Source: Poseidonibacter lekithochrous
Lineage (GTDB): Bacteria > Campylobacterota > Campylobacteria > Campylobacterales > Arcobacteraceae
Direction: 5' to 3'
DNA: 64,000 nt
NCBI RefSeq assembly: GCF_013283835.1
Contig: NZ_CP054052.1
Location: 434,001 to 498,000 of the forward strand
The notes under the pieces are model-generated. The model was not told the DNA's origin and searched no databases. It saw nothing but the letters and a program-made list of their open reading frames with translations. Numbering within the stretch: the stretch's first letter is position 1; every line of letters begins with the position of its first letter. This document shows positions 1 to 64,000 of this stretch, one piece after another. The position numbers and the translations under genes were made by a program.

Positions 1-540
1 GAAGAAGTTAAAGTAAAAGTTATTCACGCTGCAGTTGGTGGAATTACTGAATCTGATTTAGTTCTTGCAAGTGCTTCTGAGGGTTGTATTATCCTTGGAT
101 TCAACGTAAGACCTACTGGTTCTGTTAAATCTAAAGCAAAAGCTGATGGAATTACTATTAATACTTATTCAATTATCTATGATTTAATTGATGATATTAA
201 AGCTACTTTATCTGGAATGATGAGTGGTGTAATTAGAGAAGAGAATACTGGTCAAGCTGAAGTTAGAGATACATTCGTTGTTCCTAAAGTTGGAACTGTT
301 GCTGGATGTTTAGTTACTGATGGTAAAGTAATCAGAGGTGGATTAGCAAGAATCATTAGAGATGGTGTTGTTACATACACTGGTAAAATTTCAAGTCTGA
401 AAAGATTTAAAGATGATGCTAAAGAAGTTGCTAATGGTTACGAGTGTGGTATTATGTTTGATAAATTCAACGATATTAAAGTTGGTGACTTCATTGAAAC
501 ATTCATTGAAATTGAAGAAAAAGTTTCAATTGACGACTAA
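1..540 (+). CDS. infB: Translation initiation factor IF-2, C-terminal part (partial)
   Basis: The reading frame is open from base 1, so only about the last 179 residues are present. The segment covers the end of domain 3 ([19 protein letters not shown], then a stretch running through NVRP) and the C-terminal beta-barrel that in IF-2 binds the fMet-tRNA acceptor end (around [17 protein letters not shown] and GYECGIMF). IF-2 is the GTPase that delivers initiator tRNA to the 30S subunit; the GTPase domain lies outside the window. rbfA follows after 2 bases, the usual infB-rbfA-rimP order. Identification is firm. Confidence 0.96.
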
Positions 541-542
541 TC

Positions 543-902
543 ATGAAAAGCGTTAATTTACAAAGAACTGAATCATTATTAATGGAGCTAATTCCAGAAG
601 GTCTTTCATCACTTTCTGATCATAGAATTAGCTCTTTAGCTATTACAGGTGTAAACTGTAAAAATGGTAAATATGATGCAATTGTTTATTTCGATGGTTC
701 AGATTATGATCAAAAAGAAATAAGAGAAATAATTGCATTATTAAAAAAAGCAAATGGTAGAATTAAATCTTATATTTTAGCAAGTACAGGTTGGTACAAA
801 TGTCCAAACTTTACTTTTGTTAATGATACTACTTTAGAAGAATCAAGAAATATAGAAGCTCTATTTGCTCAAATCAGAAAAGATAAAAAAGAAGAAGAAT
901 GA
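543..902 (+). CDS. rbfA: Ribosome-binding factor A
   Basis: A protein of 119 residues, the usual size for this family of single KH-like domain proteins that bind the 30S subunit and assist late 16S rRNA maturation. The sequence fits from the N-terminal helix with [14 protein letters not shown] through the strand [17 protein letters not shown]. The assignment leans on position between infB and rimP, where rbfA sits in most bacteria. Its stop overlaps the start of the next gene (ATGA), suggesting translational coupling. Confidence 0.9.
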
Positions 903-1327
903 GTTTAGAAGAATCAATCAAATTAGCTGTTGAAAGTTTAGATGCTCAACTTTATGATATCGTTACAACTAGAGAACATGATGATAACATTTATAGAGTT
1001 TTTGTTACTGCTAAAGGTGGTATTAACTTAGATAAATGTGCTGAAATCTCTAGAATGATTTCACCTATTTTAGATGTTGAAGAACCTATGGGTGGAAAAT
1101 ATAGACTTGAAGTAAGTTCTCCTGGAATTGAAAGAAAGTTAAGAACAAAAGATCACTTTATTGCTTCAGTTGGCGAAAAAGTAAGAGTAAAAGATATTGC
1201 GACAGAAGTTTACAAAGGTGAACTTTTAAGCGTAGACAATCAAAAGATTGTTGTAAAAACTGAACATGGTGAAGAAGAAATTGAACAAAGTTCAATTCTA
1301 TCTGCATCTACTTATTTTGAGTGGTAA
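899..1327 (+). CDS. rimP: Ribosome maturation factor RimP
   Basis: A protein of 142 residues with RimP landmarks: the N-terminal alpha/beta domain containing [20 protein letters not shown] and the signature [14 protein letters not shown] (about residues 67-80), followed by a C-terminal SH3-like barrel ([20 protein letters not shown]). RimP acts on the 30S head during assembly. The ATG overlaps the rbfA stop by 4 bases, so infB-rbfA-rimP form one unit. Order and motifs agree. Confidence 0.93.
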
Positions 1328-1342
1328 TAGATTTATCTATTA
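1325..1342 (+). terminator. Short hairpin at the rimP stop codon
   Basis: TAATAGAT-TT-ATCTATTA starts on the rimP stop codon and forms an 8-bp AT-rich stem with a 2-base loop. There is no clear T-run after it, so it is at best a weak terminator or a 3' end stabiliser. Confidence 0.3.
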
Positions 1343-1385
1343 ACCCTCAATACCTAATCTAACTAATTATTTAGCCTCTTTAATA

Positions 1386-1391
1386 TATACT
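1386..1391 (+). promoter_or_regulatory. Candidate -10 element for ribD
   Basis: TATACT lies 36 bases upstream of the ribD ATG in the 100-base gap after rimP, matching the sigma70 -10 consensus at five of six positions. No convincing -35 is seen, which is normal in Campylobacterota. It would make ribD independent of the infB unit. Confidence 0.35.
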
Positions 1392-1427
1392 ACAATCAAA
1401 ATTTAACTTACTAGAAAGAATTGTCTA

Positions 1428-2438
1428 ATGAAAATTAATAATGAATTTTTCATGAAATTAGCAATTAACGAAGCATGGAAATATCAATTTTTAACTTATC
1501 CTAATCCTGCTGTTGGTTGTGTAATTGTAAAAGGTGAAAGTGAAATACTTTCAATTGAAGCACACAAAGAAGCTGGTATGCCGCATGCTGAAGTAAATGC
1601 ACTGAAAGCTGCTTTTTTAAAATATCATCCAAATGATTTAATTAAAACAAAAAAAACTTCTCATGATATACATGAATATTTAATCAAGAATCATAATGGT
1701 TTTTTTAATGATTGTAAGGTATATGTAACACTTGAACCTTGTAATCATATAGGTAAAACTCCAGCTTGTGCTAACTTACTTAAAGAACTAAATCCTAAAA
1801 AAGTAATTATTGCACATGAAGATCCAAATAAAGAAGCTTCAGGGGGTCTAGAAACACTTTTGTCAGTTAATATTAATACTGAGATAGGTTGTATGAAAAA
1901 AGAAGCTTATGAGCTTTTATATCCATTTATCAAATGGAATAGCGGTACATTTATTTTTTATAAAATGGCACAAACTTTAAATGGCTCAGTAGATGGTGCA
2001 ATATCATCCAATGCAGCAAAAGCTTATGTACATGCATTAAGAGATAAGATAGATTTAATGCTAATAGGTGGTAATACTGTTAGAGTAGATAAACCAACAC
2101 TAGATGCAAGATATATAGCTGGACGAGCTCCTAATGTAATGATATACTCAAAAAATAAAATCTTTGATAATAGTATTCCTTTATTTAAAGTTCCTAATAG
2201 AAATGTAATTATTTCTAATGACTTATTTAAACTATTAGATTATAAATTTATTATGGTAGAAGGTACTTATAATTTAGTAGATATTTTAAAAGAAAAATTA
2301 GATTATGTTATTTTATTAATCAGTCCAAAAATTAGAAAAGGCGCTAATGCTTTAAATGATTTAGATATTGACTATGAAATAGTACATGAGAATTATATAG
2401 GTGAAGAAAAAATTCTTTATTTGAAAAGAAAAAACTAG
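1428..2438 (+). CDS. ribD: Bifunctional riboflavin biosynthesis deaminase/reductase RibD
   Basis: A protein of 336 residues, slightly short for RibD. The N-terminal half is a cytidine-deaminase-type zinc domain: His53-Ala-Glu55 (PHAE) and Cys105/Cys114 in EPCNHIGKTPAC. The region between them is longer than usual and lysine-rich. The C-terminal half is the pyrimidine reductase domain (KMAQTLNGSVDGAIS, then IGGNTVRVDKPTLDAR). The enzyme deaminates and then reduces the GTP-derived pyrimidine in riboflavin synthesis. It stands alone between rimP and the convergent efp, with a shared terminator. Confidence 0.92.
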   Translation: MKINNEFFMKLAINEAWKYQFLTYPNPAVGCVIVKGESEILSIEAHKEAGMPHAEVNALKAAFLKYHPNDLIKTKKTSHDIHEYLIKNHNGFFNDCKVYVTLEPCNHIGKTPACANLLKELNPKKVIIAHEDPNKEASGGLETLLSVNINTEIGCMKKEAYELLYPFIKWNSGTFIFYKMAQTLNGSVDGAISSNAAKAYVHALRDKIDLMLIGGNTVRVDKPTLDARYIAGRAPNVMIYSKNKIFDNSIPLFKVPNRNVIISNDLFKLLDYKFIMVEGTYNLVDILKEKLDYVILLISPKIRKGANALNDLDIDYEIVHENYIGEEKILYLKRKN

Positions 2439-2442
2439 GCAT

Positions 2443-2480
2443 AAAAAAAGGCTGATATCAATTGATATCAGCCTTTTTTA
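2443..2480. terminator. Bidirectional terminator between ribD and efp
   Basis: A perfect palindrome: GGCTGATATCAA at 2450-2461 meets TTGATATCAGCC at 2462-2473, with a run of A before and T after. It can end ribD (plus) and the pheS-to-efp operon (minus). Confidence 0.92.
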
Positions 2481-2497
2481 TTATAGAGAAAAGTTAA

Positions 2498-3058
2498 TTA
2501 CTTAACTTTTTCTACATATTCACCAGTTTTAGTATCACATTTAATAATGTCACCTTCAACTAAGTGGAATGGAATTTGTACAACAGCACCACATTCAAGA
2601 GTTGCAGGTTTTTTACCACCTTGCGAATCACCTTTGAAGTTTGGTGGAGTTTCAACAATTTTCATTTCAACAGTTGCTGGTGGCTCAACAGTAATTGCAT
2701 TACCGTTAAAGAACATCATATCAACATTCATACCATCGATGATCCATTTTTCAGCATCACCAACTTGATCATATGTTAAACCAATTTGTTCATATGTTGT
2801 AGTATCCATGAATTGTAACATTTCACCATCATCATATAAAAACTGCATAGTCTTTTGTTGTAAATCTGGAGTTTCAAACTTGTCACCTGCGTGAAAAGTT
2901 TTTTCAATAGTTTTTGCGTTTAAAAAGTTCTTGATTTTACATCTTACGAATGCAGCACCTTTACCAGGTTTAACATGTGCGTAATCTGTAATTTTATATG
3001 GAATACCATCTAATTCAATCTTAAGACCTTTTTTTAAATCACTCATTCCTAATGCCAT
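2498..3058 (-). CDS. efp: Elongation factor P
   Basis: A protein of 186 residues with the three OB/KOW-like domains of EF-P. The loop [11 protein letters not shown] carries Lys33, the position that is modified in many bacteria; no modification enzyme is encoded nearby. The C-terminal domain contains [21 protein letters not shown] relieves stalling at polyproline stretches. It is the last gene of the leftward operon, 9 bases after serA. A second in-frame Met at residue 5 could be the real start, but the first ATG has a good AAGGAG-type site (plus-strand TATCTCCTTA) just upstream. Confidence 0.96.
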
Positions 3059-3067
3059 GGTATCTCC

Positions 3068-4651
3068 TTAAATTTCTGCGTAAGAAACAGATATTGCTGC
3101 TTCTAAGTTTTCAAGTTTTTTAATAGTATCAGTACAAACTTTTTCATCTACAAGAATAACAGCTAAAGCACCGTCTTTACCTCTTGATAATCTAAAGTCA
3201 GCGATGTTAATATTGTTGTCAGCTAAAATTGAACCAACCTCTCCAATAACACCTGGAACATCACTATTTCTCATTATGATCATTTTACCTTTTGGTTCAA
3301 TGTCTAATGGGAAGTTATTAATATCAACTATTCTTTGTACATCTTCATTAAATACTGTTCCACAAATTGTTTGAACACCATTAGAAGTTGTAATTTTAAT
3401 TGATACTTTATTTTGGTAACCGCTAGTTGCTGAGAATTCAGATGTAGTTAATTCTATACCTTTTTCTTCAGCTAAGAAGTTAGCATTTACATAGTTGATT
3501 TCATCACCAGAAGCTACTGCTAATGCACCTACTGTTGCAAATGTTTGTAATGAATCTAAATATTCAGAAATTTCACCTTCTGCAGATACATTAATTGATC
3601 TAATTTCACTCTTATCACTTTGAGCAACTAAGAATGCCATTTTTTGAGTTAACTCAATATATGGTTTAACAAATGATGGAATTTTACTTTCATCAATTGG
3701 TAAATTAAGAGCATTTGGGTATGCAATACCTCTTGCAGATTCAATAGCGTTTTCAGCAGCTTGAATAGCAATTTGTTTTTGTGATTCTTTAGTATTTGCA
3801 CCTAAATGGGCAGTTACAGTCACATTTGGTAAATCTAATAATGGATGATCTATTGCAGGTTCTTTAATAAATACATCAATACCAGCCATTGCAATTTTTC
3901 CAGTTTTAAGATTGTTTACTAATGCATCTTCATTATATAAACCACCTCTAGCACAGTTAATTAAAACTACACCATCTTTCATTTTTGCAATTTCTTCTTC
4001 ACCAATCATATTAAGTGTTTCTTGATTTTTTGGTGTATGAATTGTAATAATATCACAGTTAAGGATATCATCAAAATTATTTGTATAATTAATACCTAAA
4101 TCAGTTGCTTTAGTAGAAGGAATGTATGGGTCGTATGTTACTACGTCCATTTCAAATGATTTAGCTCTTAATGCAACTCTATGTCCGATATTACCGAAAC
4201 CAATTACACCAAGTTTTTTTCCATATAATTCATTACCATACCAGTCTTCTCTTTTCCAGATTCGATCTTGTTTTAATTGGTTATGTGCATATGGAAATTT
4301 TCTCATACAAGATAACATATGTGCCATAGTTAATTCTACTGCTGCAATAGTATTCGCTGTAGGAACGTTCATAGCAATGATTCCTCTTTTGCTACAACCT
4401 TCCATATCAACGTTATCGTATCCAACACCAGCTCTAATAATAGCTTTTAAGTTCTCTGCAGCATTTAAGAATTTTTCATCAACATCAGTTGAAGATCTCG
4501 TAATTGCTACATCAGCATCTTTAATTACATTTAAAAGTTCAGTTTTATCAATATCTGCTGCATATACATAATTAATATCTTCAGTATTCTGTAAGATATT
4601 TAATCCATCTTCATGTATATGGTCACAAACTACGATTGTGTGTTTACTCAT
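3068..4651 (-). CDS. serA: D-3-phosphoglycerate dehydrogenase
   Basis: A protein of 527 residues, the long SerA form. The catalytic and NAD domains show RAGVGYDNVD, the dinucleotide loop GFGNIGHRVA (about residues 150-160), INCARGGLYNEDAL and the catalytic-His region HLGANTKES. An intervening domain follows, then a C-terminal ACT domain (VPGVIGEVGSILADNNINI) that normally senses serine. It oxidises 3-phosphoglycerate as the first step of serine synthesis. It lies between rpsA and efp, a neighbourhood also known in Campylobacter. Confidence 0.95.
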   Translation of the reverse strand: MSKHTIVVCDHIHEDGLNILQNTEDINYVYAADIDKTELLNVIKDADVAITRSSTDVDEKFLNAAENLKAIIRAGVGYDNVDMEGCSKRGIIAMNVPTANTIAAVELTMAHMLSCMRKFPYAHNQLKQDRIWKREDWYGNELYGKKLGVIGFGNIGHRVALRAKSFEMDVVTYDPYIPSTKATDLGINYTNNFDDILNCDIITIHTPKNQETLNMIGEEEIAKMKDGVVLINCARGGLYNEDALVNNLKTGKIAMAGIDVFIKEPAIDHPLLDLPNVTVTAHLGANTKESQKQIAIQAAENAIESARGIAYPNALNLPIDESKIPSFVKPYIELTQKMAFLVAQSDKSEIRSINVSAEGEISEYLDSLQTFATVGALAVASGDEINYVNANFLAEEKGIELTTSEFSATSGYQNKVSIKITTSNGVQTICGTVFNEDVQRIVDINNFPLDIEPKGKMIIMRNSDVPGVIGEVGSILADNNINIADFRLSRGKDGALAVILVDEKVCTDTIKKLENLEAAISVSYAEI

Positions 4652-4664
4652 TTTAAATTAATCC

Positions 4665-6320
4665 CTAGTTTTTAATTTGATCTTTTAATAAATCACCTAA
4701 AGTCATAGCAGAATCATCATTAACAGCTTTTAGAACTTCTCTTTCTTGTTGTTGCTCTAATCTTTTAACTGATAATCTAACTCTATTTCTTTTAGTATCA
4801 ATATTTACTACTACAGCTTCAATTTCATCACCATTTTTAACTTCTTCATCTTCTAATGGTCCAAAATCTTCGTTTCTGATTAATCCGTCTAAGTTATCTT
4901 CTAATTTAATGAAGATACCGAAGTCTTTAGAATCTTTAACTGCACCTTTAACGATATCACCAATTTTGTGAGCGTCTTGGAATTTTTTTGCAGGAGAATC
5001 AGCAATTTCTTTAATTGATAATGAAATATTTTCTTTTTCTCTGTCAATTTTAATGATTTTAACTTCTACTTCGTCACCTTTTTTGAAAAGTGTTTTACAC
5101 TTAGCATTAGATTCCCAAGAAGCTTCTTCATTATGTAATAAACCATCAACTTCACCAACAGTTACAAATGCACCGAAGTCAGTTAAAGTAGCAATATTAC
5201 CAGTAATTACATCACCAACTTTGTGGTCTTTTGTAAATTTAGAGAAAGGTTTTTCTTGTAAGTTTTTAAGAGATACTCTTAATCTTTTTTTATCTACGTC
5301 TAATTCGATAACTTCAACGTTAACTTCTTCACCTAAAGTTAATAATTCTTTTGGGTTTTTAACGTTTTTATTCCATGAAATTTCAGAGATATGTAATAAA
5401 CCTTCAATATCATTTCCTAAGTCAACAAATGCACCGTAAGATTCAAAGTTAGAAACAGTAACAGTAATTGTATCACCAACTTCTAATTCATCTTTAATCT
5501 CTTCCCATGGATTAGCTAAAGCTGCTTTAATTGATAATGATAAGTGTTGTTTTGTTTTATCGTAAGATAATACAACAACAGTAACTTCGTCACCTTCGTT
5601 ATAGTAGTTAGCAGGATTTACAGGACCTTTGTAAGAGATTTCATTGTAGTTTACTAAACCATCAATTCCACCTAAATCAACAAACATTCCGTAAGAAGTG
5701 ATTTTTTTAATGATACCGTTTACTGGTTCATTTTGTTCTAAGATTTCAGCAACTTTATTATCTTTTAAAGCTTTTGATTCTTCAATAAGTTTTTTTCTAG
5801 ATACAATGATAGAGTTTTGCGCAGCATTAACTTTTAATACTTTTGCTTTAACTTTTTTACCAACTGCACCGTGAGCTTTTAAGTAAGATTGAGCCATAGG
5901 CATGAAATATTCACAACCTTCTTCATCTTCAATAATGAATCCGCCTCTTTGTTTAACAGAAACAATCTTACCTTCAATAGTTACTTCTTCAACATCTTCA
6001 CCATGTTTTTCAACAAATGCGTCGAATTTCTCTTTTTGTAATACTTTTTTATGAGAAATATTCGGTCTTTCACCTCTATTACCCATTAACATTACTTTAA
6101 GAGTTTCAGAAGCTTTATACTGAACTTCTCCATTAATTGTAATTTCAGAAATATTAATCTGACCTTCAATTTTTTGACCAACGTCAACTAAAACTCTGTC
6201 TCCAGAGATTTCAACAATAACACCATCTACAACCGAGTTGTTCTCAGCATTCTCGAAAGACTCATTAAGCATTTGCTCAAAATCAAAGTCTTCACCTAAA
6301 TCAATATCTTCGATACCCAT
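4665..6320 (-). CDS. rpsA: 30S ribosomal protein S1
   Basis: A protein of 551 residues built of six S1 RNA-binding repeats, beginning at about residues 30, 112, 200, 284, 370 and 455. The repeats share the G-x-FV-x-G/L-x-GLLH pattern, for example SYGMFVDLGGIDGLV and SYGAFVDLGNDIEGLLHISE. S1 helps the 30S subunit bind mRNA. It has its own likely promoter in the 65-base gap after ispH as well as read-through from the operon. Confidence 0.95.
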   Translation of the reverse strand: MGIEDIDLGEDFDFEQMLNESFENAENNSVVDGVIVEISGDRVLVDVGQKIEGQINISEITINGEVQYKASETLKVMLMGNRGERPNISHKKVLQKEKFDAFVEKHGEDVEEVTIEGKIVSVKQRGGFIIEDEEGCEYFMPMAQSYLKAHGAVGKKVKAKVLKVNAAQNSIIVSRKKLIEESKALKDNKVAEILEQNEPVNGIIKKITSYGMFVDLGGIDGLVNYNEISYKGPVNPANYYNEGDEVTVVVLSYDKTKQHLSLSIKAALANPWEEIKDELEVGDTITVTVSNFESYGAFVDLGNDIEGLLHISEISWNKNVKNPKELLTLGEEVNVEVIELDVDKKRLRVSLKNLQEKPFSKFTKDHKVGDVITGNIATLTDFGAFVTVGEVDGLLHNEEASWESNAKCKTLFKKGDEVEVKIIKIDREKENISLSIKEIADSPAKKFQDAHKIGDIVKGAVKDSKDFGIFIKLEDNLDGLIRNEDFGPLEDEEVKNGDEIEAVVVNIDTKRNRVRLSVKRLEQQQEREVLKAVNDDSAMTLGDLLKDQIKN

Positions 6321-6358
6321 TTTATTCCTTCATATGTACACGTTTTTTAAATGGGACG

Positions 6359-6364
6359 ATTATA
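6359..6364 (-). promoter_or_regulatory. Candidate -10 element for rpsA
   Basis: The minus strand reads TATAAT here, 39 bases upstream of the rpsA ATG, inside the only sizeable gap of this operon. It suggests a separate promoter for the abundant S1 protein. Confidence 0.55.
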
Positions 6365-6385
6365 CATAAATAAGGCTTAAAGTGT

Positions 6386-7222
6386 CTAGTCGATACTTTC
6401 TATTTTATTTACTACTGCTTGGATAATCCAATCTGGAGTACTAGCACCTGCTGTTATTCCACACAGGTTTTTGTTTTTGAACCATGAATCATTGATCTCA
6501 CTGTCATTTTCAATTAAATATGAATCTTCACAATTTTCTTTGCAAATTGAATGTAATTGTTTTGTATTAGAAGAGTTTTTCCCTCCAATTACTACCATTA
6601 CGTCTACTTCTTCTGAAATATCTCTTGCTGCATCTTGATTTTCAAATGTAGCATCACAAATAGTATTAAATACTCTTACTTCTTTATTTTTAAGTATTAA
6701 AGTATTAACAATTTCTAAATATTTTTCTTTCTTTTTTGTAGTTTGTGCAACAGTTGCAATTTTATTATGTTTAAATTTTAATTTATCTAATTCTTCAGTT
6801 TCTATAATTACATGAACATCATCTTGATCTTCACCATAGGATTTAACACCTTTTACTTCAGGATGTGTTGAATCACCAAAAATTAGAATAGAGTAACCTT
6901 CTGCTGACATTTTCTTAACAATTTGTTGAGGAGTTGTAACAAATGGACATGTGGCATTAATTACTTTTGCATTTTGAGATTTTAAATCTTTTAAATCATC
7001 TTTTGGAATACCATGTGTTCTAATGATTACTGTATCATCATCACTTACATCTTTTAGGTTTTGATATAAACCAACATTAAAATCTTTTTTTAATCTATTA
7101 ATTTCATCTTGGTTATGAATTAAAGGACCCATTGTTGAAGAATTTTCATAAGACTCCGCAATTTTAATAGCTCTTTTTACACCAAAACAAAATCCATAAT
7201 TTGAAGCTAATTTAACTTTCAT
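6386..7222 (-). CDS. ispH: 4-hydroxy-3-methylbut-2-enyl diphosphate reductase
   Basis: A protein of 278 residues, normal for IspH. The three iron-sulfur ligands are visible as Cys12 (NYGFCFGVKRAI), Cys92 (NATCPFVTTPQ) and Cys189 (NTICDATFENQ); the conserved His regions THG and STHPEVKG are also present. It makes IPP and DMAPP in the last step of the MEP isoprenoid pathway using a 4Fe-4S cluster. The gene sits between aroA and rpsA in the same orientation. Confidence 0.96.
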   Translation of the reverse strand: MKVKLASNYGFCFGVKRAIKIAESYENSSTMGPLIHNQDEINRLKKDFNVGLYQNLKDVSDDDTVIIRTHGIPKDDLKDLKSQNAKVINATCPFVTTPQQIVKKMSAEGYSILIFGDSTHPEVKGVKSYGEDQDDVHVIIETEELDKLKFKHNKIATVAQTTKKKEKYLEIVNTLILKNKEVRVFNTICDATFENQDAARDISEEVDVMVVIGGKNSSNTKQLHSICKENCEDSYLIENDSEINDSWFKNKNLCGITAGASTPDWIIQAVVNKIESID

Positions 7223-7243
7223 TCTATTTCCTTAAAATTATTC

Positions 7244-8521
7244 CTAGTATAAAGAGTCAAGAATTGTTTTGAAATTTGGAAATGATGTATCAATACATTC
7301 CGTATCGTTAATATCCATATCACATAAAGTTCCAGCAATTGCAAAACTCATTGCAATTCTGTGATCTCCATGGGAATCAATTGAGGCTTTTTTTATTGTT
7401 CCTCCTGTAATTTCATATCCGTCTTCAAATTCAGTGTATTCAACACCACATTTTTCTAAGTTAGAAACTACAGATTTGATTCTATCTGATTCTTTTACTC
7501 TTAACTCTTTTGCATTTTTAACTAATGATTTTCCATTTGCAATTGACATAGCAATTGATAGTGCTGGAAGTTCGTCAATTAACCAAGAGATATTATCTTC
7601 AACTACAACACCATTTAATTCTTTGTGTTTAATTTCAATATCTCCAATAGGTTCATAAATATTCTCTTTTTCAACAAAATTAACTTCAGCTCCCATTCTT
7701 TTTAATACTTGGTAAGCTTCAATTCTTGTTGGGTTTAAAGTCACATTTTTAATAAGTACTCTTGAATTTGGAGTAACAGCTGCTGCTACTGCAAAGAAAA
7801 ATCCAGATGATGGATCTGTAGGTACTGTCATTTCTAATGGTTTTAAATGTCCTGTTAAAGGATGAATATTTATAAACCCTTCATTATCATTTTCTAATGT
7901 AACTCCCATACCTTTTAACATTCTCTCAGTATGGTCACGTGTAAGTTCATTTTCTTTATATCTAGAGATTCCATTTGCTCTAAGAGCTGCTAGAATCATT
8001 GCAGATTTTACTTGTGCTGAATCTACTGGTGAATGGTATGTAAATGGTTTTAATTCTTTTACACCTCTAATAAATAAAGGAGCTTTGTTTCCATTCTCTC
8101 TTCCATCAATATTTGCACCAATTGATCTTAAAGGATCAGCGACCCTTTTCATAGGTCTAGCTCTTAAGTATTTATCACCACTTAATGTAAATGCACCATC
8201 TACAGAAGCTAATAAACCACAAAATAGTCTCATTGCAGTACCAGAGTTACCACAATCAAGAACATTACTTGGTTCATTTAATTTCTGTGTTGGTGTAATC
8301 TCAACTGTTGATCCATCTCTTTTAATTGTTGCACCTAATTGTTCAACAATACTTAGAGTATTTAAAGTATCTTCAGCTGTTAAATAGTTCTTAATATAAG
8401 ATGTTTCATTGGAAAAAAGTGAAAACATTGCACATCTGTGAGATATTGATTTATCACTAGCAATTGAATCGATTTCTATGTCAAATGGCTTAACTAACTT
8501 TTTAATATTAAATTTGTTCAC
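7244..8521 (-). CDS. aroA: 3-phosphoshikimate 1-carboxyvinyltransferase (EPSP synthase)
   Basis: A protein of 425 residues with EPSP synthase hallmarks: [12 protein letters not shown] near the N-terminus, the [12 protein letters not shown] loop, RARPMKR, and the C-terminal [12 protein letters not shown]. It adds the enolpyruvyl group to shikimate-3-phosphate in chorismate synthesis. The start is GTG, supported by AAGGA upstream on the minus strand. It follows pheT after 17 bases. Confidence 0.95.
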
Positions 8522-8538
8522 TTTTTTCCTTTTTTTTC

Positions 8539-10866
8539 TTATCTTAATTTAATAGATAATTTTTCATCTAATGCATTTAGAATATTATCCATTGATTTAG
8601 TTATATCTTCTTCTTCTAAAGTTTTATCATCATTTTGTAAAACAAATCTGATTGTTAAACTTTCATTTTCACCTAACTTTTCATCTGTATAAATATCAAT
8701 TAAGTTAAATTGTTTGATATTATTATCATTAATTGATCTAATTACATCTTTAATTTCTTTGTATTCTAATGCTTTTGGAGCAATGATACTTAAATCTTTT
8801 TTAGATGCTTGGAATTTTGAATATGAATTAACTTTTATTAAATCATTTGCAATTGCTTCAAAATCAATTTCTGCTACAAATGTATCTGATAAATCATAAT
8901 CTTCACAAACAGCTGGATGTAATTTGGCAATGTATCCAATATTTTTTCCATCTACAATTACATTTGCATTTTGGAAAGGGTGAATAAATGAATTTGTAAT
9001 TTCATTTTCCTTCATTGCTTCTAAATCAAATTTACCAACAGTATTTAAAACTTTTTTTGCAAACGTGAAGAAATCAATATTTGCTGGTTTACCAGAATTT
9101 ACTACATCTTCTTGTTCAACCGCACCAGTTTGAATAAATGAAATCTTTTTAGATTCAGCTCTATTTGCATCAAATATAGTACCAATTTCAAAGAATGAAG
9201 AAGATCTTGTACCTGTTTTAAAGTTGTTAGAACAAGCTTCTACTAGATTTAATAAAATAGTAGTTCTAAATGTATTTAACTCTTTAACAATTGGATTTAA
9301 TAAGTCTAACTCTTCTTTTACAACTGGGAAGTTGTATTTCTCTAAACCTTCTCTTGATCCAAATACATAAGTTAATGTTTCAAAGAATCCATTTTCAATT
9401 GCTTTAAATCTTAATTTATTTTTTTTAATAAAATCATTTGATGTTTTATTAATTCTGTTTACTTCATCAATTGCTAAAGGTTTTGCAACAATATTATCAA
9501 TACCAATAATTCTTACAATCTCTTCAGTAACATCTGCAATATTTTTAATATCATGTCTAAATAATGGAATTTTTACTGATAGAATATCATTCCCACCATC
9601 TTTAACTTCAAATCCTAAAGATGATAAAATTCTTTCAATTTCTAATTTTGGAACTTCTTGCCCAATAATAGAATTAACTTTATGAACATTTACATCTAAG
9701 ATAGATTTTTCTTTATCATCTACAAAAGTTTCAGCACCTTTATAAATTAATGCTCCAAATTTTGAAACTAATGTTGTAAAGTAATCAATTCCACTTTTAA
9801 TATGTGGTTCTGATCCTCTAGAAGATCTATAATATACATCTCCTGTTTCAATTTTTGTTTCAAATACTTGTCTAGCAATTAATTCAGGATTAATGTATGA
9901 AGCTTCAACAATAAAGTTTAAATCTTCAGCATTAATTTTTTTATGATCAATACAGATTTTACTTAATTGTTCTTTCCCATATACATTATCAAAACCATTT
10001 TCATCTTTTCTAATGTGAATAACACTTAAGTCATTTGTGCAATCAGCTTTATCTTTTGCATAAGCATTTAAGATAACACCATTACAATGAGTAGCATAAG
10101 ATAATGCATTTTGAATATCATTTGCTTCTTCATATTTACCAATAGCACCAACTCTTAATTGTTGAATAACTGGAAGTTTAAACTCTGAGAAATCTACTGC
10201 TTTATAAATTAAAGATGAATCAATATTACTTTCACATTCAACTTCTAAAACTTGCCCAATACCAATTTCATTGTAATTAACATTCTTTTCAAACTCAACT
10301 AACGGTAAGTTATAAAATGCAGATAATTCTCTAGCAACACCATTGATACTTAAACAATCACCTTTATTAGCAGTTAATTCAATTTCAATAATATCATCAT
10401 TGATTAATCTATATTCATTTAATTCTTTTCCAAGAATTAATTCTCCAATAGAATCATCAAGTTCTAAAATTCCATCATTAAGTTTTGGTAATCCAAGTTC
10501 AGTAGATGAACAAATCATCCCGTTTGAAGGAGCACCTCTTAATTTAGCTTTTTTGATTTTAAAATCACCACCTAAGTTACAACCTACAGTTGCAACTGGT
10601 ACATATTGTCCTGCATCTACATTTTTTGCACCACATACAATTTGTACAGTTTCACTTCCAATATCAACTTGACAAATATTTAATTTATCAGCATCAGGAT
10701 GTTTCTCTTTTTCTAAAACTTTACCTACTACTACTTTTGGAGCAACTAAAACTTTATCAACACTATCAACTTCTAAACCAATAGAGTTAAGTGTTTTACA
10801 AATATCATCAGTTGATATTTTTGAAATATCTAAAAATTCTTGTAACCAGCTTCTTGTAATAATCAT
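8539..10866 (-). CDS. pheT: Phenylalanyl-tRNA synthetase beta subunit
   Basis: A protein of 775 residues. In order it has an N-terminal helical segment (WLQEFLDIS), the tRNA-binding OB-fold domain ([20 protein letters not shown], about residues 50-75), the B3/B4 editing region, the B5 domain, the catalytic-like core, and the C-terminal ferredoxin-fold anticodon-binding domain ([16 protein letters not shown] onward). It pairs with PheS in an alpha2beta2 enzyme. Its ATG overlaps the pheS TGA (ATGA), consistent with coupled synthesis of the two subunits. Confidence 0.95.
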
Positions 10867-11861
10867 CTAAATTGTCCTAATAGTCTCATATCGCTTTCAA
10901 ATAAAGATCTTAAGTCTCCAATGTTATGAATTAACATTGCAAATCTCTCAACACCTAATCCAAATGCATATCCAGATTTGTTTTCGTATCCAACTGCTTT
11001 GAATACATTTTCGTCTACAACACCACAACCTAATACCTCAAGCCACCCTGTGTGTGAACATACTCTACAACCATCCCCTTTACAGAATACACATGAAATA
11101 TCTACTTCTGCTGATGGTTCTGTGAATGGGAAAAATGATGGTCTAAATCTAACATCTACATCACCAAACATATGATGTAAGAATTCAACCAATACATGTT
11201 TTAAGTTTGCAAATGAAATTTTATCTGCATCGTCAACTACTAATGCTTCAATTTGGTGGAACATTGGAGTATGAGTAATATCAAAGTCTCTTCTAAATAC
11301 TGTTCCTGGAGCAATCATTCTAATTGGCGTATCTTTATCTTGACCTAACATTGTTCTAATTTGAACTGGAGAAGTATGTGTTCTTAATAGAGTGTAATCT
11401 TTATTATAAAAAGTATCTTGCATATCTCTTGCTGGGTGATACTTTGGTAAATTTAATGCTTCAAAGTTATGGAAGTCATCTTCTACTAATGGTCCTTCTT
11501 CAACTGCAAAGTTTAAATTCTGGAAATACGTAATGATTCTATCCATTGTCTCAACTACTGGGTGAGTTGCACCACATGATAGTTCATTATTAAATCTAGT
11601 TACATCAATTTTTTCAGCTTCTAGTTTTTTGTTTAATGCTTCTTTTTCTAAAACTACTTTTTTAGTTTCAATTGCATTTGTAAGTAATGCTTTTTGCTCA
11701 TTTAAATTTTGTGCAAATGCTTTTTTTTCAGGACCTGGAATATCCTTCATTTTTGCAAACTCTGAAGTTAAAACACCTTTTTTTCCAAGAGTTTCTACTC
11801 TAAGGTTTTCTAACTCTTCAAGTGAGGCTGCGTTTTCTATCTTTTCAATCCACTCTTTCAC
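10863..11861 (-). CDS. pheS: Phenylalanyl-tRNA synthetase alpha subunit
   Basis: A protein of 332 residues. An N-terminal coiled coil (about residues 1-90) is followed by the class II core: [11 protein letters not shown], motif 2 ([21 protein letters not shown]) split across that region, and motif 3 ([19 protein letters not shown]). The start is GTG; the minus strand carries GGGAGA a few bases upstream. It is the first gene of the seven-gene leftward operon, divergent from the HIT gene. Confidence 0.95.
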
Positions 11862-11919
11862 TTAATTCTCCCGTAAGTTTTCTATAATTATTTTAGTCTC
11901 TTATTTCTATAATCTTGCG

Positions 11920-11925
11920 ATTATA
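11920..11925 (-). promoter_or_regulatory. Candidate -10 element of the pheS operon
   Basis: The minus strand reads AAGTATAATCGC, with TATAAT about 59 bases upstream of the GTG start of pheS. It lies back to back with the promoter of the HIT gene. Confidence 0.55.
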
Positions 11926-11949
11926 CTTAAAGATTTATTAGAGTTTGGT

Positions 11950-11955
11950 TATAAT
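11950..11955 (+). promoter_or_regulatory. Candidate -10 element of the HIT gene
   Basis: A perfect TATAAT in GGTTATAATATT, 29 bases upstream of the ATG at 11985, with the ribosome site AAGGAA between them. Confidence 0.6.
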
Positions 11956-11984
11956 ATTTTACTATTCAAATTCAAGGAAATAAT

Positions 11985-12350
11985 ATGGTTACAAATGATT
12001 GTATTTTTTGTAAGATTGTTAAAGGTGATATTCCTAATCAAACAGTATTAGAGGATGAAAACTTTTTAGCATTTAATGATATAAATCCAACTAGAAAAAT
12101 TCATGTATTAATTATTCCAAAAGAGCATTATGATTCTTTTGATGTAATTCCTCCAAAAATAATGGCTGGAATGACTGAGTTTATTCAAAAAGTAGCTTCT
12201 AAATTAAAAGTTAAAGAAAGTGGTTATAGATTAATTACAAATATTGGGAATCATGGGGGACAAGAAGTACCTCATTTACATTTTCATTTATTAGCTGGAG
12301 AATATGCTGGTAGATTAGTGGGTGAACAAAGAGATAAACAAGAAGTATAA
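11985..12350 (+). CDS. HIT family nucleotide-binding hydrolase
   Basis: A protein of 121 residues with the full histidine triad: DCIFCKIVKGDIPNQ at the N-terminus and EVPHLHFHLLAGE near residue 100, where the H-x-H-x-H pattern supplies the nucleophile. Such proteins hydrolyse purine nucleoside phosphoramidates or related adenylated compounds; the exact substrate cannot be told. CIFC may bind zinc. In Campylobacter a HIT gene also follows pheS. It is transcribed alone, away from pheS. Confidence 0.9.
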   Translation: MVTNDCIFCKIVKGDIPNQTVLEDENFLAFNDINPTRKIHVLIIPKEHYDSFDVIPPKIMAGMTEFIQKVASKLKVKESGYRLITNIGNHGGQEVPHLHFHLLAGEYAGRLVGEQRDKQEV

Positions 12351-12359
12351 CTTCTTGTT

Positions 12360-13301
12360 TTAATTATCATCTTGGAAAGAACCTAAAGCCATGATTTTCT
12401 CATATTTCTTTTGGTATCTTTGTGCTGGTGTCATTTGTTTTAATTCTTCTACTGAAGCTAAAAAATATTCACCTAAAGCTTTAATCGCTTCTTCTTTTTG
12501 TCTATGAGCACCAATTAAAGGCTCATTAATTACATCATCAACTAAGTTTAACTCTTTTAAGTTTTCAGCTGTAATTCTAAGTGCATTTGCAGCAGTTTCT
12601 ACTTTTGATGGATCATTCCATAAAATTGCAGAACAGCCTTCTGGAGAAATTACTGCATAAACAGAATATCTCATCATTGCTAATTTATCAGCTACGGAAA
12701 TAGCTAGTGCTCCACCTGAACCACCTTCACCAATTACAACAGATACTGTTGGAGTTGTAAGGTCTGCAAATTCAAATAAGTTTCTAGCAATTGCTTCAGA
12801 TTGATTTCTCTCTTCCGCACCAATTCCTGGATATGCACCCGGAGTGTCCACTAACATAAGAATTGGAATTTGGAATTTTTCAGCCATTTTAGCGGCTCTT
12901 AAAGCTTTTCTATAACCTTCAGGTGATGGCATACCAAAGTTTCTATGTAGTTTATCTTTAGTACCTCTACCTTTTTGTTCACCAATAACCATAACTTTTT
13001 GCTCACCAATATAACCTAGGTAACAAACAATTGCTTTATCATCTACAAAATGTCTATCTCCATGAATTTCATAAGCATCAGTTAGTAATCCATTAATATA
13101 GTCCAATGAATATGGTCTATCTGGATGCCTAGCTAATTGAAGTTTTTGATAATCACTTAAGTTTTTGAAAGTTTTTTCAACTTCTTTTTCAAGTTTTTTA
13201 TCTAAGATTTCTACTGCATGTTCATCAGCTTTTGTTTTTGCAACAATGATATCTTCTTCAATTTTTTTGATTTTTTCTTCGAATTCTAAATAAGCTGCCA
13301 A
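12360..13301 (-). CDS. accA: Acetyl-CoA carboxylase carboxyltransferase alpha subunit
   Basis: A protein of 313 residues, the family size, with the AccA core: [35 protein letters not shown], and [13 protein letters not shown]. It transfers the carboxyl group from carboxybiotin to acetyl-CoA together with AccD, which is not in the window. The start is TTG, with AAGGGAG on the minus strand about 8 bases before it. It follows fabF and is separated from it by a strong hairpin, so it may have its own promoter. Confidence 0.94.
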
Positions 13302-13320
13302 GTTATTGCTCCCTTTAAAA

Positions 13321-13350
13321 AAAAAGAGCTAGTAAATACTAGCTCTTTTT
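13321..13350. terminator. Hairpin terminator between fabF and accA
   Basis: AAAAAGAGCTAGTA at 13321-13334, a 2-base loop and TACTAGCTCTTTTT at 13337-13350 form a perfect 14-bp stem with A and T runs at its feet. It would end fabF transcription (minus) before accA, wholly or partly. Confidence 0.88.
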
Positions 13351-13376
13351 AGTAGTTAGATTGTGTGTTTTATTTA

Positions 13377-14636
13377 TTATGCTTCAAATTTTTTGAAAAT
13401 AACAGTTCCGTTTGTACCACCGAAACCAAAGTTATTACTCATAACTGTAGTTAATTCTGCTTTTCTTGATGTATTAGGAACGTAATCTAATTTACACTCT
13501 TCATCTTGATTTTCAATATTGATTGTTGGAGGAATTACACCTTCATTTAATGATTTAATTGCAAAAATTGCTTCAATAGCTCCAGCTGCACCTAAACAAT
13601 GTCCAATTTGACCTTTTGTAGATGTTACAGGAGGGCAATTTTCAGCTCCACCAAATAATTCAGCAATTGCTTTTGACTCATTTACATCACCTACTGGAGT
13701 TGAAGTACCATGAGAATTAATGTAATCAATTTTTACATCTTCACCAATGTTTGCTTTAGCCATAGCCATAGCTGCTTTCATTGATCTTAATGGACCATCC
13801 ATTACAGGAGATGTAATGTGGTTAGCATCACCAGATTCACCGAATCCAATAATTTCACAATAAATTTTTGCTCCTCTAGCTTGAGCAGATTCTAAAGTTT
13901 CAACTACAAGTGAACCAGAACCTTCACCCATTACAAAACCATCTCTATCAGTATCGAATGGTCTAGATGCTTTTTTAGGATCATCATTTCTAGTAGATAA
14001 TGCTTTCATTGCAGCAAATCCACCCATACCAGCTCCACAAATTGCAGATTCAGCACCAACAACTAAAATTCTATCAGCACCATTTGCAGCAATTGTTTTA
14101 ACGGCATCATTAATAGCATGAGTTGAAGCAGCACAAGCTGTAACATGAGATAATGATGGACCTTTTAATCCATGCTCAATTGAAATAAATCCACTTAACA
14201 TATTAACTAATGAAGAAGGAATAAAGAATGGAGAAATTCTTTTAGGACCTCTATTCTCACATACTACTGAGTTTTTTTCAATAGTACCTAATCCACCAAT
14301 TCCAGATGCTGAAATAATTCCGAATCTCTCAGATACACTATCATCTACTTTTTTATTTTCAATGCTTGTGAATCCAGAATCTCTCATTGCTTCATTAGCA
14401 GCTTTAATTCCTAATTGAATAAATCTATCTGCTTTTTTAACTTCTTTTTTTTCCATTACAGTAGTTGGATCAAAATCTTTTACTTCTCCTGCAATTTTTA
14501 CAGGAAACTCACTAATATCAAATAGTGTAATAGTGTCAATTCCACATTCACCTGCAACAGCAGCGTTGAATGAGTCTTCTACATTGTGTCCAATAGAATT
14601 AACAGTACCTAATCCAGTTACAACAACTCTTTTCAT
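13377..14636 (-). CDS. fabF: Beta-ketoacyl-ACP synthase II
   Basis: A protein of 419 residues with the thiolase-fold condensing-enzyme triad: Cys168 in VTACAASTHA, a His in INSHGTSTPVGD (near residue 310) and a His in KGQIGHCLGAAGA (near 347), plus the C-terminal NNFGFGGTNG loop. It elongates acyl-ACP with malonyl-ACP. It belongs to a fabG-acpP-fabF-accA series on the minus strand. Confidence 0.96.
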   Translation of the reverse strand: MKRVVVTGLGTVNSIGHNVEDSFNAAVAGECGIDTITLFDISEFPVKIAGEVKDFDPTTVMEKKEVKKADRFIQLGIKAANEAMRDSGFTSIENKKVDDSVSERFGIISASGIGGLGTIEKNSVVCENRGPKRISPFFIPSSLVNMLSGFISIEHGLKGPSLSHVTACAASTHAINDAVKTIAANGADRILVVGAESAICGAGMGGFAAMKALSTRNDDPKKASRPFDTDRDGFVMGEGSGSLVVETLESAQARGAKIYCEIIGFGESGDANHITSPVMDGPLRSMKAAMAMAKANIGEDVKIDYINSHGTSTPVGDVNESKAIAELFGGAENCPPVTSTKGQIGHCLGAAGAIEAIFAIKSLNEGVIPPTINIENQDEECKLDYVPNTSRKAELTTVMSNNFGFGGTNGTVIFKKFEA

Positions 14637-14726
14637 TAAATATGCTCCGTATATATATTATTTAAATTATTCAATTTTTTATAATATTAAAAAACTCAAT
14701 ATCTTAAATTAAATTGATTTATTTGT

Positions 14727-14759
14727 AAAATAGAAAGACTATTTCTAGCCTTCTATTTT
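14727..14759 (-). terminator. Hairpin after acpP
   Basis: The plus strand AAAATAGAA at 14727 and TTCTATTTT ending at 14759 form a stem, with the imperfect top AGACTATTTCTAGCCT. The minus-strand copy ends in TTTT, so it may partly terminate acpP transcripts, which would allow more acpP than fabF message. Confidence 0.6.
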
Positions 14760-14771
14760 AAAGCGTATAAA

Positions 14772-15002
14772 TTACGCGTTATCTTCGATGTACTTGATAG
14801 CATCTTGAACAGTTAAAATACCTTCTGCATCTTCATCAGGGATCTCAATGTCAAATTTTTCTTCTAATGCCATAACTAATTCTACAACGTCTAAAGAATC
14901 TGCACCTAAATCTTCGATGAATTTTGAATCCTCTTTAACTTCAGCTGCGTCACAATCTAATTGTTCTACTACTACTTCTTTTACATCATCTAATAATGCC
15001 AT
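14772..15002 (-). CDS. acpP: Acyl carrier protein
   Basis: A protein of 76 residues, very acidic, with the motif [17 protein letters not shown], in which Ser36 receives the phosphopantetheine arm. It carries growing acyl chains between the Fab enzymes. It lies between fabG and fabF with its own promoter-like sequence upstream and a hairpin downstream. Confidence 0.97.
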
Positions 15003-15032
15003 ATTTATTTCCTTTTATAAAATTATCATCGT

Positions 15033-15038
15033 ATTATA
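15033..15038 (-). promoter_or_regulatory. Candidate -10 element for acpP
   Basis: The minus strand reads TATAAT (in GTTATAATACGATG), 31 bases upstream of the acpP ATG, within the 94-base gap after fabG. Confidence 0.5.
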
Positions 15039-15096
15039 ACAAAAAAGATTTTAAAAAGCCTTTTAAATTATAAAATTTATCTACACGTTTTATTTA

Positions 15097-15840
15097 TTAA
15101 ACGTATAAACCACCATTAACTTTTAAAATTTCACCTGTAATATAAGATGAATGATCACTTAATAAAAATGCAACTGCATCTGCAATTTCTTTTGGTTGAC
15201 CAAATCTTGATAAAGGAATATTTTTAATATATTCATCTTTAACTTCATCTTTTAATTCGTGAGTCATATCAGTTTGAATAAATCCAGGAGTTACTGCGTT
15301 GTATCTAATACCTCTTGCAGCAGCTTCTTTTGCGAATGATTTAGTCATAGCATTTACTCCACCTTTTGATGCAGCATAATTAGTTTGACCAGCATTACCC
15401 ATTTCTCCAACAATTGAAGAAATATTTACAATAGAACCGAATCTTTTTTTACCCATTACTTTTAATGAAGCTTTACACCCAATAAATGTAGATGTTAAGT
15501 TCGCAGAAATTACATCATTGAAGTCATCAACGCTCATTCTTAATGCTAATTTATCTTTTGTGATACCAGCATTATTAACTAAATAAGATAATGCACCATC
15601 AGCATCAACAATAGTTTTAATTGCAGCTGTAAACTCTTCTTCAGAAGTTACATCAGCTTTAACTATTGCAGCTTTTCCACCAGCAGCTTCAATTTCTGCT
15701 TGTACAGCTTCGGCAGCTTCAGCACCGCTTCTGTAGTTAATCCAAACTTTTAAACCGAAACTAGCTAAAGTTTTTGCAATTTCTGCACCAATACCTCTAC
15801 TAGCACCAGTTACTAATACATTTGAACCTGTAAAATTCAT
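15097..15840 (-). CDS. fabG: 3-oxoacyl-ACP reductase
   Basis: A protein of 247 residues, a classical short-chain dehydrogenase. The NADP loop is TGASRGIGAEIAKT (about residues 11-24), NNAG is at 89-92, the catalytic Ser is in NISS (141/142), and Tyr155/Lys159 form YxxxK in NYAASKGG. It reduces beta-ketoacyl-ACP in fatty-acid elongation. Its place upstream of acpP and fabF supports FabG over other SDR enzymes. Confidence 0.95.
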   Translation of the reverse strand: MNFTGSNVLVTGASRGIGAEIAKTLASFGLKVWINYRSGAEAAEAVQAEIEAAGGKAAIVKADVTSEEEFTAAIKTIVDADGALSYLVNNAGITKDKLALRMSVDDFNDVISANLTSTFIGCKASLKVMGKKRFGSIVNISSIVGEMGNAGQTNYAASKGGVNAMTKSFAKEAAARGIRYNAVTPGFIQTDMTHELKDEVKDEYIKNIPLSRFGQPKEIADAVAFLLSDHSSYITGEILKVNGGLYV

Positions 15841-15882
15841 TTTATTCCTTTATAAATTACGTTAATTTTTTAAATTTGCAGT

Positions 15883-15888
15883 ATTATA
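15883..15888 (-). promoter_or_regulatory. Candidate -10 element for fabG
   Basis: The minus strand reads GAGATATAATACTG, with TATAAT 43 bases upstream of the fabG ATG. It is probably the head promoter of the fatty-acid gene series. Confidence 0.5.
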
Positions 15889-15926
15889 TCTCATTTTTAT
15901 ATAATAAAACGATTTATATGTGACTT

Positions 15927-16691
15927 TTAAACACCTCTTTTATTATTCCAAACCCTTATATGTAGTCTGTCACAATATTTATATCCATTTTCAATTGCCA
16001 TATTTATTACTGATTCACAATTATTTGTAATTGCATCAGAATCGTCACCCATAGGCATTAAATAAATTTCACATTTTGGAATATTTTCTAAAATAGTTTT
16101 TATTTCTTCTTTAGCTTTTTGTAAAAAATCTTTGTTAATTACAAATTTCAAATAAGAATCTTGAGTATTTTCTAATATTGTTGTTAGTGTTAAATAGTTG
16201 ATTCTCTTTTTTAAAGGCTCTAGGGAATTACTTAGTTTTACACTCATTGAAAATAGTATCTTTTTTTGATATTCATGTTCAATATTTAGATTTAATGATG
16301 CATTTGTTTCAATAGTAACTTTATGCCCATTATCGATGTAGTGTTTAAGTAGTTTTTGAAACTCTTCTTTATTCCAATATAATAGTGGTTCCCCACCTGT
16401 GATTACAATATCAATTTTATAATCATAATTGTTTTTTGAAATTAATTTATCAACTTCCTCAACTATACTATTATATGATTTGTATTTAGTCCATGTGTCT
16501 TTGAAAGCTGTATCCACTGCATAATATGTATCACAAGCACATTTTTTAATACCACTTGGAGTTTCATATTCTACATTAAAACCTTCACACTTAAAGTTGC
16601 ATTTCCCAAATCTAATAAATATAGAAGGTGATCCAACTAATTTTCCTTCACCTTGAATAGTTGGACCGAAGATCTCATTTATCTCAAGCAT
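15927..16691 (-). CDS. queE: 7-carboxy-7-deazaguanine synthase (radical SAM)
   Basis: A protein of 254 residues. The N-terminus EIFGPTIQGEGKLVGSPSIFIRFG is followed by a cysteine region with Cys31 and Cys35 (GKCNFKCEGF), then Cys51 and Cys53 (KKCACDT). The SAM-binding glycine motif is VITGGEPLLYW. It converts carboxytetrahydropterin to 7-carboxy-7-deazaguanine for queuosine. Standard QueE has CxxxCxxC; here the last ligand is displaced by an insertion, a variation known in some QueE branches. It overlaps queD by 8 bases and is last in the operon. Confidence 0.9.
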   Translation of the reverse strand: MLEINEIFGPTIQGEGKLVGSPSIFIRFGKCNFKCEGFNVEYETPSGIKKCACDTYYAVDTAFKDTWTKYKSYNSIVEEVDKLISKNNYDYKIDIVITGGEPLLYWNKEEFQKLLKHYIDNGHKVTIETNASLNLNIEHEYQKKILFSMSVKLSNSLEPLKKRINYLTLTTILENTQDSYLKFVINKDFLQKAKEEIKTILENIPKCEIYLMPMGDDSDAITNNCESVINMAIENGYKYCDRLHIRVWNNKRGV

Positions 16692-17217
16692 AAAAAGTAC
16701 TTTTACTTTTCGGTGTTTCTAAAAACTCTATATGTGATACTTTAACACCTAATTTATCCATTTTCTTTTGAACAATTTTTAAAAACCATGCTGAAAGGTT
16801 TTCACTAGTTGGTACAAAATCTACAATTACATAACCTTCATATAATTCAATCATATGAGTTTCATCATCTTTGAATTTTGTCAAATCAACTATAGAGTGA
16901 CCTTCGGGGAATTTAATAAGTTCCTCTTTTTTTACATTTGGAATTAATGTATGAAATAGGGGGTCATTAATATCAAGTACAAATTTGTGATCTAATACAT
17001 CATCTAAAAAAAGTTTAAACCAATTTAGATGTTTAAAATCTGTAACCATTCCATCTTTTAACTCGGCCGCTTCTAAATAAACTAAAATTTTACCTTGGTG
17101 TCCATGCAAATGTCTACATTTTAAACAAGGATCTAACGAAAATTCAGTATTTAAAGTTTGTGACCAAACTCTATGTCCATAACAAAAATCAAACTCTTTT
17201 GAAATTTTCCAATGCAT
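16684..17217 (-). CDS. queD: 6-carboxy-5,6,7,8-tetrahydropterin synthase
   Basis: A protein of 177 residues, larger than the 120-residue E. coli form. Zinc-binding histidines are in CYGHRVW near the N-terminus and HLHGHQGK (about residues 37-44), the catalytic-cysteine region is CLKCRHLHGH, and the DFKHLNWF helix follows. It converts dihydroneopterin triphosphate to carboxytetrahydropterin, the substrate of QueE. It lies 1 base after queC and overlaps queE, so the three Que enzymes are made from one message. Confidence 0.9.
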   Translation of the reverse strand: MHWKISKEFDFCYGHRVWSQTLNTEFSLDPCLKCRHLHGHQGKILVYLEAAELKDGMVTDFKHLNWFKLFLDDVLDHKFVLDINDPLFHTLIPNVKKEELIKFPEGHSIVDLTKFKDDETHMIELYEGYVIVDFVPTSENLSAWFLKIVQKKMDKLGVKVSHIEFLETPKSKSTFYA

Positions 17218-17218
17218 A

Positions 17219-17899
17219 TTAAGCCTTATAAGGAATTGGATCAGTTGTATTAGCTAATTTAAAACCATTTAATCTTAATCTACAAGAGTCACATACTCCA
17301 CAAGCTTCATCTTCTTCTTTATAACAAGACCAAGTATGTTTTAATGGAACATTTAATTCTAATGCTTTAGTAACAATTTGTGATTTAGTTAAATGAACTA
17401 ATGGTGTTTTAATCTCAATGTTTGTTGATTCTTTTGTACCTTGATTAATTGCTTTTGTAATATCTGAAATAAATTCATCTGTACAATCAGGATATCCAGA
17501 AGAGTCTTCTTGAACAACACCTATATACATAGCTTCAGCTTTTTCTTTTTCAGCAATTGCAGCTGTAATTGAAAGAAAAATACCATTTCTAAATGGTACA
17601 TAAGTTACTGGAACACCTTCTTCAACTCCATCAACTGGAATATCAATACTAGCATCAGTTAATGCGCTTGCACCAATTTGTGTGAAGAATGGAATATCAA
17701 TTTCATATTTTTCACTAATTTTTAAATCTTCACAAATATTTCTGAATGCTTGTAATTCTCTTTTTTCAGTTCTTTGTCCATAATTAAAATGAACAGCGAT
17801 AATTTCATATCCATCATTTTTTGCAATATACGAAGCTAAAGTGGAATCCATTCCACCACTTAGAATACATATTGCTTTTCTAGTTGGTATGTTACTCAT
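17219..17899 (-). CDS. queC: 7-cyano-7-deazaguanine synthase
   Basis: A protein of 226 residues with the PP-loop ATP motif LSGGMDSTLAS (residues 13-23) and a C-terminal zinc site CYKEEDEACGVCDSC. It makes preQ0 from carboxydeazaguanine with ATP and ammonia. The start overlaps the moeA stop in ATGAGTAA. Together with queD and queE it covers preQ0 synthesis after GTP cyclohydrolase, which is not in the window. Confidence 0.95.
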   Translation of the reverse strand: MSNIPTRKAICILSGGMDSTLASYIAKNDGYEIIAVHFNYGQRTEKRELQAFRNICEDLKISEKYEIDIPFFTQIGASALTDASIDIPVDGVEEGVPVTYVPFRNGIFLSITAAIAEKEKAEAMYIGVVQEDSSGYPDCTDEFISDITKAINQGTKESTNIEIKTPLVHLTKSQIVTKALELNVPLKHTWSCYKEEDEACGVCDSCRLRLNGFKLANTTDPIPYKA

Positions 17900-19115
17900 A
17901 TGTTAAAAAGTCCTTTTTCTTTTCTGTAAAGAATTTCCAATCTATTGGTAAAATTTTAACTAAGGCATCTTTTTGTAGTTTTTCTACATTTTCATCTAAA
18001 ATAATCATTGAGTTACAAGAAGAAAGTACAGATACCATTCCTGGACTTCTTTTTTGTGCTACTTCAAATTTAGCTCCATCAAAGTTACCTGGAATTATTG
18101 TAATTCTTCCTTTTTTATTGAATAAATCATTACTTAATTTTGTTTCAATAAAGTTATGAAAGATCTCATTTGAACCTTGCAATTTTTGAACAATGTTTTT
18201 ACCAAACATTTCAAATATAAGTGCAGAAGCCAAAGGATTTCCAGGAAGATTTAAAATGAATGTTTTTCCAATTTTTCCAAATACAGTTGGTTTTCCTGGT
18301 TTAATAATAATTCCATCAAAAATTGTTTTAAAATCAAGTTCATTAAAAGCTGCTTTTGTAAAATCAGCATCTCCTACAGAAACTCCTCCTGATGTAATAA
18401 TTAAATCAGCATTCAAAGAGTTTTGTATTAATTCTTTAATTGATTCAATAGTATCTTTTGCCTGACCAATAAATGTTACTTCACAACCAAGCTCTTGAGC
18501 TCTTGAAATGAAAGTAGGGGTATTTGAATTATAAATTTGATGAGCTTGTGCTTTTTCATAGTGAAGTTTTAATTCTTCACCACTTGCAAAAACTACAATT
18601 TTTGGTTTTTTATAAACTTTAATATGTGAGATACCTTGAGAAGCTAATAAAGTTACTTTTGAAAAGTTAACTAAATCGCCTTTGTTAAGTAATAATTCGT
18701 TTTTTTTAATATCTTCACCAATAAATCTAATATGTTGAAATTCTTTTACGTTTTTTATAATTTTTATTTTATTATCATTAAGTTTTTCAGTATCTTCTTT
18801 TGGAATAATTGCTGTTGCATTTTCAGGTACTCTAGCACCCGTCATGATTTTAATACAAGTATTTGTTTTTATTAAATTTGTATTATCATCACCTGCAAAA
18901 ATAGTATCTATAACTTCTAATTCTTCATCTTTATTTTCATGAATAATTGCATAACCATCCATTGCTGAATTGTTAAATCGTGGAAGTTCGCTCGTAGCGT
19001 ATAATGCCGATGCACTTACCCTGTTTTGAGCATTTTCAATAGGGATTATTTCGAAATCTAATTGATGTGTAATATTCGAAATTTCTTCAAATACTTTCTC
19101 TACACTAATAGCCAT
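17892..19115 (-). CDS. moeA: Molybdopterin molybdenumtransferase
   Basis: A protein of 407 residues with MoeA signatures: NSAMDGYAI near residue 50, KIMTGARVPENATAIIPKED, SGGVSVGDADF, and the loop LPGNPLASALIFEMF. It inserts molybdate into adenylated molybdopterin. It is the first gene of a moeA-queC-queD-queE operon; the shared promoter does not by itself imply a shared function. Confidence 0.93.
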   Translation of the reverse strand: MAISVEKVFEEISNITHQLDFEIIPIENAQNRVSASALYATSELPRFNNSAMDGYAIIHENKDEELEVIDTIFAGDDNTNLIKTNTCIKIMTGARVPENATAIIPKEDTEKLNDNKIKIIKNVKEFQHIRFIGEDIKKNELLLNKGDLVNFSKVTLLASQGISHIKVYKKPKIVVFASGEELKLHYEKAQAHQIYNSNTPTFISRAQELGCEVTFIGQAKDTIESIKELIQNSLNADLIITSGGVSVGDADFTKAAFNELDFKTIFDGIIIKPGKPTVFGKIGKTFILNLPGNPLASALIFEMFGKNIVQKLQGSNEIFHNFIETKLSNDLFNKKGRITIIPGNFDGAKFEVAQKRSPGMVSVLSSCNSMIILDENVEKLQKDALVKILPIDWKFFTEKKKDFLTYE

Positions 19116-19161
19116 TATTATTCCTTTGTATAATTAAAATAAAAACTTATGACAAGTTAGA

Positions 19162-19167
19162 TATAAT
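19162..19167 (+). promoter_or_regulatory. Candidate -10 element for 19199-20277
   Basis: TATAAT in TTAGATATAATAGCG lies 31 bases upstream of the ATG at 19199, with the ribosome site AAGAGAG between them. It probably serves the small membrane protein and rsmE. Confidence 0.6.
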
Positions 19168-19198
19168 AGCGAAATTTTTTAAAAGAGAGATAAACAAA

Positions 19199-19603
19199 AT
19201 GGAATTAATGCAAAGCGCAATTGATACACACGTATATGTAATTTATTTTTTTCTAGCAATTATGTTATTTAATTTATATTCAGTTACAACACAAAAGGAT
19301 TTTTTAAAATTAGCTAAAAGACTAAAATTTCAAACTCCTTTATACCACCTGACTAATGCCATTGTTATTTACACTGGTACTATTGTTGCTTTTTATGCTA
19401 AAACTTTTTCTATTACTATTGCATTGATGATTCCTGCATCAATTTTCTTACTAGTAATCGAAATTAAAAGATATAAAAAGATGAGAGTTATTAAACTTGC
19501 AGATAAACAACTTCAAGATGAGTTTTATGCATATGCTAAAAAAATATATACGATTGAAATTATGGTAATTGTTTCAATTTATATTATTAGCAAAGTATTT
19601 TAA
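19199..19603 (+). CDS. Small integral membrane protein of unknown function
   Basis: A protein of 134 residues that I do not recognise. It has about four hydrophobic segments, near residues 12-28, 50-68, 74-92 and 117-134, separated by short lysine-rich loops such as KRYKKMR. No catalytic motif is visible. It is transcribed with rsmE, which begins 2 bases after its stop, but that pairing gives no clear functional clue. Confidence 0.75.
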   Translation: MELMQSAIDTHVYVIYFFLAIMLFNLYSVTTQKDFLKLAKRLKFQTPLYHLTNAIVIYTGTIVAFYAKTFSITIALMIPASIFLLVIEIKRYKKMRVIKLADKQLQDEFYAYAKKIYTIEIMVIVSIYIISKVF

Positions 19604-19605
19604 TT

Positions 19606-20277
19606 ATGCAATTTTCTTTTCATGATTCATGTGGAAATGATAATCTTACTATTAATGATGATGTATATAAATATTTAATTAAAGCTAGAAGACATAAAGT
19701 AGACGATGAGATTTATTTTAGAAATTTAAAAGATGATTATATCTATCTTTATAAAGTAGATTCAATTTCTAGAAAAGATGCTTTTTTGTCTTTAATTTCA
19801 AAAGAAGAGAAAATTATAAAAAATAAAACTAATTTACATATTGGTTGGTGTTTAGTAGATCCTAAAACTGTGGAGAAGTATATAGCTTCTTTAAACGAAT
19901 TAGGAGTAGATAAAATCACTTTTATTTTTTGTGAATATTCTCAAAATAATTTCAAAATAAATATTGAAAAATTAAATAGAATTTTAATAAATTCTTCTTC
20001 TCAATGTGGTAGATCTAATATTATAAAACTTGAAACTAGTGATAGTTTAAGTGACTTTGTTCAAAAGAATGAAGATGTTTATTTTCTTGATTTCTCAGAT
20101 ACAAATATTGAAGATAAAAAAAGTGATATAAAAACTTTAGTACTTGGTTGTGAAGGTGGTTTTTCTGAAGATGAAAGATTTACTTTTAATAAAGACAATA
20201 TAGTCGGATTTGATTCTTCATTAATCTTACGTAGTGAAACTGCTATTACAGCAGCAGCTTCAAAAATATTAATATAA
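19606..20277 (+). CDS. rsmE: 16S rRNA m3U1498 methyltransferase
   Basis: A protein of 223 residues with the RsmE layout: an N-terminal PUA-like domain (HKVDDEIYFRNLKDD) and a C-terminal SPOUT knot with VLGCEGGFSEDE (about residues 182-193) and the closing LRSETAITAAASKIL. It methylates U1498 of 16S rRNA. It ends in a terminator shared with the convergent cytochrome gene. Confidence 0.9.
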   Translation: MQFSFHDSCGNDNLTINDDVYKYLIKARRHKVDDEIYFRNLKDDYIYLYKVDSISRKDAFLSLISKEEKIIKNKTNLHIGWCLVDPKTVEKYIASLNELGVDKITFIFCEYSQNNFKINIEKLNRILINSSSQCGRSNIIKLETSDSLSDFVQKNEDVYFLDFSDTNIEDKKSDIKTLVLGCEGGFSEDERFTFNKDNIVGFDSSLILRSETAITAAASKILI

Positions 20278-20303
20278 AAAGAAAAGTTTAACCTTTTCTT
20301 TTT
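20276..20303. terminator. Bidirectional terminator between rsmE and cytochrome gene
   Basis: AAAAAGAAAAG at 20276-20286, a 6-base loop and CTTTTCTTTTT at 20293-20303 form an 11-bp stem placed directly between convergent stop codons. Confidence 0.8.
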
Positions 20304-20312
20304 ATTTATTTC

Positions 20313-20708
20313 TTACCAACTTCTAACTATAGAGTGGCATCTAGAACAGGCATTTAGCATATCAGAATAAGCATCAGCAGAGTTTAGGTAAGCTTTATTG
20401 TCTAAATTTAATTCTAATACATTAATATCTAAAGCAATTCTGTCACTAGCAGCAGCTGCAACATTTACTAAGTGTTTTTTATTTTCTGGTAAATAGTTTG
20501 TAATGACTTTTTTATCATTAAATAAAGAGTTTCCTTTTTTTACTAATAATGAACCTTCTTTGATTAATTCAATATTATTATTTAAAAATCCTTTTTGAAT
20601 TTGTGTCATTCCTTTTTCCATAATTGACATAGATTCTTGCATTACATCCTGCGCATTTACTACACCTAGTGATAGTGTACAAGCTAAAACTAATTTTGCT
20701 AATTTCAT
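20313..20708 (-). CDS. Periplasmic monoheme cytochrome c, class II (c'-like)
   Basis: A protein of 131 residues with a signal peptide (MKLAKLVLACTLSLGVVNAQ) and a single CxxCH heme site at the extreme C-terminus (Cys121, Cys124, His125 in CSRCHSIVRSW). A mostly helical body with a C-terminal heme is the layout of class II cytochromes c'. Such proteins bind NO or shuttle electrons; the role here is unknown. It lies just beyond the petABC operon but is separated from it by a strong terminator. Confidence 0.7.
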   Translation of the reverse strand: MKLAKLVLACTLSLGVVNAQDVMQESMSIMEKGMTQIQKGFLNNNIELIKEGSLLVKKGNSLFNDKKVITNYLPENKKHLVNVAAAASDRIALDINVLELNLDNKAYLNSADAYSDMLNACSRCHSIVRSW

Positions 20709-20826
20709 TCTGTTTCCTTTGTATTTTGTTATTTTATATTACTCTTCTAGAATTTAAATTGTACTTAAATAAAAAGTTAGTATTCAAAGGGGTAGTAATT
20801 GAGGGATTTGTAGTATTTGAGATAAA

Positions 20827-20858
20827 AAAAAAGCTTGGGATAAATCCCAAGCTTTTTT
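20827..20858 (-). terminator. Terminator of the petABC operon
   Basis: AAAAAAGCTTGGGAT at 20827-20841, a 2-base loop and ATCCCAAGCTTTTTT at 20844-20858 form a perfect 15-bp stem 20 bases after the petC stop. It is symmetric, but only the minus-strand operon needs it. Confidence 0.92.
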
Positions 20859-20878
20859 AGTTTTTATAAAGAGAGGTT

Positions 20879-21763
20879 CTAGTGAACTTCTCTCCATTGT
20901 TTCGCTTTCCATAAGAAACCGAAGATTGCAAAGATTAAAGCATAAATTAAGAACTTAGGTCCTAATTCTTCTCTCTCTTGTTTTTTAGAATCCCCAACTT
21001 CTTCTAAGTAAGTTACAACTTGTTTTTGAGAGTCTTCAGTTAATCCAACTCTAGGCATAGCTGTACCTTCTAAGTGTTTTTGAGGGTCATTGATGAATGT
21101 AGTTAAGTATGCATCACCTCTAGATCTGATGTATTGAGATAAATCTGGTGGTAATTTCCCCATATATCTTTTAATATCAGCATCAGGAGTAAATGAAGCC
21201 ATTGTACCATTTTTCATATCAGCATATTTAATAGCGTGACATCTTTGACAAGCATCAGTAAATACTTCTTTGTTTGTCATTTCTTTTGGTGCAATAGACT
21301 GTAAATAAGCTACCATATCAGCAATTTCTTGTGGTTGCATCCAACCATAACCTGGCATTGGATGTGCAGCACCATCTTCAAATTTATGAGATGTTTTTGC
21401 AGCTTTTGCAGGATCTTTAATAAATGCAGCTAAATAGTCAGCATTATATAATTTACCAGCAGTTCCTAAATCAGGAGGAGTAACACCGTAAGCCGCAGCT
21501 GAACTAGCGTTATCCATAACTTGAGGGAAACCTTTAGCTTCAATTGCGTGACAAGCAGTACAGTTAGCTGTAACTAAAGCTTCACCACTTGTTGCATTTC
21601 CAGTTAAACCTTTAACATCTGCAACGTCCTTTTGAACGTCTGCAAATGTATAATCAGCTGGAGCTACTTTTGGATGCATTTCGTGGTGTGCGTAAGGCTC
21701 AACACCCCAGTAAGTAATTAGCGTTAATGCTACTACTACTGCTAATATTTTTAATTCTCTCAT
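20879..21763 (-). CDS. petC: Cytochrome bc1 complex, diheme cytochrome c1 subunit
   Basis: A protein of 294 residues with an N-terminal hydrophobic segment (about 5-20), two CxxCH heme sites (Cys68/Cys71/His72 in CTACH and Cys172/Cys175/His176 in CQRCH), possible Met ligands in AHPMPGY and GTAMPRVGL, and a C-terminal membrane anchor (about 270-287). Cytochrome c1 with two c hemes is known from Campylobacterota. It receives electrons from the Rieske protein. Its ATG overlaps the petB stop (ATGA). Confidence 0.92.
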   Translation of the reverse strand: MRELKILAVVVALTLITYWGVEPYAHHEMHPKVAPADYTFADVQKDVADVKGLTGNATSGEALVTANCTACHAIEAKGFPQVMDNASSAAAYGVTPPDLGTAGKLYNADYLAAFIKDPAKAAKTSHKFEDGAAHPMPGYGWMQPQEIADMVAYLQSIAPKEMTNKEVFTDACQRCHAIKYADMKNGTMASFTPDADIKRYMGKLPPDLSQYIRSRGDAYLTTFINDPQKHLEGTAMPRVGLTEDSQKQVVTYLEEVGDSKKQEREELGPKFLIYALIFAIFGFLWKAKQWREVH

Positions 21764-23010
21764 GCATCACCCCTTTTTTTAGCATCAATTTTCGTAACGA
21801 TTGGTAATACTAAGAATAATACGATAAATGCAACTGCTGCGAAGAATCCAACCCATGCATTTGTACCTGTAGGAGGTAATTTACCATATACTGTTAATAC
21901 AATTAAGTCAACCATTAATATCCAGAACCAGATAAAGAACACAGGTCTTTTATGTGCTGGTAAGATTTTTGGATCTCTATCTAACCAAGGTAATACTAAG
22001 AAAATACCATTTGCGAATGCAAATGCAATTAATCCAATATCAAATGCTTTAAATCCAGCAATATCAAAGAAGAATCCTCTTAATACTTCGTACGACCATA
22101 AGAAATACCACTCAGGGTAAATATGCGCAGGAGTAACCATGTTATCAGCAGGATCGAAGTTAACTGGATCCATTGCAAAGTTATAATGGAAGAATACTAA
22201 GTAGAAGTAGAAAATTAAGAATATACCTAATACAGCTAAATCTTTAGAAATAAATACTGGCCAGAAAGGAATAACTTTTGACTCTTTTTTGTTACCAGCT
22301 AAATACTTTTCAGCTTCTTCATCATAATCAAATTCATCAGATGATTGATTATTTACGTGAGGAATTCTTAAAGTATAGAAGTGAACACCGATAATACCCA
22401 TAATAGTAATAGGTAATAAGAATACGTGTAACATGAAGAATCTAGTTAATGTAGCATCAGCAACGTTGAAGTCACCTCTAATCCATACAACTAAAGCATC
22501 ACCAATTACAGGAACACCACCAAATAAGTTAGTAATAACCATTGCAGCCCAGTAAGACATTTGTCCCCATGGTAACATATATCCAGAGAATCCAGCAGCA
22601 GAGAATGTCATGAATAATAACATACCTGAAATCCAGATCATTTCTCTTCCTTGTTTATAAGAACCATAGTAGATACCTGTAAACATGTGAATATAAATAA
22701 CTAGGAATACTACAGAAGCAGCAACACCATGCATATGTCTAAATAACCAACCAAATGCAACTTCTTGCATAATTGTGTAGTTTACAGAATCAAATGCTAA
22801 ACCAATATCTGGTTTGTAGTACATCATTAAGAAAATACCAGAGATTATTAAAATACCAAAAGTAGTAGCTAATAATACACCCATTGCCCATAAGAAGTTA
22901 ATATCTTTTGGAATCCAATATTCAGTCATCATTACTTTGTTAAGTGCAGTAGTGTTTAACCTTTGGTCTAACCACTCACCAACAGAGTTAGCTTTTTCGA
23001 ATTTTGCCAT
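21760..23010 (-). CDS. petB: Cytochrome b of the bc1 complex
   Basis: A protein of 416 residues, the long fused form with both the N- and C-terminal parts of cytochrome b. Heme-ligand histidines lie in FRHMHGVAASVVFLVIYIHM and in MLHVFLLPITIMGIIGVHFY. The quinol-site motif PEWY is in YPEWYFLWSYEVLRG. About eight or more membrane helices are visible. It oxidises menaquinol and passes electrons to the Rieske protein. It lies 10 bases after petA. Confidence 0.96.
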   Translation of the reverse strand: MAKFEKANSVGEWLDQRLNTTALNKVMMTEYWIPKDINFLWAMGVLLATTFGILIISGIFLMMYYKPDIGLAFDSVNYTIMQEVAFGWLFRHMHGVAASVVFLVIYIHMFTGIYYGSYKQGREMIWISGMLLFMTFSAAGFSGYMLPWGQMSYWAAMVITNLFGGVPVIGDALVVWIRGDFNVADATLTRFFMLHVFLLPITIMGIIGVHFYTLRIPHVNNQSSDEFDYDEEAEKYLAGNKKESKVIPFWPVFISKDLAVLGIFLIFYFYLVFFHYNFAMDPVNFDPADNMVTPAHIYPEWYFLWSYEVLRGFFFDIAGFKAFDIGLIAFAFANGIFLVLPWLDRDPKILPAHKRPVFFIWFWILMVDLIVLTVYGKLPPTGTNAWVGFFAAVAFIVLFLVLPIVTKIDAKKRGDA

Positions 23011-23020
23011 CTATTGCTCC

Positions 23021-23521
23021 TTATGCCATCATCGCAGCAGCGATTTTTTTGTATTCTGGACCTTCTTCACCTAAAGTGATAGCAGTTCCATTTACAGCAA
23101 ATGGTGGTAAATCAAGTGGTCTTGGAGGAGGTCCAAATACTTGCTGTCCTGAAGGGTTGAATTCCCCACCGTGACATGCACATTTCCACGTATCTTTTTT
23201 CCATGCTGGAATACAACCTAAGTGAGTACATAATCCAATAGCAACAGTAAATCTGTCAGATCCGATTATTAAATCTCTTGTGTTCTCTCCCATTTCGGCA
23301 GTTTTCTTAAGAAGGAAAATTGGTTTTCCTCTCCATGTTACAGTTACTGGTTTACCTGGTTTTAATTCACCTAGTTCTACTTTCGTAAAACCACCTGCAA
23401 GTACGCTTGGAAGTGGATCCCATGCTTGTTTCATACCAACAAGCGATGCAGCTCCACCAACAGCTGCTACTGCAGCAAATGAATAACCAAGAAAATCTCG
23501 TCTATTAGTTTCATTAGACAT
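23021..23521 (-). CDS. petA: Rieske iron-sulfur subunit of the bc1 complex
   Basis: A protein of 166 residues. The N-terminus carries a twin-arginine signal/anchor (NRRDFLGYSFAAVAAVGG). The 2Fe-2S ligands are Cys98 and His100 (CTHLGC) and Cys114 and His117 (CACHGG), with Cys103 and Cys116 placed for the usual disulfide. It moves electrons from quinol to cytochrome c1. It is the first gene of petABC and is preceded by a CRP/FNR-type palindrome at the activating distance from a TATAAT. Confidence 0.95.
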   Translation of the reverse strand: MSNETNRRDFLGYSFAAVAAVGGAASLVGMKQAWDPLPSVLAGGFTKVELGELKPGKPVTVTWRGKPIFLLKKTAEMGENTRDLIIGSDRFTVAIGLCTHLGCIPAWKKDTWKCACHGGEFNPSGQQVFGPPPRPLDLPPFAVNGTAITLGEEGPEYKKIAAAMMA

Positions 23522-23556
23522 ATTTGGCTTCCTTATTTTTAAATTAGAATCCTCGT

Positions 23557-23562
23557 ATTATA
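23557..23562 (-). promoter_or_regulatory. Candidate -10 element of the petABC operon
   Basis: The minus strand reads CAATATAATACG, with TATAAT 35 bases upstream of the petA ATG. It predicts a transcript start near 23550. Confidence 0.6.
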
Positions 23563-23582
23563 TTGTTTTATTTCTTAAATAG

Positions 23583-23600
23583 ATTTGACTTCCGTCAAAT
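23583..23600 (-). promoter_or_regulatory. CRP/FNR-type operator upstream of petA
   Basis: ATTTGAC-TTCC-GTCAAAT is a perfect inverted repeat with 7-base arms and a 4-base centre. It contains TTGAC-N4-GTCAA, the FNR/DNR type of half-site. Its centre lies 41.5 bases upstream of the transcript start predicted from the -10 at 23557-23562, the classical class II activation position. Which regulator binds is not known. Confidence 0.6.
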
Positions 23601-23688
23601 ATTGTTATGTTAATGCTATTTTTGTTGAAAATATACACAAAAAAGTAAGTCTTTTGTGAAAAAATGAGTAGTGTTTTATATAAGTATA

Positions 23689-23714
23689 ATTAGAGAATCT
23701 TATGATTCTCTAAT
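23689..23714 (-). terminator. Hairpin at the end of thrC
   Basis: ATTAGAGAATC at 23689-23699, loop TTAT and GATTCTCTAAT at 23704-23714 form an 11-bp stem that overlaps the thrC stop codon. The following minus-strand sequence is AT-rich without a strong T-run, so termination may be partial. Confidence 0.6.
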
Positions 23715-25181
23715 AAATTTAACGATTTCTTTTTCGATATTTTCTTTTTCAATTACTAAGTCGTGATTGATTTTTGCAGAAAATAAATCTTTAATACTTT
23801 GTGGTAAATGAGCTTTATATTTTGAAGAAATTTCTTCTAATGCATCTTTATCTGCATACTTAATATTGTCATTATTTAAAGCATTTAAAACTGTTGGTGA
23901 GAACTTAGTCCACTCAGCAGTTGAATAAATTACTGTTGGTATTTTTTCTTCTCTTAATTCTTCATATGCTTTCATACAAGTGGCTGTATGGGGATCCATA
24001 AGGTATCCATCATCTAAGAATGATTTAATAACTTTTGCACCATATGCATCATCTGAGTTAACAGCTGAGAATAATTCTTGTAATGCTAAAGTCTCTTCTT
24101 TAGTCATTTCAAAGATACCTTTTTCATTTAGGTTTTCCATAAACTCTTTAGTTCTTTCTGCACCATATAATGAGAAAATAACTCTCTCAATATTTGATGA
24201 TTTTAGAATATCCATTGCAGGTGATTTAGTTAATTTTAACTCTTTATCTCTAATATCATAAACACCTGTGTTAATCCACTCAGTTAAGATTTTATTCTCA
24301 TTTGAAGCAACAAGTAACTTTTTGATAGGTACACCCATTGATTTTGCGTAGAATCCACCCAAAACGTTTCCAAAGTTACCAGAAGGAACAACTAAATAGA
24401 TCTCTTCACCGTATTCTACCTCACCTTGTTTAAGTAATTCAATGTACGAATGGAAGTGATAAATGATTTGGAAGATAATTCTTCCAAAGTTTACAGAGTT
24501 TGCTGCTGATAATTTAATACCATCATTTTTAAGCTCTTCTTTGAATGATTCAGAAGCTAAAAGACTTTTAAGTGCAGATTGTGCATCATCAAAGTTACCC
24601 TTAATTCCTAGAACTTTAAGATTTTCTCCATCTTCACATACCATTTGAAGTCTTTGAACATCAGATGTTCCACCTTCTGGATATAAACAAGCAACTTGAA
24701 TATTCTCTTTATTTTTGAAAGTATTTAAAGCTGCTGGTCCTGTATCTCCCGATGTAGCTGCAAGAATAAGGTATTTTTCATCTCTTTTTTTTGCAATTGA
24801 ACTTAGAATTGAACCAAATGGTTGTAATGCCATATCTTTAAAGGCTCTTGTAGGACCATGGTATTGCTCATGTACAAATAAGTCATCTTTTACTCTAACA
24901 ACAGGGCATGGGTCTCCTGCATTGTCAAAGTTATCATATAAATCTAATGCTTTTTTGATCTCTTCTTCATCAATATCAATTTGGAATGCTTTTAAAATAG
25001 AGTATGCAATCTCTTTATAGTCAGCATTAATATGATTTAATATAAAGTTTTCATCTAAAGTAGGTAACTCTTTTGGTACATATAATCCACCAAAAGATGC
25101 ACTTGGATTTAAAATTGCTTCTGAAAACGATACTTCTGGTGATTTAACACCATCATTTCCTCTAGTTTCTATAAAATTCAT
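23700..25181 (-). CDS. thrC: Threonine synthase
   Basis: A protein of 493 residues, the long bacterial type. The N-terminus is MNFIETRGNDG with VSFSEAIL; the pyridoxal phosphate lysine is in YHGPTRAFKDMALQPFG (about residues 112-128); TSGDTGPAAL and VPSGNFGNVLGGFYA are the cofactor-binding loops. It turns O-phosphohomoserine into threonine. It follows argB after 8 bases, forming an argB-thrC amino acid pair. Confidence 0.95.
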   Translation of the reverse strand: MNFIETRGNDGVKSPEVSFSEAILNPSASFGGLYVPKELPTLDENFILNHINADYKEIAYSILKAFQIDIDEEEIKKALDLYDNFDNAGDPCPVVRVKDDLFVHEQYHGPTRAFKDMALQPFGSILSSIAKKRDEKYLILAATSGDTGPAALNTFKNKENIQVACLYPEGGTSDVQRLQMVCEDGENLKVLGIKGNFDDAQSALKSLLASESFKEELKNDGIKLSAANSVNFGRIIFQIIYHFHSYIELLKQGEVEYGEEIYLVVPSGNFGNVLGGFYAKSMGVPIKKLLVASNENKILTEWINTGVYDIRDKELKLTKSPAMDILKSSNIERVIFSLYGAERTKEFMENLNEKGIFEMTKEETLALQELFSAVNSDDAYGAKVIKSFLDDGYLMDPHTATCMKAYEELREEKIPTVIYSTAEWTKFSPTVLNALNNDNIKYADKDALEEISSKYKAHLPQSIKDLFSAKINHDLVIEKENIEKEIVKFIRES

Positions 25182-25189
25182 AATATTCC

Positions 25190-26095
25190 TTATACTTCGT
25201 CGTTAATTAGTTTTTCTAAATCAATTCCATTATTCGGATTGTCTTTTCTCAAAAACTGTGTCCCAATACCATCACTTGTAAATAGTTCTAATAAAATTGA
25301 ATGTTCAACTCTACCATCAATAATGTGCGCTTTATTAACACCATTATAAATAGCATCAATACAAGAATCAACTTTTGGTATCATTCCTCCACCAATTGTT
25401 CCATCTTCTTTGTAAGCTTCCACATCTGCTTTATCAAGTGAAGTTAATAATGTACCTTCTTTGTCTAATACTCCAACAGTATCTGTTAGGAATAATACTT
25501 TTTGTGCCCCAACAGCAGCTGCAACTTGAGAAGCTGCTACATCAGCATTAATATTAAATCCTGGGTGATTTGGTTTAGCACTATCAGCAATTGGAGCAAT
25601 TACTGGAATGAAACCCTCTTTAATAAGATTATTAATCATTTCACCATTTACACTTGTTACAACACCTGTGTAACCAAATTTTCCATCCGCTTTAGGTTTA
25701 GCATTTATGATCGAAGAGTCTTTACCTGAAATACCAATAGCTTTAGCTCCATGGTGATTTAGTAAAGAAGTGATATTTTTATTGATTTCACCAGATAAAA
25801 CCATTTCAACTACTCTCATAGTTTCTTCACTAGTTACTCTATGTCCATCAACAAACTCAGACTTGATTTCTAGTTTTTCTAGTAGTTCAGAAATCCTAGC
25901 TCCACCACCGTGTACAATTACAGGTTTAATACCAACTAATGATAATAAAACAATATCTTCAGCAAATTTTTCTTTTAGCTCAGGACTTGTTTGTGCAGAT
26001 CCACCATACTTAATTACAATAGTTTTTCCATAAAACTTTTTAATATGAGGAATTGCATCAAGTAGAGTTTGGACTTTTTGATGTTTCTTTTGCAT
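25190..26095 (-). CDS. argB: Acetylglutamate kinase
   Basis: The protein begins MQKKHQKVQTLLDAIPHIKKF and has about 301 residues. The kinase motifs are VIKYGGSAQ and VIVHGGGARISELLEKL near the N-terminus and GFNINADVAASQVAAAVGAQ in the middle. It phosphorylates N-acetylglutamate in arginine synthesis. I chose the ATG at 26095 because the minus strand has AGGAAG five bases before it; a TTG ten codons upstream lacks a ribosome site and adds residues not seen in relatives. Confidence 0.93.
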   Translation of the reverse strand: MQKKHQKVQTLLDAIPHIKKFYGKTIVIKYGGSAQTSPELKEKFAEDIVLLSLVGIKPVIVHGGGARISELLEKLEIKSEFVDGHRVTSEETMRVVEMVLSGEINKNITSLLNHHGAKAIGISGKDSSIINAKPKADGKFGYTGVVTSVNGEMINNLIKEGFIPVIAPIADSAKPNHPGFNINADVAASQVAAAVGAQKVLFLTDTVGVLDKEGTLLTSLDKADVEAYKEDGTIGGGMIPKVDSCIDAIYNGVNKAHIIDGRVEHSILLELFTSDGIGTQFLRKDNPNNGIDLEKLINDEV

Positions 26096-26154
26096 AATAC
26101 TTCCTAGGATGTTTTTTAAAGGCAAATATTATATCGAAAAGTATCTTATATGAG

Positions 26155-26180
26155 AAAAAAGAGTCTTAAGACTCTTTTTT
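26155..26180 (-). terminator. Terminator overlapping the end of the diguanylate cyclase gene
   Basis: AAAAAA-GAGTCTTAAGACTC-TTTTTT is a perfect palindrome. It includes the stop codon of the minus-strand cyclase gene at 26166-26168, and its minus-strand T-run ends the transcript before argB. Confidence 0.85.
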
Positions 26181-27995
26181 TGCTAATTCTTCTGTAAAAA
26201 GAATTACTTTGTTTCTTCCTGTATTTTTTGCTTCATATAAAGCTAAATCAGCAAATTTAATACAAGCATCTAAATCTTTATGATGAGCTGGGAACATTGA
26301 AGCTCCTACACTCATTGTTTTTTTGATTGTTGTATTTCCTGCTGGAATTTCTTTATTTAAGAATGCTAATCTAATTTTATTTGCTACATCAACTATACTT
26401 TCTTCATCACAGTTGTATAATAAAACAATAAATTCTTCTCCACCAAATCTAACGACAACATCAGAGTTTCTTGTATTTTCAACAAGTGTTTGAGCAACAA
26501 TTTTAATTGCTTTATCTCCTACATCATGTCCATAAGTATCATTTACCATTTTAAAGTGATCAATATCAACCATTAAAACACCATAATTTGTACTTGTTCT
26601 ATTTGCTTGAGAAGTAATTTTAGGAATTTGTTCTTCTAAATGCTTCCTATTATATAATTGTGTTAATGGATCTGTTCTTGCATTTTTTTCTAAAATATTC
26701 ATTAGTTTATTTGAAATAATTACAGTTTTAGCAGAATCAACATAATCATCTAAATATGGTAATTTTTCTCTTACTTGTGCTGTTTCTTCTTCTGAATTTG
26801 TATAAATAGAAACAATTAAATCTAAATCGTTTGAGATTGAATATGGAATACAGAAGTAATTTAAATCGTCTTTTTTACATGCTGCACAAACATTTTCAAA
26901 TCTAGTTGAGTCAACAATATCATTTGTTTTATCTGCTCTACATCCATTATCTAAATTACAGTAACTCTCTTTACTAACATATACATTATGAACTTTACCT
27001 GTTCTTGTATCGGCTTCTAATAAATTAAAGTTTTCAACATTTAGATTTCTTCTAATCATTGTTGCTAATCTCTCATATATTTCATCAAGGGTATCATCAT
27101 GTTCTATGGTTTTTCTAAATTTATATACATCAGATAATCTATCAACAGTATTTTTTACGTTAATTAATGGATCGAGTTCTTCTTTTTGTTTATTAGATAA
27201 GAAAATAGATATTTTAGAATCAATGTTTCCTAAAGTGCTTTCTAGTTTTTCTAATAAAGTGTTAACCCAAACTATAACTTCTTGTGCATCTTTGTTATTA
27301 ACATCAAGAACTCTATATGAATAATCACCTTTTTGAGCCTTACTCATAACTTTTTTAATAGAGTCAAATAATTTTAGGAAAGGTGAAATTAAATAATTAA
27401 TTAAGAAGCCAATTGCGACTATTAAAATCAGAGCAATACCTGTTGTATCTATAACAGTATTTATACCCATTTGTTTAGAATCATCAACAGGAATTGTAAT
27501 TGTTATAGCTCCTAAAGTATCACCTTCTTTTGCTGTTGTATGACAATTCATACAATTAATTTGTCCAGTTGAATATGCCTTGTATGGAATAGTGATTCTA
27601 TATGTACTATTTGAGAAAAGTTTTTCGTCAATGATTTTTATTTCATTTCCAGTTTTTAAAACTTCTTTATCAATGTCGTCCCGGGCGACTTCATTGTTCA
27701 GTCCTTTGCCATACATCTCTATAACTTGATGACTTCTACTTAACCAAATTTTATTGATATTAGGTAGGTCTTCTAGTTGTTTTAAGAATATATGTCTTTG
27801 ATCTATTACTCCAGTTTGCATTTGAGTTGTTAGAGAGTGTTTTACAGTTTCAGCTAAAATTGTAGCTTTATTATCAATACTTTTAATACCATAATCTCTG
27901 AAGTTATACGTGAAGTTTACAATCATGAAAACAAACATTAAAAATATCATGAAGGTTACTAGAAAAATAATCTTTTTGTTGGTTTTGATGAGCAA
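26166..27995 (-). CDS. Membrane diguanylate cyclase with a periplasmic CxxCH sensor
   Basis: About 609 residues. In order it has membrane helix 1 (about 9-28), a periplasmic domain with the c-heme motif Cys148-Met-Asn-Cys151-His152, helix 2 (about 185-205), a HAMP-like linker, a cysteine-bearing GAF-like region (LDNGC, NVCAACKKDD) and a C-terminal GGDEF domain. The latter has GGEEF (near 515) and the inhibitory-site RNSD five residues before it, so it should make cyclic di-GMP with product feedback. The heme motif suggests redox or gas sensing, an inference. The start is uncertain: TTG at 27995 directly abuts AAGGAG, whereas ATC at 27989 is ideally spaced from it. Confidence 0.85.
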   Translation of the reverse strand: MLIKTNKKIIFLVTFMIFLMFVFMIVNFTYNFRDYGIKSIDNKATILAETVKHSLTTQMQTGVIDQRHIFLKQLEDLPNINKIWLSRSHQVIEMYGKGLNNEVARDDIDKEVLKTGNEIKIIDEKLFSNSTYRITIPYKAYSTGQINCMNCHTTAKEGDTLGAITITIPVDDSKQMGINTVIDTTGIALILIVAIGFLINYLISPFLKLFDSIKKVMSKAQKGDYSYRVLDVNNKDAQEVIVWVNTLLEKLESTLGNIDSKISIFLSNKQKEELDPLINVKNTVDRLSDVYKFRKTIEHDDTLDEIYERLATMIRRNLNVENFNLLEADTRTGKVHNVYVSKESYCNLDNGCRADKTNDIVDSTRFENVCAACKKDDLNYFCIPYSISNDLDLIVSIYTNSEEETAQVREKLPYLDDYVDSAKTVIISNKLMNILEKNARTDPLTQLYNRKHLEEQIPKITSQANRTSTNYGVLMVDIDHFKMVNDTYGHDVGDKAIKIVAQTLVENTRNSDVVVRFGGEEFIVLLYNCDEESIVDVANKIRLAFLNKEIPAGNTTIKKTMSVGASMFPAHHKDLDACIKFADLALYEAKNTGRNKVILFTEELAKKES

Positions 27996-28098
27996 CTCCT
28001 TGGAAAAATAATTAAATCAGATTATTTTATAACAAAATAAATTAAATAAACGTATAAATTATAGTTATTTATAACATTTACTTTAGTATTATCTATTT

Positions 28099-30834
28099 AT
28101 GAAAAAATATTTAGCATTAAAAGCCAGTGCAGGGTCTGGAAAAACTTTTGCATTAACCGTACGTTATATTACTCTTTTATTAAAAGATGCAAAACCCAAT
28201 GAAATATTAACCTTAACTTTCACAAATAAAGCTGCAAATGAAATGAGTGAAAGAATCTATAAAACATTATTAACCCTAGGTGATGATGAAGCATATTTAA
28301 ATGCAATTATAGAATCTTCACAACTTAGAAAAGAACAAATCTTAGGAAAAAAGAATATATTAATAAAATCTTTTTCAAATGCAACATTATCAATTTTTAC
28401 TATTGATAAATTTATAAATAAAATACTTAGAGAATTTTGTGGTTATGTTGGCGTATCTGATGATTTTGAAATTAAAGAAGATGATGTTGAAGCTTTAAGT
28501 ATGAAGTTTTTACAATCTTTAGATATTAATCAATTTGATGCTTTGATTAATTTTTCATTATATGAAAAGAAAAAATTTAATTCAATTTTTGATTTATTTA
28601 AAAACTTATTAGAAAAAAATGAAACAATTGATACTGTTAATATTGACGCAAAACTTATTAATATTCAAAAAAGTGAAGTTTTAAAAGAAGCATATAAAAT
28701 AAAAGAAGCAATTTTAAATTGTGATGTAGCCTCAGCTTCAGCTAAAAAAGCAGTTGATTTTGAAAACTTTGATGAACTATTTTCAAAAACATGGTTAGCC
28801 AAAGATATTTTGGCTGAATACTCTTATTTTAAAAAATGTGCAAATGAAGTATTAGAATCTTACTTTGCAAATGTAAAAGAACAAATTACTTTATACTATA
28901 AATTAAGAGCAGGGTATAGTTTATCTAATCTATTTGAACTATATAAAATGTTCAAAGATTTTAAAGCTTCATTCAATAAAAGCAAAAACTATTTAGAGTT
29001 TAATGATATCTCAAACTTAGTATATGATTTATTAGCAAATAAAATTGATAAAGAGTTTTTATATTTTAGACTAGACTCTCAGTTCTCACATATATTAATG
29101 GATGAGTTCCAAGATACTTCACTTTTACAATATAGAATACTTGAACCATTAATTGATGAGATTTTATCTGGGGATCAAACTAGATTTAAGACCTTCTTTT
29201 ATGTAGGAGATACAAAACAATCTATTTATAGATTTAGAGGTGGAAAAAGAGAACTATTTGATTATGTTGCAAACACAAATGAGTTATTAGAGGTAGAGGT
29301 TTTAAATACAAATTATAGATCATGTGAGAATGTAATTAATTTTGTAAACTCATTATTTGTTAATCTTCCATCTTATGAATATCATGAGCAGTTAAGTGTA
29401 AGAAAGGGTGGTTATGTTGAAGTTGTTGAGGATTTACAATTAGATGAAGATGAAAAATATTCTACAGTTGCTTCTAAAATTGCATCCTTAATAAAAAGTG
29501 GTGTTAACTCAAATGATATTGCAATTTTAACTTATACTAATGATGATGTATTAAATTTATATAACTACTTAAAAGAAAAATTCCCATCATTAAAAATTTC
29601 TACGGAGATGACATCTAAACTTATAAATCAAGAGAATGTAAAAGCGGTTATAAATGCAATTAAATATATCTATTTTAAAGAGAGTATTTATAAAGAAAAT
29701 CTAAACGCTTTAATGGGTAATGCATTATTAACAGATGTTAATTTAGATATAAATCTAAATAAAAAATCTGTTCAAGAGATAATAAAAGAGATATCAACTC
29801 ATCTTAAAATTATAGATGAAAATATTGTTAAGTTTATTGAGGTTTGTTCAAGTTTTAATAATATAGTTGACTTTGTATATGAAGTACATAAGGTTGATGC
29901 AACTATGGTAAATAGTGAATCATCAGGACTTCAAATATTAACTATTTTTAAATCAAAGGGTTTAGAGTTTAATACTGTAATTTTATTAGATAGAATCAAA
30001 AGAAAAAATGCTGATAAAAGCTCACTATTGTTTGAATATGATAGTGTAGAATTAAGAAATATTTTTTATAAAATTAAAGGTTATGAAAACTACAATAAAG
30101 AGTATGCAAATGCAATTGCAAAAGAAAAAGCTCTTAGTTTAGAAGATGAAATCAATATTTTATATGTTGCTCTAACTCGAGCTAAGAATAATATGATTGT
30201 TTTCAAAAAAGCAAAATCATCTGTTTTTGATATTTTAAGTATGAATGTAAATATTATGGGACAAATAATAGAGAGTTCAAACGTATCAAAGAACTATGAA
30301 AAAATAGAAAAAATAGACTACTCTCCTATGGATCTTGGTGTTCAAGATAAACAAATATCTAAAGAAAAAGATAATGATGGAAATATGTTATATTCTAAAT
30401 ATTTTGGAATAGCAACGCACTTCTGTTTAGAAATGATGGATGAGTTTAGTGAAAAGAATCTAAGTTATTGTATTGGCTTAGCTAAAACTAGATTTTCAAA
30501 TTATTTAAATGAAAACGATTTTATAGATATTTATAATAGAATTTCTATGCTTTTAAATCATAATAAATTTAAAGAGTTTATTGAAGATAGTGAGTTTATT
30601 ACAGAACAATCATTAATCTATAATGGCGAAATTAAAATCATTGATTTATTATTAAAAAAAGATGATACTTTATATATTTTTGATTATAAAACAACAAAAG
30701 AAAAATCAATTGAACATAATAATCAAGTAAGTTTTTATAAAAAAGCTATTAGTGAAATATTTGAAACTTCAAATGTTTCTTCGTATTTGATTTATCTAAA
30801 AGAACATGAAGTTCTAATAGACGAGGTTAAATAA
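28099..30834 (+). CDS. addA: AddA-type helicase-nuclease (RecB-like)
   Basis: A protein of 911 residues of the UvrD/RecB superfamily. Walker A is ASAGSGKT (residues 9-16), followed by TLTFTNKAANEM, the Walker B region LMDEFQDTS (near 335), the motif VGDTKQSIYRFRGG, LYVALTRAKNNM and a C-terminal PD-(D/E)xK nuclease domain with DYKTTKE (near 865) and QVSFYKKA. With AddB (not present here) it resects double-strand breaks for RecA. It is divergent from the diguanylate cyclase and overlaps the convergent thiE by 8 bases. Confidence 0.87.
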   Translation: MKKYLALKASAGSGKTFALTVRYITLLLKDAKPNEILTLTFTNKAANEMSERIYKTLLTLGDDEAYLNAIIESSQLRKEQILGKKNILIKSFSNATLSIFTIDKFINKILREFCGYVGVSDDFEIKEDDVEALSMKFLQSLDINQFDALINFSLYEKKKFNSIFDLFKNLLEKNETIDTVNIDAKLINIQKSEVLKEAYKIKEAILNCDVASASAKKAVDFENFDELFSKTWLAKDILAEYSYFKKCANEVLESYFANVKEQITLYYKLRAGYSLSNLFELYKMFKDFKASFNKSKNYLEFNDISNLVYDLLANKIDKEFLYFRLDSQFSHILMDEFQDTSLLQYRILEPLIDEILSGDQTRFKTFFYVGDTKQSIYRFRGGKRELFDYVANTNELLEVEVLNTNYRSCENVINFVNSLFVNLPSYEYHEQLSVRKGGYVEVVEDLQLDEDEKYSTVASKIASLIKSGVNSNDIAILTYTNDDVLNLYNYLKEKFPSLKISTEMTSKLINQENVKAVINAIKYIYFKESIYKENLNALMGNALLTDVNLDINLNKKSVQEIIKEISTHLKIIDENIVKFIEVCSSFNNIVDFVYEVHKVDATMVNSESSGLQILTIFKSKGLEFNTVILLDRIKRKNADKSSLLFEYDSVELRNIFYKIKGYENYNKEYANAIAKEKALSLEDEINILYVALTRAKNNMIVFKKAKSSVFDILSMNVNIMGQIIESSNVSKNYEKIEKIDYSPMDLGVQDKQISKEKDNDGNMLYSKYFGIATHFCLEMMDEFSEKNLSYCIGLAKTRFSNYLNENDFIDIYNRISMLLNHNKFKEFIEDSEFITEQSLIYNGEIKIIDLLLKKDDTLYIFDYKTTKEKSIEHNNQVSFYKKAISEIFETSNVSSYLIYLKEHEVLIDEVK

Positions 30835-31381
30835 AATATCTAATTGAAGCAAATCCATAAGCTTTTGTTTTTTGGATTTGTTTTAAGTGATCTTCATCTA
30901 CTATGCCACCTAAGGCAATAATATCTAAATCTTCATATAAATTTATAGCTTGTTTTAATACATTAACACCTTTTGGTTCACCTTTTTTAGGTGTTGTAAA
31001 TATGGGAGAGAATGTAATTGCATTTACGTAAGATTCTTGAGCTCTTTCTATATCAGAAAAGTTATGACATGAAATAACTACATATAAGTCAAGAGCCTTT
31101 GCCTCTTTAATTTCATCAAATTGTTTACTTGTTAAGTGAACACCTGAAGCACCTAGTTTCTTAGCTAAGTTATAGTCCCCATTAATTAGGATATTTGATA
31201 TATTATACTCTTTACATATATTTACAAAGATTGTTGCTAACTCTTCGAAGTTAGTGGCTGTTTTATCCCTAAAACATGCGATATCAATATTATTCTTTCC
31301 TAAAATTCTTTTTAGGTTTTTTCTAAATAATTCTTGATTATCTGAATAATATTTTGGATCAGTTATAAGATACTGTTTCAA
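30827..31381 (-). CDS. Thiamine phosphate synthase family protein (ThiE/TenI-like)
   Basis: A protein of 184 residues, shorter than ThiE (about 210). TIM-barrel features of the family are present: NILINGDYNLAKKLGASGVHLTS, ITFSPIFTTPKKGEPKGVN and IALGGIVDEDHL. ThiE joins the pyrimidine and thiazole halves of thiamine; TenI is a related thiazole tautomerase. The short N-terminus and lack of other thi genes leave the choice open. The start is TTG. The 3' end overlaps addA. Confidence 0.7.
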   Translation of the reverse strand: MKQYLITDPKYYSDNQELFRKNLKRILGKNNIDIACFRDKTATNFEELATIFVNICKEYNISNILINGDYNLAKKLGASGVHLTSKQFDEIKEAKALDLYVVISCHNFSDIERAQESYVNAITFSPIFTTPKKGEPKGVNVLKQAINLYEDLDIIALGGIVDEDHLKQIQKTKAYGFASIRYFI

Positions 31382-31480
31382 TTTTTTCTCTTTGTAATAA
31401 TTTTAAAAATTTTACAATATTTAATATTAATTTATCTTAGAAATACGCAGATATTTGAAGCTTTTATTTTTTTGAAATAA

Positions 31481-31514
31481 AAAAAAGGGACAAGCCGAAG
31501 CTCATCCCTTTTTT
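31481..31514 (-). terminator. Terminator of atpB with a UUCG loop
   Basis: AAAAAAGGGA at 31481-31490 pairs with TCCCTTTTTT at 31505-31514. On the minus strand the apex is GAGC-TTCG-GCTT, giving the very stable cUUCGg tetraloop. It ends the atpB transcript just after its stop. Confidence 0.9.
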
Positions 31515-31534
31515 AATTAAGAAAACTAAAGGTT

Positions 31535-32221
31535 TTAGTGCTCTTCTTCTGCCATCATAACAGACCCTGCAATATAAACATAAGTTAATATAGCAAAGAT
31601 AAATGCTTGTAGGAAACCAAAAGCAGTTAATAAGAAGAACCCTGGAAGTGGTAATAACCAAGGTACTAACATAAGTAGTACCATTAAGAACATATCATCA
31701 CCTCTAATAGAACCAAATAATCTGAAAGACAGAGAAATGATTCTAGAAATGTGTGAAATAATCTCAATTGGGAACATTAATGGAGCTAATACAGGCATTG
31801 GACCCATAAAGTGCTTAAAATAGTTAATAAAACCATTTAATTTGATACCAACATAGTTATAGTAAACAAATACAATTAACGCTAACGATAATGTAAAGTT
31901 AATATTACTAGTAGGAGCTTCAAATCCAGGAATAACCCCAATCATATTACTAACAAAAATAACTAAAGCCAATGTACCAATTAATGGTAAATATCTTCTA
32001 GCATTTTTCTCACCCATAGTATCTGCACCCATCGCAATAATTCCAGCGATAAATGCCTCAAGAGCGTTTTGTGACCCAGATGGTACTAATTGCATCTTTT
32101 TTGTAGCAGATCTAGCCATAAAAAATACAATTCCTACTACTAGTACAAAGTGTGATAATATGATCCATTCTTGTCCATGACCACCGATTGAACCTAAGAA
32201 CGTAAACAGTCTTCCTTCCAT
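31535..32221 (-). CDS. atpB: F-type ATP synthase subunit a
   Basis: A protein of 228 residues with about six membrane helices. The motif [13 protein letters not shown] contains the essential arginine facing the c-ring; [20 protein letters not shown] precedes it. Subunit a forms the proton half-channels of F0. As in other Campylobacterota it is separate from the main atp operon. It stands between ilvA and a strong terminator. Confidence 0.94.
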
Positions 32222-32311
32222 TTTTTTCCTTTTGTGTTTTTCTCAATACTAAATTATTGAGCCCATTATATTATTTATTTTCTAAAATCTTTCTAAAGAT
32301 TTTAAATTAAA

Positions 32312-33517
32312 TTAAATTTGTTTGAATCTGTAACCATTTTGTTTCAAATGTTCTCTAATTAACTTCTGATGTTCTTCACCTTTTGTTTCTAGAGCAATTG
32401 TTACGTGAGCTTCGCCAAATTCAAGCTTCACTGAGTTTCTGTCATAGTCAATTTGTACTATGTTAGTACCACATTCAGTGAAAATATCAGTTAAATGCAT
32501 AAGTGCACCTGGTTTGTCCATTAAAGTAACAACTAGGTTTAATTTCCTCTGAGATTTAACTAAACCCTTCTCAATAATTAAAGATAACATAGTTACATCT
32601 ATATTTCCACCACTTACAATTGCACAAACTTTTGAGCTTTCAATATCAACTTTATTATGCATAATTGCAGCAGTTGCAACTGCTCCTGCTCCTTCAACTA
32701 CTAATTTATGTTTTTCTAATAAGAATAAAATAGCATTTGCAATTTCATTATCATTAACTTCAACAATCTCATCTACATTGTCAATTATTAAATCTAATAA
32801 TTTAGGAGTTACGTCTCTTACTGCAATTCCATCAGCAATTGTTTTAACTGATAATGAATCAATAGGTAAGTGAGCTTCATAAGATTCTTTCATAGCACGT
32901 GCACCAGTTGCAACTACACCTGTAATTTTAATACTTGGTTTTATAGCTTTAGCAGCAATGGCAATTCCTGCAATTAAACCACCTCCACCAATGGGAACAA
33001 TAATTTCATCTAAATCATCTACTTGATCTAAAATCTCTAATCCAATAGAACCTTGTCCTGCAATTACTTCATCATCTGCAAATGGATGAATAAACTCTAT
33101 ATCATTCTCTTTTGAAAATTCTTTTGCTGCAACATAAGCTTCATCAAAATTTTCACCATGTAATACAACATTGGCTCCATAAGATTTAACCCCAGATACT
33201 TTTGTAAGAGGAGTAGCTTCTGGCATAAAGATTGTAGCTTCACATTTAAAATGTTCAGCAGCATATGCTAAACCTTGTGCATGATTTCCAGCACTTGCTG
33301 CTACTACACCTTTATTTCTTTTTTCTTCATTTAATGTTGCGATTCTATTAAACGCACCTCTTAGTTTAAAACTACCTGTTAACTGCAAATTTTCTTTTTT
33401 TAAGAAGATATCACTATTTAATTCTTTACTTAAAATTGGTGCATAAGTTAGAGATGTTTGGTTAATAATACCTTGTAATCTATTTTTTGCGTTTTTAATA
33501 TCGTTAAGTGTTATCAT
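32312..33517 (-). CDS. ilvA: Threonine ammonia-lyase
   Basis: A protein of 401 residues. The N-terminal catalytic domain has the PLP lysine in LTGSFKLRGAFNR (about residue 50), AASAGNHAQGLAYAA and IPIGGGGLIAGIAIA. The C-terminal about 75 residues are a single ACT-like domain (VVTLMDKPGALMHLTDIFTE). It deaminates threonine to 2-oxobutyrate, the entry to isoleucine, or acts catabolically; the one-ACT form fits either role. Confidence 0.9.
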   Translation of the reverse strand: MITLNDIKNAKNRLQGIINQTSLTYAPILSKELNSDIFLKKENLQLTGSFKLRGAFNRIATLNEEKRNKGVVAASAGNHAQGLAYAAEHFKCEATIFMPEATPLTKVSGVKSYGANVVLHGENFDEAYVAAKEFSKENDIEFIHPFADDEVIAGQGSIGLEILDQVDDLDEIIVPIGGGGLIAGIAIAAKAIKPSIKITGVVATGARAMKESYEAHLPIDSLSVKTIADGIAVRDVTPKLLDLIIDNVDEIVEVNDNEIANAILFLLEKHKLVVEGAGAVATAAIMHNKVDIESSKVCAIVSGGNIDVTMLSLIIEKGLVKSQRKLNLVVTLMDKPGALMHLTDIFTECGTNIVQIDYDRNSVKLEFGEAHVTIALETKGEEHQKLIREHLKQNGYRFKQI

Positions 33518-33675
33518 AGTTCTTCTTTATATGTATTTTTTTGAATATTATCTAAATCTCTCTTATATAATAAGGATTTATAAAAAAATTGACATACAAT
33601 TAAGAAATATTCTAAAACTTAACATTAAATAAAAGTAAATATGATAACATTTCAAAAAAAATAATAAGGTCTATT

Positions 33676-34365
33676 TTGAAATTTACTTTTGTAACTTTGT
33701 TCCCTAATTTAATTGAACCATATTTTCAGGATTCAATTTTAAAGCGAGCAGTTGATTCTAAATTTATTAGTTATGAGTTTCATAATCCTAGAGATTACAC
33801 TACAAATAAACATCTAAAAGTTGATAAACAAATGGTAGGTGGTGGAGCAGGAATGCTTATGACTTGCCAACCTTTATTTGACTGCTTAGATAAAATAAAA
33901 GAAGAAAATGAAGATGCTTATATTGTATTTCCTTTAGCTGCTGCTAAACCATTTAAACAAAATGATGCTAAGAGATTAGCAAAGAAACAAAATGTTGTAT
34001 TTGTAAGTGGTAGATATGAAGGAATTGATGAAAGAGTAATTGAAAAATATGCTAATGAAGTATTTTCAATTGGAGAATTTATTTTAACAGGTGGAGAATT
34101 AGCATCTCTTACAATGGCTGATGCAATTTCAAGAAATGTTGATGGTGTGTTAGGAAATTCCGATTCTTTGGTAATGGAAAGTTATGAAAATAATCTTTTA
34201 GAAGCTCCTTCTTTTACAAAACCTGAAAAATTCGAAGATTTAAGTGTTATTAAAGAATTCTTAAAGGGAAATCATAGTAAGATTCACGACTTAAAATATG
34301 ATCTGGCTACATGCAAGACAAGATATTTTAGACCAGGTTTAGTTACCAACAAAAATTCAAAATAA
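33676..34365 (+). CDS. trmD: tRNA (guanine-N1)-methyltransferase
   Basis: A protein of 229 residues, near the family size. It has the SPOUT knot with VVFVSGRYEGIDERVIEKYANE and IGEFILTGGELASL, and the N-terminus KFTFVTLFPNLIEPYF. It methylates G37 of tRNAs reading CNN codons, preventing frameshifts. The start is TTG, with AATAAGG about 7 bases upstream. rplS follows, a near-universal pairing; rimM and rpsP, usually upstream, are not here. Confidence 0.95.
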   Translation: MKFTFVTLFPNLIEPYFQDSILKRAVDSKFISYEFHNPRDYTTNKHLKVDKQMVGGGAGMLMTCQPLFDCLDKIKEENEDAYIVFPLAAAKPFKQNDAKRLAKKQNVVFVSGRYEGIDERVIEKYANEVFSIGEFILTGGELASLTMADAISRNVDGVLGNSDSLVMESYENNLLEAPSFTKPEKFEDLSVIKEFLKGNHSKIHDLKYDLATCKTRYFRPGLVTNKNSK

Positions 34366-34403
34366 AAGTGTGATACCCCGCTATTTGCAAATGCGGGCAC
34401 TTT
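34365..34403 (+). promoter_or_regulatory. Hairpin leader upstream of rplS
   Basis: Between the trmD stop and rplS, AAAGTG (34365-34370) pairs with CACTTT (34398-34403), and inside it CCCGC (34377-34381) pairs with GCGGG (34393-34397), closed by ATTTGCAAAT. The stem ends 16 bases before the rplS ATG, leaving the AAAGG ribosome site just outside. There is no T-run, so it looks like a translational control leader rather than a terminator. Confidence 0.6.
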
Positions 34404-34419
34404 CACCAAAGGTAAATAC

Positions 34420-34776
34420 ATGAAGAATAGATATATTGCTAGCTTTGAAGCAGCACAAATTGCAGAAAAAGAAATCCCTCAGTTTAGAGCTGGAGATACA
34501 GTAAGACTTGGTATTGAGATTAAAGAAGGTGAGAAAAAGAGAGTTCAGTCTTTCGAAGGTATTGTAATTGCTAGACACGGTGAAGGTGTTTCAGCTACAT
34601 TTATTGTAAGAAAAATTGGAGCTAACTCTGTTGGTGTTGAGAGAATTTTCCCATTATATTCTGAATCTATCAAATCTTTTGAAGTACTAAGAAGAGGTAG
34701 AGTAAGAAGAGCTAAACTTCATTACCTAAGAGGTTTAAGAGGTAAAGCTGCTAGAATTAAAGAATTAAAAAGATAG
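34420..34776 (+). CDS. rplS: 50S ribosomal protein L19
   Basis: A protein of 118 residues, the family size, highly basic. It has [26 protein letters not shown] and the C-terminal [25 protein letters not shown] region, split here by description only. L19 sits at the 30S-50S interface. It follows trmD with a hairpin leader between and ends in a small terminator. Confidence 0.97.
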
Positions 34777-34785
34777 TAGAACTTT

Positions 34786-34803
34786 AGGGCTTTAGCCCTT
34801 TAG
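34786..34803 (+). terminator. Short terminator after rplS
   Basis: AGGGC-TTTA-GCCCT at 34786-34799 is followed by TTAGTTTATT, a G/C-rich short stem with a broken T-run. Termination may be partial because the next gene begins at 34813. Confidence 0.55.
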
Positions 34804-34812
34804 TTTATTAAT

Positions 34813-35331
34813 ATGTCAAAAATATTAATTCATACTACTTCTTTAGCAGAAGCTAACCCTATTATCAATTCTTTTAATTTAAAAGAATTAGATATAGCTC
34901 AAAAAAATGTTATTTATTCAAATGACGACCTTTTACTTATCATCTCTGGTGTAAGTAAAGAAGAAATCTTAGAATCATTAACATATATTTTTGAGAACTT
35001 CGATATTTCTAAAGCTTTTGATTTAAGCATTGCATCTTGCAGTGATGGTTCAATTGCTTTAGGAACACTTTTTTGTACTAATAGATTTGTTAATGGTGTA
35101 AATTTTGCAAATGTTACAACAATTGAAAAACCACTAGAAACAGATGAAAACTTAGATACATTACTTGTTGATAAGCAAGCATCTTTCTTTAAAGACACTT
35201 GTAAAGAAAACATAAAAGACTACTATATACTAAAAATTGTTTCAGATTATTTTGATGAAGAAGAACCTTCTGATGATAAAATATTTGAATTAATTAATAA
35301 TTCCATTTTAAAATGGAAAAACTTAATCTAA
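34813..35331 (+). CDS. Nucleoside-phosphorylase-fold-like protein, function unknown
   Basis: A protein of 172 residues. The pattern LLIISGVSKEEILESLTYIFENFDI, then LSIASCSDGSIALGTLFCTNRF and LDTLLVDKQASFFKDTC resembles a shortened purine nucleoside phosphorylase/MTAN fold, where VD-x-x-A-S corresponds to the usual VDMEA motif. Several usual active-site residues are not evident and it is 50-60 residues short, so activity is doubtful. It lies between rplS and dedA, 8 bases before the latter. Confidence 0.5.
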   Translation: MSKILIHTTSLAEANPIINSFNLKELDIAQKNVIYSNDDLLLIISGVSKEEILESLTYIFENFDISKAFDLSIASCSDGSIALGTLFCTNRFVNGVNFANVTTIEKPLETDENLDTLLVDKQASFFKDTCKENIKDYYILKIVSDYFDEEEPSDDKIFELINNSILKWKNLI

Positions 35332-35339
35332 GGTAATCC

Positions 35340-35939
35340 ATGCTAACAGACGTTGTTAATTTTGTTGTTGATACGGTTGGAAGTCTAGGTTACATTGGAA
35401 TCTTCTTAATGATGTTCTTGGAAAGTTCTTTCTTTCCTTTCCCTTCTGAAGTTGTAATGATCCCTGCGGGTTATTTAGCTTATAAAGGTGAAATGAATAT
35501 TTACATTGCAATATTTTCTGGTATCTTAGGCTCACTTATGGGAGCACTTTTTAATTACTTCTTAGCTATTAAGCTTGGACGTTCTTTTTTAGTAAAATAT
35601 GGGAGATACTTCTTTATAAAAGAAGAAACTATTGTAAAAATGGAAGAGTTCTTTAAATCACATGGACATATCTCAACTTTCTCAGGTAGATTAATACCTG
35701 CGGTTAGACAATATATATCTTTCCCTGCTGGACTTGCAAAAATGAATATTTTTGTTTTTTCAATTTACACTACTTTAGGTGCAGCTATTTGGGTTATTAT
35801 TCTTACTTTACTTGGGTATTATTTAGGAGATAATGAACTTCTAATCAAAGAATATCTTAGGTATATTATTATTGGAATTCTAATTTTATTAGCGCTTTTA
35901 GGTTTTTGGTACTATAAAAAAATAAAAAAGTCGAGCTAA
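35340..35939 (+). CDS. DedA family membrane protein
   Basis: A protein of 199 residues with four or five hydrophobic segments and DedA signatures: [23 protein letters not shown] (split at the pair of Phe-Pro turns) and the basic motif [20 protein letters not shown] (about residues 119-138). DedA/VTT proteins act in lipid (for example undecaprenyl phosphate) flipping and membrane homeostasis. It shares a terminator with the convergent stress-protein gene. Confidence 0.88.
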
Positions 35940-35952
35940 TCTAGCTCAACTT
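35928..35952. terminator. Shared terminator of dedA and the universal stress gene
   Basis: AAGT-C-GAGCTA (35928-35938), loop ATC, and TAGCTC-A-ACTT (35942-35952) form a stem with A's before and TT-C-TTT after. It overlaps the dedA stop codon and lies 3 bases from the other gene's end. Confidence 0.65.
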
Positions 35953-35954
35953 CT

Positions 35955-36803
35955 TTAATGTGCCATAAATACTGGAATATTAGTATTTTCTAAAATATAT
36001 TTAGTTGTTCCCCCAAACATAATTTCTTTTAATCCTCTTTCTCCAAAAGCTCCTGCAATAATTAAATCAAATGAACCTTTTTTTGCATAGTTTAAAAGTG
36101 CTTCCCCTGGAGTATTAGTAGTTTTAACCATTTCATAAGTACTTTCTATATTATGGCAAAGTAGATAATCTTGCAATTTTTTTATTTGAATGATATCATT
36201 TGTATATTCAATTGATGTGATTATATGTACTTTTTTTGCTTCCTTCATAATTGGAATTGCTTCTGATACTGCTCTAGAAATCTCAGGTGAATTATTCCAT
36301 CCAATTAAAATATTATCTGTTTTAAATTCCTTTATTTCTCGTGGAAACATTAGTGCAGGTTTTCCACTTTTAGTAACTGTAGTTTCAAAGGTTGCTGTAA
36401 TTCTTCCATCATGAGGAGACGATACTACAACTAAATCACAATACTTTGATTCTTGTTCAATTAGTTTACTTCTATATCCTTCCCCTGTAATAATTTGTGC
36501 TGTAGCTTCATTTTCTACTGGAGATGGTGAAATTACATTTCCAATTTTTTTTATCTCTTCTTTAAAGATAGTCTCATGAATATTTAAATCTTCATCTAGT
36601 TTATCTTTAGCCATTGCATTTAATTCTTTTAGTACTGTATCAGGTAAATTATCATCAAATTTCATTATTTGACTTGGTTTTGCCTGGGATTTATATATTT
36701 CTAAGTGGGAATTAAAATATTTAGCAATAAGTAATGCTCCATGAATTCTTTCTCTAAGCTCTTCTCCTCCTCCAATTGGGAAGAATAGTTTTTTGTAATG
36801 CAT
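35955..36803 (-). CDS. Universal stress protein, tandem-domain type
   Basis: About 282 residues, long enough for two UspA-type folds. The C-terminal half is the clearer one: NILIGWNNSPEISRAVSEAI and the nucleotide-loop pattern GAFGERGLKEIMFGGTTKYIL (G-2x-G-9x-G-x-T). I start at the ATG at 36803, which has AAAGGA eight bases upstream; a TTG eleven codons earlier has none. The likely role is stress response by nucleotide binding. It is divergent from an ABC ATPase across a region of AT-rich palindromes. Confidence 0.82.
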   Translation of the reverse strand: MHYKKLFFPIGGGEELRERIHGALLIAKYFNSHLEIYKSQAKPSQIMKFDDNLPDTVLKELNAMAKDKLDEDLNIHETIFKEEIKKIGNVISPSPVENEATAQIITGEGYRSKLIEQESKYCDLVVVSSPHDGRITATFETTVTKSGKPALMFPREIKEFKTDNILIGWNNSPEISRAVSEAIPIMKEAKKVHIITSIEYTNDIIQIKKLQDYLLCHNIESTYEMVKTTNTPGEALLNYAKKGSFDLIIAGAFGERGLKEIMFGGTTKYILENTNIPVFMAH

Positions 36804-36824
36804 ATAATATCCTTTAATATATTT

Positions 36825-36836
36825 TTGATATATCAA
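36825..36836. promoter_or_regulatory. Palindrome TTGATATATCAA between the Usp and ABC genes
   Basis: A perfect 12-base palindrome in the 90-base divergent gap; a partial copy (TATGATATATTA) follows at 36860-36871. Similar sites recur upstream of the hydroxyproline operon at 38656-38699, suggesting one regulator. The binding protein is not known. Confidence 0.45.
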
Positions 36837-36893
36837 ATATTAACATAAAAATAGTAAAATATGATATATTAATAATATATTAAAAGGACAAGA

Positions 36894-37691
36894 ATGAATA
36901 TAATTGAGTTTGAAAATATAAATATAGGATACGACTATAGATATTTAATATTAAATGAAGTGAATTTAAAGATTAAAGAGGGTGAGCATTGGGGTATTTT
37001 AGGTGCTAATGGTAGTGGCAAGTCAACTTTATTAAAATTACTTTCAAATGATTTATATCCAAATACACATTATAAGTTTAAAAAAAAGATATTTGATAAA
37101 GAAGTGTGGGATATTTTTGAATTAAAAAAACAACTTGGAATTGTAACAAATGAAATACAAAATGAATTTGTTTATTCTGCAAGATATGCAAGTGCATATG
37201 AAATAGTGAGGTCTGGATTTTATGCTAGTCTTGGAAAAATGGATCATCATATATATACAGATGAACAAAATAAAAAAACAGATGAAATCTTTGACTATTT
37301 AAATATTAATGAATTAAAAGAAAAAAAATCATCTCAAATGTCAACTGGTGAATTAAGAAAATGTTTAATTGCTAGAGCCTTAATTCATAAACCAAAAGCA
37401 TTACTATTAGATGAACCAACAACAGGTCTTGATATTAAAGCACAAAGAAACTTTTTAAAATTAATAAAAAAATTGACTTCATCAATGAGTATTATTATAA
37501 TTACACACCATATAGAAGAAATAATTGAAGAGATATCACATGTTGCTTTAATTGCTGAAAATAGAATATATCTACAAGGTAAAAAAGAAAAATTAATGAT
37601 GAGTGAAAATATATCAAAAGTTTTTGATTTAAATATAGAACTAGAACAAAAAAATGGAAGATACGTTATATCAGATATTAAAGAAGATTAA
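36894..37691 (+). CDS. Stand-alone ABC-type ATPase
   Basis: A protein of 265 residues with Walker A GILGANGSGKSTLLKLL, signature MSTGELRKCLIARAL, Walker B LLLDEPTTGLD and the switch His in IIITHHIEEII. The family resembles the ModF/YbbL-like cytosolic ATPases that lack a permease; the signature is STGEL instead of LSGGQ. No membrane partner is adjacent, so the role is unknown. It converges on the first DMT permease through a shared terminator. Confidence 0.75.
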   Translation: MNIIEFENINIGYDYRYLILNEVNLKIKEGEHWGILGANGSGKSTLLKLLSNDLYPNTHYKFKKKIFDKEVWDIFELKKQLGIVTNEIQNEFVYSARYASAYEIVRSGFYASLGKMDHHIYTDEQNKKTDEIFDYLNINELKEKKSSQMSTGELRKCLIARALIHKPKALLLDEPTTGLDIKAQRNFLKLIKKLTSSMSIIIITHHIEEIIEEISHVALIAENRIYLQGKKEKLMMSENISKVFDLNIELEQKNGRYVISDIKED

Positions 37692-37711
37692 ATTAATTTT
37701 TAATCTTCTTT
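37680..37711. terminator. Bidirectional terminator between ABC ATPase and DMT permease
   Basis: AAAGAAGATTAAA at 37680-37692 pairs over a 6-base loop with TTTAATCTTCTTT at 37699-37711. The structure covers both stop codons. Confidence 0.75.
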
Positions 37712-38601
37712 TTTATTAAATGACTTTGTTGTATCAATAAACCAATTACAATTAAAACTAATCCTACAATAGTTGCAAGTAGTATTTTTTCTCCTACTAA
37801 AAAATAAATAAAGATTAAAGATAAAAAAGGTGCAATAAAAATAAGGTTTGCAATCTTAGATGTTGATTGTGTTAATTTCATGGCATTTAACCAAAACATA
37901 AAAGTAATACTCATCTCAAATAATCCAATGTAAACTGCTCCCCTTAAACCTTTTAAATCTGGCATAACAAAATCTTCCATATATATGTAATAAACAAATA
38001 CCAAAGGCATAGCAACTAGAAAGTTTGAAAATAGGCCTACTACTGGGTTTACATTTATTTTAGTATTGTATATCCAATATAGTGACCAAACTACTGTTGT
38101 TAATAAAGCTAAAAATACTCCATATAGATTTGAAAAGTCTAATGATAAAGGATTTCCTTTTGTTGCAATTACTAAAACTCCAAAATAACATACAAGACCT
38201 GCTAATAAATCACTAAGTTTTGGTTTATGACCTAATAGGGGAATTGAAAGATAAGTTAACATTAATGCCCAAGTAAAATTTATGGTTTGTGCTTCTTGTA
38301 CTGGCAATAAATCATATGCTTTAAAAAGAAGTATATATTCTAAAAATGGATTTAGCACTCCTAATATAATAATTAATTTATAATTATTTCTAAAATGTTC
38401 AATCACTTCATTTGATAGTTTTTTTATTAAAACAATAATTAAAAGAACTATGGTTGAAGTTAAAACTGCATAGAAAACTAGTTGTGCAACACTTAATGTT
38501 TGAAGACTTATTTTAAATACACTTGCAACGGTAGACCATAAAAATACCGCTATAAGGGCATTTATATAAGATAATCTTTGATTTTTTACATGATTTTGCA
38601 T
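37693..38601 (-). CDS. DMT (EamA) family permease, copy 1
   Basis: A protein of 302 residues with ten hydrophobic segments and two EamA repeats (ALIAVFLWSTVASVFKISLQ and the half starting near LTTVVWSLYWIYNT). It is very similar to the permease at 51634-52545: both share CYFGVLVIATKG, FKAYDLLP, TWALMLT and STSKIANLIFI. Family members usually export or take up small metabolites. It is divergent from the hydroxyproline operon and may be controlled from the same intergenic region; its substrate is unknown. Confidence 0.82.
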   Translation of the reverse strand: MQNHVKNQRLSYINALIAVFLWSTVASVFKISLQTLSVAQLVFYAVLTSTIVLLIIVLIKKLSNEVIEHFRNNYKLIIILGVLNPFLEYILLFKAYDLLPVQEAQTINFTWALMLTYLSIPLLGHKPKLSDLLAGLVCYFGVLVIATKGNPLSLDFSNLYGVFLALLTTVVWSLYWIYNTKINVNPVVGLFSNFLVAMPLVFVYYIYMEDFVMPDLKGLRGAVYIGLFEMSITFMFWLNAMKLTQSTSKIANLIFIAPFLSLIFIYFLVGEKILLATIVGLVLIVIGLLIQQSHLIKKKIKN

Positions 38602-38655
38602 TATTTCACTTTTTTTAAATTTAAGTTTGCTTTAATATAAAAACAAATTTCCCTA

Positions 38656-38699
38656 TGATATACTTTTAATATATCAACTAATATATCATGAATATATTA
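38656..38699. promoter_or_regulatory. Cluster of AT-rich operator-like repeats before the hydroxyproline operon
   Basis: The gap between permease copy 1 and the deaminase gene has TGATATA at 38656, AATATATCAA at about 38669, and the inverted repeat TAATATAT-CATGA-ATATATTA at 38679-38699. The units resemble the palindrome at 36825-36836. They are plausible sites for the GntR/FCD regulator encoded in the island, an inference from context only. Confidence 0.45.
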
Positions 38700-38745
38700 A
38701 CAACTATGATACAAAGAAAAAAATTAAACTAAGTTAAAAGGATTA

Positions 38746-38766
38746 TGTCAAATAATTTATTTGACA
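38746..38766 (+). promoter_or_regulatory. Perfect 21-base inverted repeat before the first hydroxyproline gene
   Basis: TGTCAAATAA (38746-38755) and TTATTTGACA (38757-38766) are exact inverted repeats around one base. They lie immediately before the ribosome site AAAAAGG of the gene at 38780. As DNA it is a candidate operator; as RNA it is a hairpin that could limit ribosome access. Confidence 0.55.
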
Positions 38767-38779
38767 AAAAGGTAATATA

Positions 38780-39748
38780 ATGGAAACAACTACTACAGAT
38801 TGGCTTTATACAGTTATGCCAGCCGTGTTTACATGGCTAAAAGAGTCAGAATCCGGTGCCCTTGAAATTGACTTTGATGAAACAAAAAGACAGGCTGAAT
38901 ATGTTTTAAAAGCTCAAGGAAAGGGTGGAAGCAGAATGGGAGGACTTGTAGCTTCTGGTACTTTAGGTGAGAATAGTTACCTAAGTAACGAACAGCGTCT
39001 CTCACTACTTAAATCCCTTTCTGAAGTTGCTAAAAAATATAGTGTTCCATTAATCAGTGGAGCTGTGGCAGAAAATAAAGAAGAGATTGCCAAAATTATT
39101 ACAGGACTAGCAACGGTTGGTGTGGATACTGTTATGGTTATGCCTCCAAAAACTTTAGACCTTCCTTCTGATGAAGATATGTATGCGTACTACGCTCTTG
39201 CTGCAACAGCTGCAAAAGAGGCAGGCGTAACAATTATGCCTTATAACAACCCTGATGCAGCCGGATATCATGCAATCTCAACAGATACTCTTATTAAACT
39301 GGCTGTACTACCTGAAATAGTTGCTCTTAAAATATCAACGATAGATGTTTCAATTATTGAAACACTGTTGTTAGAGAACAAAGATTTAAAAATTTTGGCA
39401 GGTGTTGACACTGTAACTGTATATGCTGGACTTGCTGGAGCATGCGGTGGGATTACCGGTGTAGGTACTGTCTTCCCAAAAGCTAGTGTTACTATGCAGG
39501 AGTATGTTTTAAAAGGAGAATGGGCCCAGGCTTTAAAAGTTTCTCAGGCTATGAACTCTATTTCATATCTTGATGGTCAGCCGCTACTTATGGAATACCT
39601 TAAGTTTGCAATGGGAATTCATCATAATGATGCTGTTGGAGGACTTCGTACTCTTGGTAAGAAATTAACTCGTGATCAAATTGAAGATGTTCGAGCAAGA
39701 TATATTTTAGCAAAAGAAAGAGTTGAAGCCTTGGGTTTATTAGATTAA
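38780..39748 (+). CDS. Probable pyrroline-4-hydroxy-2-carboxylate deaminase (DapA family)
   Basis: A protein of 322 residues of the dihydrodipicolinate synthase/N-acetylneuraminate lyase family. It has the SGTLGENSYLS loop (59-69), Tyr155 in IMPYNNP and the Schiff-base Lys184 in IVALKIST. In hydroxyproline clusters this family converts the product of D-hydroxyproline oxidation to 2-oxoglutarate semialdehyde and ammonia. The adjacent semialdehyde dehydrogenase, epimerase and FAD dehydrogenase support this over lysine synthesis. Its base composition is richer in G+C than the flanking genes, suggesting a separate origin. A 121-base gap follows. Confidence 0.8.
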   Translation: METTTTDWLYTVMPAVFTWLKESESGALEIDFDETKRQAEYVLKAQGKGGSRMGGLVASGTLGENSYLSNEQRLSLLKSLSEVAKKYSVPLISGAVAENKEEIAKIITGLATVGVDTVMVMPPKTLDLPSDEDMYAYYALAATAAKEAGVTIMPYNNPDAAGYHAISTDTLIKLAVLPEIVALKISTIDVSIIETLLLENKDLKILAGVDTVTVYAGLAGACGGITGVGTVFPKASVTMQEYVLKGEWAQALKVSQAMNSISYLDGQPLLMEYLKFAMGIHHNDAVGGLRTLGKKLTRDQIEDVRARYILAKERVEALGLLD

Positions 39749-39869
39749 TCCTTATTGATAGTAAGATAGAAAAAAAATTTAATTAAACTAAAACGCTTAG
39801 TATGAAATGTAAATTTATTGGAGTTTATTCAGTAGTTACAATTACCCGCATTATAAAAAAGGATATAAA

Positions 39870-41453
39870 TTGAGTATACACGGTAAAAACTTTATTGGAA
39901 ATGATTTATCATCAAATGGTGATAAGACTAGTAAGTTATATGATATTAATAGTAATGAAGCACTAGATGGTGAATTCTTTCATGCTACGCAAAATGAAGT
40001 AGAAGTTGCTTTAGCAAAAGCAGATAAGGCTTTTATTGAGTATAAACAAACTTCACAAGCTAAAAGAGCTGAATTTTTAGAAACAATTGCTTCTGAAATC
40101 ATGAATTTAGGTGATGAATTAATTATTAGAACAATGAGTGAATCAAATCTTCCAAGACCTAGGATTGAAGGTGAAAGAGGAAGAACAATTGGTCAAATTA
40201 AAATGTTTGCCAATTTATTAAAAGAGGGTTCTTGGGTTGAAGCTAGTATTGATGAAGCACTACCTGAAAGGACTCCTTTACCTAGAAATGATTTAAGAAA
40301 GATGTTAAGACCTCTTGGAGTTGTCTCAGTTTTTGAAGCAAGTAATTTTCCTTTAGCCTTTGCTTGTGCAGGCGGAGATACAGCATCAGCTTTAGCAGCT
40401 GGATGTCCAGTAATTGTTAAAGCTCATTCTTCTCATAGTGGTACTTCTGAATTAATTGCAAGTGCAATTATTAAAGCTGTAAAACTTTGTAATATGCCAG
40501 ATGGAACATTTTCAATGCTTCATGGTGGAGGAAGAACAGTTGGACAACAAATAGTTTTAGATGAAGTAGTAAAAGCCGTAGGATTTACAGGTTCAACGCA
40601 AGCTGGTATGAAACTTTTTGAATTAGCAAATAATAGAAAAACACCAATTCCTGTTTTTGCAGAAATGGGAAGTATCAATCCTTGTTTATTTTTACCATCA
40701 TCTTTAAGTGATACTAAAAAATTAGCAAATACTTATGCTGGCTCTATTACATTAGGAGTTGGACAATTTTGTACAAATCCTGGTTTGATTTTAGCTTTAA
40801 AAGATAATAAGTTAGAAGAGTTTAAAAAAGATTTAGGTGAAGCAATAAAAGTGAGCTCTCCCTCAACAATGCTTTCATCTTCAATCCAAGAAGCTTTTGA
40901 AACAAATAAAAATGAAGCTATATCTCAAGATGGAATAGAACTATTAGGTGAATCTAATATAGAAAATACACAAAGTGAAGGTAGACCAACTGTTGCATCT
41001 GTTGATGCGCTTAAGTTTATTGCTAATCCAAAACTTCAAGAAGAGGTTTTTGGACCTTATTCATTAATAGTTGAATGTAATGACATTAGTGAACTAAATG
41101 AAGTTATATCTTCTTTAGAAGGTCAATTAACAGTTACAGTTATGGGTGAAGAATCTGAAATGAGTTCTTATAAAGAACAAATTTTTGCACTAGAAAACAA
41201 ATGTGGAAGAATTTTATTTAATGGTGTTCCAACAGGTGTTGAGGTTTGTGCTTCAATGCAACATGGAGGTCCATTTCCAGCAGCAACAGATTCTAGATTT
41301 ACATCAGTAGGAACTGGTGCAATTAAAAGATTTGTAAGACCTGTTTGTTATCAAGATTGTCCAAGTTCACTACTTCCAGATGAATTAAAAGATGAAAATC
41401 CTTTAAATATTCTAAGAATAGTAAATGATAAATATTCAAAGAGTTCAATATGA
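39870..41453 (+). CDS. 2-oxoglutarate semialdehyde dehydrogenase
   Basis: A protein of 527 residues, the long aldehyde dehydrogenase type typical of 2,5-dioxovalerate (ketoglutarate semialdehyde) dehydrogenases. Catalytic Glu265 lies in FAEMGSINP and Cys301 in GQFCTNPG; the cofactor loop is FTGSTQAG. It oxidises the semialdehyde to 2-oxoglutarate, closing the trans-4-hydroxyproline route. The start is TTG, with AAAAGG about 7-8 bases upstream. The last codons overlap the next gene by 4 bases (ATGA). Confidence 0.85.
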   Translation: MSIHGKNFIGNDLSSNGDKTSKLYDINSNEALDGEFFHATQNEVEVALAKADKAFIEYKQTSQAKRAEFLETIASEIMNLGDELIIRTMSESNLPRPRIEGERGRTIGQIKMFANLLKEGSWVEASIDEALPERTPLPRNDLRKMLRPLGVVSVFEASNFPLAFACAGGDTASALAAGCPVIVKAHSSHSGTSELIASAIIKAVKLCNMPDGTFSMLHGGGRTVGQQIVLDEVVKAVGFTGSTQAGMKLFELANNRKTPIPVFAEMGSINPCLFLPSSLSDTKKLANTYAGSITLGVGQFCTNPGLILALKDNKLEEFKKDLGEAIKVSSPSTMLSSSIQEAFETNKNEAISQDGIELLGESNIENTQSEGRPTVASVDALKFIANPKLQEEVFGPYSLIVECNDISELNEVISSLEGQLTVTVMGEESEMSSYKEQIFALENKCGRILFNGVPTGVEVCASMQHGGPFPAATDSRFTSVGTGAIKRFVRPVCYQDCPSSLLPDELKDENPLNILRIVNDKYSKSSI

Positions 41454-42385
41454 AATTTATAGATAAAGATCAAGTAGCAAAAGCACTTGATTATCCATCA
41501 TTAGTAGAAGCATTAAGAAATGCTTTTATTTCGGATATTAAAGTGCCACCTAGACATCATCATGATTTTAAAAACCCTAAAGAGGGTATGGATTCTACTT
41601 TACTTCTTATGCCAGCATGGGAAGAAAGTGAAGCCGTTGGAGTTAAAATTGTAACAGTTAGTCCTAACAATGCTAAATATGATTTACCAGGAATACATGG
41701 TTTATATGTATTGATGGATGCACAAAAAGGTAATATTGAAGCTTTAATTGAAGGTAAAACTTTAACAGCTAAAAGAACAGCTGCAGCTTCTGCATTAGCA
41801 AGTTCTTATCTTTCTAGAAAAGATTCAACTTCTATGTTAATGATTGGAACGGGTGCTTTAAGCTCTGAACTAATTCGTGCACATGCAAGTGTAAGAGATA
41901 TAAAAGATGTATTTATTTGGGGAAGAGATAAATCTAAAGCATTAAAAATTGTTGATGAATTAAAAGATGATTTTAATATAAAAGCAATTGATAATATTGA
42001 AGATGAAATTTCAAATGTAGATATTATTTCTTGTGCAACACTAAGTATTGAACCTTTAGTTTTTGGTAAGTTTTTAAGGCACGGACAACATGTAGATTTA
42101 GTTGGAGCATATAAACCTAATATGAGAGAAGCTGATGATGAATTAATTCAAACAGTTGATATTTATATTGATACGAATATGGCAAAAAAAGAAACAGGAG
42201 ATATTAAAATACCTCTTGAATCAAATACAATAAGTGAAGATGATATTAAAGCTGATTTATTTCAATTAACAAGAAATGAAAATAGCGGAAGAATATCTGA
42301 TTCATCAATTACTTTATTTAAATCAGTTGGCCATGGATTAGAAGATTTAGCAGCAGCTAAATTAGTAAAAGAAAAAATAAGTTAA
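41450..42385 (+). CDS. Probable delta1-pyrroline-2-carboxylate reductase
   Basis: A protein of 311 residues of the ornithine cyclodeaminase/mu-crystallin family. It has PPRHHHDF and LLMPAW in the N-terminal half, the Rossmann motif MLMIGTGALSSELIRAHAS and the ending SVGHGLEDLAAAKLV. In hydroxyproline clusters these enzymes reduce pyrroline-2-carboxylate, made by 3-hydroxyproline dehydratases, to L-proline with NAD(P)H. A true cyclodeaminase role is possible but fits the context less well. Its product would feed PutA further downstream. Confidence 0.8.
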   Translation: MKFIDKDQVAKALDYPSLVEALRNAFISDIKVPPRHHHDFKNPKEGMDSTLLLMPAWEESEAVGVKIVTVSPNNAKYDLPGIHGLYVLMDAQKGNIEALIEGKTLTAKRTAAASALASSYLSRKDSTSMLMIGTGALSSELIRAHASVRDIKDVFIWGRDKSKALKIVDELKDDFNIKAIDNIEDEISNVDIISCATLSIEPLVFGKFLRHGQHVDLVGAYKPNMREADDELIQTVDIYIDTNMAKKETGDIKIPLESNTISEDDIKADLFQLTRNENSGRISDSSITLFKSVGHGLEDLAAAKLVKEKIS

Positions 42386-42394
42386 GGAGTAAAT

Positions 42395-43399
42395 ATGTCT
42401 TGTAAAACATTTTTTTGTGTTGATGCTCATACTTGTGGAAACCCAGTTAGGGTTATATGTGGTGGAGCCCCTTTATTAAAGGGTAAAAACATGAGTGAAA
42501 AAAGACAACATTTCCTAAAAGAATTTGATTGGATTAGAAGAGGTTTAATGTTTGAACCACGAGGTCATGACATGATGAGTGGAACTATTGTTTACGAGCC
42601 AAGTTCTGATGAATTTGATGTATCTATTTTATTTATTGAAACAAGTGGGTGTTTACCTATGTGTGGACATGGAACTATAGGAACAGTAACTGTATTAATT
42701 GAAAAAGAGATTGTAACTCCTAAAGTTGAAGGAACTCTTAGAATTGAAACACCCGCAGGCTTAGTAGTTGCAACTTATAAAAAAGATGAAAAAAATAGAG
42801 TTAAATCAGTGAAAATTGTAAATATTGCATCATTTTTACATTCAACAAATTTGGAAATTGAATCATCAACATTAGGAAAACTAAAAGTTGATGTAGCTTA
42901 TGGTGGAAACTTTTATGCAATAGTTGATCCACAAGAAAATTTTACAGGCATAGAAAACTTCAAAGCAGGTGAGTTAATCTCAATGAGTGGAGAGTTAAGA
43001 GAGAAGCTTAATGAGAAATATTCTTTTGTACATCCTTTAAATGAAACAATTTGTGGTTTATCTCATATTGAATGGACAGGAAAAACAATTGATGAAAGTT
43101 CAAGTGCTAGAAATGCTGTTTTTTATGGGGATAAAGCAATAGATAGATCTCCTTGTGGAACAGGAACTAGTGCGCGAATGGCACAGTGGTATGCAAAAGG
43201 TGATTTAACAGCAAATGAAGAATTTATACATGAAAGTTTTATTGGATCAAAATTTATTGGACGAATAGAAGATGAGGTTGAATTAGGTTCTTACAAAGCA
43301 ATTATTCCTTCAATTGAAGGTTGGGCAAAAATTACTGGTTTAAATACTATAACAATTGATGATGATGACCCATATGCACATGGGTTTCAGGTGATTTAA
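42395..43399 (+). CDS. 4-hydroxyproline 2-epimerase (proline racemase family)
   Basis: A protein of 334 residues with the two catalytic cysteines of the racemase/epimerase type, Cys90 (PMCGHGTIG) and Cys254 (RSPCGTGTSA), plus FEPRGHDMMSG. The Cys/Cys pair predicts proton transfer on both faces, that is, conversion of trans-4-hydroxy-L-proline to cis-4-hydroxy-D-proline. The neighbouring FAD dehydrogenase supports this over proline racemase itself. It follows the reductase by 9 bases. Confidence 0.87.
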   Translation: MSCKTFFCVDAHTCGNPVRVICGGAPLLKGKNMSEKRQHFLKEFDWIRRGLMFEPRGHDMMSGTIVYEPSSDEFDVSILFIETSGCLPMCGHGTIGTVTVLIEKEIVTPKVEGTLRIETPAGLVVATYKKDEKNRVKSVKIVNIASFLHSTNLEIESSTLGKLKVDVAYGGNFYAIVDPQENFTGIENFKAGELISMSGELREKLNEKYSFVHPLNETICGLSHIEWTGKTIDESSSARNAVFYGDKAIDRSPCGTGTSARMAQWYAKGDLTANEEFIHESFIGSKFIGRIEDEVELGSYKAIIPSIEGWAKITGLNTITIDDDDPYAHGFQVI

Positions 43400-43400
43400 T

Positions 43401-44657
43401 ATGAAAAAAGAAATAGCAATAATTGGGGGAGGAATAAGTGGAATGTGTTCAGCTTATTTTCTTCATAAAAGTGGATATCAAGTATCAATTTTTGACGCGA
43501 ACAAGATTGGTGTTGAATGTTCATATGGGAATGCGGGGTTAATCGTACCTAGTCATTTTGAAACTTTAGCTAGTCCCGGTATTTTGAAAAAAGGTTTAAA
43601 ATGGATGTTAAATCCTAATTCACCTTTCTTTTTAAAGCCTAAATTGGATTTAGATTTATTGAAATGGATAATAAGGTTTAATACTTTTTGTACAACAAAA
43701 CATGTTAATGAAAATAAACATTTTTTAAAAGATATTAATTTATATAGTTTAGATTTATATAAACAGTTGAAACAAAGTTCTGATTTTGAGTTTGATTTTA
43801 AAAACTCAGGATTACTAATGATGTGTAAAGAAGAAAAAACTTTAAAAGAAGAACAAGCGCTAGTAAAAGAAGCAAAAGAGATTGGGCTTAATGCTGAAAT
43901 CTTGAATAGCGATGACTTAAAAAAATTAGAACCTAATGCCACTTTTAATGTACTAGGAGCTTCTTATTTTAAAGATGATTCAAAAATACAACCGTACGAT
44001 TTTATTATAGCTATTAAAAACTATTTAGAAAAAAATGGTGTAAATATTTATGAAAACTGCTTGATTGAAGATGTAAATATTTCAAATGGAAAAGTTGTAT
44101 CAATTGTAGACAGTTCTAATAATGATTATAGCTTTGATCAATATGTATTTACAACTGGTATTTATACTTCAAAAATTGCTAAAAAATTTAATTTAAATTT
44201 ACCAATGCAAGGTGGTAAGGGGTTCTCTTTTATTACAGAAAAAAATGAAGCATTAGATTTTTCTACTCCTATGATTTTAGCGGAAGAAAAAGTTGCTGTA
44301 ACTCCTTATTCAGATTATGTAAGGTTTGGTGGAACAATGATGTTAGGTGTTAATGATTTAACAATTAATGATAGAAGAATTAATAATATTAGAAAAGCTG
44401 CAAATTCATATATAAATGGATTAGAGATTAGTGAGTCTTCTATGAAAGATATCTGGGCGGGGCTTAGACCATGCTCTCCCGATGGGATACCTTACATTGG
44501 AAGAAGTGATTCACTTTCAAATGTAATTATTGCTACAGGTCATGCAATGATGGGGGTATCTCTAGGTCCTGCCACAGGTAAAATAGTCAGTGACTTAATA
44601 AATGAAAATAATACTGATTTAAATATTCAGAAAATGAATCTTAATAGATTTACATAA
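43401..44657 (+). CDS. D-hydroxyproline dehydrogenase (FAD, DadA family)
   Basis: A protein of 418 residues. The N-terminal FAD loop is AIIGGGISGMCSAYFLHKSG (residues 5-24), and the C-terminal FAD-contacting stretch is WAGLRPCSPDGIPYIGRS followed by TGHAMMGVSLGPATGK. DadA-like enzymes oxidise D-amino acids at the membrane; next to the 4-hydroxyproline epimerase, cis-4-hydroxy-D-proline is the likely substrate, giving pyrroline-4-hydroxy-2-carboxylate. It starts 1 base after the epimerase stop. Confidence 0.85.
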   Translation: MKKEIAIIGGGISGMCSAYFLHKSGYQVSIFDANKIGVECSYGNAGLIVPSHFETLASPGILKKGLKWMLNPNSPFFLKPKLDLDLLKWIIRFNTFCTTKHVNENKHFLKDINLYSLDLYKQLKQSSDFEFDFKNSGLLMMCKEEKTLKEEQALVKEAKEIGLNAEILNSDDLKKLEPNATFNVLGASYFKDDSKIQPYDFIIAIKNYLEKNGVNIYENCLIEDVNISNGKVVSIVDSSNNDYSFDQYVFTTGIYTSKIAKKFNLNLPMQGGKGFSFITEKNEALDFSTPMILAEEKVAVTPYSDYVRFGGTMMLGVNDLTINDRRINNIRKAANSYINGLEISESSMKDIWAGLRPCSPDGIPYIGRSDSLSNVIIATGHAMMGVSLGPATGKIVSDLINENNTDLNIQKMNLNRFT

Positions 44658-44743
44658 ATTTTATAAAGGAGGGGAAGATAAGAAACAACGGGCATAAAAT
44701 TAGTATATCAAACAAATCTAAAGAATTACAAAAAGGAAGAAGA

Positions 44744-45565
44744 ATGAAATTAATAAAAAAATTAACAGTTATAGCAGCTTCAGTTTTAGCAATTGGTGCG
44801 ACAAGTGCAAGTGCAGACAAGTTAGATAAGATCATATCTAAAGGTAAAATTAAATGTGGTGTTGTATTGGATTTCCCTCCAATGGGTTATAGAGATGCAA
44901 AAAATCAACCAGCTGGTTTTGATGTTGAATATTGTAAAGATTTATCAAAAGCACTAGGTGTTAAATTAGAGCTAAAATCAATGTCATTTGCCCAAAGAAT
45001 TCCAGCATTAAATGCAGGAAAAGTTGATGTGGTTATTGGTTCAACTTCAGATACGTTAGAAAGAGCTAAGTCAGCAGGTTTTACAATGCCTTATTTTGTA
45101 TTTAAATTACAAGCAATGGTTAAAAAAGATTCTGGAATTAAAACTTTTGAAGATTTAAAAGGGAAAAAAGTTACAGCAGCACTTAGTACAACTCCTGAAA
45201 CTGAGTTTTTAAAGAATCAAAAAGCAAATGGTTGGAATGCATCTGATTATTTCTCTTCTAAAAAAGAGAGTGATACTCATTTAGCACTTTTACAAGGTAA
45301 AGCTGATGCTTTAATTACAACTGATACTACAATTGTTGAACTATTAAAACTTCCAAAATATAAAGATTATGAAGCTGGACCTTTTGTTCCTGGTTTTCAA
45401 GATTTTGTTTCTATTATTGTAAAAAGAACAGAATATGGAATGATTAACTATATGAATCTGTTTATTCACCAACAAGTAAGATCTGGAAGATATAAAGAAC
45501 TAAATAAAATGTTTTATGGTAACTCTCCTGTTAGAAAATTAACTATAGATGGAATATATTATTAA
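44744..45565 (+). CDS. Amino acid ABC transporter, periplasmic binding protein
   Basis: A protein of 273 residues with a signal peptide (MKLIKKLTVIAASVLAIGA, cleavage likely after SASA) and the family-3 solute-binding fold: IKCGVVLDFPPMGYRD, GFDVEYCKDLSKAL, VDVVIGSTSDTLERAKSAGF and FEDLKGKKV. It belongs to the polar amino acid uptake type. Its place among the hydroxyproline genes suggests hydroxyproline or proline as ligand. A hairpin separates it from the permease genes. Confidence 0.87.
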   Translation: MKLIKKLTVIAASVLAIGATSASADKLDKIISKGKIKCGVVLDFPPMGYRDAKNQPAGFDVEYCKDLSKALGVKLELKSMSFAQRIPALNAGKVDVVIGSTSDTLERAKSAGFTMPYFVFKLQAMVKKDSGIKTFEDLKGKKVTAALSTTPETEFLKNQKANGWNASDYFSSKKESDTHLALLQGKADALITTDTTIVELLKLPKYKDYEAGPFVPGFQDFVSIIVKRTEYGMINYMNLFIHQQVRSGRYKELNKMFYGNSPVRKLTIDGIYY

Positions 45566-45571
45566 GTTTAA

Positions 45572-45593
45572 TTCAGAGGATAATACCTCTGAG
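45572..45593 (+). promoter_or_regulatory. Intercistronic hairpin after the binding-protein gene
   Basis: TTCAGAGG at 45572-45579, loop ATAATA and CCTCTGAG at 45586-45593 form a 7-8-bp stem with no T-run. It is placed where mRNA-stabilising hairpins often raise binding-protein levels over permeases. Confidence 0.5.
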
Positions 45594-45620
45594 TTAGTAC
45601 ATTAATATAAGGAATTAATT

Positions 45621-46298
45621 ATGTTTGAATTTGATTATACATTTCACTGGGTAACAGTATGGAACGTTTTTCCAGAAATGTTAAGTGCTGCTGTCGTTAC
45701 TTTAGAAGTAGCAGTTACTTCTATGTTTTTTGGATTAATAATAGCTGTATTTTTATCATTAGGAAAAGATTCTAAAAATGAATTATTAAGTACACCAAGT
45801 GTAGTTTGGATTGAGCTAGCGCGTAATACGCCAGCACTATTTCAAATTTATATGATGTATTTTGGTTTAGGAGCATTTGGTATTCATTTAAGTCCTTATG
45901 TTGCTGTATTAGCAGCATTAACTTTTAATAATGCAGGATATTTAGCTGAAACACTTCGTGGTGGTTTTGCATCAATTCCAAATACCCAAATGTCTGCTTC
46001 AAGATCTTTGGGTATGTCGAAATTGCAAACGTACTGGTATATTATTCTACCTCAGGTTTTAAGAAAGGTTTATCATCCAATGACAAACCAAATGATCTGG
46101 GCAATCTTAATGACATCATTAGGAACATTAGTTGGTATGTTAGAACTTACAGGTAAAACTGACCAACTACAGTCATTGTCATTTAGAACTTTTGAGTTCT
46201 ATTTAGTTACTGCAATTATGTATTTTGTTATTGCTAAAACAGTTCTTTTAGGCTCAAAATTATTAGCTTATAAAATTTTTAGAGGAGATGCCCAATGA
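45621..46298 (+). CDS. Amino acid ABC transporter permease 1
   Basis: A protein of 225 residues with five predicted membrane helices and the coupling-helix region NNAGYLAETLRGGFASIPNTQMSASRSLGMS (described by its EAA-type pattern around residues 112-142). It is of the His/Glu/Gln/Arg permease type and pairs with the permease encoded just downstream, whose start overlaps by 4 bases. Confidence 0.9.
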   Translation: MFEFDYTFHWVTVWNVFPEMLSAAVVTLEVAVTSMFFGLIIAVFLSLGKDSKNELLSTPSVVWIELARNTPALFQIYMMYFGLGAFGIHLSPYVAVLAALTFNNAGYLAETLRGGFASIPNTQMSASRSLGMSKLQTYWYIILPQVLRKVYHPMTNQMIWAILMTSLGTLVGMLELTGKTDQLQSLSFRTFEFYLVTAIMYFVIAKTVLLGSKLLAYKIFRGDAQ

Positions 46299-47017
46299 GT
46301 AATAAACAGATTAAATATATCATATATACACTTTTGTCTTTGTATATTATTTATAGTGCATTTAATGCGATTACGACTTCTACATTAACATATTATGATT
46401 TAGAATTTTTATTAGAAGGTTTAATGAGAACTATTTATATCTCAGTAGTATCAATAGTAATTGGGACAATTGTAGGTATTCTTTTTGGATATTTAAAAGC
46501 AAATGCTGGAACTATTGGAAATCTATTTTTAAGTGGATTTTTAGATATTTTAAGATCAGTTCCTTTGATTATTCAGTTTATACTTTTTTACTCTTTCATG
46601 GGAATTTTAGAAATTGATATTTCTATCTTTTGGGTAGGTGCAATTGTTTTATCTGCATATACTTCTGCTTTTGTAACAGAAGTTGTTCGTGCTGGTATTG
46701 AATCAGTTCCTGAAACAACAAGAAGAGCAGCTAGGTCTTTAGGTTTATCTTATTGGCAAGATTATAGATATATAGTTTTTCCTTTAGGTTTAAGAACTGT
46801 TTTTCCTTCATGGATTAGTATTGTTTTATCTGTTATAAAAGATTCAGCTCTGGTATCTGTTATTGGATATTTAGAAATCTTAAAAAGTACAGAAGAGTTA
46901 ATCTCTAAAACACAAGAAGCTTTATTATTATTAATAGGTGTTGGTATATTTTATTTTATCATCTCTTATCCTATTTCATTATATGCAGCGCATTTAGAAA
47001 GGAAATTAAAAATATGA
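46295..47017 (+). CDS. Amino acid ABC transporter permease 2
   Basis: A protein of 240 residues, homologous in layout to permease 1, with the EAA-type segment EVVRAGIESVPETTRRAARSLG and several hydrophobic helices. The N-terminal helix (YIIYTLLSLYIIYSAF) is extra. It forms the heterodimeric channel with permease 1 and overlaps the ATPase gene by 4 bases. Confidence 0.9.
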   Translation: MSNKQIKYIIYTLLSLYIIYSAFNAITTSTLTYYDLEFLLEGLMRTIYISVVSIVIGTIVGILFGYLKANAGTIGNLFLSGFLDILRSVPLIIQFILFYSFMGILEIDISIFWVGAIVLSAYTSAFVTEVVRAGIESVPETTRRAARSLGLSYWQDYRYIVFPLGLRTVFPSWISIVLSVIKDSALVSVIGYLEILKSTEELISKTQEALLLLIGVGIFYFIISYPISLYAAHLERKLKI

Positions 47018-47739
47018 TTGAATTAAAAAAAGTACATAAATCTTTTGGAGATTTAGAAGTATTAAAAGGTATTGATTTAACTGTACAAAAAGGTGAGGTT
47101 CTATCTGTAATTGGTGGTTCAGGTTCTGGTAAATCAACTATGCTTTATTGTATTAATGCAATTGAAAATATTCAAAAAGGTGAAATATCAGTTGATGGAA
47201 CATCAGTGCACAGTAAAAAAACTGATATTAATAAACTAAGACAAAAAATTGGAATGGTTTTTCAGCAATGGAACTCCTTTCCTCATTTAACTGTTCTTGA
47301 AAATGTTGCCTTAGCTCCACAAAAAGTTCTTGGTAAATCAAAAGCAGAAGCTGAAAAGATTGCAAAAGAACAACTAATCCATGTTGGACTTGGTGATAAA
47401 TTTGATGAATTTCCTACAAGAATGTCTGGTGGACAACAACAAAGACTTGCAATTGCAAGAGCTTTAGCAATGGAACCTGAGTATATGTTATTTGATGAAA
47501 TTACGTCTGCACTTGATCCAGAACTTGTTGGAGAAGTACTTGATACATTAAGACTTCTTAGAAAAGAAGGTATGACTATGATTTGTGTTACACATGAAAT
47601 AGCTTTTGCTAGAGAAGTATCTGATAGGGTTGCATTTTTCCACAAAGGTGTAATTGAAGAGATTGGTACTCCAGAACAAGTTATTGAGAATCCACAAAAA
47701 GAGAGAACTCAACAGTTCTTATCAAAGGTTTTACATTAA
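47014..47739 (+). CDS. Amino acid ABC transporter ATPase
   Basis: A protein of 241 residues, typical of GlnQ/HisP-type ATPases: Walker A GGSGSGKSTMLY (about 34-45), Q-loop MVFQQWNSFPHLTV, signature RMSGGQQQRLAIARAL, Walker B MLFDEITSALDPEL and switch CVTHEIAFA. It powers the adjacent permeases. A hairpin terminator follows, closing this transcription segment. Confidence 0.93.
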   Translation: MIELKKVHKSFGDLEVLKGIDLTVQKGEVLSVIGGSGSGKSTMLYCINAIENIQKGEISVDGTSVHSKKTDINKLRQKIGMVFQQWNSFPHLTVLENVALAPQKVLGKSKAEAEKIAKEQLIHVGLGDKFDEFPTRMSGGQQQRLAIARALAMEPEYMLFDEITSALDPELVGEVLDTLRLLRKEGMTMICVTHEIAFAREVSDRVAFFHKGVIEEIGTPEQVIENPQKERTQQFLSKVLH

Positions 47740-47771
47740 ACCTCTAACCAGAAACAACAGCACTAAGACTT

Positions 47772-47803
47772 AATAGAAATTATTTTCATATTTGATTTCT
47801 ATT
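47772..47803 (+). terminator. Terminator after the ABC transporter genes
   Basis: AATAGAAAT at 47772-47780 pairs with ATTTCTATT at 47795-47803 and is followed by TTGTTTATTTTAAT. The stem is AT-only apart from two G-C pairs, so termination may be partial. Confidence 0.55.
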
Positions 47804-47833
47804 TTGTTTATTTTAATAAAAAGGAATTAGATA

Positions 47834-48937
47834 ATGAAAATTACAAAAATAAGTACATATCAAGTTGATTTACCTTTAGTTGAAGGTAGATATTCATGGG
47901 CAGCAGGAAAATACGTAGATAGTTTTGATAGCACAATAGTAAAAATTGAAACTGATAGTGAATTTGTAGGTTGGGGTGAGAATTGCCCTTTAGGACCATT
48001 TTATTTACCGGCATTTGGAAAAGGTTGTAGAGCTGCAATTGAGGAAATCGCTCCTCATTTAATAGGACTTGATCCAACTAATTTTGGAGTAATAAATAAA
48101 GTTATGGATGAAGCTCTACTTGGTCATCCTTATGCTAAATCTGCACTTGACATGGCTTGTTGGGATTTATTAGGTAAAAAAGCAAATCTTCCAATCGTAG
48201 ATTTAATGGGTGGAAGACATGGAGAAGATATAAAACTTTATAGAGCAATTTCGCAAGAAAGTCCAGAAGAAATGGCGGCAAAAGTTTCAGGGTATAGAGA
48301 TGAAGGATATACTAAGTTTCAACTAAAAGTTGGTGGAGCACCTGAAGATGACATATTAAGAATTAAAGCAGTATCTGCTGTCTTAAAAGATGGAGAGACT
48401 TTGGTTGCTGATGCAAATACAGGATGGAAAGCCCATGAAGCTATGAGAGTGGTAAATGGAGTAAGAGACATAGATGTTTATATTGAACAGCCTTGTTTAA
48501 GCTATGAAGAATCTATTCGTGTAAGAAAAAATACTACATTACCCTTTATTTTAGATGAAAATATTAATGATATGCAAACTTTATTACGAGCTGAAAATGA
48601 TGGGGCAATGGATTGTATTAATCTTAAGATTTCAAAAGTTGGTGGTTTAACAAAGGCTAGACAAATTAGAGATTTATGTGTGAATCTTGGACTTCCTATG
48701 ACTATTGAAGATTCTTGGGGTGGAGATATTGTAACTGCTGCTATTTCACATTTAGCTCATTCAACTCCTGAAAGATTTAGATTCTCATCAACAGATTTTA
48801 ACTCTTATACTCCTATTACAACAGCAAATGGTGCACCACAAAGAGTAAATGGTGTTATGAAAGCTTCAGAAAAACCTGGACTTGGAATAGAACCAATTGA
48901 AGAAGTATTAGGAAAAGCTTTATATATATGTGAATAA
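47834..48937 (+). CDS. Enolase-superfamily enzyme, probable cis-3-hydroxy-L-proline dehydratase
   Basis: A protein of 367 residues of the muconate-lactonizing-enzyme subgroup. Metal ligands are Asp193 (VADANTGW), Glu218 (VYIEQP) and Asp241 (ILDEN); the acid/base lysines are Lys165 (KFQLKVGG) and Lys265 ([10 protein letters not shown]). A known relative from Labrenzia, encoded between a 4-hydroxyproline epimerase and a trans-3-hydroxyproline dehydratase, dehydrates cis-3-hydroxy-L-proline; the same three families are all encoded here. Hydroxyproline-betaine epimerase is the main alternative. Gln163 occupies the first position of the usual KxK pair. Confidence 0.72.
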
Positions 48938-48991
48938 AATATATTTAATAAGAAAAAATAACTTGGCGGTTGCAATTTTTTTATTCATATA
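48927..48991 (+). promoter_or_regulatory. Hairpin carrying the AACTTGGCGGTT motif upstream of a DMT gene
   Basis: TATGTGAATAAAA (48927-48939, running across the preceding stop codon) can pair with TTTTATTCATATA (48979-48991); an alternative inner stem is AATAAGAAAA with TTTTTTTATT. Either way the 12-mer AACTTGGCGGTT at 48960-48971 stays in the apical loop. The same 12-mer occurs upstream of putA. The gene at 49023 starts 31 bases after the stem. Confidence 0.5.
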
Positions 48992-49022
48992 GTAGCTTAA
49001 GATAAATAAAAAGGATTAAGTA

Positions 49023-49910
49023 ATGATATTAGATAACAAACTTTATGTTTTACCTCTAATCCTTTTTGTAATATTACTTTGGGCTGGTAACTTCGTATCA
49101 ATTTCATATATTGTTAAAGAGATGGATGTTTTTACAGCCTTAACATTGAGATTAGCAATGGTAGCAATACTTTTATTTCCATTTTTAAGAAGATTACCTA
49201 ATCAAAGTGATTTTTTGGTTTTATTTTTAGCTACCACAGCAATAGTACCTGGACATTTTGGATTACTGTTTTTATCTATACTGAATACTAAAAGTGTAGG
49301 GGGTATATCTGTTTTAATTCAACTATCTATACCTTTTTCTATTTTATTTGCTTGGCTTCTTTTTAAAGATAGACCAAGTAATTTAAGAATTGTTGGTTTA
49401 CTTATTGCTTTTACTGGGATTGTATTTTTATTATATGATCCAAGTTTATTAGATAGTAGAAATGCTTTCATTTTGGCTATTGGTTCTGCTTTTTGTTTGG
49501 GAATATATTTTATTATAATTAAGAAATTAAAAAATGTTAAGAGTTTAGCTGTAATTGCATGGACATCTTTATTAGGAAGTCCTATGATGTATATATTTAT
49601 GTTTTATACAAATAATTCATTTTCTTCAATATTGGAAATACAAAATAATAGTACTCTTGTAGCATTTTGTTATACAGTAATTGCAGGAAGTATTTTAGGA
49701 CATGGGCTTTGGGCTTATTTAGTAAAAACACAAGATATTAGTTTTATTTCTCCTTTTTTATTACTTGTACCTATGTTTGCTGTAGTTTTAAGTAGTATTT
49801 TTTTAAACGAAGAAATTACATTTAGTTTTATTATTACATCAAGTGTGATTGTTTTTGGGATTTTTTTAGTATTTATTTCAAAGAATGTCAAAAATAATTT
49901 AAAGGATTAA
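49023..49910 (+). CDS. DMT (EamA) family permease, divergent copy
   Basis: A protein of 295 residues with ten hydrophobic segments. It begins LYVLPLILFVILLWAGNFVS, and the second repeat starts near FILAIGSAFCLGIYFIIIKK. It is only distantly related to the two look-alike permeases flanking the island. It lies 1 base before the trans-3-hydroxyproline dehydratase, so it may move a hydroxyproline isomer or a related amino acid; that is inference. Confidence 0.78.
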   Translation: MILDNKLYVLPLILFVILLWAGNFVSISYIVKEMDVFTALTLRLAMVAILLFPFLRRLPNQSDFLVLFLATTAIVPGHFGLLFLSILNTKSVGGISVLIQLSIPFSILFAWLLFKDRPSNLRIVGLLIAFTGIVFLLYDPSLLDSRNAFILAIGSAFCLGIYFIIIKKLKNVKSLAVIAWTSLLGSPMMYIFMFYTNNSFSSILEIQNNSTLVAFCYTVIAGSILGHGLWAYLVKTQDISFISPFLLLVPMFAVVLSSIFLNEEITFSFIITSSVIVFGIFLVFISKNVKNNLKD

Positions 49911-49911
49911 A

Positions 49912-50955
49912 ATGGAAATTTTACAAAAAATTAAAGATTCAAAAATTAAAAAAGATTTTTTAAAATTAAAAACTATTGATATGCATACTGGAGGAGAACC
50001 TTTAAGGGTTATTCTTGATGGTTACCCAAAAATAGAAGGTAAAACAATCTTAGAGAAAAGAAATTATGTTAAAAATAATTTAGATTATTTAAGAACTACT
50101 TTGATGTTTGAACCTCGTGGACATGCGGATATGTATGGAGTATTATTAGTAGAACCTCAAAATAAAGACTCAGATTTTGGTGTAATTTTTATGCATAATG
50201 AAGGTTATAGCACAATGTGTGGACATGCAACAATTGCTATTACTAAACTGGCTGTTGAGTTAGGTTGGGTAGAAGTTATAAAACCAATAACAAATATAAA
50301 AATTGATGCTCCATGTGGGCAGTTAGATTCTTATGCTACTGTTGATGAAAATGGAAATGTTACAAGTGTTAGTTTTAAATGTGTACCATCTTTTGTTGTT
50401 GCTTTAGAAGAAGAAGTTTATGTTGAAGATATAGGTATTGTAAAATACGATTTATCATACGGTGGAGCATTTTATGCATATATAAATGCTGATTCACTTG
50501 AGCTTTCTTTGAATAAGGAAAATTATGATAAAATAATATCTTATGGAAAGAAAATTAAACATGCAATAGTTGAAAGTAAAGATAATATAAAACATCCTTT
50601 TGAAGAGGATTTGAGTTTTCTTTATGGAACAATTTTTATCACTAATTCAGATATGTTTCATAGTAAAAATGTATGTGTCTTTGCCGATGGAGAAGTTGAT
50701 AGAAGTCCAACTGGTTCAGGTGTTTCAGGACGTGCTGCAATACATTATAAGAAAGATGAAATTTCACTTGGTGAATCTATAACAATTGAAAGTATTTTAG
50801 GTTCGAGTTTTAATGTGGAAGTTGATTCTCTAATAGATTATGGATCTTTTGAAGCTGTTATTCCCAAAGTTACAGGCACAGCATATATTACAGGTGAACA
50901 TACGTTTTATATAGATAATGAAGATGTTCTAAAGCATGGATTTTTTTTAAGATAG
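49912..50955 (+). CDS. trans-3-hydroxy-L-proline dehydratase (proline racemase family)
   Basis: A protein of 347 residues of the proline racemase fold. The first catalytic residue is Cys103 (TMCGHATIA), but the second position is Thr267 (DRSPTGSGVSG) where racemases have Cys. The Cys/Thr pair is the mark of trans-3-hydroxyproline dehydratases, which release water to give pyrroline-2-carboxylate. The reductase at 41450 would then make L-proline. It is clearly a paralogue of the epimerase at 42395, sharing FEPRGH and DRSP. Confidence 0.85.
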   Translation: MEILQKIKDSKIKKDFLKLKTIDMHTGGEPLRVILDGYPKIEGKTILEKRNYVKNNLDYLRTTLMFEPRGHADMYGVLLVEPQNKDSDFGVIFMHNEGYSTMCGHATIAITKLAVELGWVEVIKPITNIKIDAPCGQLDSYATVDENGNVTSVSFKCVPSFVVALEEEVYVEDIGIVKYDLSYGGAFYAYINADSLELSLNKENYDKIISYGKKIKHAIVESKDNIKHPFEEDLSFLYGTIFITNSDMFHSKNVCVFADGEVDRSPTGSGVSGRAAIHYKKDEISLGESITIESILGSSFNVEVDSLIDYGSFEAVIPKVTGTAYITGEHTFYIDNEDVLKHGFFLR

Positions 50956-50968
50956 ACAAGGATATATA

Positions 50969-51607
50969 ATGCCAGAAAATAATTTATCAGCAAAAGCTTA
51001 TAAAATTTTAGAAGAATTAATAGTTACATTAAAATTAGAACCTGGTAAAACTTACTCAGAAAAAGAGTTAATGGCTGTATCAGATATTAGTAGAACTCCT
51101 TTAAGAGAAGCTCTATTAAAATTATCTAATGAATCGTTAATTAATATAATTCCAAGACGTGGAATTGAGATATCAGATATTAATATGACAAATCAGTTAG
51201 CAATACTTGAAACAAGAAGAGTTCTTGATAGTCTTCTTATTTCAAGAGCAACAAAATATGCTACGACTTTAGAGAAGAATAAAATATTAGAATTTAAACA
51301 ACATATGAAAGAAGCTGTTAAGAACAAAGATGTAAAAGAGTATTTAAGAAATGATAAATTACTTGACCAAACTATCTTTGATACAGCAAGAAATGAATAT
51401 GCAGCAAATGCAACGGCTCCTTTACATATAAGAAGTAGACGATTTTGGTATTACTTTAAAGGTGTAGATGATTTAGAAGCATCAGCAAAAGTGCATATGG
51501 ATTTAATTGATGCAATAATTCAATCAGATGAAAAGAAAGCTATAGATTTATCTGACAGAATAATTAACAATCTTGTTGAGGTAGTAAAGAAATATATCAA
51601 TATTTAA
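50969..51607 (+). CDS. GntR family regulator with FCD domain
   Basis: A protein of 212 residues. The N-terminal winged helix-turn-helix has YSEKELMAVSDISRTPLREALLKLSNESLINIIPRRG (about residues 29-66, given here as the anchor region), and the all-helical C-terminal domain is of the FCD type that binds small carboxylates through a metal. It is the only regulator within the island, so hydroxyproline or a pathway intermediate is the likely effector. The AT-rich palindromes at 38656-38699 are candidate targets. Confidence 0.88.
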   Translation: MPENNLSAKAYKILEELIVTLKLEPGKTYSEKELMAVSDISRTPLREALLKLSNESLINIIPRRGIEISDINMTNQLAILETRRVLDSLLISRATKYATTLEKNKILEFKQHMKEAVKNKDVKEYLRNDKLLDQTIFDTARNEYAANATAPLHIRSRRFWYYFKGVDDLEASAKVHMDLIDAIIQSDEKKAIDLSDRIINNLVEVVKKYINI

Positions 51608-51633
51608 TTACTTAAGAGGTGATTAAATAAAAT

Positions 51634-52545
51634 GTGCTAGAATTCCGATTATTTATAATAGGAATTCAAATACAAAAATTAGCTTACCGGTATGCCTTAA
51701 TTGCAATACTTCTTTGGTCTACCGTTGCAACAGCATTTAAAATTTCATTACAATATTTGTCTCCAGAAGAACTAGTATTATTCTCATCACTTGTTTCAAC
51801 ACTTGTACTTTTTGCAATAGTTGTATATCAAAAAAAACTCTCAGATGTAAAAACACACTTCAAAATTAATTATAAACGGACAATCTTATTGGGAGCTATA
51901 AACCCTTTTTTGTATTATCTCGTTTTATTTAAAGCATATGATTTATTACCTGCACAAGAGGCTCAGGCAATAAATTATACTTGGGCATTAATGTTAACTT
52001 TCCTTTCTGTAGTATTCTTGAAAGAGAAATTAACGATGAGCGATATAGTTGCTGGTATTATTTGTTATTTTGGTGTTTTAGTTATAGCAACAAAAGGTGA
52101 AGCTTTTTCTCTGAGTTTTTCTAATATGGATGGAGTAATGCTTGCATTATTGTCAACAGTTCTTTGGGCTATGTATTGGATATTAAATGCCAAAGCTAAA
52201 GTTGATCCAGTAGTAGGGTTATTTTCAAACTTTATAGTTTCAATGCCTATGATTATAATCTATTATCTTTTAACTCAACCCTTAAGATTACCAGAGTTAA
52301 GTGGCTTTATAGCCGCAGGATACGTGGGTTTATTTGAAATGGGTATTACTTTTCTTTTCTGGTTAAAAGCTATGCAAACTGCAACTTCTACATCAAAGAT
52401 TGCAAATTTGATTTTCATTTCGCCCTTTATATCTTTAATCTTTATATATTTTATTGTTGGTGAAAAAATTAATGTATCAACAGTACTTGGATTATGTGCC
52501 ATTATTTTTGGTTTAGTAATTCAACAATCAAAACTATCAAAATAA
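51634..52545 (+). CDS. DMT (EamA) family permease, copy 2
   Basis: About 303 residues, ten hydrophobic segments. It is nearly a twin of the permease at 37693-38601 (shared CYFGVLVIATKG, FKAYDLLP, TWALMLT, STSKIANLIFI). The start is unclear: GTG at 51634 has a distant AGAGGTGA, whereas alignment with copy 1 points to codon 13 (ATA at 51670), which has AGGAA exactly five bases before it but is not a standard start. The two copies bracket the hydroxyproline island. Confidence 0.8.
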   Translation: MLEFRLFIIGIQIQKLAYRYALIAILLWSTVATAFKISLQYLSPEELVLFSSLVSTLVLFAIVVYQKKLSDVKTHFKINYKRTILLGAINPFLYYLVLFKAYDLLPAQEAQAINYTWALMLTFLSVVFLKEKLTMSDIVAGIICYFGVLVIATKGEAFSLSFSNMDGVMLALLSTVLWAMYWILNAKAKVDPVVGLFSNFIVSMPMIIIYYLLTQPLRLPELSGFIAAGYVGLFEMGITFLFWLKAMQTATSTSKIANLIFISPFISLIFIYFIVGEKINVSTVLGLCAIIFGLVIQQSKLSK

Positions 52546-52593
52546 ATCCCAATTTTTTTACTCAAGATTTAGTTAAATAGCATTAAAATAGCA

Positions 52594-52614
52594 ATTGTAA
52601 CAATATTGTAACAA
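52594..52614. repeat. Tandem ATTGTAACAA repeat upstream of the ribbon-helix-helix gene
   Basis: ATTGTAACAA occurs at 52594-52603 and again at 52605-52614, a spacing of 11 bases or one helical turn; ACAATATTGT at their junction is a palindrome. The 200-base gap also holds TTAAG-N7-CTTAA at 52635-52651. Such phased half-sites suit a ribbon-helix-helix or other dimeric repressor. Confidence 0.5.
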
Positions 52615-52696
52615 ATGTATAAGATGTGTACTATTTAAGTATATATCTTAAGTTTTATTTAAGTTTTACTGTGAAATAATGACTAAAGAAAAAAAG

Positions 52697-52715
52697 GTAC
52701 TACTTTTTGTAGTAC
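52697..52715 (+). promoter_or_regulatory. Hairpin before the ribbon-helix-helix gene
   Basis: GTACTAC at 52697-52703, loop TTTTT and GTAGTAC at 52709-52715 form a perfect 7-bp stem, 30 bases before the ATG at 52746. No T-run follows, so an operator or leader hairpin is more likely than a terminator. Confidence 0.5.
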
Positions 52716-52745
52716 TAATTTAAAATTATAAAAAGTTGACTTATT

Positions 52746-52979
52746 ATGGCGAAGCAAAAAAATAAAAGAACAGTTATACAAAAAGTGATTAACAATCATT
52801 TAAAAGGTAATAAAAAAGAGATTTCTCAATTAACGATAAAAATTGATAAAAGATTAGATAATGCCTTAGTAACATTAAGTCAATCTTTGAATTTGTCAAA
52901 AAATAAATTGATTGAAGAAATTCTTTTTGAAAGCGGAAGTATAGAAGAAGTTGATGAAAATTATATAGGTGATGAATAA
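52746..52979 (+). CDS. Small ribbon-helix-helix type protein
   Basis: A protein of 77 residues. After a basic N-terminus (AKQKNKRTVIQKVI), a strand QLTIKIDKRL and two helices (NALVTLSQSLNLS, KNKLIEEILFESG) give the ribbon-helix-helix layout of small DNA-binding proteins; the tail is acidic. Its stop overlaps the next start (TAATG). Autoregulation at the upstream repeats is plausible. It could be an antitoxin-like partner of the following gene or a free regulator, for example of putA, which lacks its own DNA-binding domain. Function is not established. Confidence 0.65.
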   Translation: MAKQKNKRTVIQKVINNHLKGNKKEISQLTIKIDKRLDNALVTLSQSLNLSKNKLIEEILFESGSIEEVDENYIGDE

Positions 52980-53638
52980 TGAATAGATTTCCTCCTCAAA
53001 ACGAGATTATTGATTCAATTTTAAAAGGTATGATTACAGCTAAAACAAATTATACTTTTTGGACAGCGGATGAATTATATTTATCTTATGCCCCACCTAA
53101 GTTTTTAACTATTCATGTATCTCAAGAGATTGCAAAGCTTGAAAATTCACCTGAAATTTTCATTGATGCAACAATTGCAGATATATTAAGATGTTCACTA
53201 CCTAAAAGAGACTCTTTTAGATGGTTTATGAGTGAAAACAATATTACTCAAGATGTTATTTGTCTTACTTTAGATGAAAGATTTGAGCATAAAAGTGATA
53301 ATGATTCAATCTCAAAAGTAATAATGAGTATTCGAAATGGTGTTAGAAATGCACAAGATGAATATAAACATGATATTGATCTTATATGTAAGATGTTATC
53401 TAGAGATAAAAAAGAAGAATCAACACTTGATTATGGTGTTTTTGCTTTTTATTTAGATATCTCAAACACAGCTAGAAAAAAATCAACTAGAAGAATTGAA
53501 GAGATTGTTGAGTCTTTTGACAAAATAGTAGCTTCACATAAAAATTTAAAATCAAGTTTCAAAGGAGGCGATATTAATATCATCGAAAACATCGGCGAAT
53601 GGTGTGTAGGTTGCTATGTAATTGAGCCTACATTTTAG
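52979..53638 (+). CDS. Protein of unknown function paired with the ribbon-helix-helix gene
   Basis: A protein of 219 residues that I do not recognise. It is soluble, without signal peptide or membrane segments. The N-terminal half is rich in aromatic residues (TNYTFWTADELYLSYAPP), the middle has a helical part (DSISKVIMSIRNGVRNAQDEY), and the end has GEWCVGCYVIEP. No known catalytic motif is evident. It is translationally coupled to the small upstream gene and lies just before livK with a 42-base gap. Confidence 0.7.
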   Translation: MNRFPPQNEIIDSILKGMITAKTNYTFWTADELYLSYAPPKFLTIHVSQEIAKLENSPEIFIDATIADILRCSLPKRDSFRWFMSENNITQDVICLTLDERFEHKSDNDSISKVIMSIRNGVRNAQDEYKHDIDLICKMLSRDKKEESTLDYGVFAFYLDISNTARKKSTRRIEEIVESFDKIVASHKNLKSSFKGGDINIIENIGEWCVGCYVIEPTF

Positions 53639-53680
53639 ACAAATTAGAATCAAAAAACAAATTCAATTAAGGAGAGATAT

Positions 53681-54805
53681 ATGAATTTAAAAAAATTAAC
53701 TGGTGCTTTAGCACTTAGTGCTGTTGTAGCAAGCTCATTAGTAGCTGCTGATACTGTTAAGATTGGTGTTCAAGCACCAATTACTGGAAAGTATGCAAAT
53801 GAGGGTCAAAGTATTGAAAACTTTGTAAAATTAATTGCAGATGAAAAGAATGCCGCAGGTGGACTTTTAGGTAAACAAATCGAAGTTATTACTTGTGATG
53901 ATGAAGCTAAAGCTCAAAAAGCTGCTGTTTGTGCTAAGAAATTAGTAAATGCTGGTGTTATTGCTGTTATTGGTTCGTACACTTCAGGTGCTACTGAAGC
54001 TGCTCAAACTACTTACTACAGAAACAAAGTATTACAAACTTCTGATGGTACAAGTGATTCTTTAATTAAAAGAAAATATTGGACATTCTTTAGAAACTCA
54101 TTCCCAAATTCATCTCAAAGTGATTTTACAGCGGAATATATGGTAAATGATAAAAAATACAAAAATATTGTAGTTTTATCTGATTATTCTTCATACTCAG
54201 CAGGTCTAGGTGATGCAACTGAAGCTTCAGTTAAAGCTCTTGGTGGAAATGTAGTATTCAGAGGTAAAATCAAATCTGGTACTCAAAACTTTACAGCAAT
54301 GTTAACAAAAGTTAAAGCAATGAAACCAGATGTAATTTATTACTCAGGTTACTATACTGATGGTGGATTATTAAGAGCTCAACAACAACAATTACAAATC
54401 AATGCTGATTTCGTTGGTGGTGATTCAAATGACAACCCTGATTTCTATAAATTAGCTGGTAAAGCTGCTGAAGGTACTGTTTTAATTAACTTCCCAACTC
54501 CAGAAATTTTACCATATGAAGTTGCTAAAAAATATTTAGCTGCATATAAAGAAACATTTAAAATGAACCCACCATCAATTTGGCCAGTTACAAACGCTGA
54601 TGGATTAAGAGCAGTTATTGAAGGTATTGAAAAAACAAATTCTTTTGATACTAAGAAAATTTCTGATTATATTAGAAATGATATGAAAGATTTCCCAGGT
54701 ATTACAGGTCCTTTTAACATCAGAGCTGATGGTGAAAGAGTTGGTGCTAAATTCGTAGTTTATAAAATGAAAAACGATGGTACTAAGAACGTAGTTTCTG
54801 AATAA
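53681..54805 (+). CDS. livK: Branched-chain-type amino acid ABC transporter, binding protein
   Basis: A protein of 374 residues with a signal peptide (MNLKKLTGALALSAVVASS, cleavage likely after LVA) and the LivJ/LivK fold: KIGVQAPITGKYANEGQS, GGLLGKQIEVITCDDEAK, VIGSYTSGATEAA. The ligand may be leucine-type or another amino acid such as proline; the nearness of putA makes the latter worth keeping open. A strong AAGGAGAGA site precedes the ATG. It is first in livKHMGF. Confidence 0.9.
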   Translation: MNLKKLTGALALSAVVASSLVAADTVKIGVQAPITGKYANEGQSIENFVKLIADEKNAAGGLLGKQIEVITCDDEAKAQKAAVCAKKLVNAGVIAVIGSYTSGATEAAQTTYYRNKVLQTSDGTSDSLIKRKYWTFFRNSFPNSSQSDFTAEYMVNDKKYKNIVVLSDYSSYSAGLGDATEASVKALGGNVVFRGKIKSGTQNFTAMLTKVKAMKPDVIYYSGYYTDGGLLRAQQQQLQINADFVGGDSNDNPDFYKLAGKAAEGTVLINFPTPEILPYEVAKKYLAAYKETFKMNPPSIWPVTNADGLRAVIEGIEKTNSFDTKKISDYIRNDMKDFPGITGPFNIRADGERVGAKFVVYKMKNDGTKNVVSE

Positions 54806-54819
54806 TTAAGGCTTAAAAA

Positions 54820-55722
54820 ATGGATATTTTTCTTCAACAGTTAATTAATGGTTTAACTATAGGAAGTTTATATGCATTAGTAGCTTTAGGTTATACAATG
54901 GTTTACGGTGTGATGAAGTTAATCAACTTCGCACACGGTGACCTTGTTGCCTTTTCTGCTTATGTTGGACTTACTATCTTTACTCAGTTTTATGGATCAA
55001 ATGCACTAAATTTAGTGAATATTGTAATTGTATTTTCTTTAACAGCAATTGTAGTGGCTTTTGTGGGTGTTCTTCTTGAGCGTCTTGCATATAGACCTTT
55101 AAGAACGGCACCAAGATTAAGTGCTGTAGTTTCAGCGCTTGGAGCTTCATTAGTAATTCAAAATGGAATTATGTTGATTTGGGGTCCAAATATGGAAATC
55201 TTCCCAGCGGATGTATTCCCAGCAACATCTTGGAACTTTGGTGGTGTAATTATTTCATTTACACAATTAGTTATTTTAGTACTATCAGCTGTATTAATGA
55301 TAGCACTTTATATTTTCATTAATAAAACAAAAATGGGTACAGCAATTAGAGCTACTGCAATAGATCAAGATGCTGCAAAACTTATGGGTATTAATGTAAA
55401 TAGAATTATTGTAATTATATTTGTTGTTGGATCTATGTTAGGTGCTATTGGTGGTTTATTCATCGGTATTTACTATAGAGGTTTAACATTTGATATGGGA
55501 TGGTTATATGGATTAAATGCCTTTATCGCTGCTATTATTGGTGGTATTGGATCTATTCCTGGAGCTATGCTTGGTGGTTTATTACTTGGATTATTTAATG
55601 CAATGATTGCAGGATATATTTCAACTGAATGGGCTGAAACATTTACATTTATTTTATTAATTGTAATCCTTATCTTAAGACCTACGGGACTTCTAGGTGA
55701 AAAAACGGCGGAGAAAGTATAA
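54820..55722 (+). CDS. livH: LivH-type ABC permease
   Basis: A protein of 300 residues with about eight hydrophobic helices and LivH motifs: LYALVALGYTMVYGVMKLINFAHGDL split across its first helix, LLERLAYRPLRTAPRLSAVVSALG, and IIGGIGSIPGAMLGGLLLG. It forms the transport channel with LivM. Its stop and the livM start overlap by 1 base. Confidence 0.93.
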   Translation: MDIFLQQLINGLTIGSLYALVALGYTMVYGVMKLINFAHGDLVAFSAYVGLTIFTQFYGSNALNLVNIVIVFSLTAIVVAFVGVLLERLAYRPLRTAPRLSAVVSALGASLVIQNGIMLIWGPNMEIFPADVFPATSWNFGGVIISFTQLVILVLSAVLMIALYIFINKTKMGTAIRATAIDQDAAKLMGINVNRIIVIIFVVGSMLGAIGGLFIGIYYRGLTFDMGWLYGLNAFIAAIIGGIGSIPGAMLGGLLLGLFNAMIAGYISTEWAETFTFILLIVILILRPTGLLGEKTAEKV

Positions 55723-56687
55723 TGAATAGAACTACAAGTATCGCTACATTATTCTTAGTAGTAATGGCAGTTTTTCCATTTTTAGTTGATTCTGCTTGGT
55801 TAAGTATTGGTATTACATTTTTAGTATTTGCAGTTGTAGCTTTCTCTCAAGATATTATTCTAGGACGAGCTGGTATTTTCAATATGGGTCATGCTATTTT
55901 CTTTGGTATGGGTGCATATACGACGGCAATTTTAAATGTACATTTTGGATTTGAAATTATTGCAACTATTCCATTTGCAATTATCATTCCAGTTATCTTC
56001 TCAATTTTATTAGCAGGTCCAATTATCCACTTAAGAGGGGATTACTTACTTGTTGCAACTATTGGGTTTAATATTATTTTTGAACAAGTTTTATCAAATG
56101 ATGTATTTGGTTTAACTGGTGGTCCAAATGGTATTTTTGGTATTGATGTAGTTAGAATTTTTGGATATGAATTATATTCTGATACTTCTATTTATTATAT
56201 TGCATTTGGTTTATTACTGATTACTTTATTAATCATTAGAAACCTTGATACTTCAAAATATGGTAGAGCATTATATTACATAAACAAAAATGAAATTGCA
56301 GCAAAATCTATGGGAATTAATATCTCATATTACAAATTATTTGCTTTTGCTTTAGGTGCTGCTATTGCAGGTGCTGCAGGTGCTGTGTTTGCTATTCAGT
56401 ATTCAGCTGTAAGTCCTGAGTCATTTAACTTTATGCAATCAGTTATGTTCTTTGCAATTGTACTTGTTGGTGGATCTGCATCCTTACCAGGAATTATTAT
56501 TGGTACTTTCGTAATGTTCGTATTACCTGAGTTATTCACTGAATTTAAAGAATCAAGATACTTAATCTTTGGTGCTGCAATGGTATTAACAATGATTTTA
56601 AGACCAAATGGTGTATGGCCTGCGAAGTTTGGAAATATTCCATCTTTCTTAAAGAAAAAAGTAGCTAAACAAGAGGAGAGTAAATAA
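55722..56687 (+). CDS. livM: LivM-type ABC permease
   Basis: A protein of 321 residues. LivM signatures are LGRAGIFNMGHAIFFGMGAY, LRGDYLLVATIGFN, GLTGGPNGIFGI and FAIVLVGGSASLPGIIIG. Eight or more helices are visible. It pairs with LivH, and the gene overlaps livG by 1 base. Confidence 0.93.
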   Translation: MNRTTSIATLFLVVMAVFPFLVDSAWLSIGITFLVFAVVAFSQDIILGRAGIFNMGHAIFFGMGAYTTAILNVHFGFEIIATIPFAIIIPVIFSILLAGPIIHLRGDYLLVATIGFNIIFEQVLSNDVFGLTGGPNGIFGIDVVRIFGYELYSDTSIYYIAFGLLLITLLIIRNLDTSKYGRALYYINKNEIAAKSMGINISYYKLFAFALGAAIAGAAGAVFAIQYSAVSPESFNFMQSVMFFAIVLVGGSASLPGIIIGTFVMFVLPELFTEFKESRYLIFGAAMVLTMILRPNGVWPAKFGNIPSFLKKKVAKQEESK

Positions 56688-57466
56688 TGAAATATGTATT
56701 AGAAATTGAAAACGTTTCAAAATTCTTCCATGGATTAGTTGCTATTGATGATTTAACTATTAAGGTTAAGCCTGGTCAAATTTATGGGATTATTGGTCCT
56801 AATGGAGCTGGTAAAACTACACTTTTTAACTGTGTAACAGGGATTTATACTCCTGAGCAAGGAACTATTAAATATAAAGGTGAAGATATCACTGGAATGG
56901 AACCTCATAAAATTGCTCAAAGAGGAGTTTTAAGAACTTTCCAAAATATTAGATTATTTAAAGAAATGAGCGTTGCTGAGAATATTATCGCAGGAACTCA
57001 TACTAAGTCTAATCAAAAATGGTACCACTCAATTGTTCATACTCCTGCTTACAAAGCAGATGAGTTAAAACATTGGAAGAAAGTAGAAGAGTTAATGGAA
57101 TTCTTTGGATTAAGTGCATATGCAGATACTCCAGCTGGAGATTTATCATATGGAAATCAAAGAAAAATTGAAATGGCTAGAGCACTTGCTGCTAATCCAG
57201 AGATTTTAATTTTAGATGAGCCCGCAGCTGGTCTAAATGAAAATGAAACAATTGAATTAACAAACATCATCTTAAAAATTAAAGAGATGGGTCTTGGTAT
57301 TATGATGATTGAACATGATATGGAAATGGTAATGAAGTTAACTGATTACATTACTGTTATTAACTTTGGAAAAGAAATTTCTCAAGGTTTACCTTCATTT
57401 GTTCAAGATGATCCAAGAGTTATTGAAGCTTATATTGGAACTGACGATGATGAGGAGGAAGAATAA
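56687..57466 (+). CDS. livG: LivG-type ABC ATPase
   Basis: A protein of 259 residues: Walker A GPNGAGKTTLFN, signature LSYGNQRKIEMARAL, Walker B ILILDEPAAGLNENE and switch MIEHDMEMV. The insertion around WYHSIVHTPAYK between Walker A and the signature is typical of LivG. The tail is acidic (DDDEEEE). Overlaps livF by 1 base. Confidence 0.93.
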   Translation: MKYVLEIENVSKFFHGLVAIDDLTIKVKPGQIYGIIGPNGAGKTTLFNCVTGIYTPEQGTIKYKGEDITGMEPHKIAQRGVLRTFQNIRLFKEMSVAENIIAGTHTKSNQKWYHSIVHTPAYKADELKHWKKVEELMEFFGLSAYADTPAGDLSYGNQRKIEMARALAANPEILILDEPAAGLNENETIELTNIILKIKEMGLGIMMIEHDMEMVMKLTDYITVINFGKEISQGLPSFVQDDPRVIEAYIGTDDDEEEE

Positions 57467-58188
57467 TGGTTAATAATGAAATCTTATTAGATATAAAAGA
57501 CCTTCATGTATCTTATGGTGCAGTATCAGCTATTAAAGGTATTAGTCTTAAAGTTAGACGTGGAGAAGTAGTTACAATTCTTGGTGCTAATGGTGCTGGT
57601 AAAACTACAACTTTACAAACTATTTCAGGTCTTTTAAAACCAAAATCTGGACATATTGTTTTTGATAAAAATGATATTACAAAATGTGAAGCACATGATA
57701 TTGTATCTTTAGGTATGTCTCACTCTCCAGAAGGAAGAAGAGTTTTTGGAATCTTAACAGTTGAAGAAAACTTAATGATGGGTGCTTATACACTTAAGGA
57801 TCATGATAAAGAGACTTTAGAGTGGATTTATGACATTCTTCCAAGGTTAAAAGAGAGAAGAAAGCAACTTGCAGGAACGCTTTCAGGTGGTGAGCAACAA
57901 ATGCTTGCAATTGGTAGGGCAATTATGTCTAAACCAAAACTATTAATCCTTGATGAACCATCTTTAGGATTAGCTCCAATTTTAATTAAAGGTATTTTCA
58001 AAGCTGTTAAAGAAATTGCCCAAAGTGGAGTAACTGTTTTATTAGTAGAACAAAATGCAAAAGCTGCTTTAAAATTAGCAGACAGAGCTTATGTACTTGA
58101 AGTAGGTAAAATTACTCATGAAGGTACAGCTGAAGAATTGTTAAATTCAGAGACGATTCAAGAAGCATATTTAGGTAAAAAACATTAA
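57466..58188 (+). CDS. livF: LivF-type ABC ATPase
   Basis: A protein of 240 residues: Walker A GANGAGKTTTLQ, MSHSPEGRRVFGILTVEENL, signature LSGGEQQMLAIGRA, Walker B LLILDEPSLGLAP, switch LLVEQNAKAAL. It is the partner ATPase of LivG and the last gene of the transporter. No T-run terminator separates it from putA, only the structured leader, so read-through into putA is possible. Confidence 0.93.
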   Translation: MVNNEILLDIKDLHVSYGAVSAIKGISLKVRRGEVVTILGANGAGKTTTLQTISGLLKPKSGHIVFDKNDITKCEAHDIVSLGMSHSPEGRRVFGILTVEENLMMGAYTLKDHDKETLEWIYDILPRLKERRKQLAGTLSGGEQQMLAIGRAIMSKPKLLILDEPSLGLAPILIKGIFKAVKEIAQSGVTVLLVEQNAKAALKLADRAYVLEVGKITHEGTAEELLNSETIQEAYLGKKH

Positions 58189-58208
58189 TTAAGAAAAAAG
58201 AAGAAAAA

Positions 58209-58284
58209 TAAGTAGATAGAGGGACAAACTTGGCGGTTCCTTCCCTCTAGAGCACATTTAAAAGCGTGCGCTCTAAGCTACTTA
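58209..58284 (+). ncRNA. Candidate structured leader RNA (three-way junction) of putA
   Basis: Three stems can form together. P1 is TAAGTAG (58209-58215) with CTACTTA (58278-58284). P2 is TAGAGGGA (58217-58224) with TCCCTCTA (58242-58249), with AACTTGGCGGTT (58227-58238) in its loop. P3 is GAGC (58250-58253) with GCTC (58270-58273), extended by CAT/GTG beyond one mismatch. The block is G+C-rich in AT-rich surroundings and lies 38 bases before the putA ATG. TCCTT at 58238-58242 is complementary to the ribosome site AAGGA at 58312-58316, a possible switching partner. This is a paper fold, not a computed one. Confidence 0.6.
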
Positions 58285-58322
58285 AAATTTATTTAAAAAC
58301 CAATTAAATTTAAGGACAACCG

Positions 58323-61300
58323 ATGAGAAATGAACAAGAACTTATAACTTCATCAATAAGATTAGCAGAAAAATGGCAAAACAGAGCAACTGAGCTTGTT
58401 AGTGACTTCGATAGAGAATTCTATGTAAAAATGAATAAGATGTTAGAACATCCAAAAGATAAAGCTTTATTAATTGAGCTTATGGATCAGTGTTTTAGAG
58501 CTGAATCTAATGCAAGAATTGCAAATCAGATTATATTCTTATTAGAAAAACATGGGATGGCACATTTCTTTACAACAAAAGATAAAACATTATTATATCT
58601 TTTCCAAAATATAGGAAAGTACCTACCAAATTTATCAGTTCCAATGTTTGTTAATCAAATTAGAGAAGATACTAAAACTGTAGTAATTAAAGGTGAAGAA
58701 GACATCTTTAACGCACATCTTAAAAAAAGAAAAAGCGAAGGTACTAGAGTAAATATCAATCTTATTGGTGAGGTTGTTCTTGGTGAAGAAGAAGCTGATG
58801 AAAGAATGGAAAAATATTTAAAAGCAATTGCTAACCCAAATGTTGATTATCTTTCTATTAAAATTTCAACAATTTTCTCTCAAATTAATCCTTTAGATTT
58901 CGATAAAACAGTAGCAATTTTAGTTAAGAAATTAACTAAAGTATATGCACAAGCTCAAAAGCATCCATATATTGCACCTGATGGAACTAAGTCAAATAAA
59001 TTTATTAACCTTGATATGGAAGAGTATAGAGATTTAGCTATTACTGTTGAAGTATTTAAACAAACTTTAGATTTACCACAATTCAAAGATTTCTATGCTG
59101 GTATTGTATTACAAGCATATTTACCAGATTCTTTCCTATGGCAAAAAGATTTATGTGATTGGGCAAGAACTAGAGTACAAAATGGTGGCGCTGCAATCAA
59201 GTTTAGACTTGTAAAAGGTGCTAACATGGAGATGGAAGAAACTGAAGCATCTCAAAAACACTGGGAAATGGTAACTTACGTTGATAAAGCGGATACTGAT
59301 TCAAACTACAAAAGAATGGCAAGATATGCTTTAGAGCCAGAAAATGCTCCTTATATGCATATAGGAACTGCTTCTCATAACTTATTTGAATTAGCTTATG
59401 CTACAACAATGGCAGAAGTGAATAAAACAGGTCAATACCATACTTTAGAAATGTTAGAAGGTATGAGTGAGTCTGCAAGACTTGCAATTAAAGAAATTTC
59501 TAAAGAAGTAATTTTATATGCACCAACTGCATCTAAAGAGCAGTTTACAAATGCTATTGCATATTTAGTAAGAAGACTTGATGAAAATACAGGTCCAAAC
59601 AACTTTATTAGATATTCATTTGGATTAACTGTTGGTTCAAAAGATTGGAAAATGCAAGAGAGATTATTTGTTGAGTCTTTCGAAGTTGAAAAAACATCTT
59701 TTGTTGGTTCTAAAAGAACACAAAATAGATTAGAAGAAAAATGGGATGATTTCTCAAACTCATCTTTTGATACAAACTCTTACCACCCAGAAGCTGATAC
59801 TGACTTTATTTTAGAAAAGAATCATGAATGGGCTAGAAATATTGTTAAAAAATGGAAACATAATGCCAATACTGTTCATACTATTGCTCCTGTAGTTGTA
59901 GGTGGAGAAGATTTAGTTGGTGATAGAAAAGTTTATGATGCAATTGATAAATCTCAAATTGAAAACAATGTACTTGCTGGTAGATTTGCAATGGCAAATG
60001 AAGCTGATATTAAAAAAGCAGTACAAGTAGCAAAAGATGATGTTGATGGGTGGAGAGATTTAACTCATGCACAAAGACATGAATTATTAAAAGCTGCTGC
60101 AATTAAATTTAGAGAGCGAAGAGATGACTTAATTGGTGTTGCTGCTGCTGAAGTTGGTAAAGTATTTACAGAAACTGATGTAGAAGTTTCTGAAGCAATT
60201 GACTTTATTGAATTCTATGCTCATTCAGTTAGACATTTAGACGAATATGAAAACTTAGAGTTATCAGGTAAAGGTGTTGGTGTTGTAGTACCACCATGGA
60301 ACTTCCCTGTAGCTATTCCTGTTGGTGGAGTATCATCTGCATTAGCAGCTGGTAATACAGTTATTATTAAACCAGCATCTGTTGCTGCTTTATGTTCATA
60401 TGAAATGTGTAAATGTTTCTGGGATGCTGGAATTTCTAAAAATGTTTTACAATTCCTTCCTTGTCCAGGGGCACTTGCAGGTGAGCATTTAATTCCTAAT
60501 AAAGATATTGATTTCTTAATTTTAACAGGTGGTGAAGATACAGCTGCAACTATGTTAGAAACTAGAAATGATTTATTCTTATCAGCTGAAACTGGTGGAA
60601 AAGATGCAACTATTGTTACAAATATGGCAGATAGAGAACAAGCGGTTAAAAATGTATGTCAAAGTGCATTTGGTAACTCAGGTCAAAAATGTTCAGCTAC
60701 TTCATTATTAGTTTTAGAAGAAGAAGTATATAACGATGCAGGATTCAAAAAAGCTTTAATTGATACAGCAGCTTCTATGAATGTTGGTTCTATTTGGGAT
60801 TTCCAAAATAGAATTGGTACATTAGCAAATAAAGTAAGTGGTAACTTAGAAAAAGCCTTAAATGAATTAGAAGGTAATGAAACTTGGGCTTTAAAACCTG
60901 AATACGTAGATAACAACCCTTATTTATTAAAACCATCAATCAAATGGGGAGTTTCTGAAGGAAACTTTATTCATATGAATGAATTATTTGGACCAGTTTT
61001 AGCTGTAATTAAAGCAAATGACTTAAAACATGCAGTTAATATTGTAAATGCAACTGGATATGGACTTACTTCTGGAATTGAGTCTTTAGATGAAAGAGAA
61101 GTAGAGTACTGGAAAGAAAACTTACAAGCTGGAAACCTTTATGTAAATAGAGGAACTACTGGTGCAATCGTTCTGCGACAACCATTTGGTGGAATGGGTA
61201 AATCAGCAATTGGTGCTGGTAGAAAAGCTGGTTTCTATAACTATGTAACTCAATTTGTTGATGTTACAGAGAAAAAAGCTCCTGTAACTACTAAAAAATA

Positions 61301-61892
61301 TAATAATGATTTAACTAGATTTATTGATAAATGTAAGTCAAGTCAAAATAATAAAGAAGATTTTGAAAAATTAGCTGTTTCATTACAATCATACCTTGCA
61401 AACTTTGATTCAGAATTCTCAATTGCAAAAGACTATGCAAATGTTAGAGGGGAAGATAATCACTTTAAATATATTCCACTTGACAATGTATTAATTAGAG
61501 TATCTTCTGATGATACTATTTTCGAAACAGTTTCTAGAATTTTAGCTGCTAAAGTAGCTGGTGTTAGATTCAAAGTTTCTATTGAAAATAATAAATTAGT
61601 TCATTCATTCTTAGCTAATGCAAAAGAATTATTTGGATCAAGAGATGGTTTAGTAGAGCAAACTGAAAAAGAGATGATTAGATCAATTGCTAACTTTGAT
61701 AGAGTAATTTATTCTGATATCTCTAAAGTATCTGATATGGTATTTAAAGAGTCAAGTGAGTCTTTAACATTTATCGTTAGACAAAAACCTATGATGGAAG
61801 GAAGACTAGAGCTTCTTAACTACTTTATTGAGCAATCAATTTCTCATTCTTACCATAGATATGGAAATATTGGGGCTAGAGAATTAAACTAA
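58323..61892 (+). CDS. putA: Bifunctional proline dehydrogenase / P5C dehydrogenase
   Basis: A protein of 1189 residues. The first third is the FAD proline dehydrogenase barrel (DYLSIKIST, FRLVKGANMEMEETEA, IGTASHN). Residues about 520-1000 are the aldehyde dehydrogenase with Glu756 (SAETGGKDATIV) and Cys790 (SGQKCSATS). About 170 further residues form a C-terminal extension. There is no N-terminal ribbon-helix-helix domain, unlike E. coli PutA, so it should not repress its own gene. It takes proline to glutamate, including proline from 3-hydroxyprolines. A strong terminator follows. Confidence 0.95.
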   Translation: MRNEQELITSSIRLAEKWQNRATELVSDFDREFYVKMNKMLEHPKDKALLIELMDQCFRAESNARIANQIIFLLEKHGMAHFFTTKDKTLLYLFQNIGKYLPNLSVPMFVNQIREDTKTVVIKGEEDIFNAHLKKRKSEGTRVNINLIGEVVLGEEEADERMEKYLKAIANPNVDYLSIKISTIFSQINPLDFDKTVAILVKKLTKVYAQAQKHPYIAPDGTKSNKFINLDMEEYRDLAITVEVFKQTLDLPQFKDFYAGIVLQAYLPDSFLWQKDLCDWARTRVQNGGAAIKFRLVKGANMEMEETEASQKHWEMVTYVDKADTDSNYKRMARYALEPENAPYMHIGTASHNLFELAYATTMAEVNKTGQYHTLEMLEGMSESARLAIKEISKEVILYAPTASKEQFTNAIAYLVRRLDENTGPNNFIRYSFGLTVGSKDWKMQERLFVESFEVEKTSFVGSKRTQNRLEEKWDDFSNSSFDTNSYHPEADTDFILEKNHEWARNIVKKWKHNANTVHTIAPVVVGGEDLVGDRKVYDAIDKSQIENNVLAGRFAMANEADIKKAVQVAKDDVDGWRDLTHAQRHELLKAAAIKFRERRDDLIGVAAAEVGKVFTETDVEVSEAIDFIEFYAHSVRHLDEYENLELSGKGVGVVVPPWNFPVAIPVGGVSSALAAGNTVIIKPASVAALCSYEMCKCFWDAGISKNVLQFLPCPGALAGEHLIPNKDIDFLILTGGEDTAATMLETRNDLFLSAETGGKDATIVTNMADREQAVKNVCQSAFGNSGQKCSATSLLVLEEEVYNDAGFKKALIDTAASMNVGSIWDFQNRIGTLANKVSGNLEKALNELEGNETWALKPEYVDNNPYLLKPSIKWGVSEGNFIHMNELFGPVLAVIKANDLKHAVNIVNATGYGLTSGIESLDEREVEYWKENLQAGNLYVNRGTTGAIVLRQPFGGMGKSAIGAGRKAGFYNYVTQFVDVTEKKAPVTTKKYNNDLTRFIDKCKSSQNNKEDFEKLAVSLQSYLANFDSEFSIAKDYANVRGEDNHFKYIPLDNVLIRVSSDDTIFETVSRILAAKVAGVRFKVSIENNKLVHSFLANAKELFGSRDGLVEQTEKEMIRSIANFDRVIYSDISKVSDMVFKESSESLTFIVRQKPMMEGRLELLNYFIEQSISHSYHRYGNIGARELN

Positions 61893-61899
61893 TATATTT

Positions 61900-61923
61900 A
61901 ATAAGAGAGTTTTCTCTCTTATT
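61900..61923 (+). terminator. Terminator of putA
   Basis: AATAAGAGAG at 61900-61909, loop TTTT and CTCTCTTATT at 61914-61923 form a perfect 10-bp stem just after the putA stop, followed by ATTT. Confidence 0.8.
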
Positions 61924-61931
61924 ATTTAAAT

Positions 61932-61978
61932 CTTGCAGTCCACATATCGCTTCCTAAATTTAAGATTTGGACTGCAAG
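61932..61978 (+). other. Long inverted repeat in the putA-62114 gap
   Basis: CTTGCAGTCCA (61932-61942) and TGGACTGCAAG (61968-61978) are exact 11-base inverted repeats around a 25-base loop. No T-run follows. It could be a small structured RNA, a leader element of the next gene, or an operator. The rest of the 221-base gap is AT-rich and shows nothing else. Confidence 0.5.
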
Positions 61979-62113
61979 CTTTGAATAATAAGAATCATGT
62001 ATGCCCAAAAATTAGCATATCTCAAGAAAAAACTTTATAAATAATATTAATTAAATCAACACAAATTCGTATAAACAATCAAAAAATAAATTAAAACTAA
62101 TTAGGAAATAAAA

Positions 62114-63823
62114 ATGGGAACTGGAATAATAATATTTTTATGTCTAGTGATTATTGTAATTGCATGGTATATACACGATAAATACGTACAAAGAACACAT
62201 CAGATTTTAGTTAATTATCCAATAATAGGAAGATTAAGATTTGTATTTCAAGAGTTTAGAGAACCTTTTAGACAATATTTTGGGGATGAAAAATTTTATG
62301 AATCTATGGATAAATTAGACTGGGTTTATAACGCATCAAGAGATAAAGTAAACTTCTCTTCATTTTCACCTTCACAACCATTACCTAAACCAAAATTTAT
62401 GTTAAGACATACAAATATTGTTTTAAATGATAATGAAGTAGATAATGAATTTAACGTAACATTTGGTGAGAATAGAGAGAAACCATTTGTTTCAAATTCT
62501 ATGATTGCACGTGCTCCTATGAGTGATGGATCTATTTCTCCTGAGGGTACTAGAGCCTTTGTATATGGGGCTAAAATGGGAGGTTTTCCTATTAACTCAG
62601 GTGAGGGTGGATTAACTTCTAACTTTTTTGTAACTCATTATGATTATGATAAAAAATATATGAAAGAAGTTAGAGGAAACTCTTTTGAATATAAGATATT
62701 TAAACTTGCTAAATTTCTTTTTAATGACCCAGTTGCTGTGGATTTTTATAGAAAAATTGTATTTAAAAAAGATTTAGAAGCTGATACTTATGTTTTTAAT
62801 AAAGAAAAAGAGTGCTTTTATAGACCAAATTGGGAAGCTCCAATTGAGAACTTTCCAAAAGAAGTTCCATCTGATATGGCTGATATTATCTTACAAATTA
62901 GTTCAGGTCTTTATGGAGTTAGAACTAAAGATGGAAAGTTTGATATTGAACGATATAAAAAGCAAATGAGCTTTTGTAAGATGACAGAGATAAAAATAGC
63001 TCAAGGATCAAAACAAACAGGTGGAAAATTAATAGCAAGTAAGGTAACTCCTTCAATTGCTTATTATAGAAATATTGAAGCACATAAAGACGCCTTTTCC
63101 CCTAATAGATTCCCTTATGCTAATACAACAGAAGAGTTATTTGATTTTATTGGAACACTTCAAGAAGCATCAGGAAAACCTGTAGGAATTAAGATTGTAA
63201 TTTCTGATTACAACAATATTGTACCAATAGCAAAAGAGATTAAAAGAAGAGCTGATTTAGGTTTATCTTATCCTGATTATATCTCTATTGATGGAGGAAG
63301 TGGTGGTAGTGCTACTGCTCCTTTAGACATGATGGAGAGAATTGGTATGGATATTAGAGATGCTTTATATTTAGTTGATAAGGTACTAAAAGATTATGGG
63401 GTTAGAGATAAGGTTAGAATAAGTGCTAGTGGAAAAATACTTACTCCTGATGATGTAATTATTACTTTATGTTTAGGGGCTGATTTTGTACAAATTGCTC
63501 GTGGGTTTATGATGAGTGCTGGATGTATTAGAGCGCGATATTGTTCTGGTGCAGGAGAACATCAATGTCCAGTGGGACTTGCAACCCAAGATATTAAAAA
63601 AAGAAAACATTACTTTGTAAAAAAACATTCAGAGTTTATTAAAAATTACCATGCCAATATTTTAAAAAGTATGAAAAGTTTATTAGCAGTAATGGGATTA
63701 AAAAATATAAAAGAGTTAGATAAAGATAAGTTGATATTTTTAGATATTGATTCAATAATCCATGATGATATGGATGAACTATTTGAGCGTAGAATCTCAA
63801 TAAAACAAAAAGAAGAGAAGTGA
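62114..63823 (+). CDS. Membrane-anchored glutamate-synthase-domain protein (FMN-binding)
   Basis: A protein of 569 residues. One N-terminal membrane helix (IIIFLCLVIIVIAWYI, about residues 5-20) precedes a domain like the FMN-binding core of glutamate synthase: IARAPMSDGSISPEGTRAF, SIDGGSGGSATAPLDMMERIG, VRISASGKILTPDDVI and an iron-sulfur-like cysteine run CIRARYCSGAGEHQCPVG. It lacks the glutaminase half. Family members are common but poorly characterised oxidoreductases. Its place after putA hints at glutamate or proline metabolism, without proof. Confidence 0.82.
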   Translation: MGTGIIIFLCLVIIVIAWYIHDKYVQRTHQILVNYPIIGRLRFVFQEFREPFRQYFGDEKFYESMDKLDWVYNASRDKVNFSSFSPSQPLPKPKFMLRHTNIVLNDNEVDNEFNVTFGENREKPFVSNSMIARAPMSDGSISPEGTRAFVYGAKMGGFPINSGEGGLTSNFFVTHYDYDKKYMKEVRGNSFEYKIFKLAKFLFNDPVAVDFYRKIVFKKDLEADTYVFNKEKECFYRPNWEAPIENFPKEVPSDMADIILQISSGLYGVRTKDGKFDIERYKKQMSFCKMTEIKIAQGSKQTGGKLIASKVTPSIAYYRNIEAHKDAFSPNRFPYANTTEELFDFIGTLQEASGKPVGIKIVISDYNNIVPIAKEIKRRADLGLSYPDYISIDGGSGGSATAPLDMMERIGMDIRDALYLVDKVLKDYGVRDKVRISASGKILTPDDVIITLCLGADFVQIARGFMMSAGCIRARYCSGAGEHQCPVGLATQDIKKRKHYFVKKHSEFIKNYHANILKSMKSLLAVMGLKNIKELDKDKLIFLDIDSIIHDDMDELFERRISIKQKEEK

Positions 63824-63824
63824 A

Positions 63825-64000
63825 ATGTTAAGTATTAAAGATTTAGAAATTGCTAAGAAAGTTTTAATAGCTCCAATTATTGCTGTAATTTTTTTAATTG
63901 CATTAGCTTTATTCTCAAATGATTCTTTAAAGTCAAATAAAAGTACTTTAAAAGAAATTGTAGAAGTTAAATTTGAGTTATATGAGACTAGTAGTGAATT
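63825..64000 (+). CDS. Membrane sensor, probable methyl-accepting chemotaxis protein (partial)
   Basis: The ATG lies 1 base after the previous stop, and the frame stays open to the window end (58 residues). A basic start (MLSIKDLEIAKKVL) leads into one membrane helix (IAPIIAVIFLIALALFS), then a hydrophilic helical stretch (SLKSNKSTLKEIVEVKFELYE), as in four-helix-bundle chemoreceptor sensor domains. The signalling part is outside the window, so the name is tentative. Confidence 0.5.
   Translation, partial: MLSIKDLEIAKKVLIAPIIAVIFLIALALFSNDSLKSNKSTLKEIVEVKFELYETSSE

Follow-up and report, generated by a model that had tools for sequence, protein, structure and literature searches.

The putA leader of Poseidonibacter lekithochrous is, to judge from its sequence and those of its relatives, one member of an undescribed class of structured RNAs, and it is a strong riboswitch candidate. 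It occupies positions 58210-58283 (+ strand) of the window, the whole stretch of 64,000 nucleotides that was analysed, corresponding to bases 434001-498000 of a 3.57 Mb genome in a single contig. We consider it somewhat probable that the leader is a cis-acting translational ON-switch of putA within a liv-putA mRNA, responding to a small molecule, likeliest L-proline or a near relative. Because no Rfam family matches it and ligand binding is the defining feature of a riboswitch, it is named a riboswitch candidate and not a riboswitch; restriction to one bacterial family and almost one gene would also suit a protein-binding leader.

The 74-nt block lies between a livF-like ABC ATPase gene (57466-58188, + strand), whose stop at 58188 is 21 nt before the motif, and putA (58323-61892, + strand), the putative controlled gene, which encodes proline dehydrogenase/glutamate semialdehyde dehydrogenase with Pro_dh and Aldedh domains. 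The three-way junction of P1, P2 and P3 that had been proposed here is found at its place and is the predicted minimum free energy fold of 58209-58285 (-25.4 kcal/mol, z = -3.2), equal stability being reached in 0 of 200 shuffles. This energy ranks 7th among 5114 windows of 77 nt on both strands, and 23rd after GC correction. The leader had also been described as rich in G+C, and its content of 45% versus 15% and 21% in the flanks, reached by 1.1% of 76-nt windows, agrees with this. P1 is formed by AAGTAG (58210-58215) and CTACTT (CUACUU in RNA; 58278-58283), with 92% of its cells paired across 32 distinct rows; its 3′ strand is common to P1 and to the putative anti-Shine-Dalgarno arm. P2 pairs TAGAGGGA (RNA UAGAGGGA; 58217-58224) with TCCCTCTA (RNA UCCCUCUA; 58242-58249) and encloses the loop ACTTGGCGGT (58228-58237; ACUUGGCGGU in the RNA fold), in which ACTTGGCGG is better conserved than any other stretch of the motif. 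P3 is the hairpin GAGC-A-CAT...GTG-C-GCTC (58250-58273) with the loop TTAAAAGC (RNA UUAAAAGC). All of these elements are on the + strand. The whole motif, a candidate aptamer, is matched by the broader covariance model R2 with 88 bits (E 1.5e-20 in the window), a score obtained with a model that includes this very copy.

The stems are conserved and covary among relatives, one of the points on which the original prediction was staked. In 32 distinct rows aligned to R1, a covariance model built from 11 homologous leaders, standard pairs fill 90.2% of the cells versus 79.6% in shuffled and at most 54% in slid alignments, and double-sided change is seen in 16 of 21 pairs versus 7.8 in shuffles. 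Since the kinship of the sequences inflates such counts, the changes were reconstructed on a tree. With an alignment fitted to the structure, this yields 19 compensatory double changes versus 3.0 +/- 1.7 expected under a null in which columns evolve independently and the number of changes is kept equal; the null maximum is 9, and 0 of 1000 nulls are as high. P2 accounts for nine of these events and P3 for seven (each reached in 0 of 400 nulls), and P1 for three (reached in 17 of 400). An R-scape-like per-pair test finds no individually significant base pair, so covariation is claimed in the aggregate only. The most conserved positions are unpaired: the P2 loop ACUUGGCGG, whose nine positions are each 92-100% conserved, AA in the P3 loop and an A in J3/1. 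Kissing between the P2 and P3 loops was considered and dropped, as inspection of the alignments reveals no consistent complementarity.

The motif is confined to the Arcobacteraceae and is closely tied to putA. BLASTN against 60 related genomes returns about a dozen homologous leaders, every one before putA. A search of 104 Arcobacteraceae genomes with R1 identifies 30 loci at E < 0.001, all directly before putA and with an identical arrangement of Shine-Dalgarno and start. The core is intact in 28 of them and decayed in G090 and G111; further decayed cores were found by hand in G022, G089 and G027. Of the 104 genomes, 48 have putA itself, among them every genome with an intact motif. No match occurs outside the family among 399 genomes of the order and 397 of the phylum under strict filters that weak members could escape. 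When 84,980 species genomes were scanned for the pattern, ten true putA leaders were recovered (Poseidonibacter, Malaciobacter, Arcobacter and uncultured or unplaced MAGs); another six matches, in other phyla, have no P2 stem and are apparently due to chance. Weak model matches within the family were likewise rejected as false positives, being located inside one homologous 155-aa coding gene (G107, G001:C43, G027:C25, G120:C5) or inside other ORFs (G103, G111:C18).

Several genomes in which putA has no motif present other contexts. In G023, G122, G102, G103 and G108-110 the gene is preceded by a promoter-like region that contains an imperfect inverted repeat, and in G123 and G124 a terminator-like hairpin follows livF. 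The repeat (AGTACTAAAAGTAGTACT-like; L084, L086, L089, L090, L093, L095, L096) is located just upstream of the motif-less putA and looks like a transcription-factor operator. In a minority of genomes, most of which have a decayed motif or none, a small ORF (MRHKRRLQSKVQDLHKGQ...; MTHKIKMKGKVQDLHKATH in L101) lies ahead of putA, after the upstream gene (L081, L082, L083, L061, L043, L101); it has no NCBIfam match.

In 29 of the 30 loci the motif starts 5-68 nt after the end of livF, and the gap is as short as 5-8 nt in G119, G118 and G120. A promoter would have little or no space in such a gap. Control at this point would therefore act either on a polycistronic RNA or on a transcript initiated at a promoter within livF, and RNA-level control of putA alone makes sense. 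A scan of the + strand between 57900 and 58500, in itself weak evidence, found no sigma-70-like promoter.

Downstream of P1, a conserved AU stretch of the form CUUAAAAUU-n(16)-AAUUUUAAGGA leads to the putA Shine-Dalgarno AAGGA (58312-58316, + strand), which is kept in relatives at a distance from P1 that is constant in most genomes. The arms of this stretch can pair, covering the AAG of the Shine-Dalgarno. In the window they form a putative anti-Shine-Dalgarno hairpin, P4 (58281-58314, + strand), in which CTTAAA (58281-58286) pairs with TTTAAG (58309-58314); both arms are conserved and their spacing is near-constant. The P4 arm requires the CUU that also ends P1, so the ribosome site would be open when P1 is formed and covered when P1 is melted. 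The mean predicted energy of the arm-arm duplex is -5.2 kcal/mol versus -0.9 with shuffled arms, and the P1 and P4 states lie within 2 kcal/mol of each other in 23 of 28 leaders, as compared with 30% when the linker is shuffled. P1 is predicted to dominate without ligand in G011, G113 and G009, and P4 is weak in G106 and G117. No compensatory changes were found in P4, which is AT-rich, and the platform thus rests on conservation and energy. The original prediction had the Shine-Dalgarno covered by TCCTT at 58238-58242. Both sequences are where it placed them; their pairing was dropped because TCCTT is unconserved, occurring only in the closest relatives (G009, G004, G006) and being replaced elsewhere by GTTACTCCCC, GTTGCTCCCC, GGCATATCCCC and similar sequences. 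The P1 3′ strand and the AU hairpin take its place as the proposed cover.

The motif is also found near other genes of proline metabolism. Two congeners, G002 and G003, carry a second copy. R2 includes that of G002 but not that of G003, and it detects both about 7 kb downstream of putA: in G003 with E 1.0e-4, and in G002 with E 1.3e-8, a score that is not independent because this copy is part of the model. With R1 the G002 copy scores E 0.024, within the false-positive range; it is accepted because of its stem, its loop, its downstream platform and the parallel G003 copy outside the model. The P2 stems of the second copies differ (AAGGGAAAGGA/UCCUUUCCCUU in G002) and the loop is identical. Competition between P1 and P4 is predicted in these leaders too. 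Downstream of the G003 copy are the genes for citrulline hydrolase (ctlX), ornithine cyclodeaminase (ocd) and arginase; downstream of the G002 copy are ocd and the arginase gene, with a remnant of ctlX. In G002 (L103) ctlX is seemingly deleted before ocd save for 14 codons (MSLIQSLKIKRNNK), and after this apparent deletion the RNA leader fronts short ORFs and ocd. At both second loci a short ORF intervenes between the Shine-Dalgarno and the first enzyme gene, which makes the coupling less direct.

Within the window there are exactly two occurrences of the 12-mer AACTTGGCGGTT (58227 and 48960), as had been noted. Its second occurrence forms the loop of an AU hairpin in a degenerate copy (48943-49007, + strand; R2 24 bits, E 0.0012 in the window) that has a P2-like stem and no P3. 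This copy is located between the gene for cis-3-hydroxyproline dehydratase and that of a DMT-family transporter (49023-49910), in a hydroxyproline cluster that also encodes 4-hydroxyproline epimerase and a trans-3-hydroxyproline dehydratase/proline racemase-like protein, the latter below family cut-offs. The syntenic locus of G112 lacks it, and shuffled sequences fold no less stably; the copy may therefore be dead or of recent origin. Ornithine cyclodeaminase makes proline, the 3-hydroxyproline dehydratases open a route to it through pyrroline-2-carboxylate, and PutA oxidises proline to glutamate. Since the second copies precede ornithine- and hydroxyproline-related genes that feed proline, proline or a close metabolite is the likeliest ligand. 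The proposed conserved three-way-junction leader is tied to putA and also to other proline-related genes.

A gene pair of another kind recurs in these neighbourhoods. At 52746-53638 of the window (also L109, 7898-8775, and L097), a gene for a 77-aa protein is followed by one for a 219-aa protein that belongs to no known family. Together they precede livK in the window and the ctlX-locus motif in G002 and G003, and a homologue of the 219-aa protein is encoded directly before putA in G012. The G003 homologue of the 77-aa protein weakly resembles ribbon-helix-helix proteins (PF01402, E 0.0042, below cut-off). The pair is possibly a stand-alone transcription regulator of proline genes.

Purine, THF and TPP riboswitches are of the three-stem-junction kind with a translational platform. 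The putA leader shares with them a closing stem and two hairpins, a conserved unpaired core, and a closing stem predicted to compete with a Shine-Dalgarno cover. It differs from them in having no Rfam family, in its loop ACUUGGCGG, in its position nearly always before putA and in its restriction to one bacterial family. The original prediction had proposed an Rfam search as a check; at gathering score Rfam 15 has no match over the window, where chance matches of up to E 5 occur near the leader, and none over the leader in loci of eight divergent relatives. Autorepression by trifunctional PutA through a ribbon-helix-helix domain would likewise couple putA expression to proline, and it depends on a DNA-binding domain at the N-terminus together with an operator in the promoter. 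PutA of the window differs in this respect: as had been claimed, a Pfam search matches only Pro_dh and Aldedh and finds no DNA-binding domain. No validated natural riboswitch for proline is known to us, and a phrase search of 5.39 million papers did not find 'proline riboswitch'. GC-IGR riboswitch candidates resemble the leader as GC-rich structured intergenic elements of AT-rich genomes upstream of metabolic genes. The survey that took in Arcobacter sp. L left genus-confined Arcobacter elements unnamed; its text names no putA motif, and an earlier unnamed sighting there is possible (PMC6429828).

Several features of the leader could also be read in other ways. The narrow distribution, the clustering of conserved letters in one hairpin loop, the retention of that hairpin alone in the degenerate copy at 48943-49007 and a PutA without a DNA-binding domain would all fit an RNA-binding regulator, possibly a moonlighting PutA, whose recognition of the P2 loop hairpin would set the balance between P1 and P4. 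Such a reader is rather unlikely: a covarying three-way junction exceeds the needs of a hairpin site, no candidate protein was identified, and the degenerate copy is not conserved. The stable fold and its position almost always directly 3′ of livF would fit an intercistronic element that acts constitutively, by stabilising or processing the liv-putA mRNA, and holds putA at a fixed level, no signal being sensed. This is improbable, as it leaves unexplained the conserved unpaired letters, the balanced alternative fold and the second copies away from livF.

The exposed, conserved loop of nine letters could in principle be the target of a trans-acting small RNA. However, the other ACTTGGCGG sites on either strand of the genome are all in coding genes, there is no intergenic exact complement, and a target site would need neither P3 nor the junction, which makes this reading very improbable. 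Slighter still is the chance of tRNA-like or leader-peptide control, where the loop would mimic the anticodon arm of tRNA-Pro for prolyl-tRNA synthetase, or a ribosome would read proline codons. The loop CUUGG does resemble the UUUGGGA anticodon loop of this genome's tRNA-Pro, but only UUGG is common to both, and it is not invariant (GG is changed to GC in G008 and G020); the stems are unrelated to tRNA, and there is no Rfam T-box or tRNA match. As for a leader peptide, no conserved start codon or ORF is seen by eye within the motif in 30 copies.

For the ligand-responsive ON-switch that we favour, the mechanism would be as follows. A small molecule would bind the junction and the P2 loop and stabilise P1, and the stabilised P1 would free the putA Shine-Dalgarno, turning translation on when substrate is plentiful. 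This direction fits a catabolic gene. Candidate ligands would be L-proline or, instead, pyrroline carboxylate, hydroxyproline or ornithine. The more specific proposition, that the leaders constitute a natural riboswitch class for L-proline or its first oxidation product that turns on translation of proline catabolism inside a polycistronic mRNA, is a real possibility that we put forward tentatively. If true, the finding would give a protein amino acid for which, to our knowledge, no riboswitch is known a class of riboswitch-like RNAs, and it would account for substrate control of a PutA that has no DNA-binding domain.
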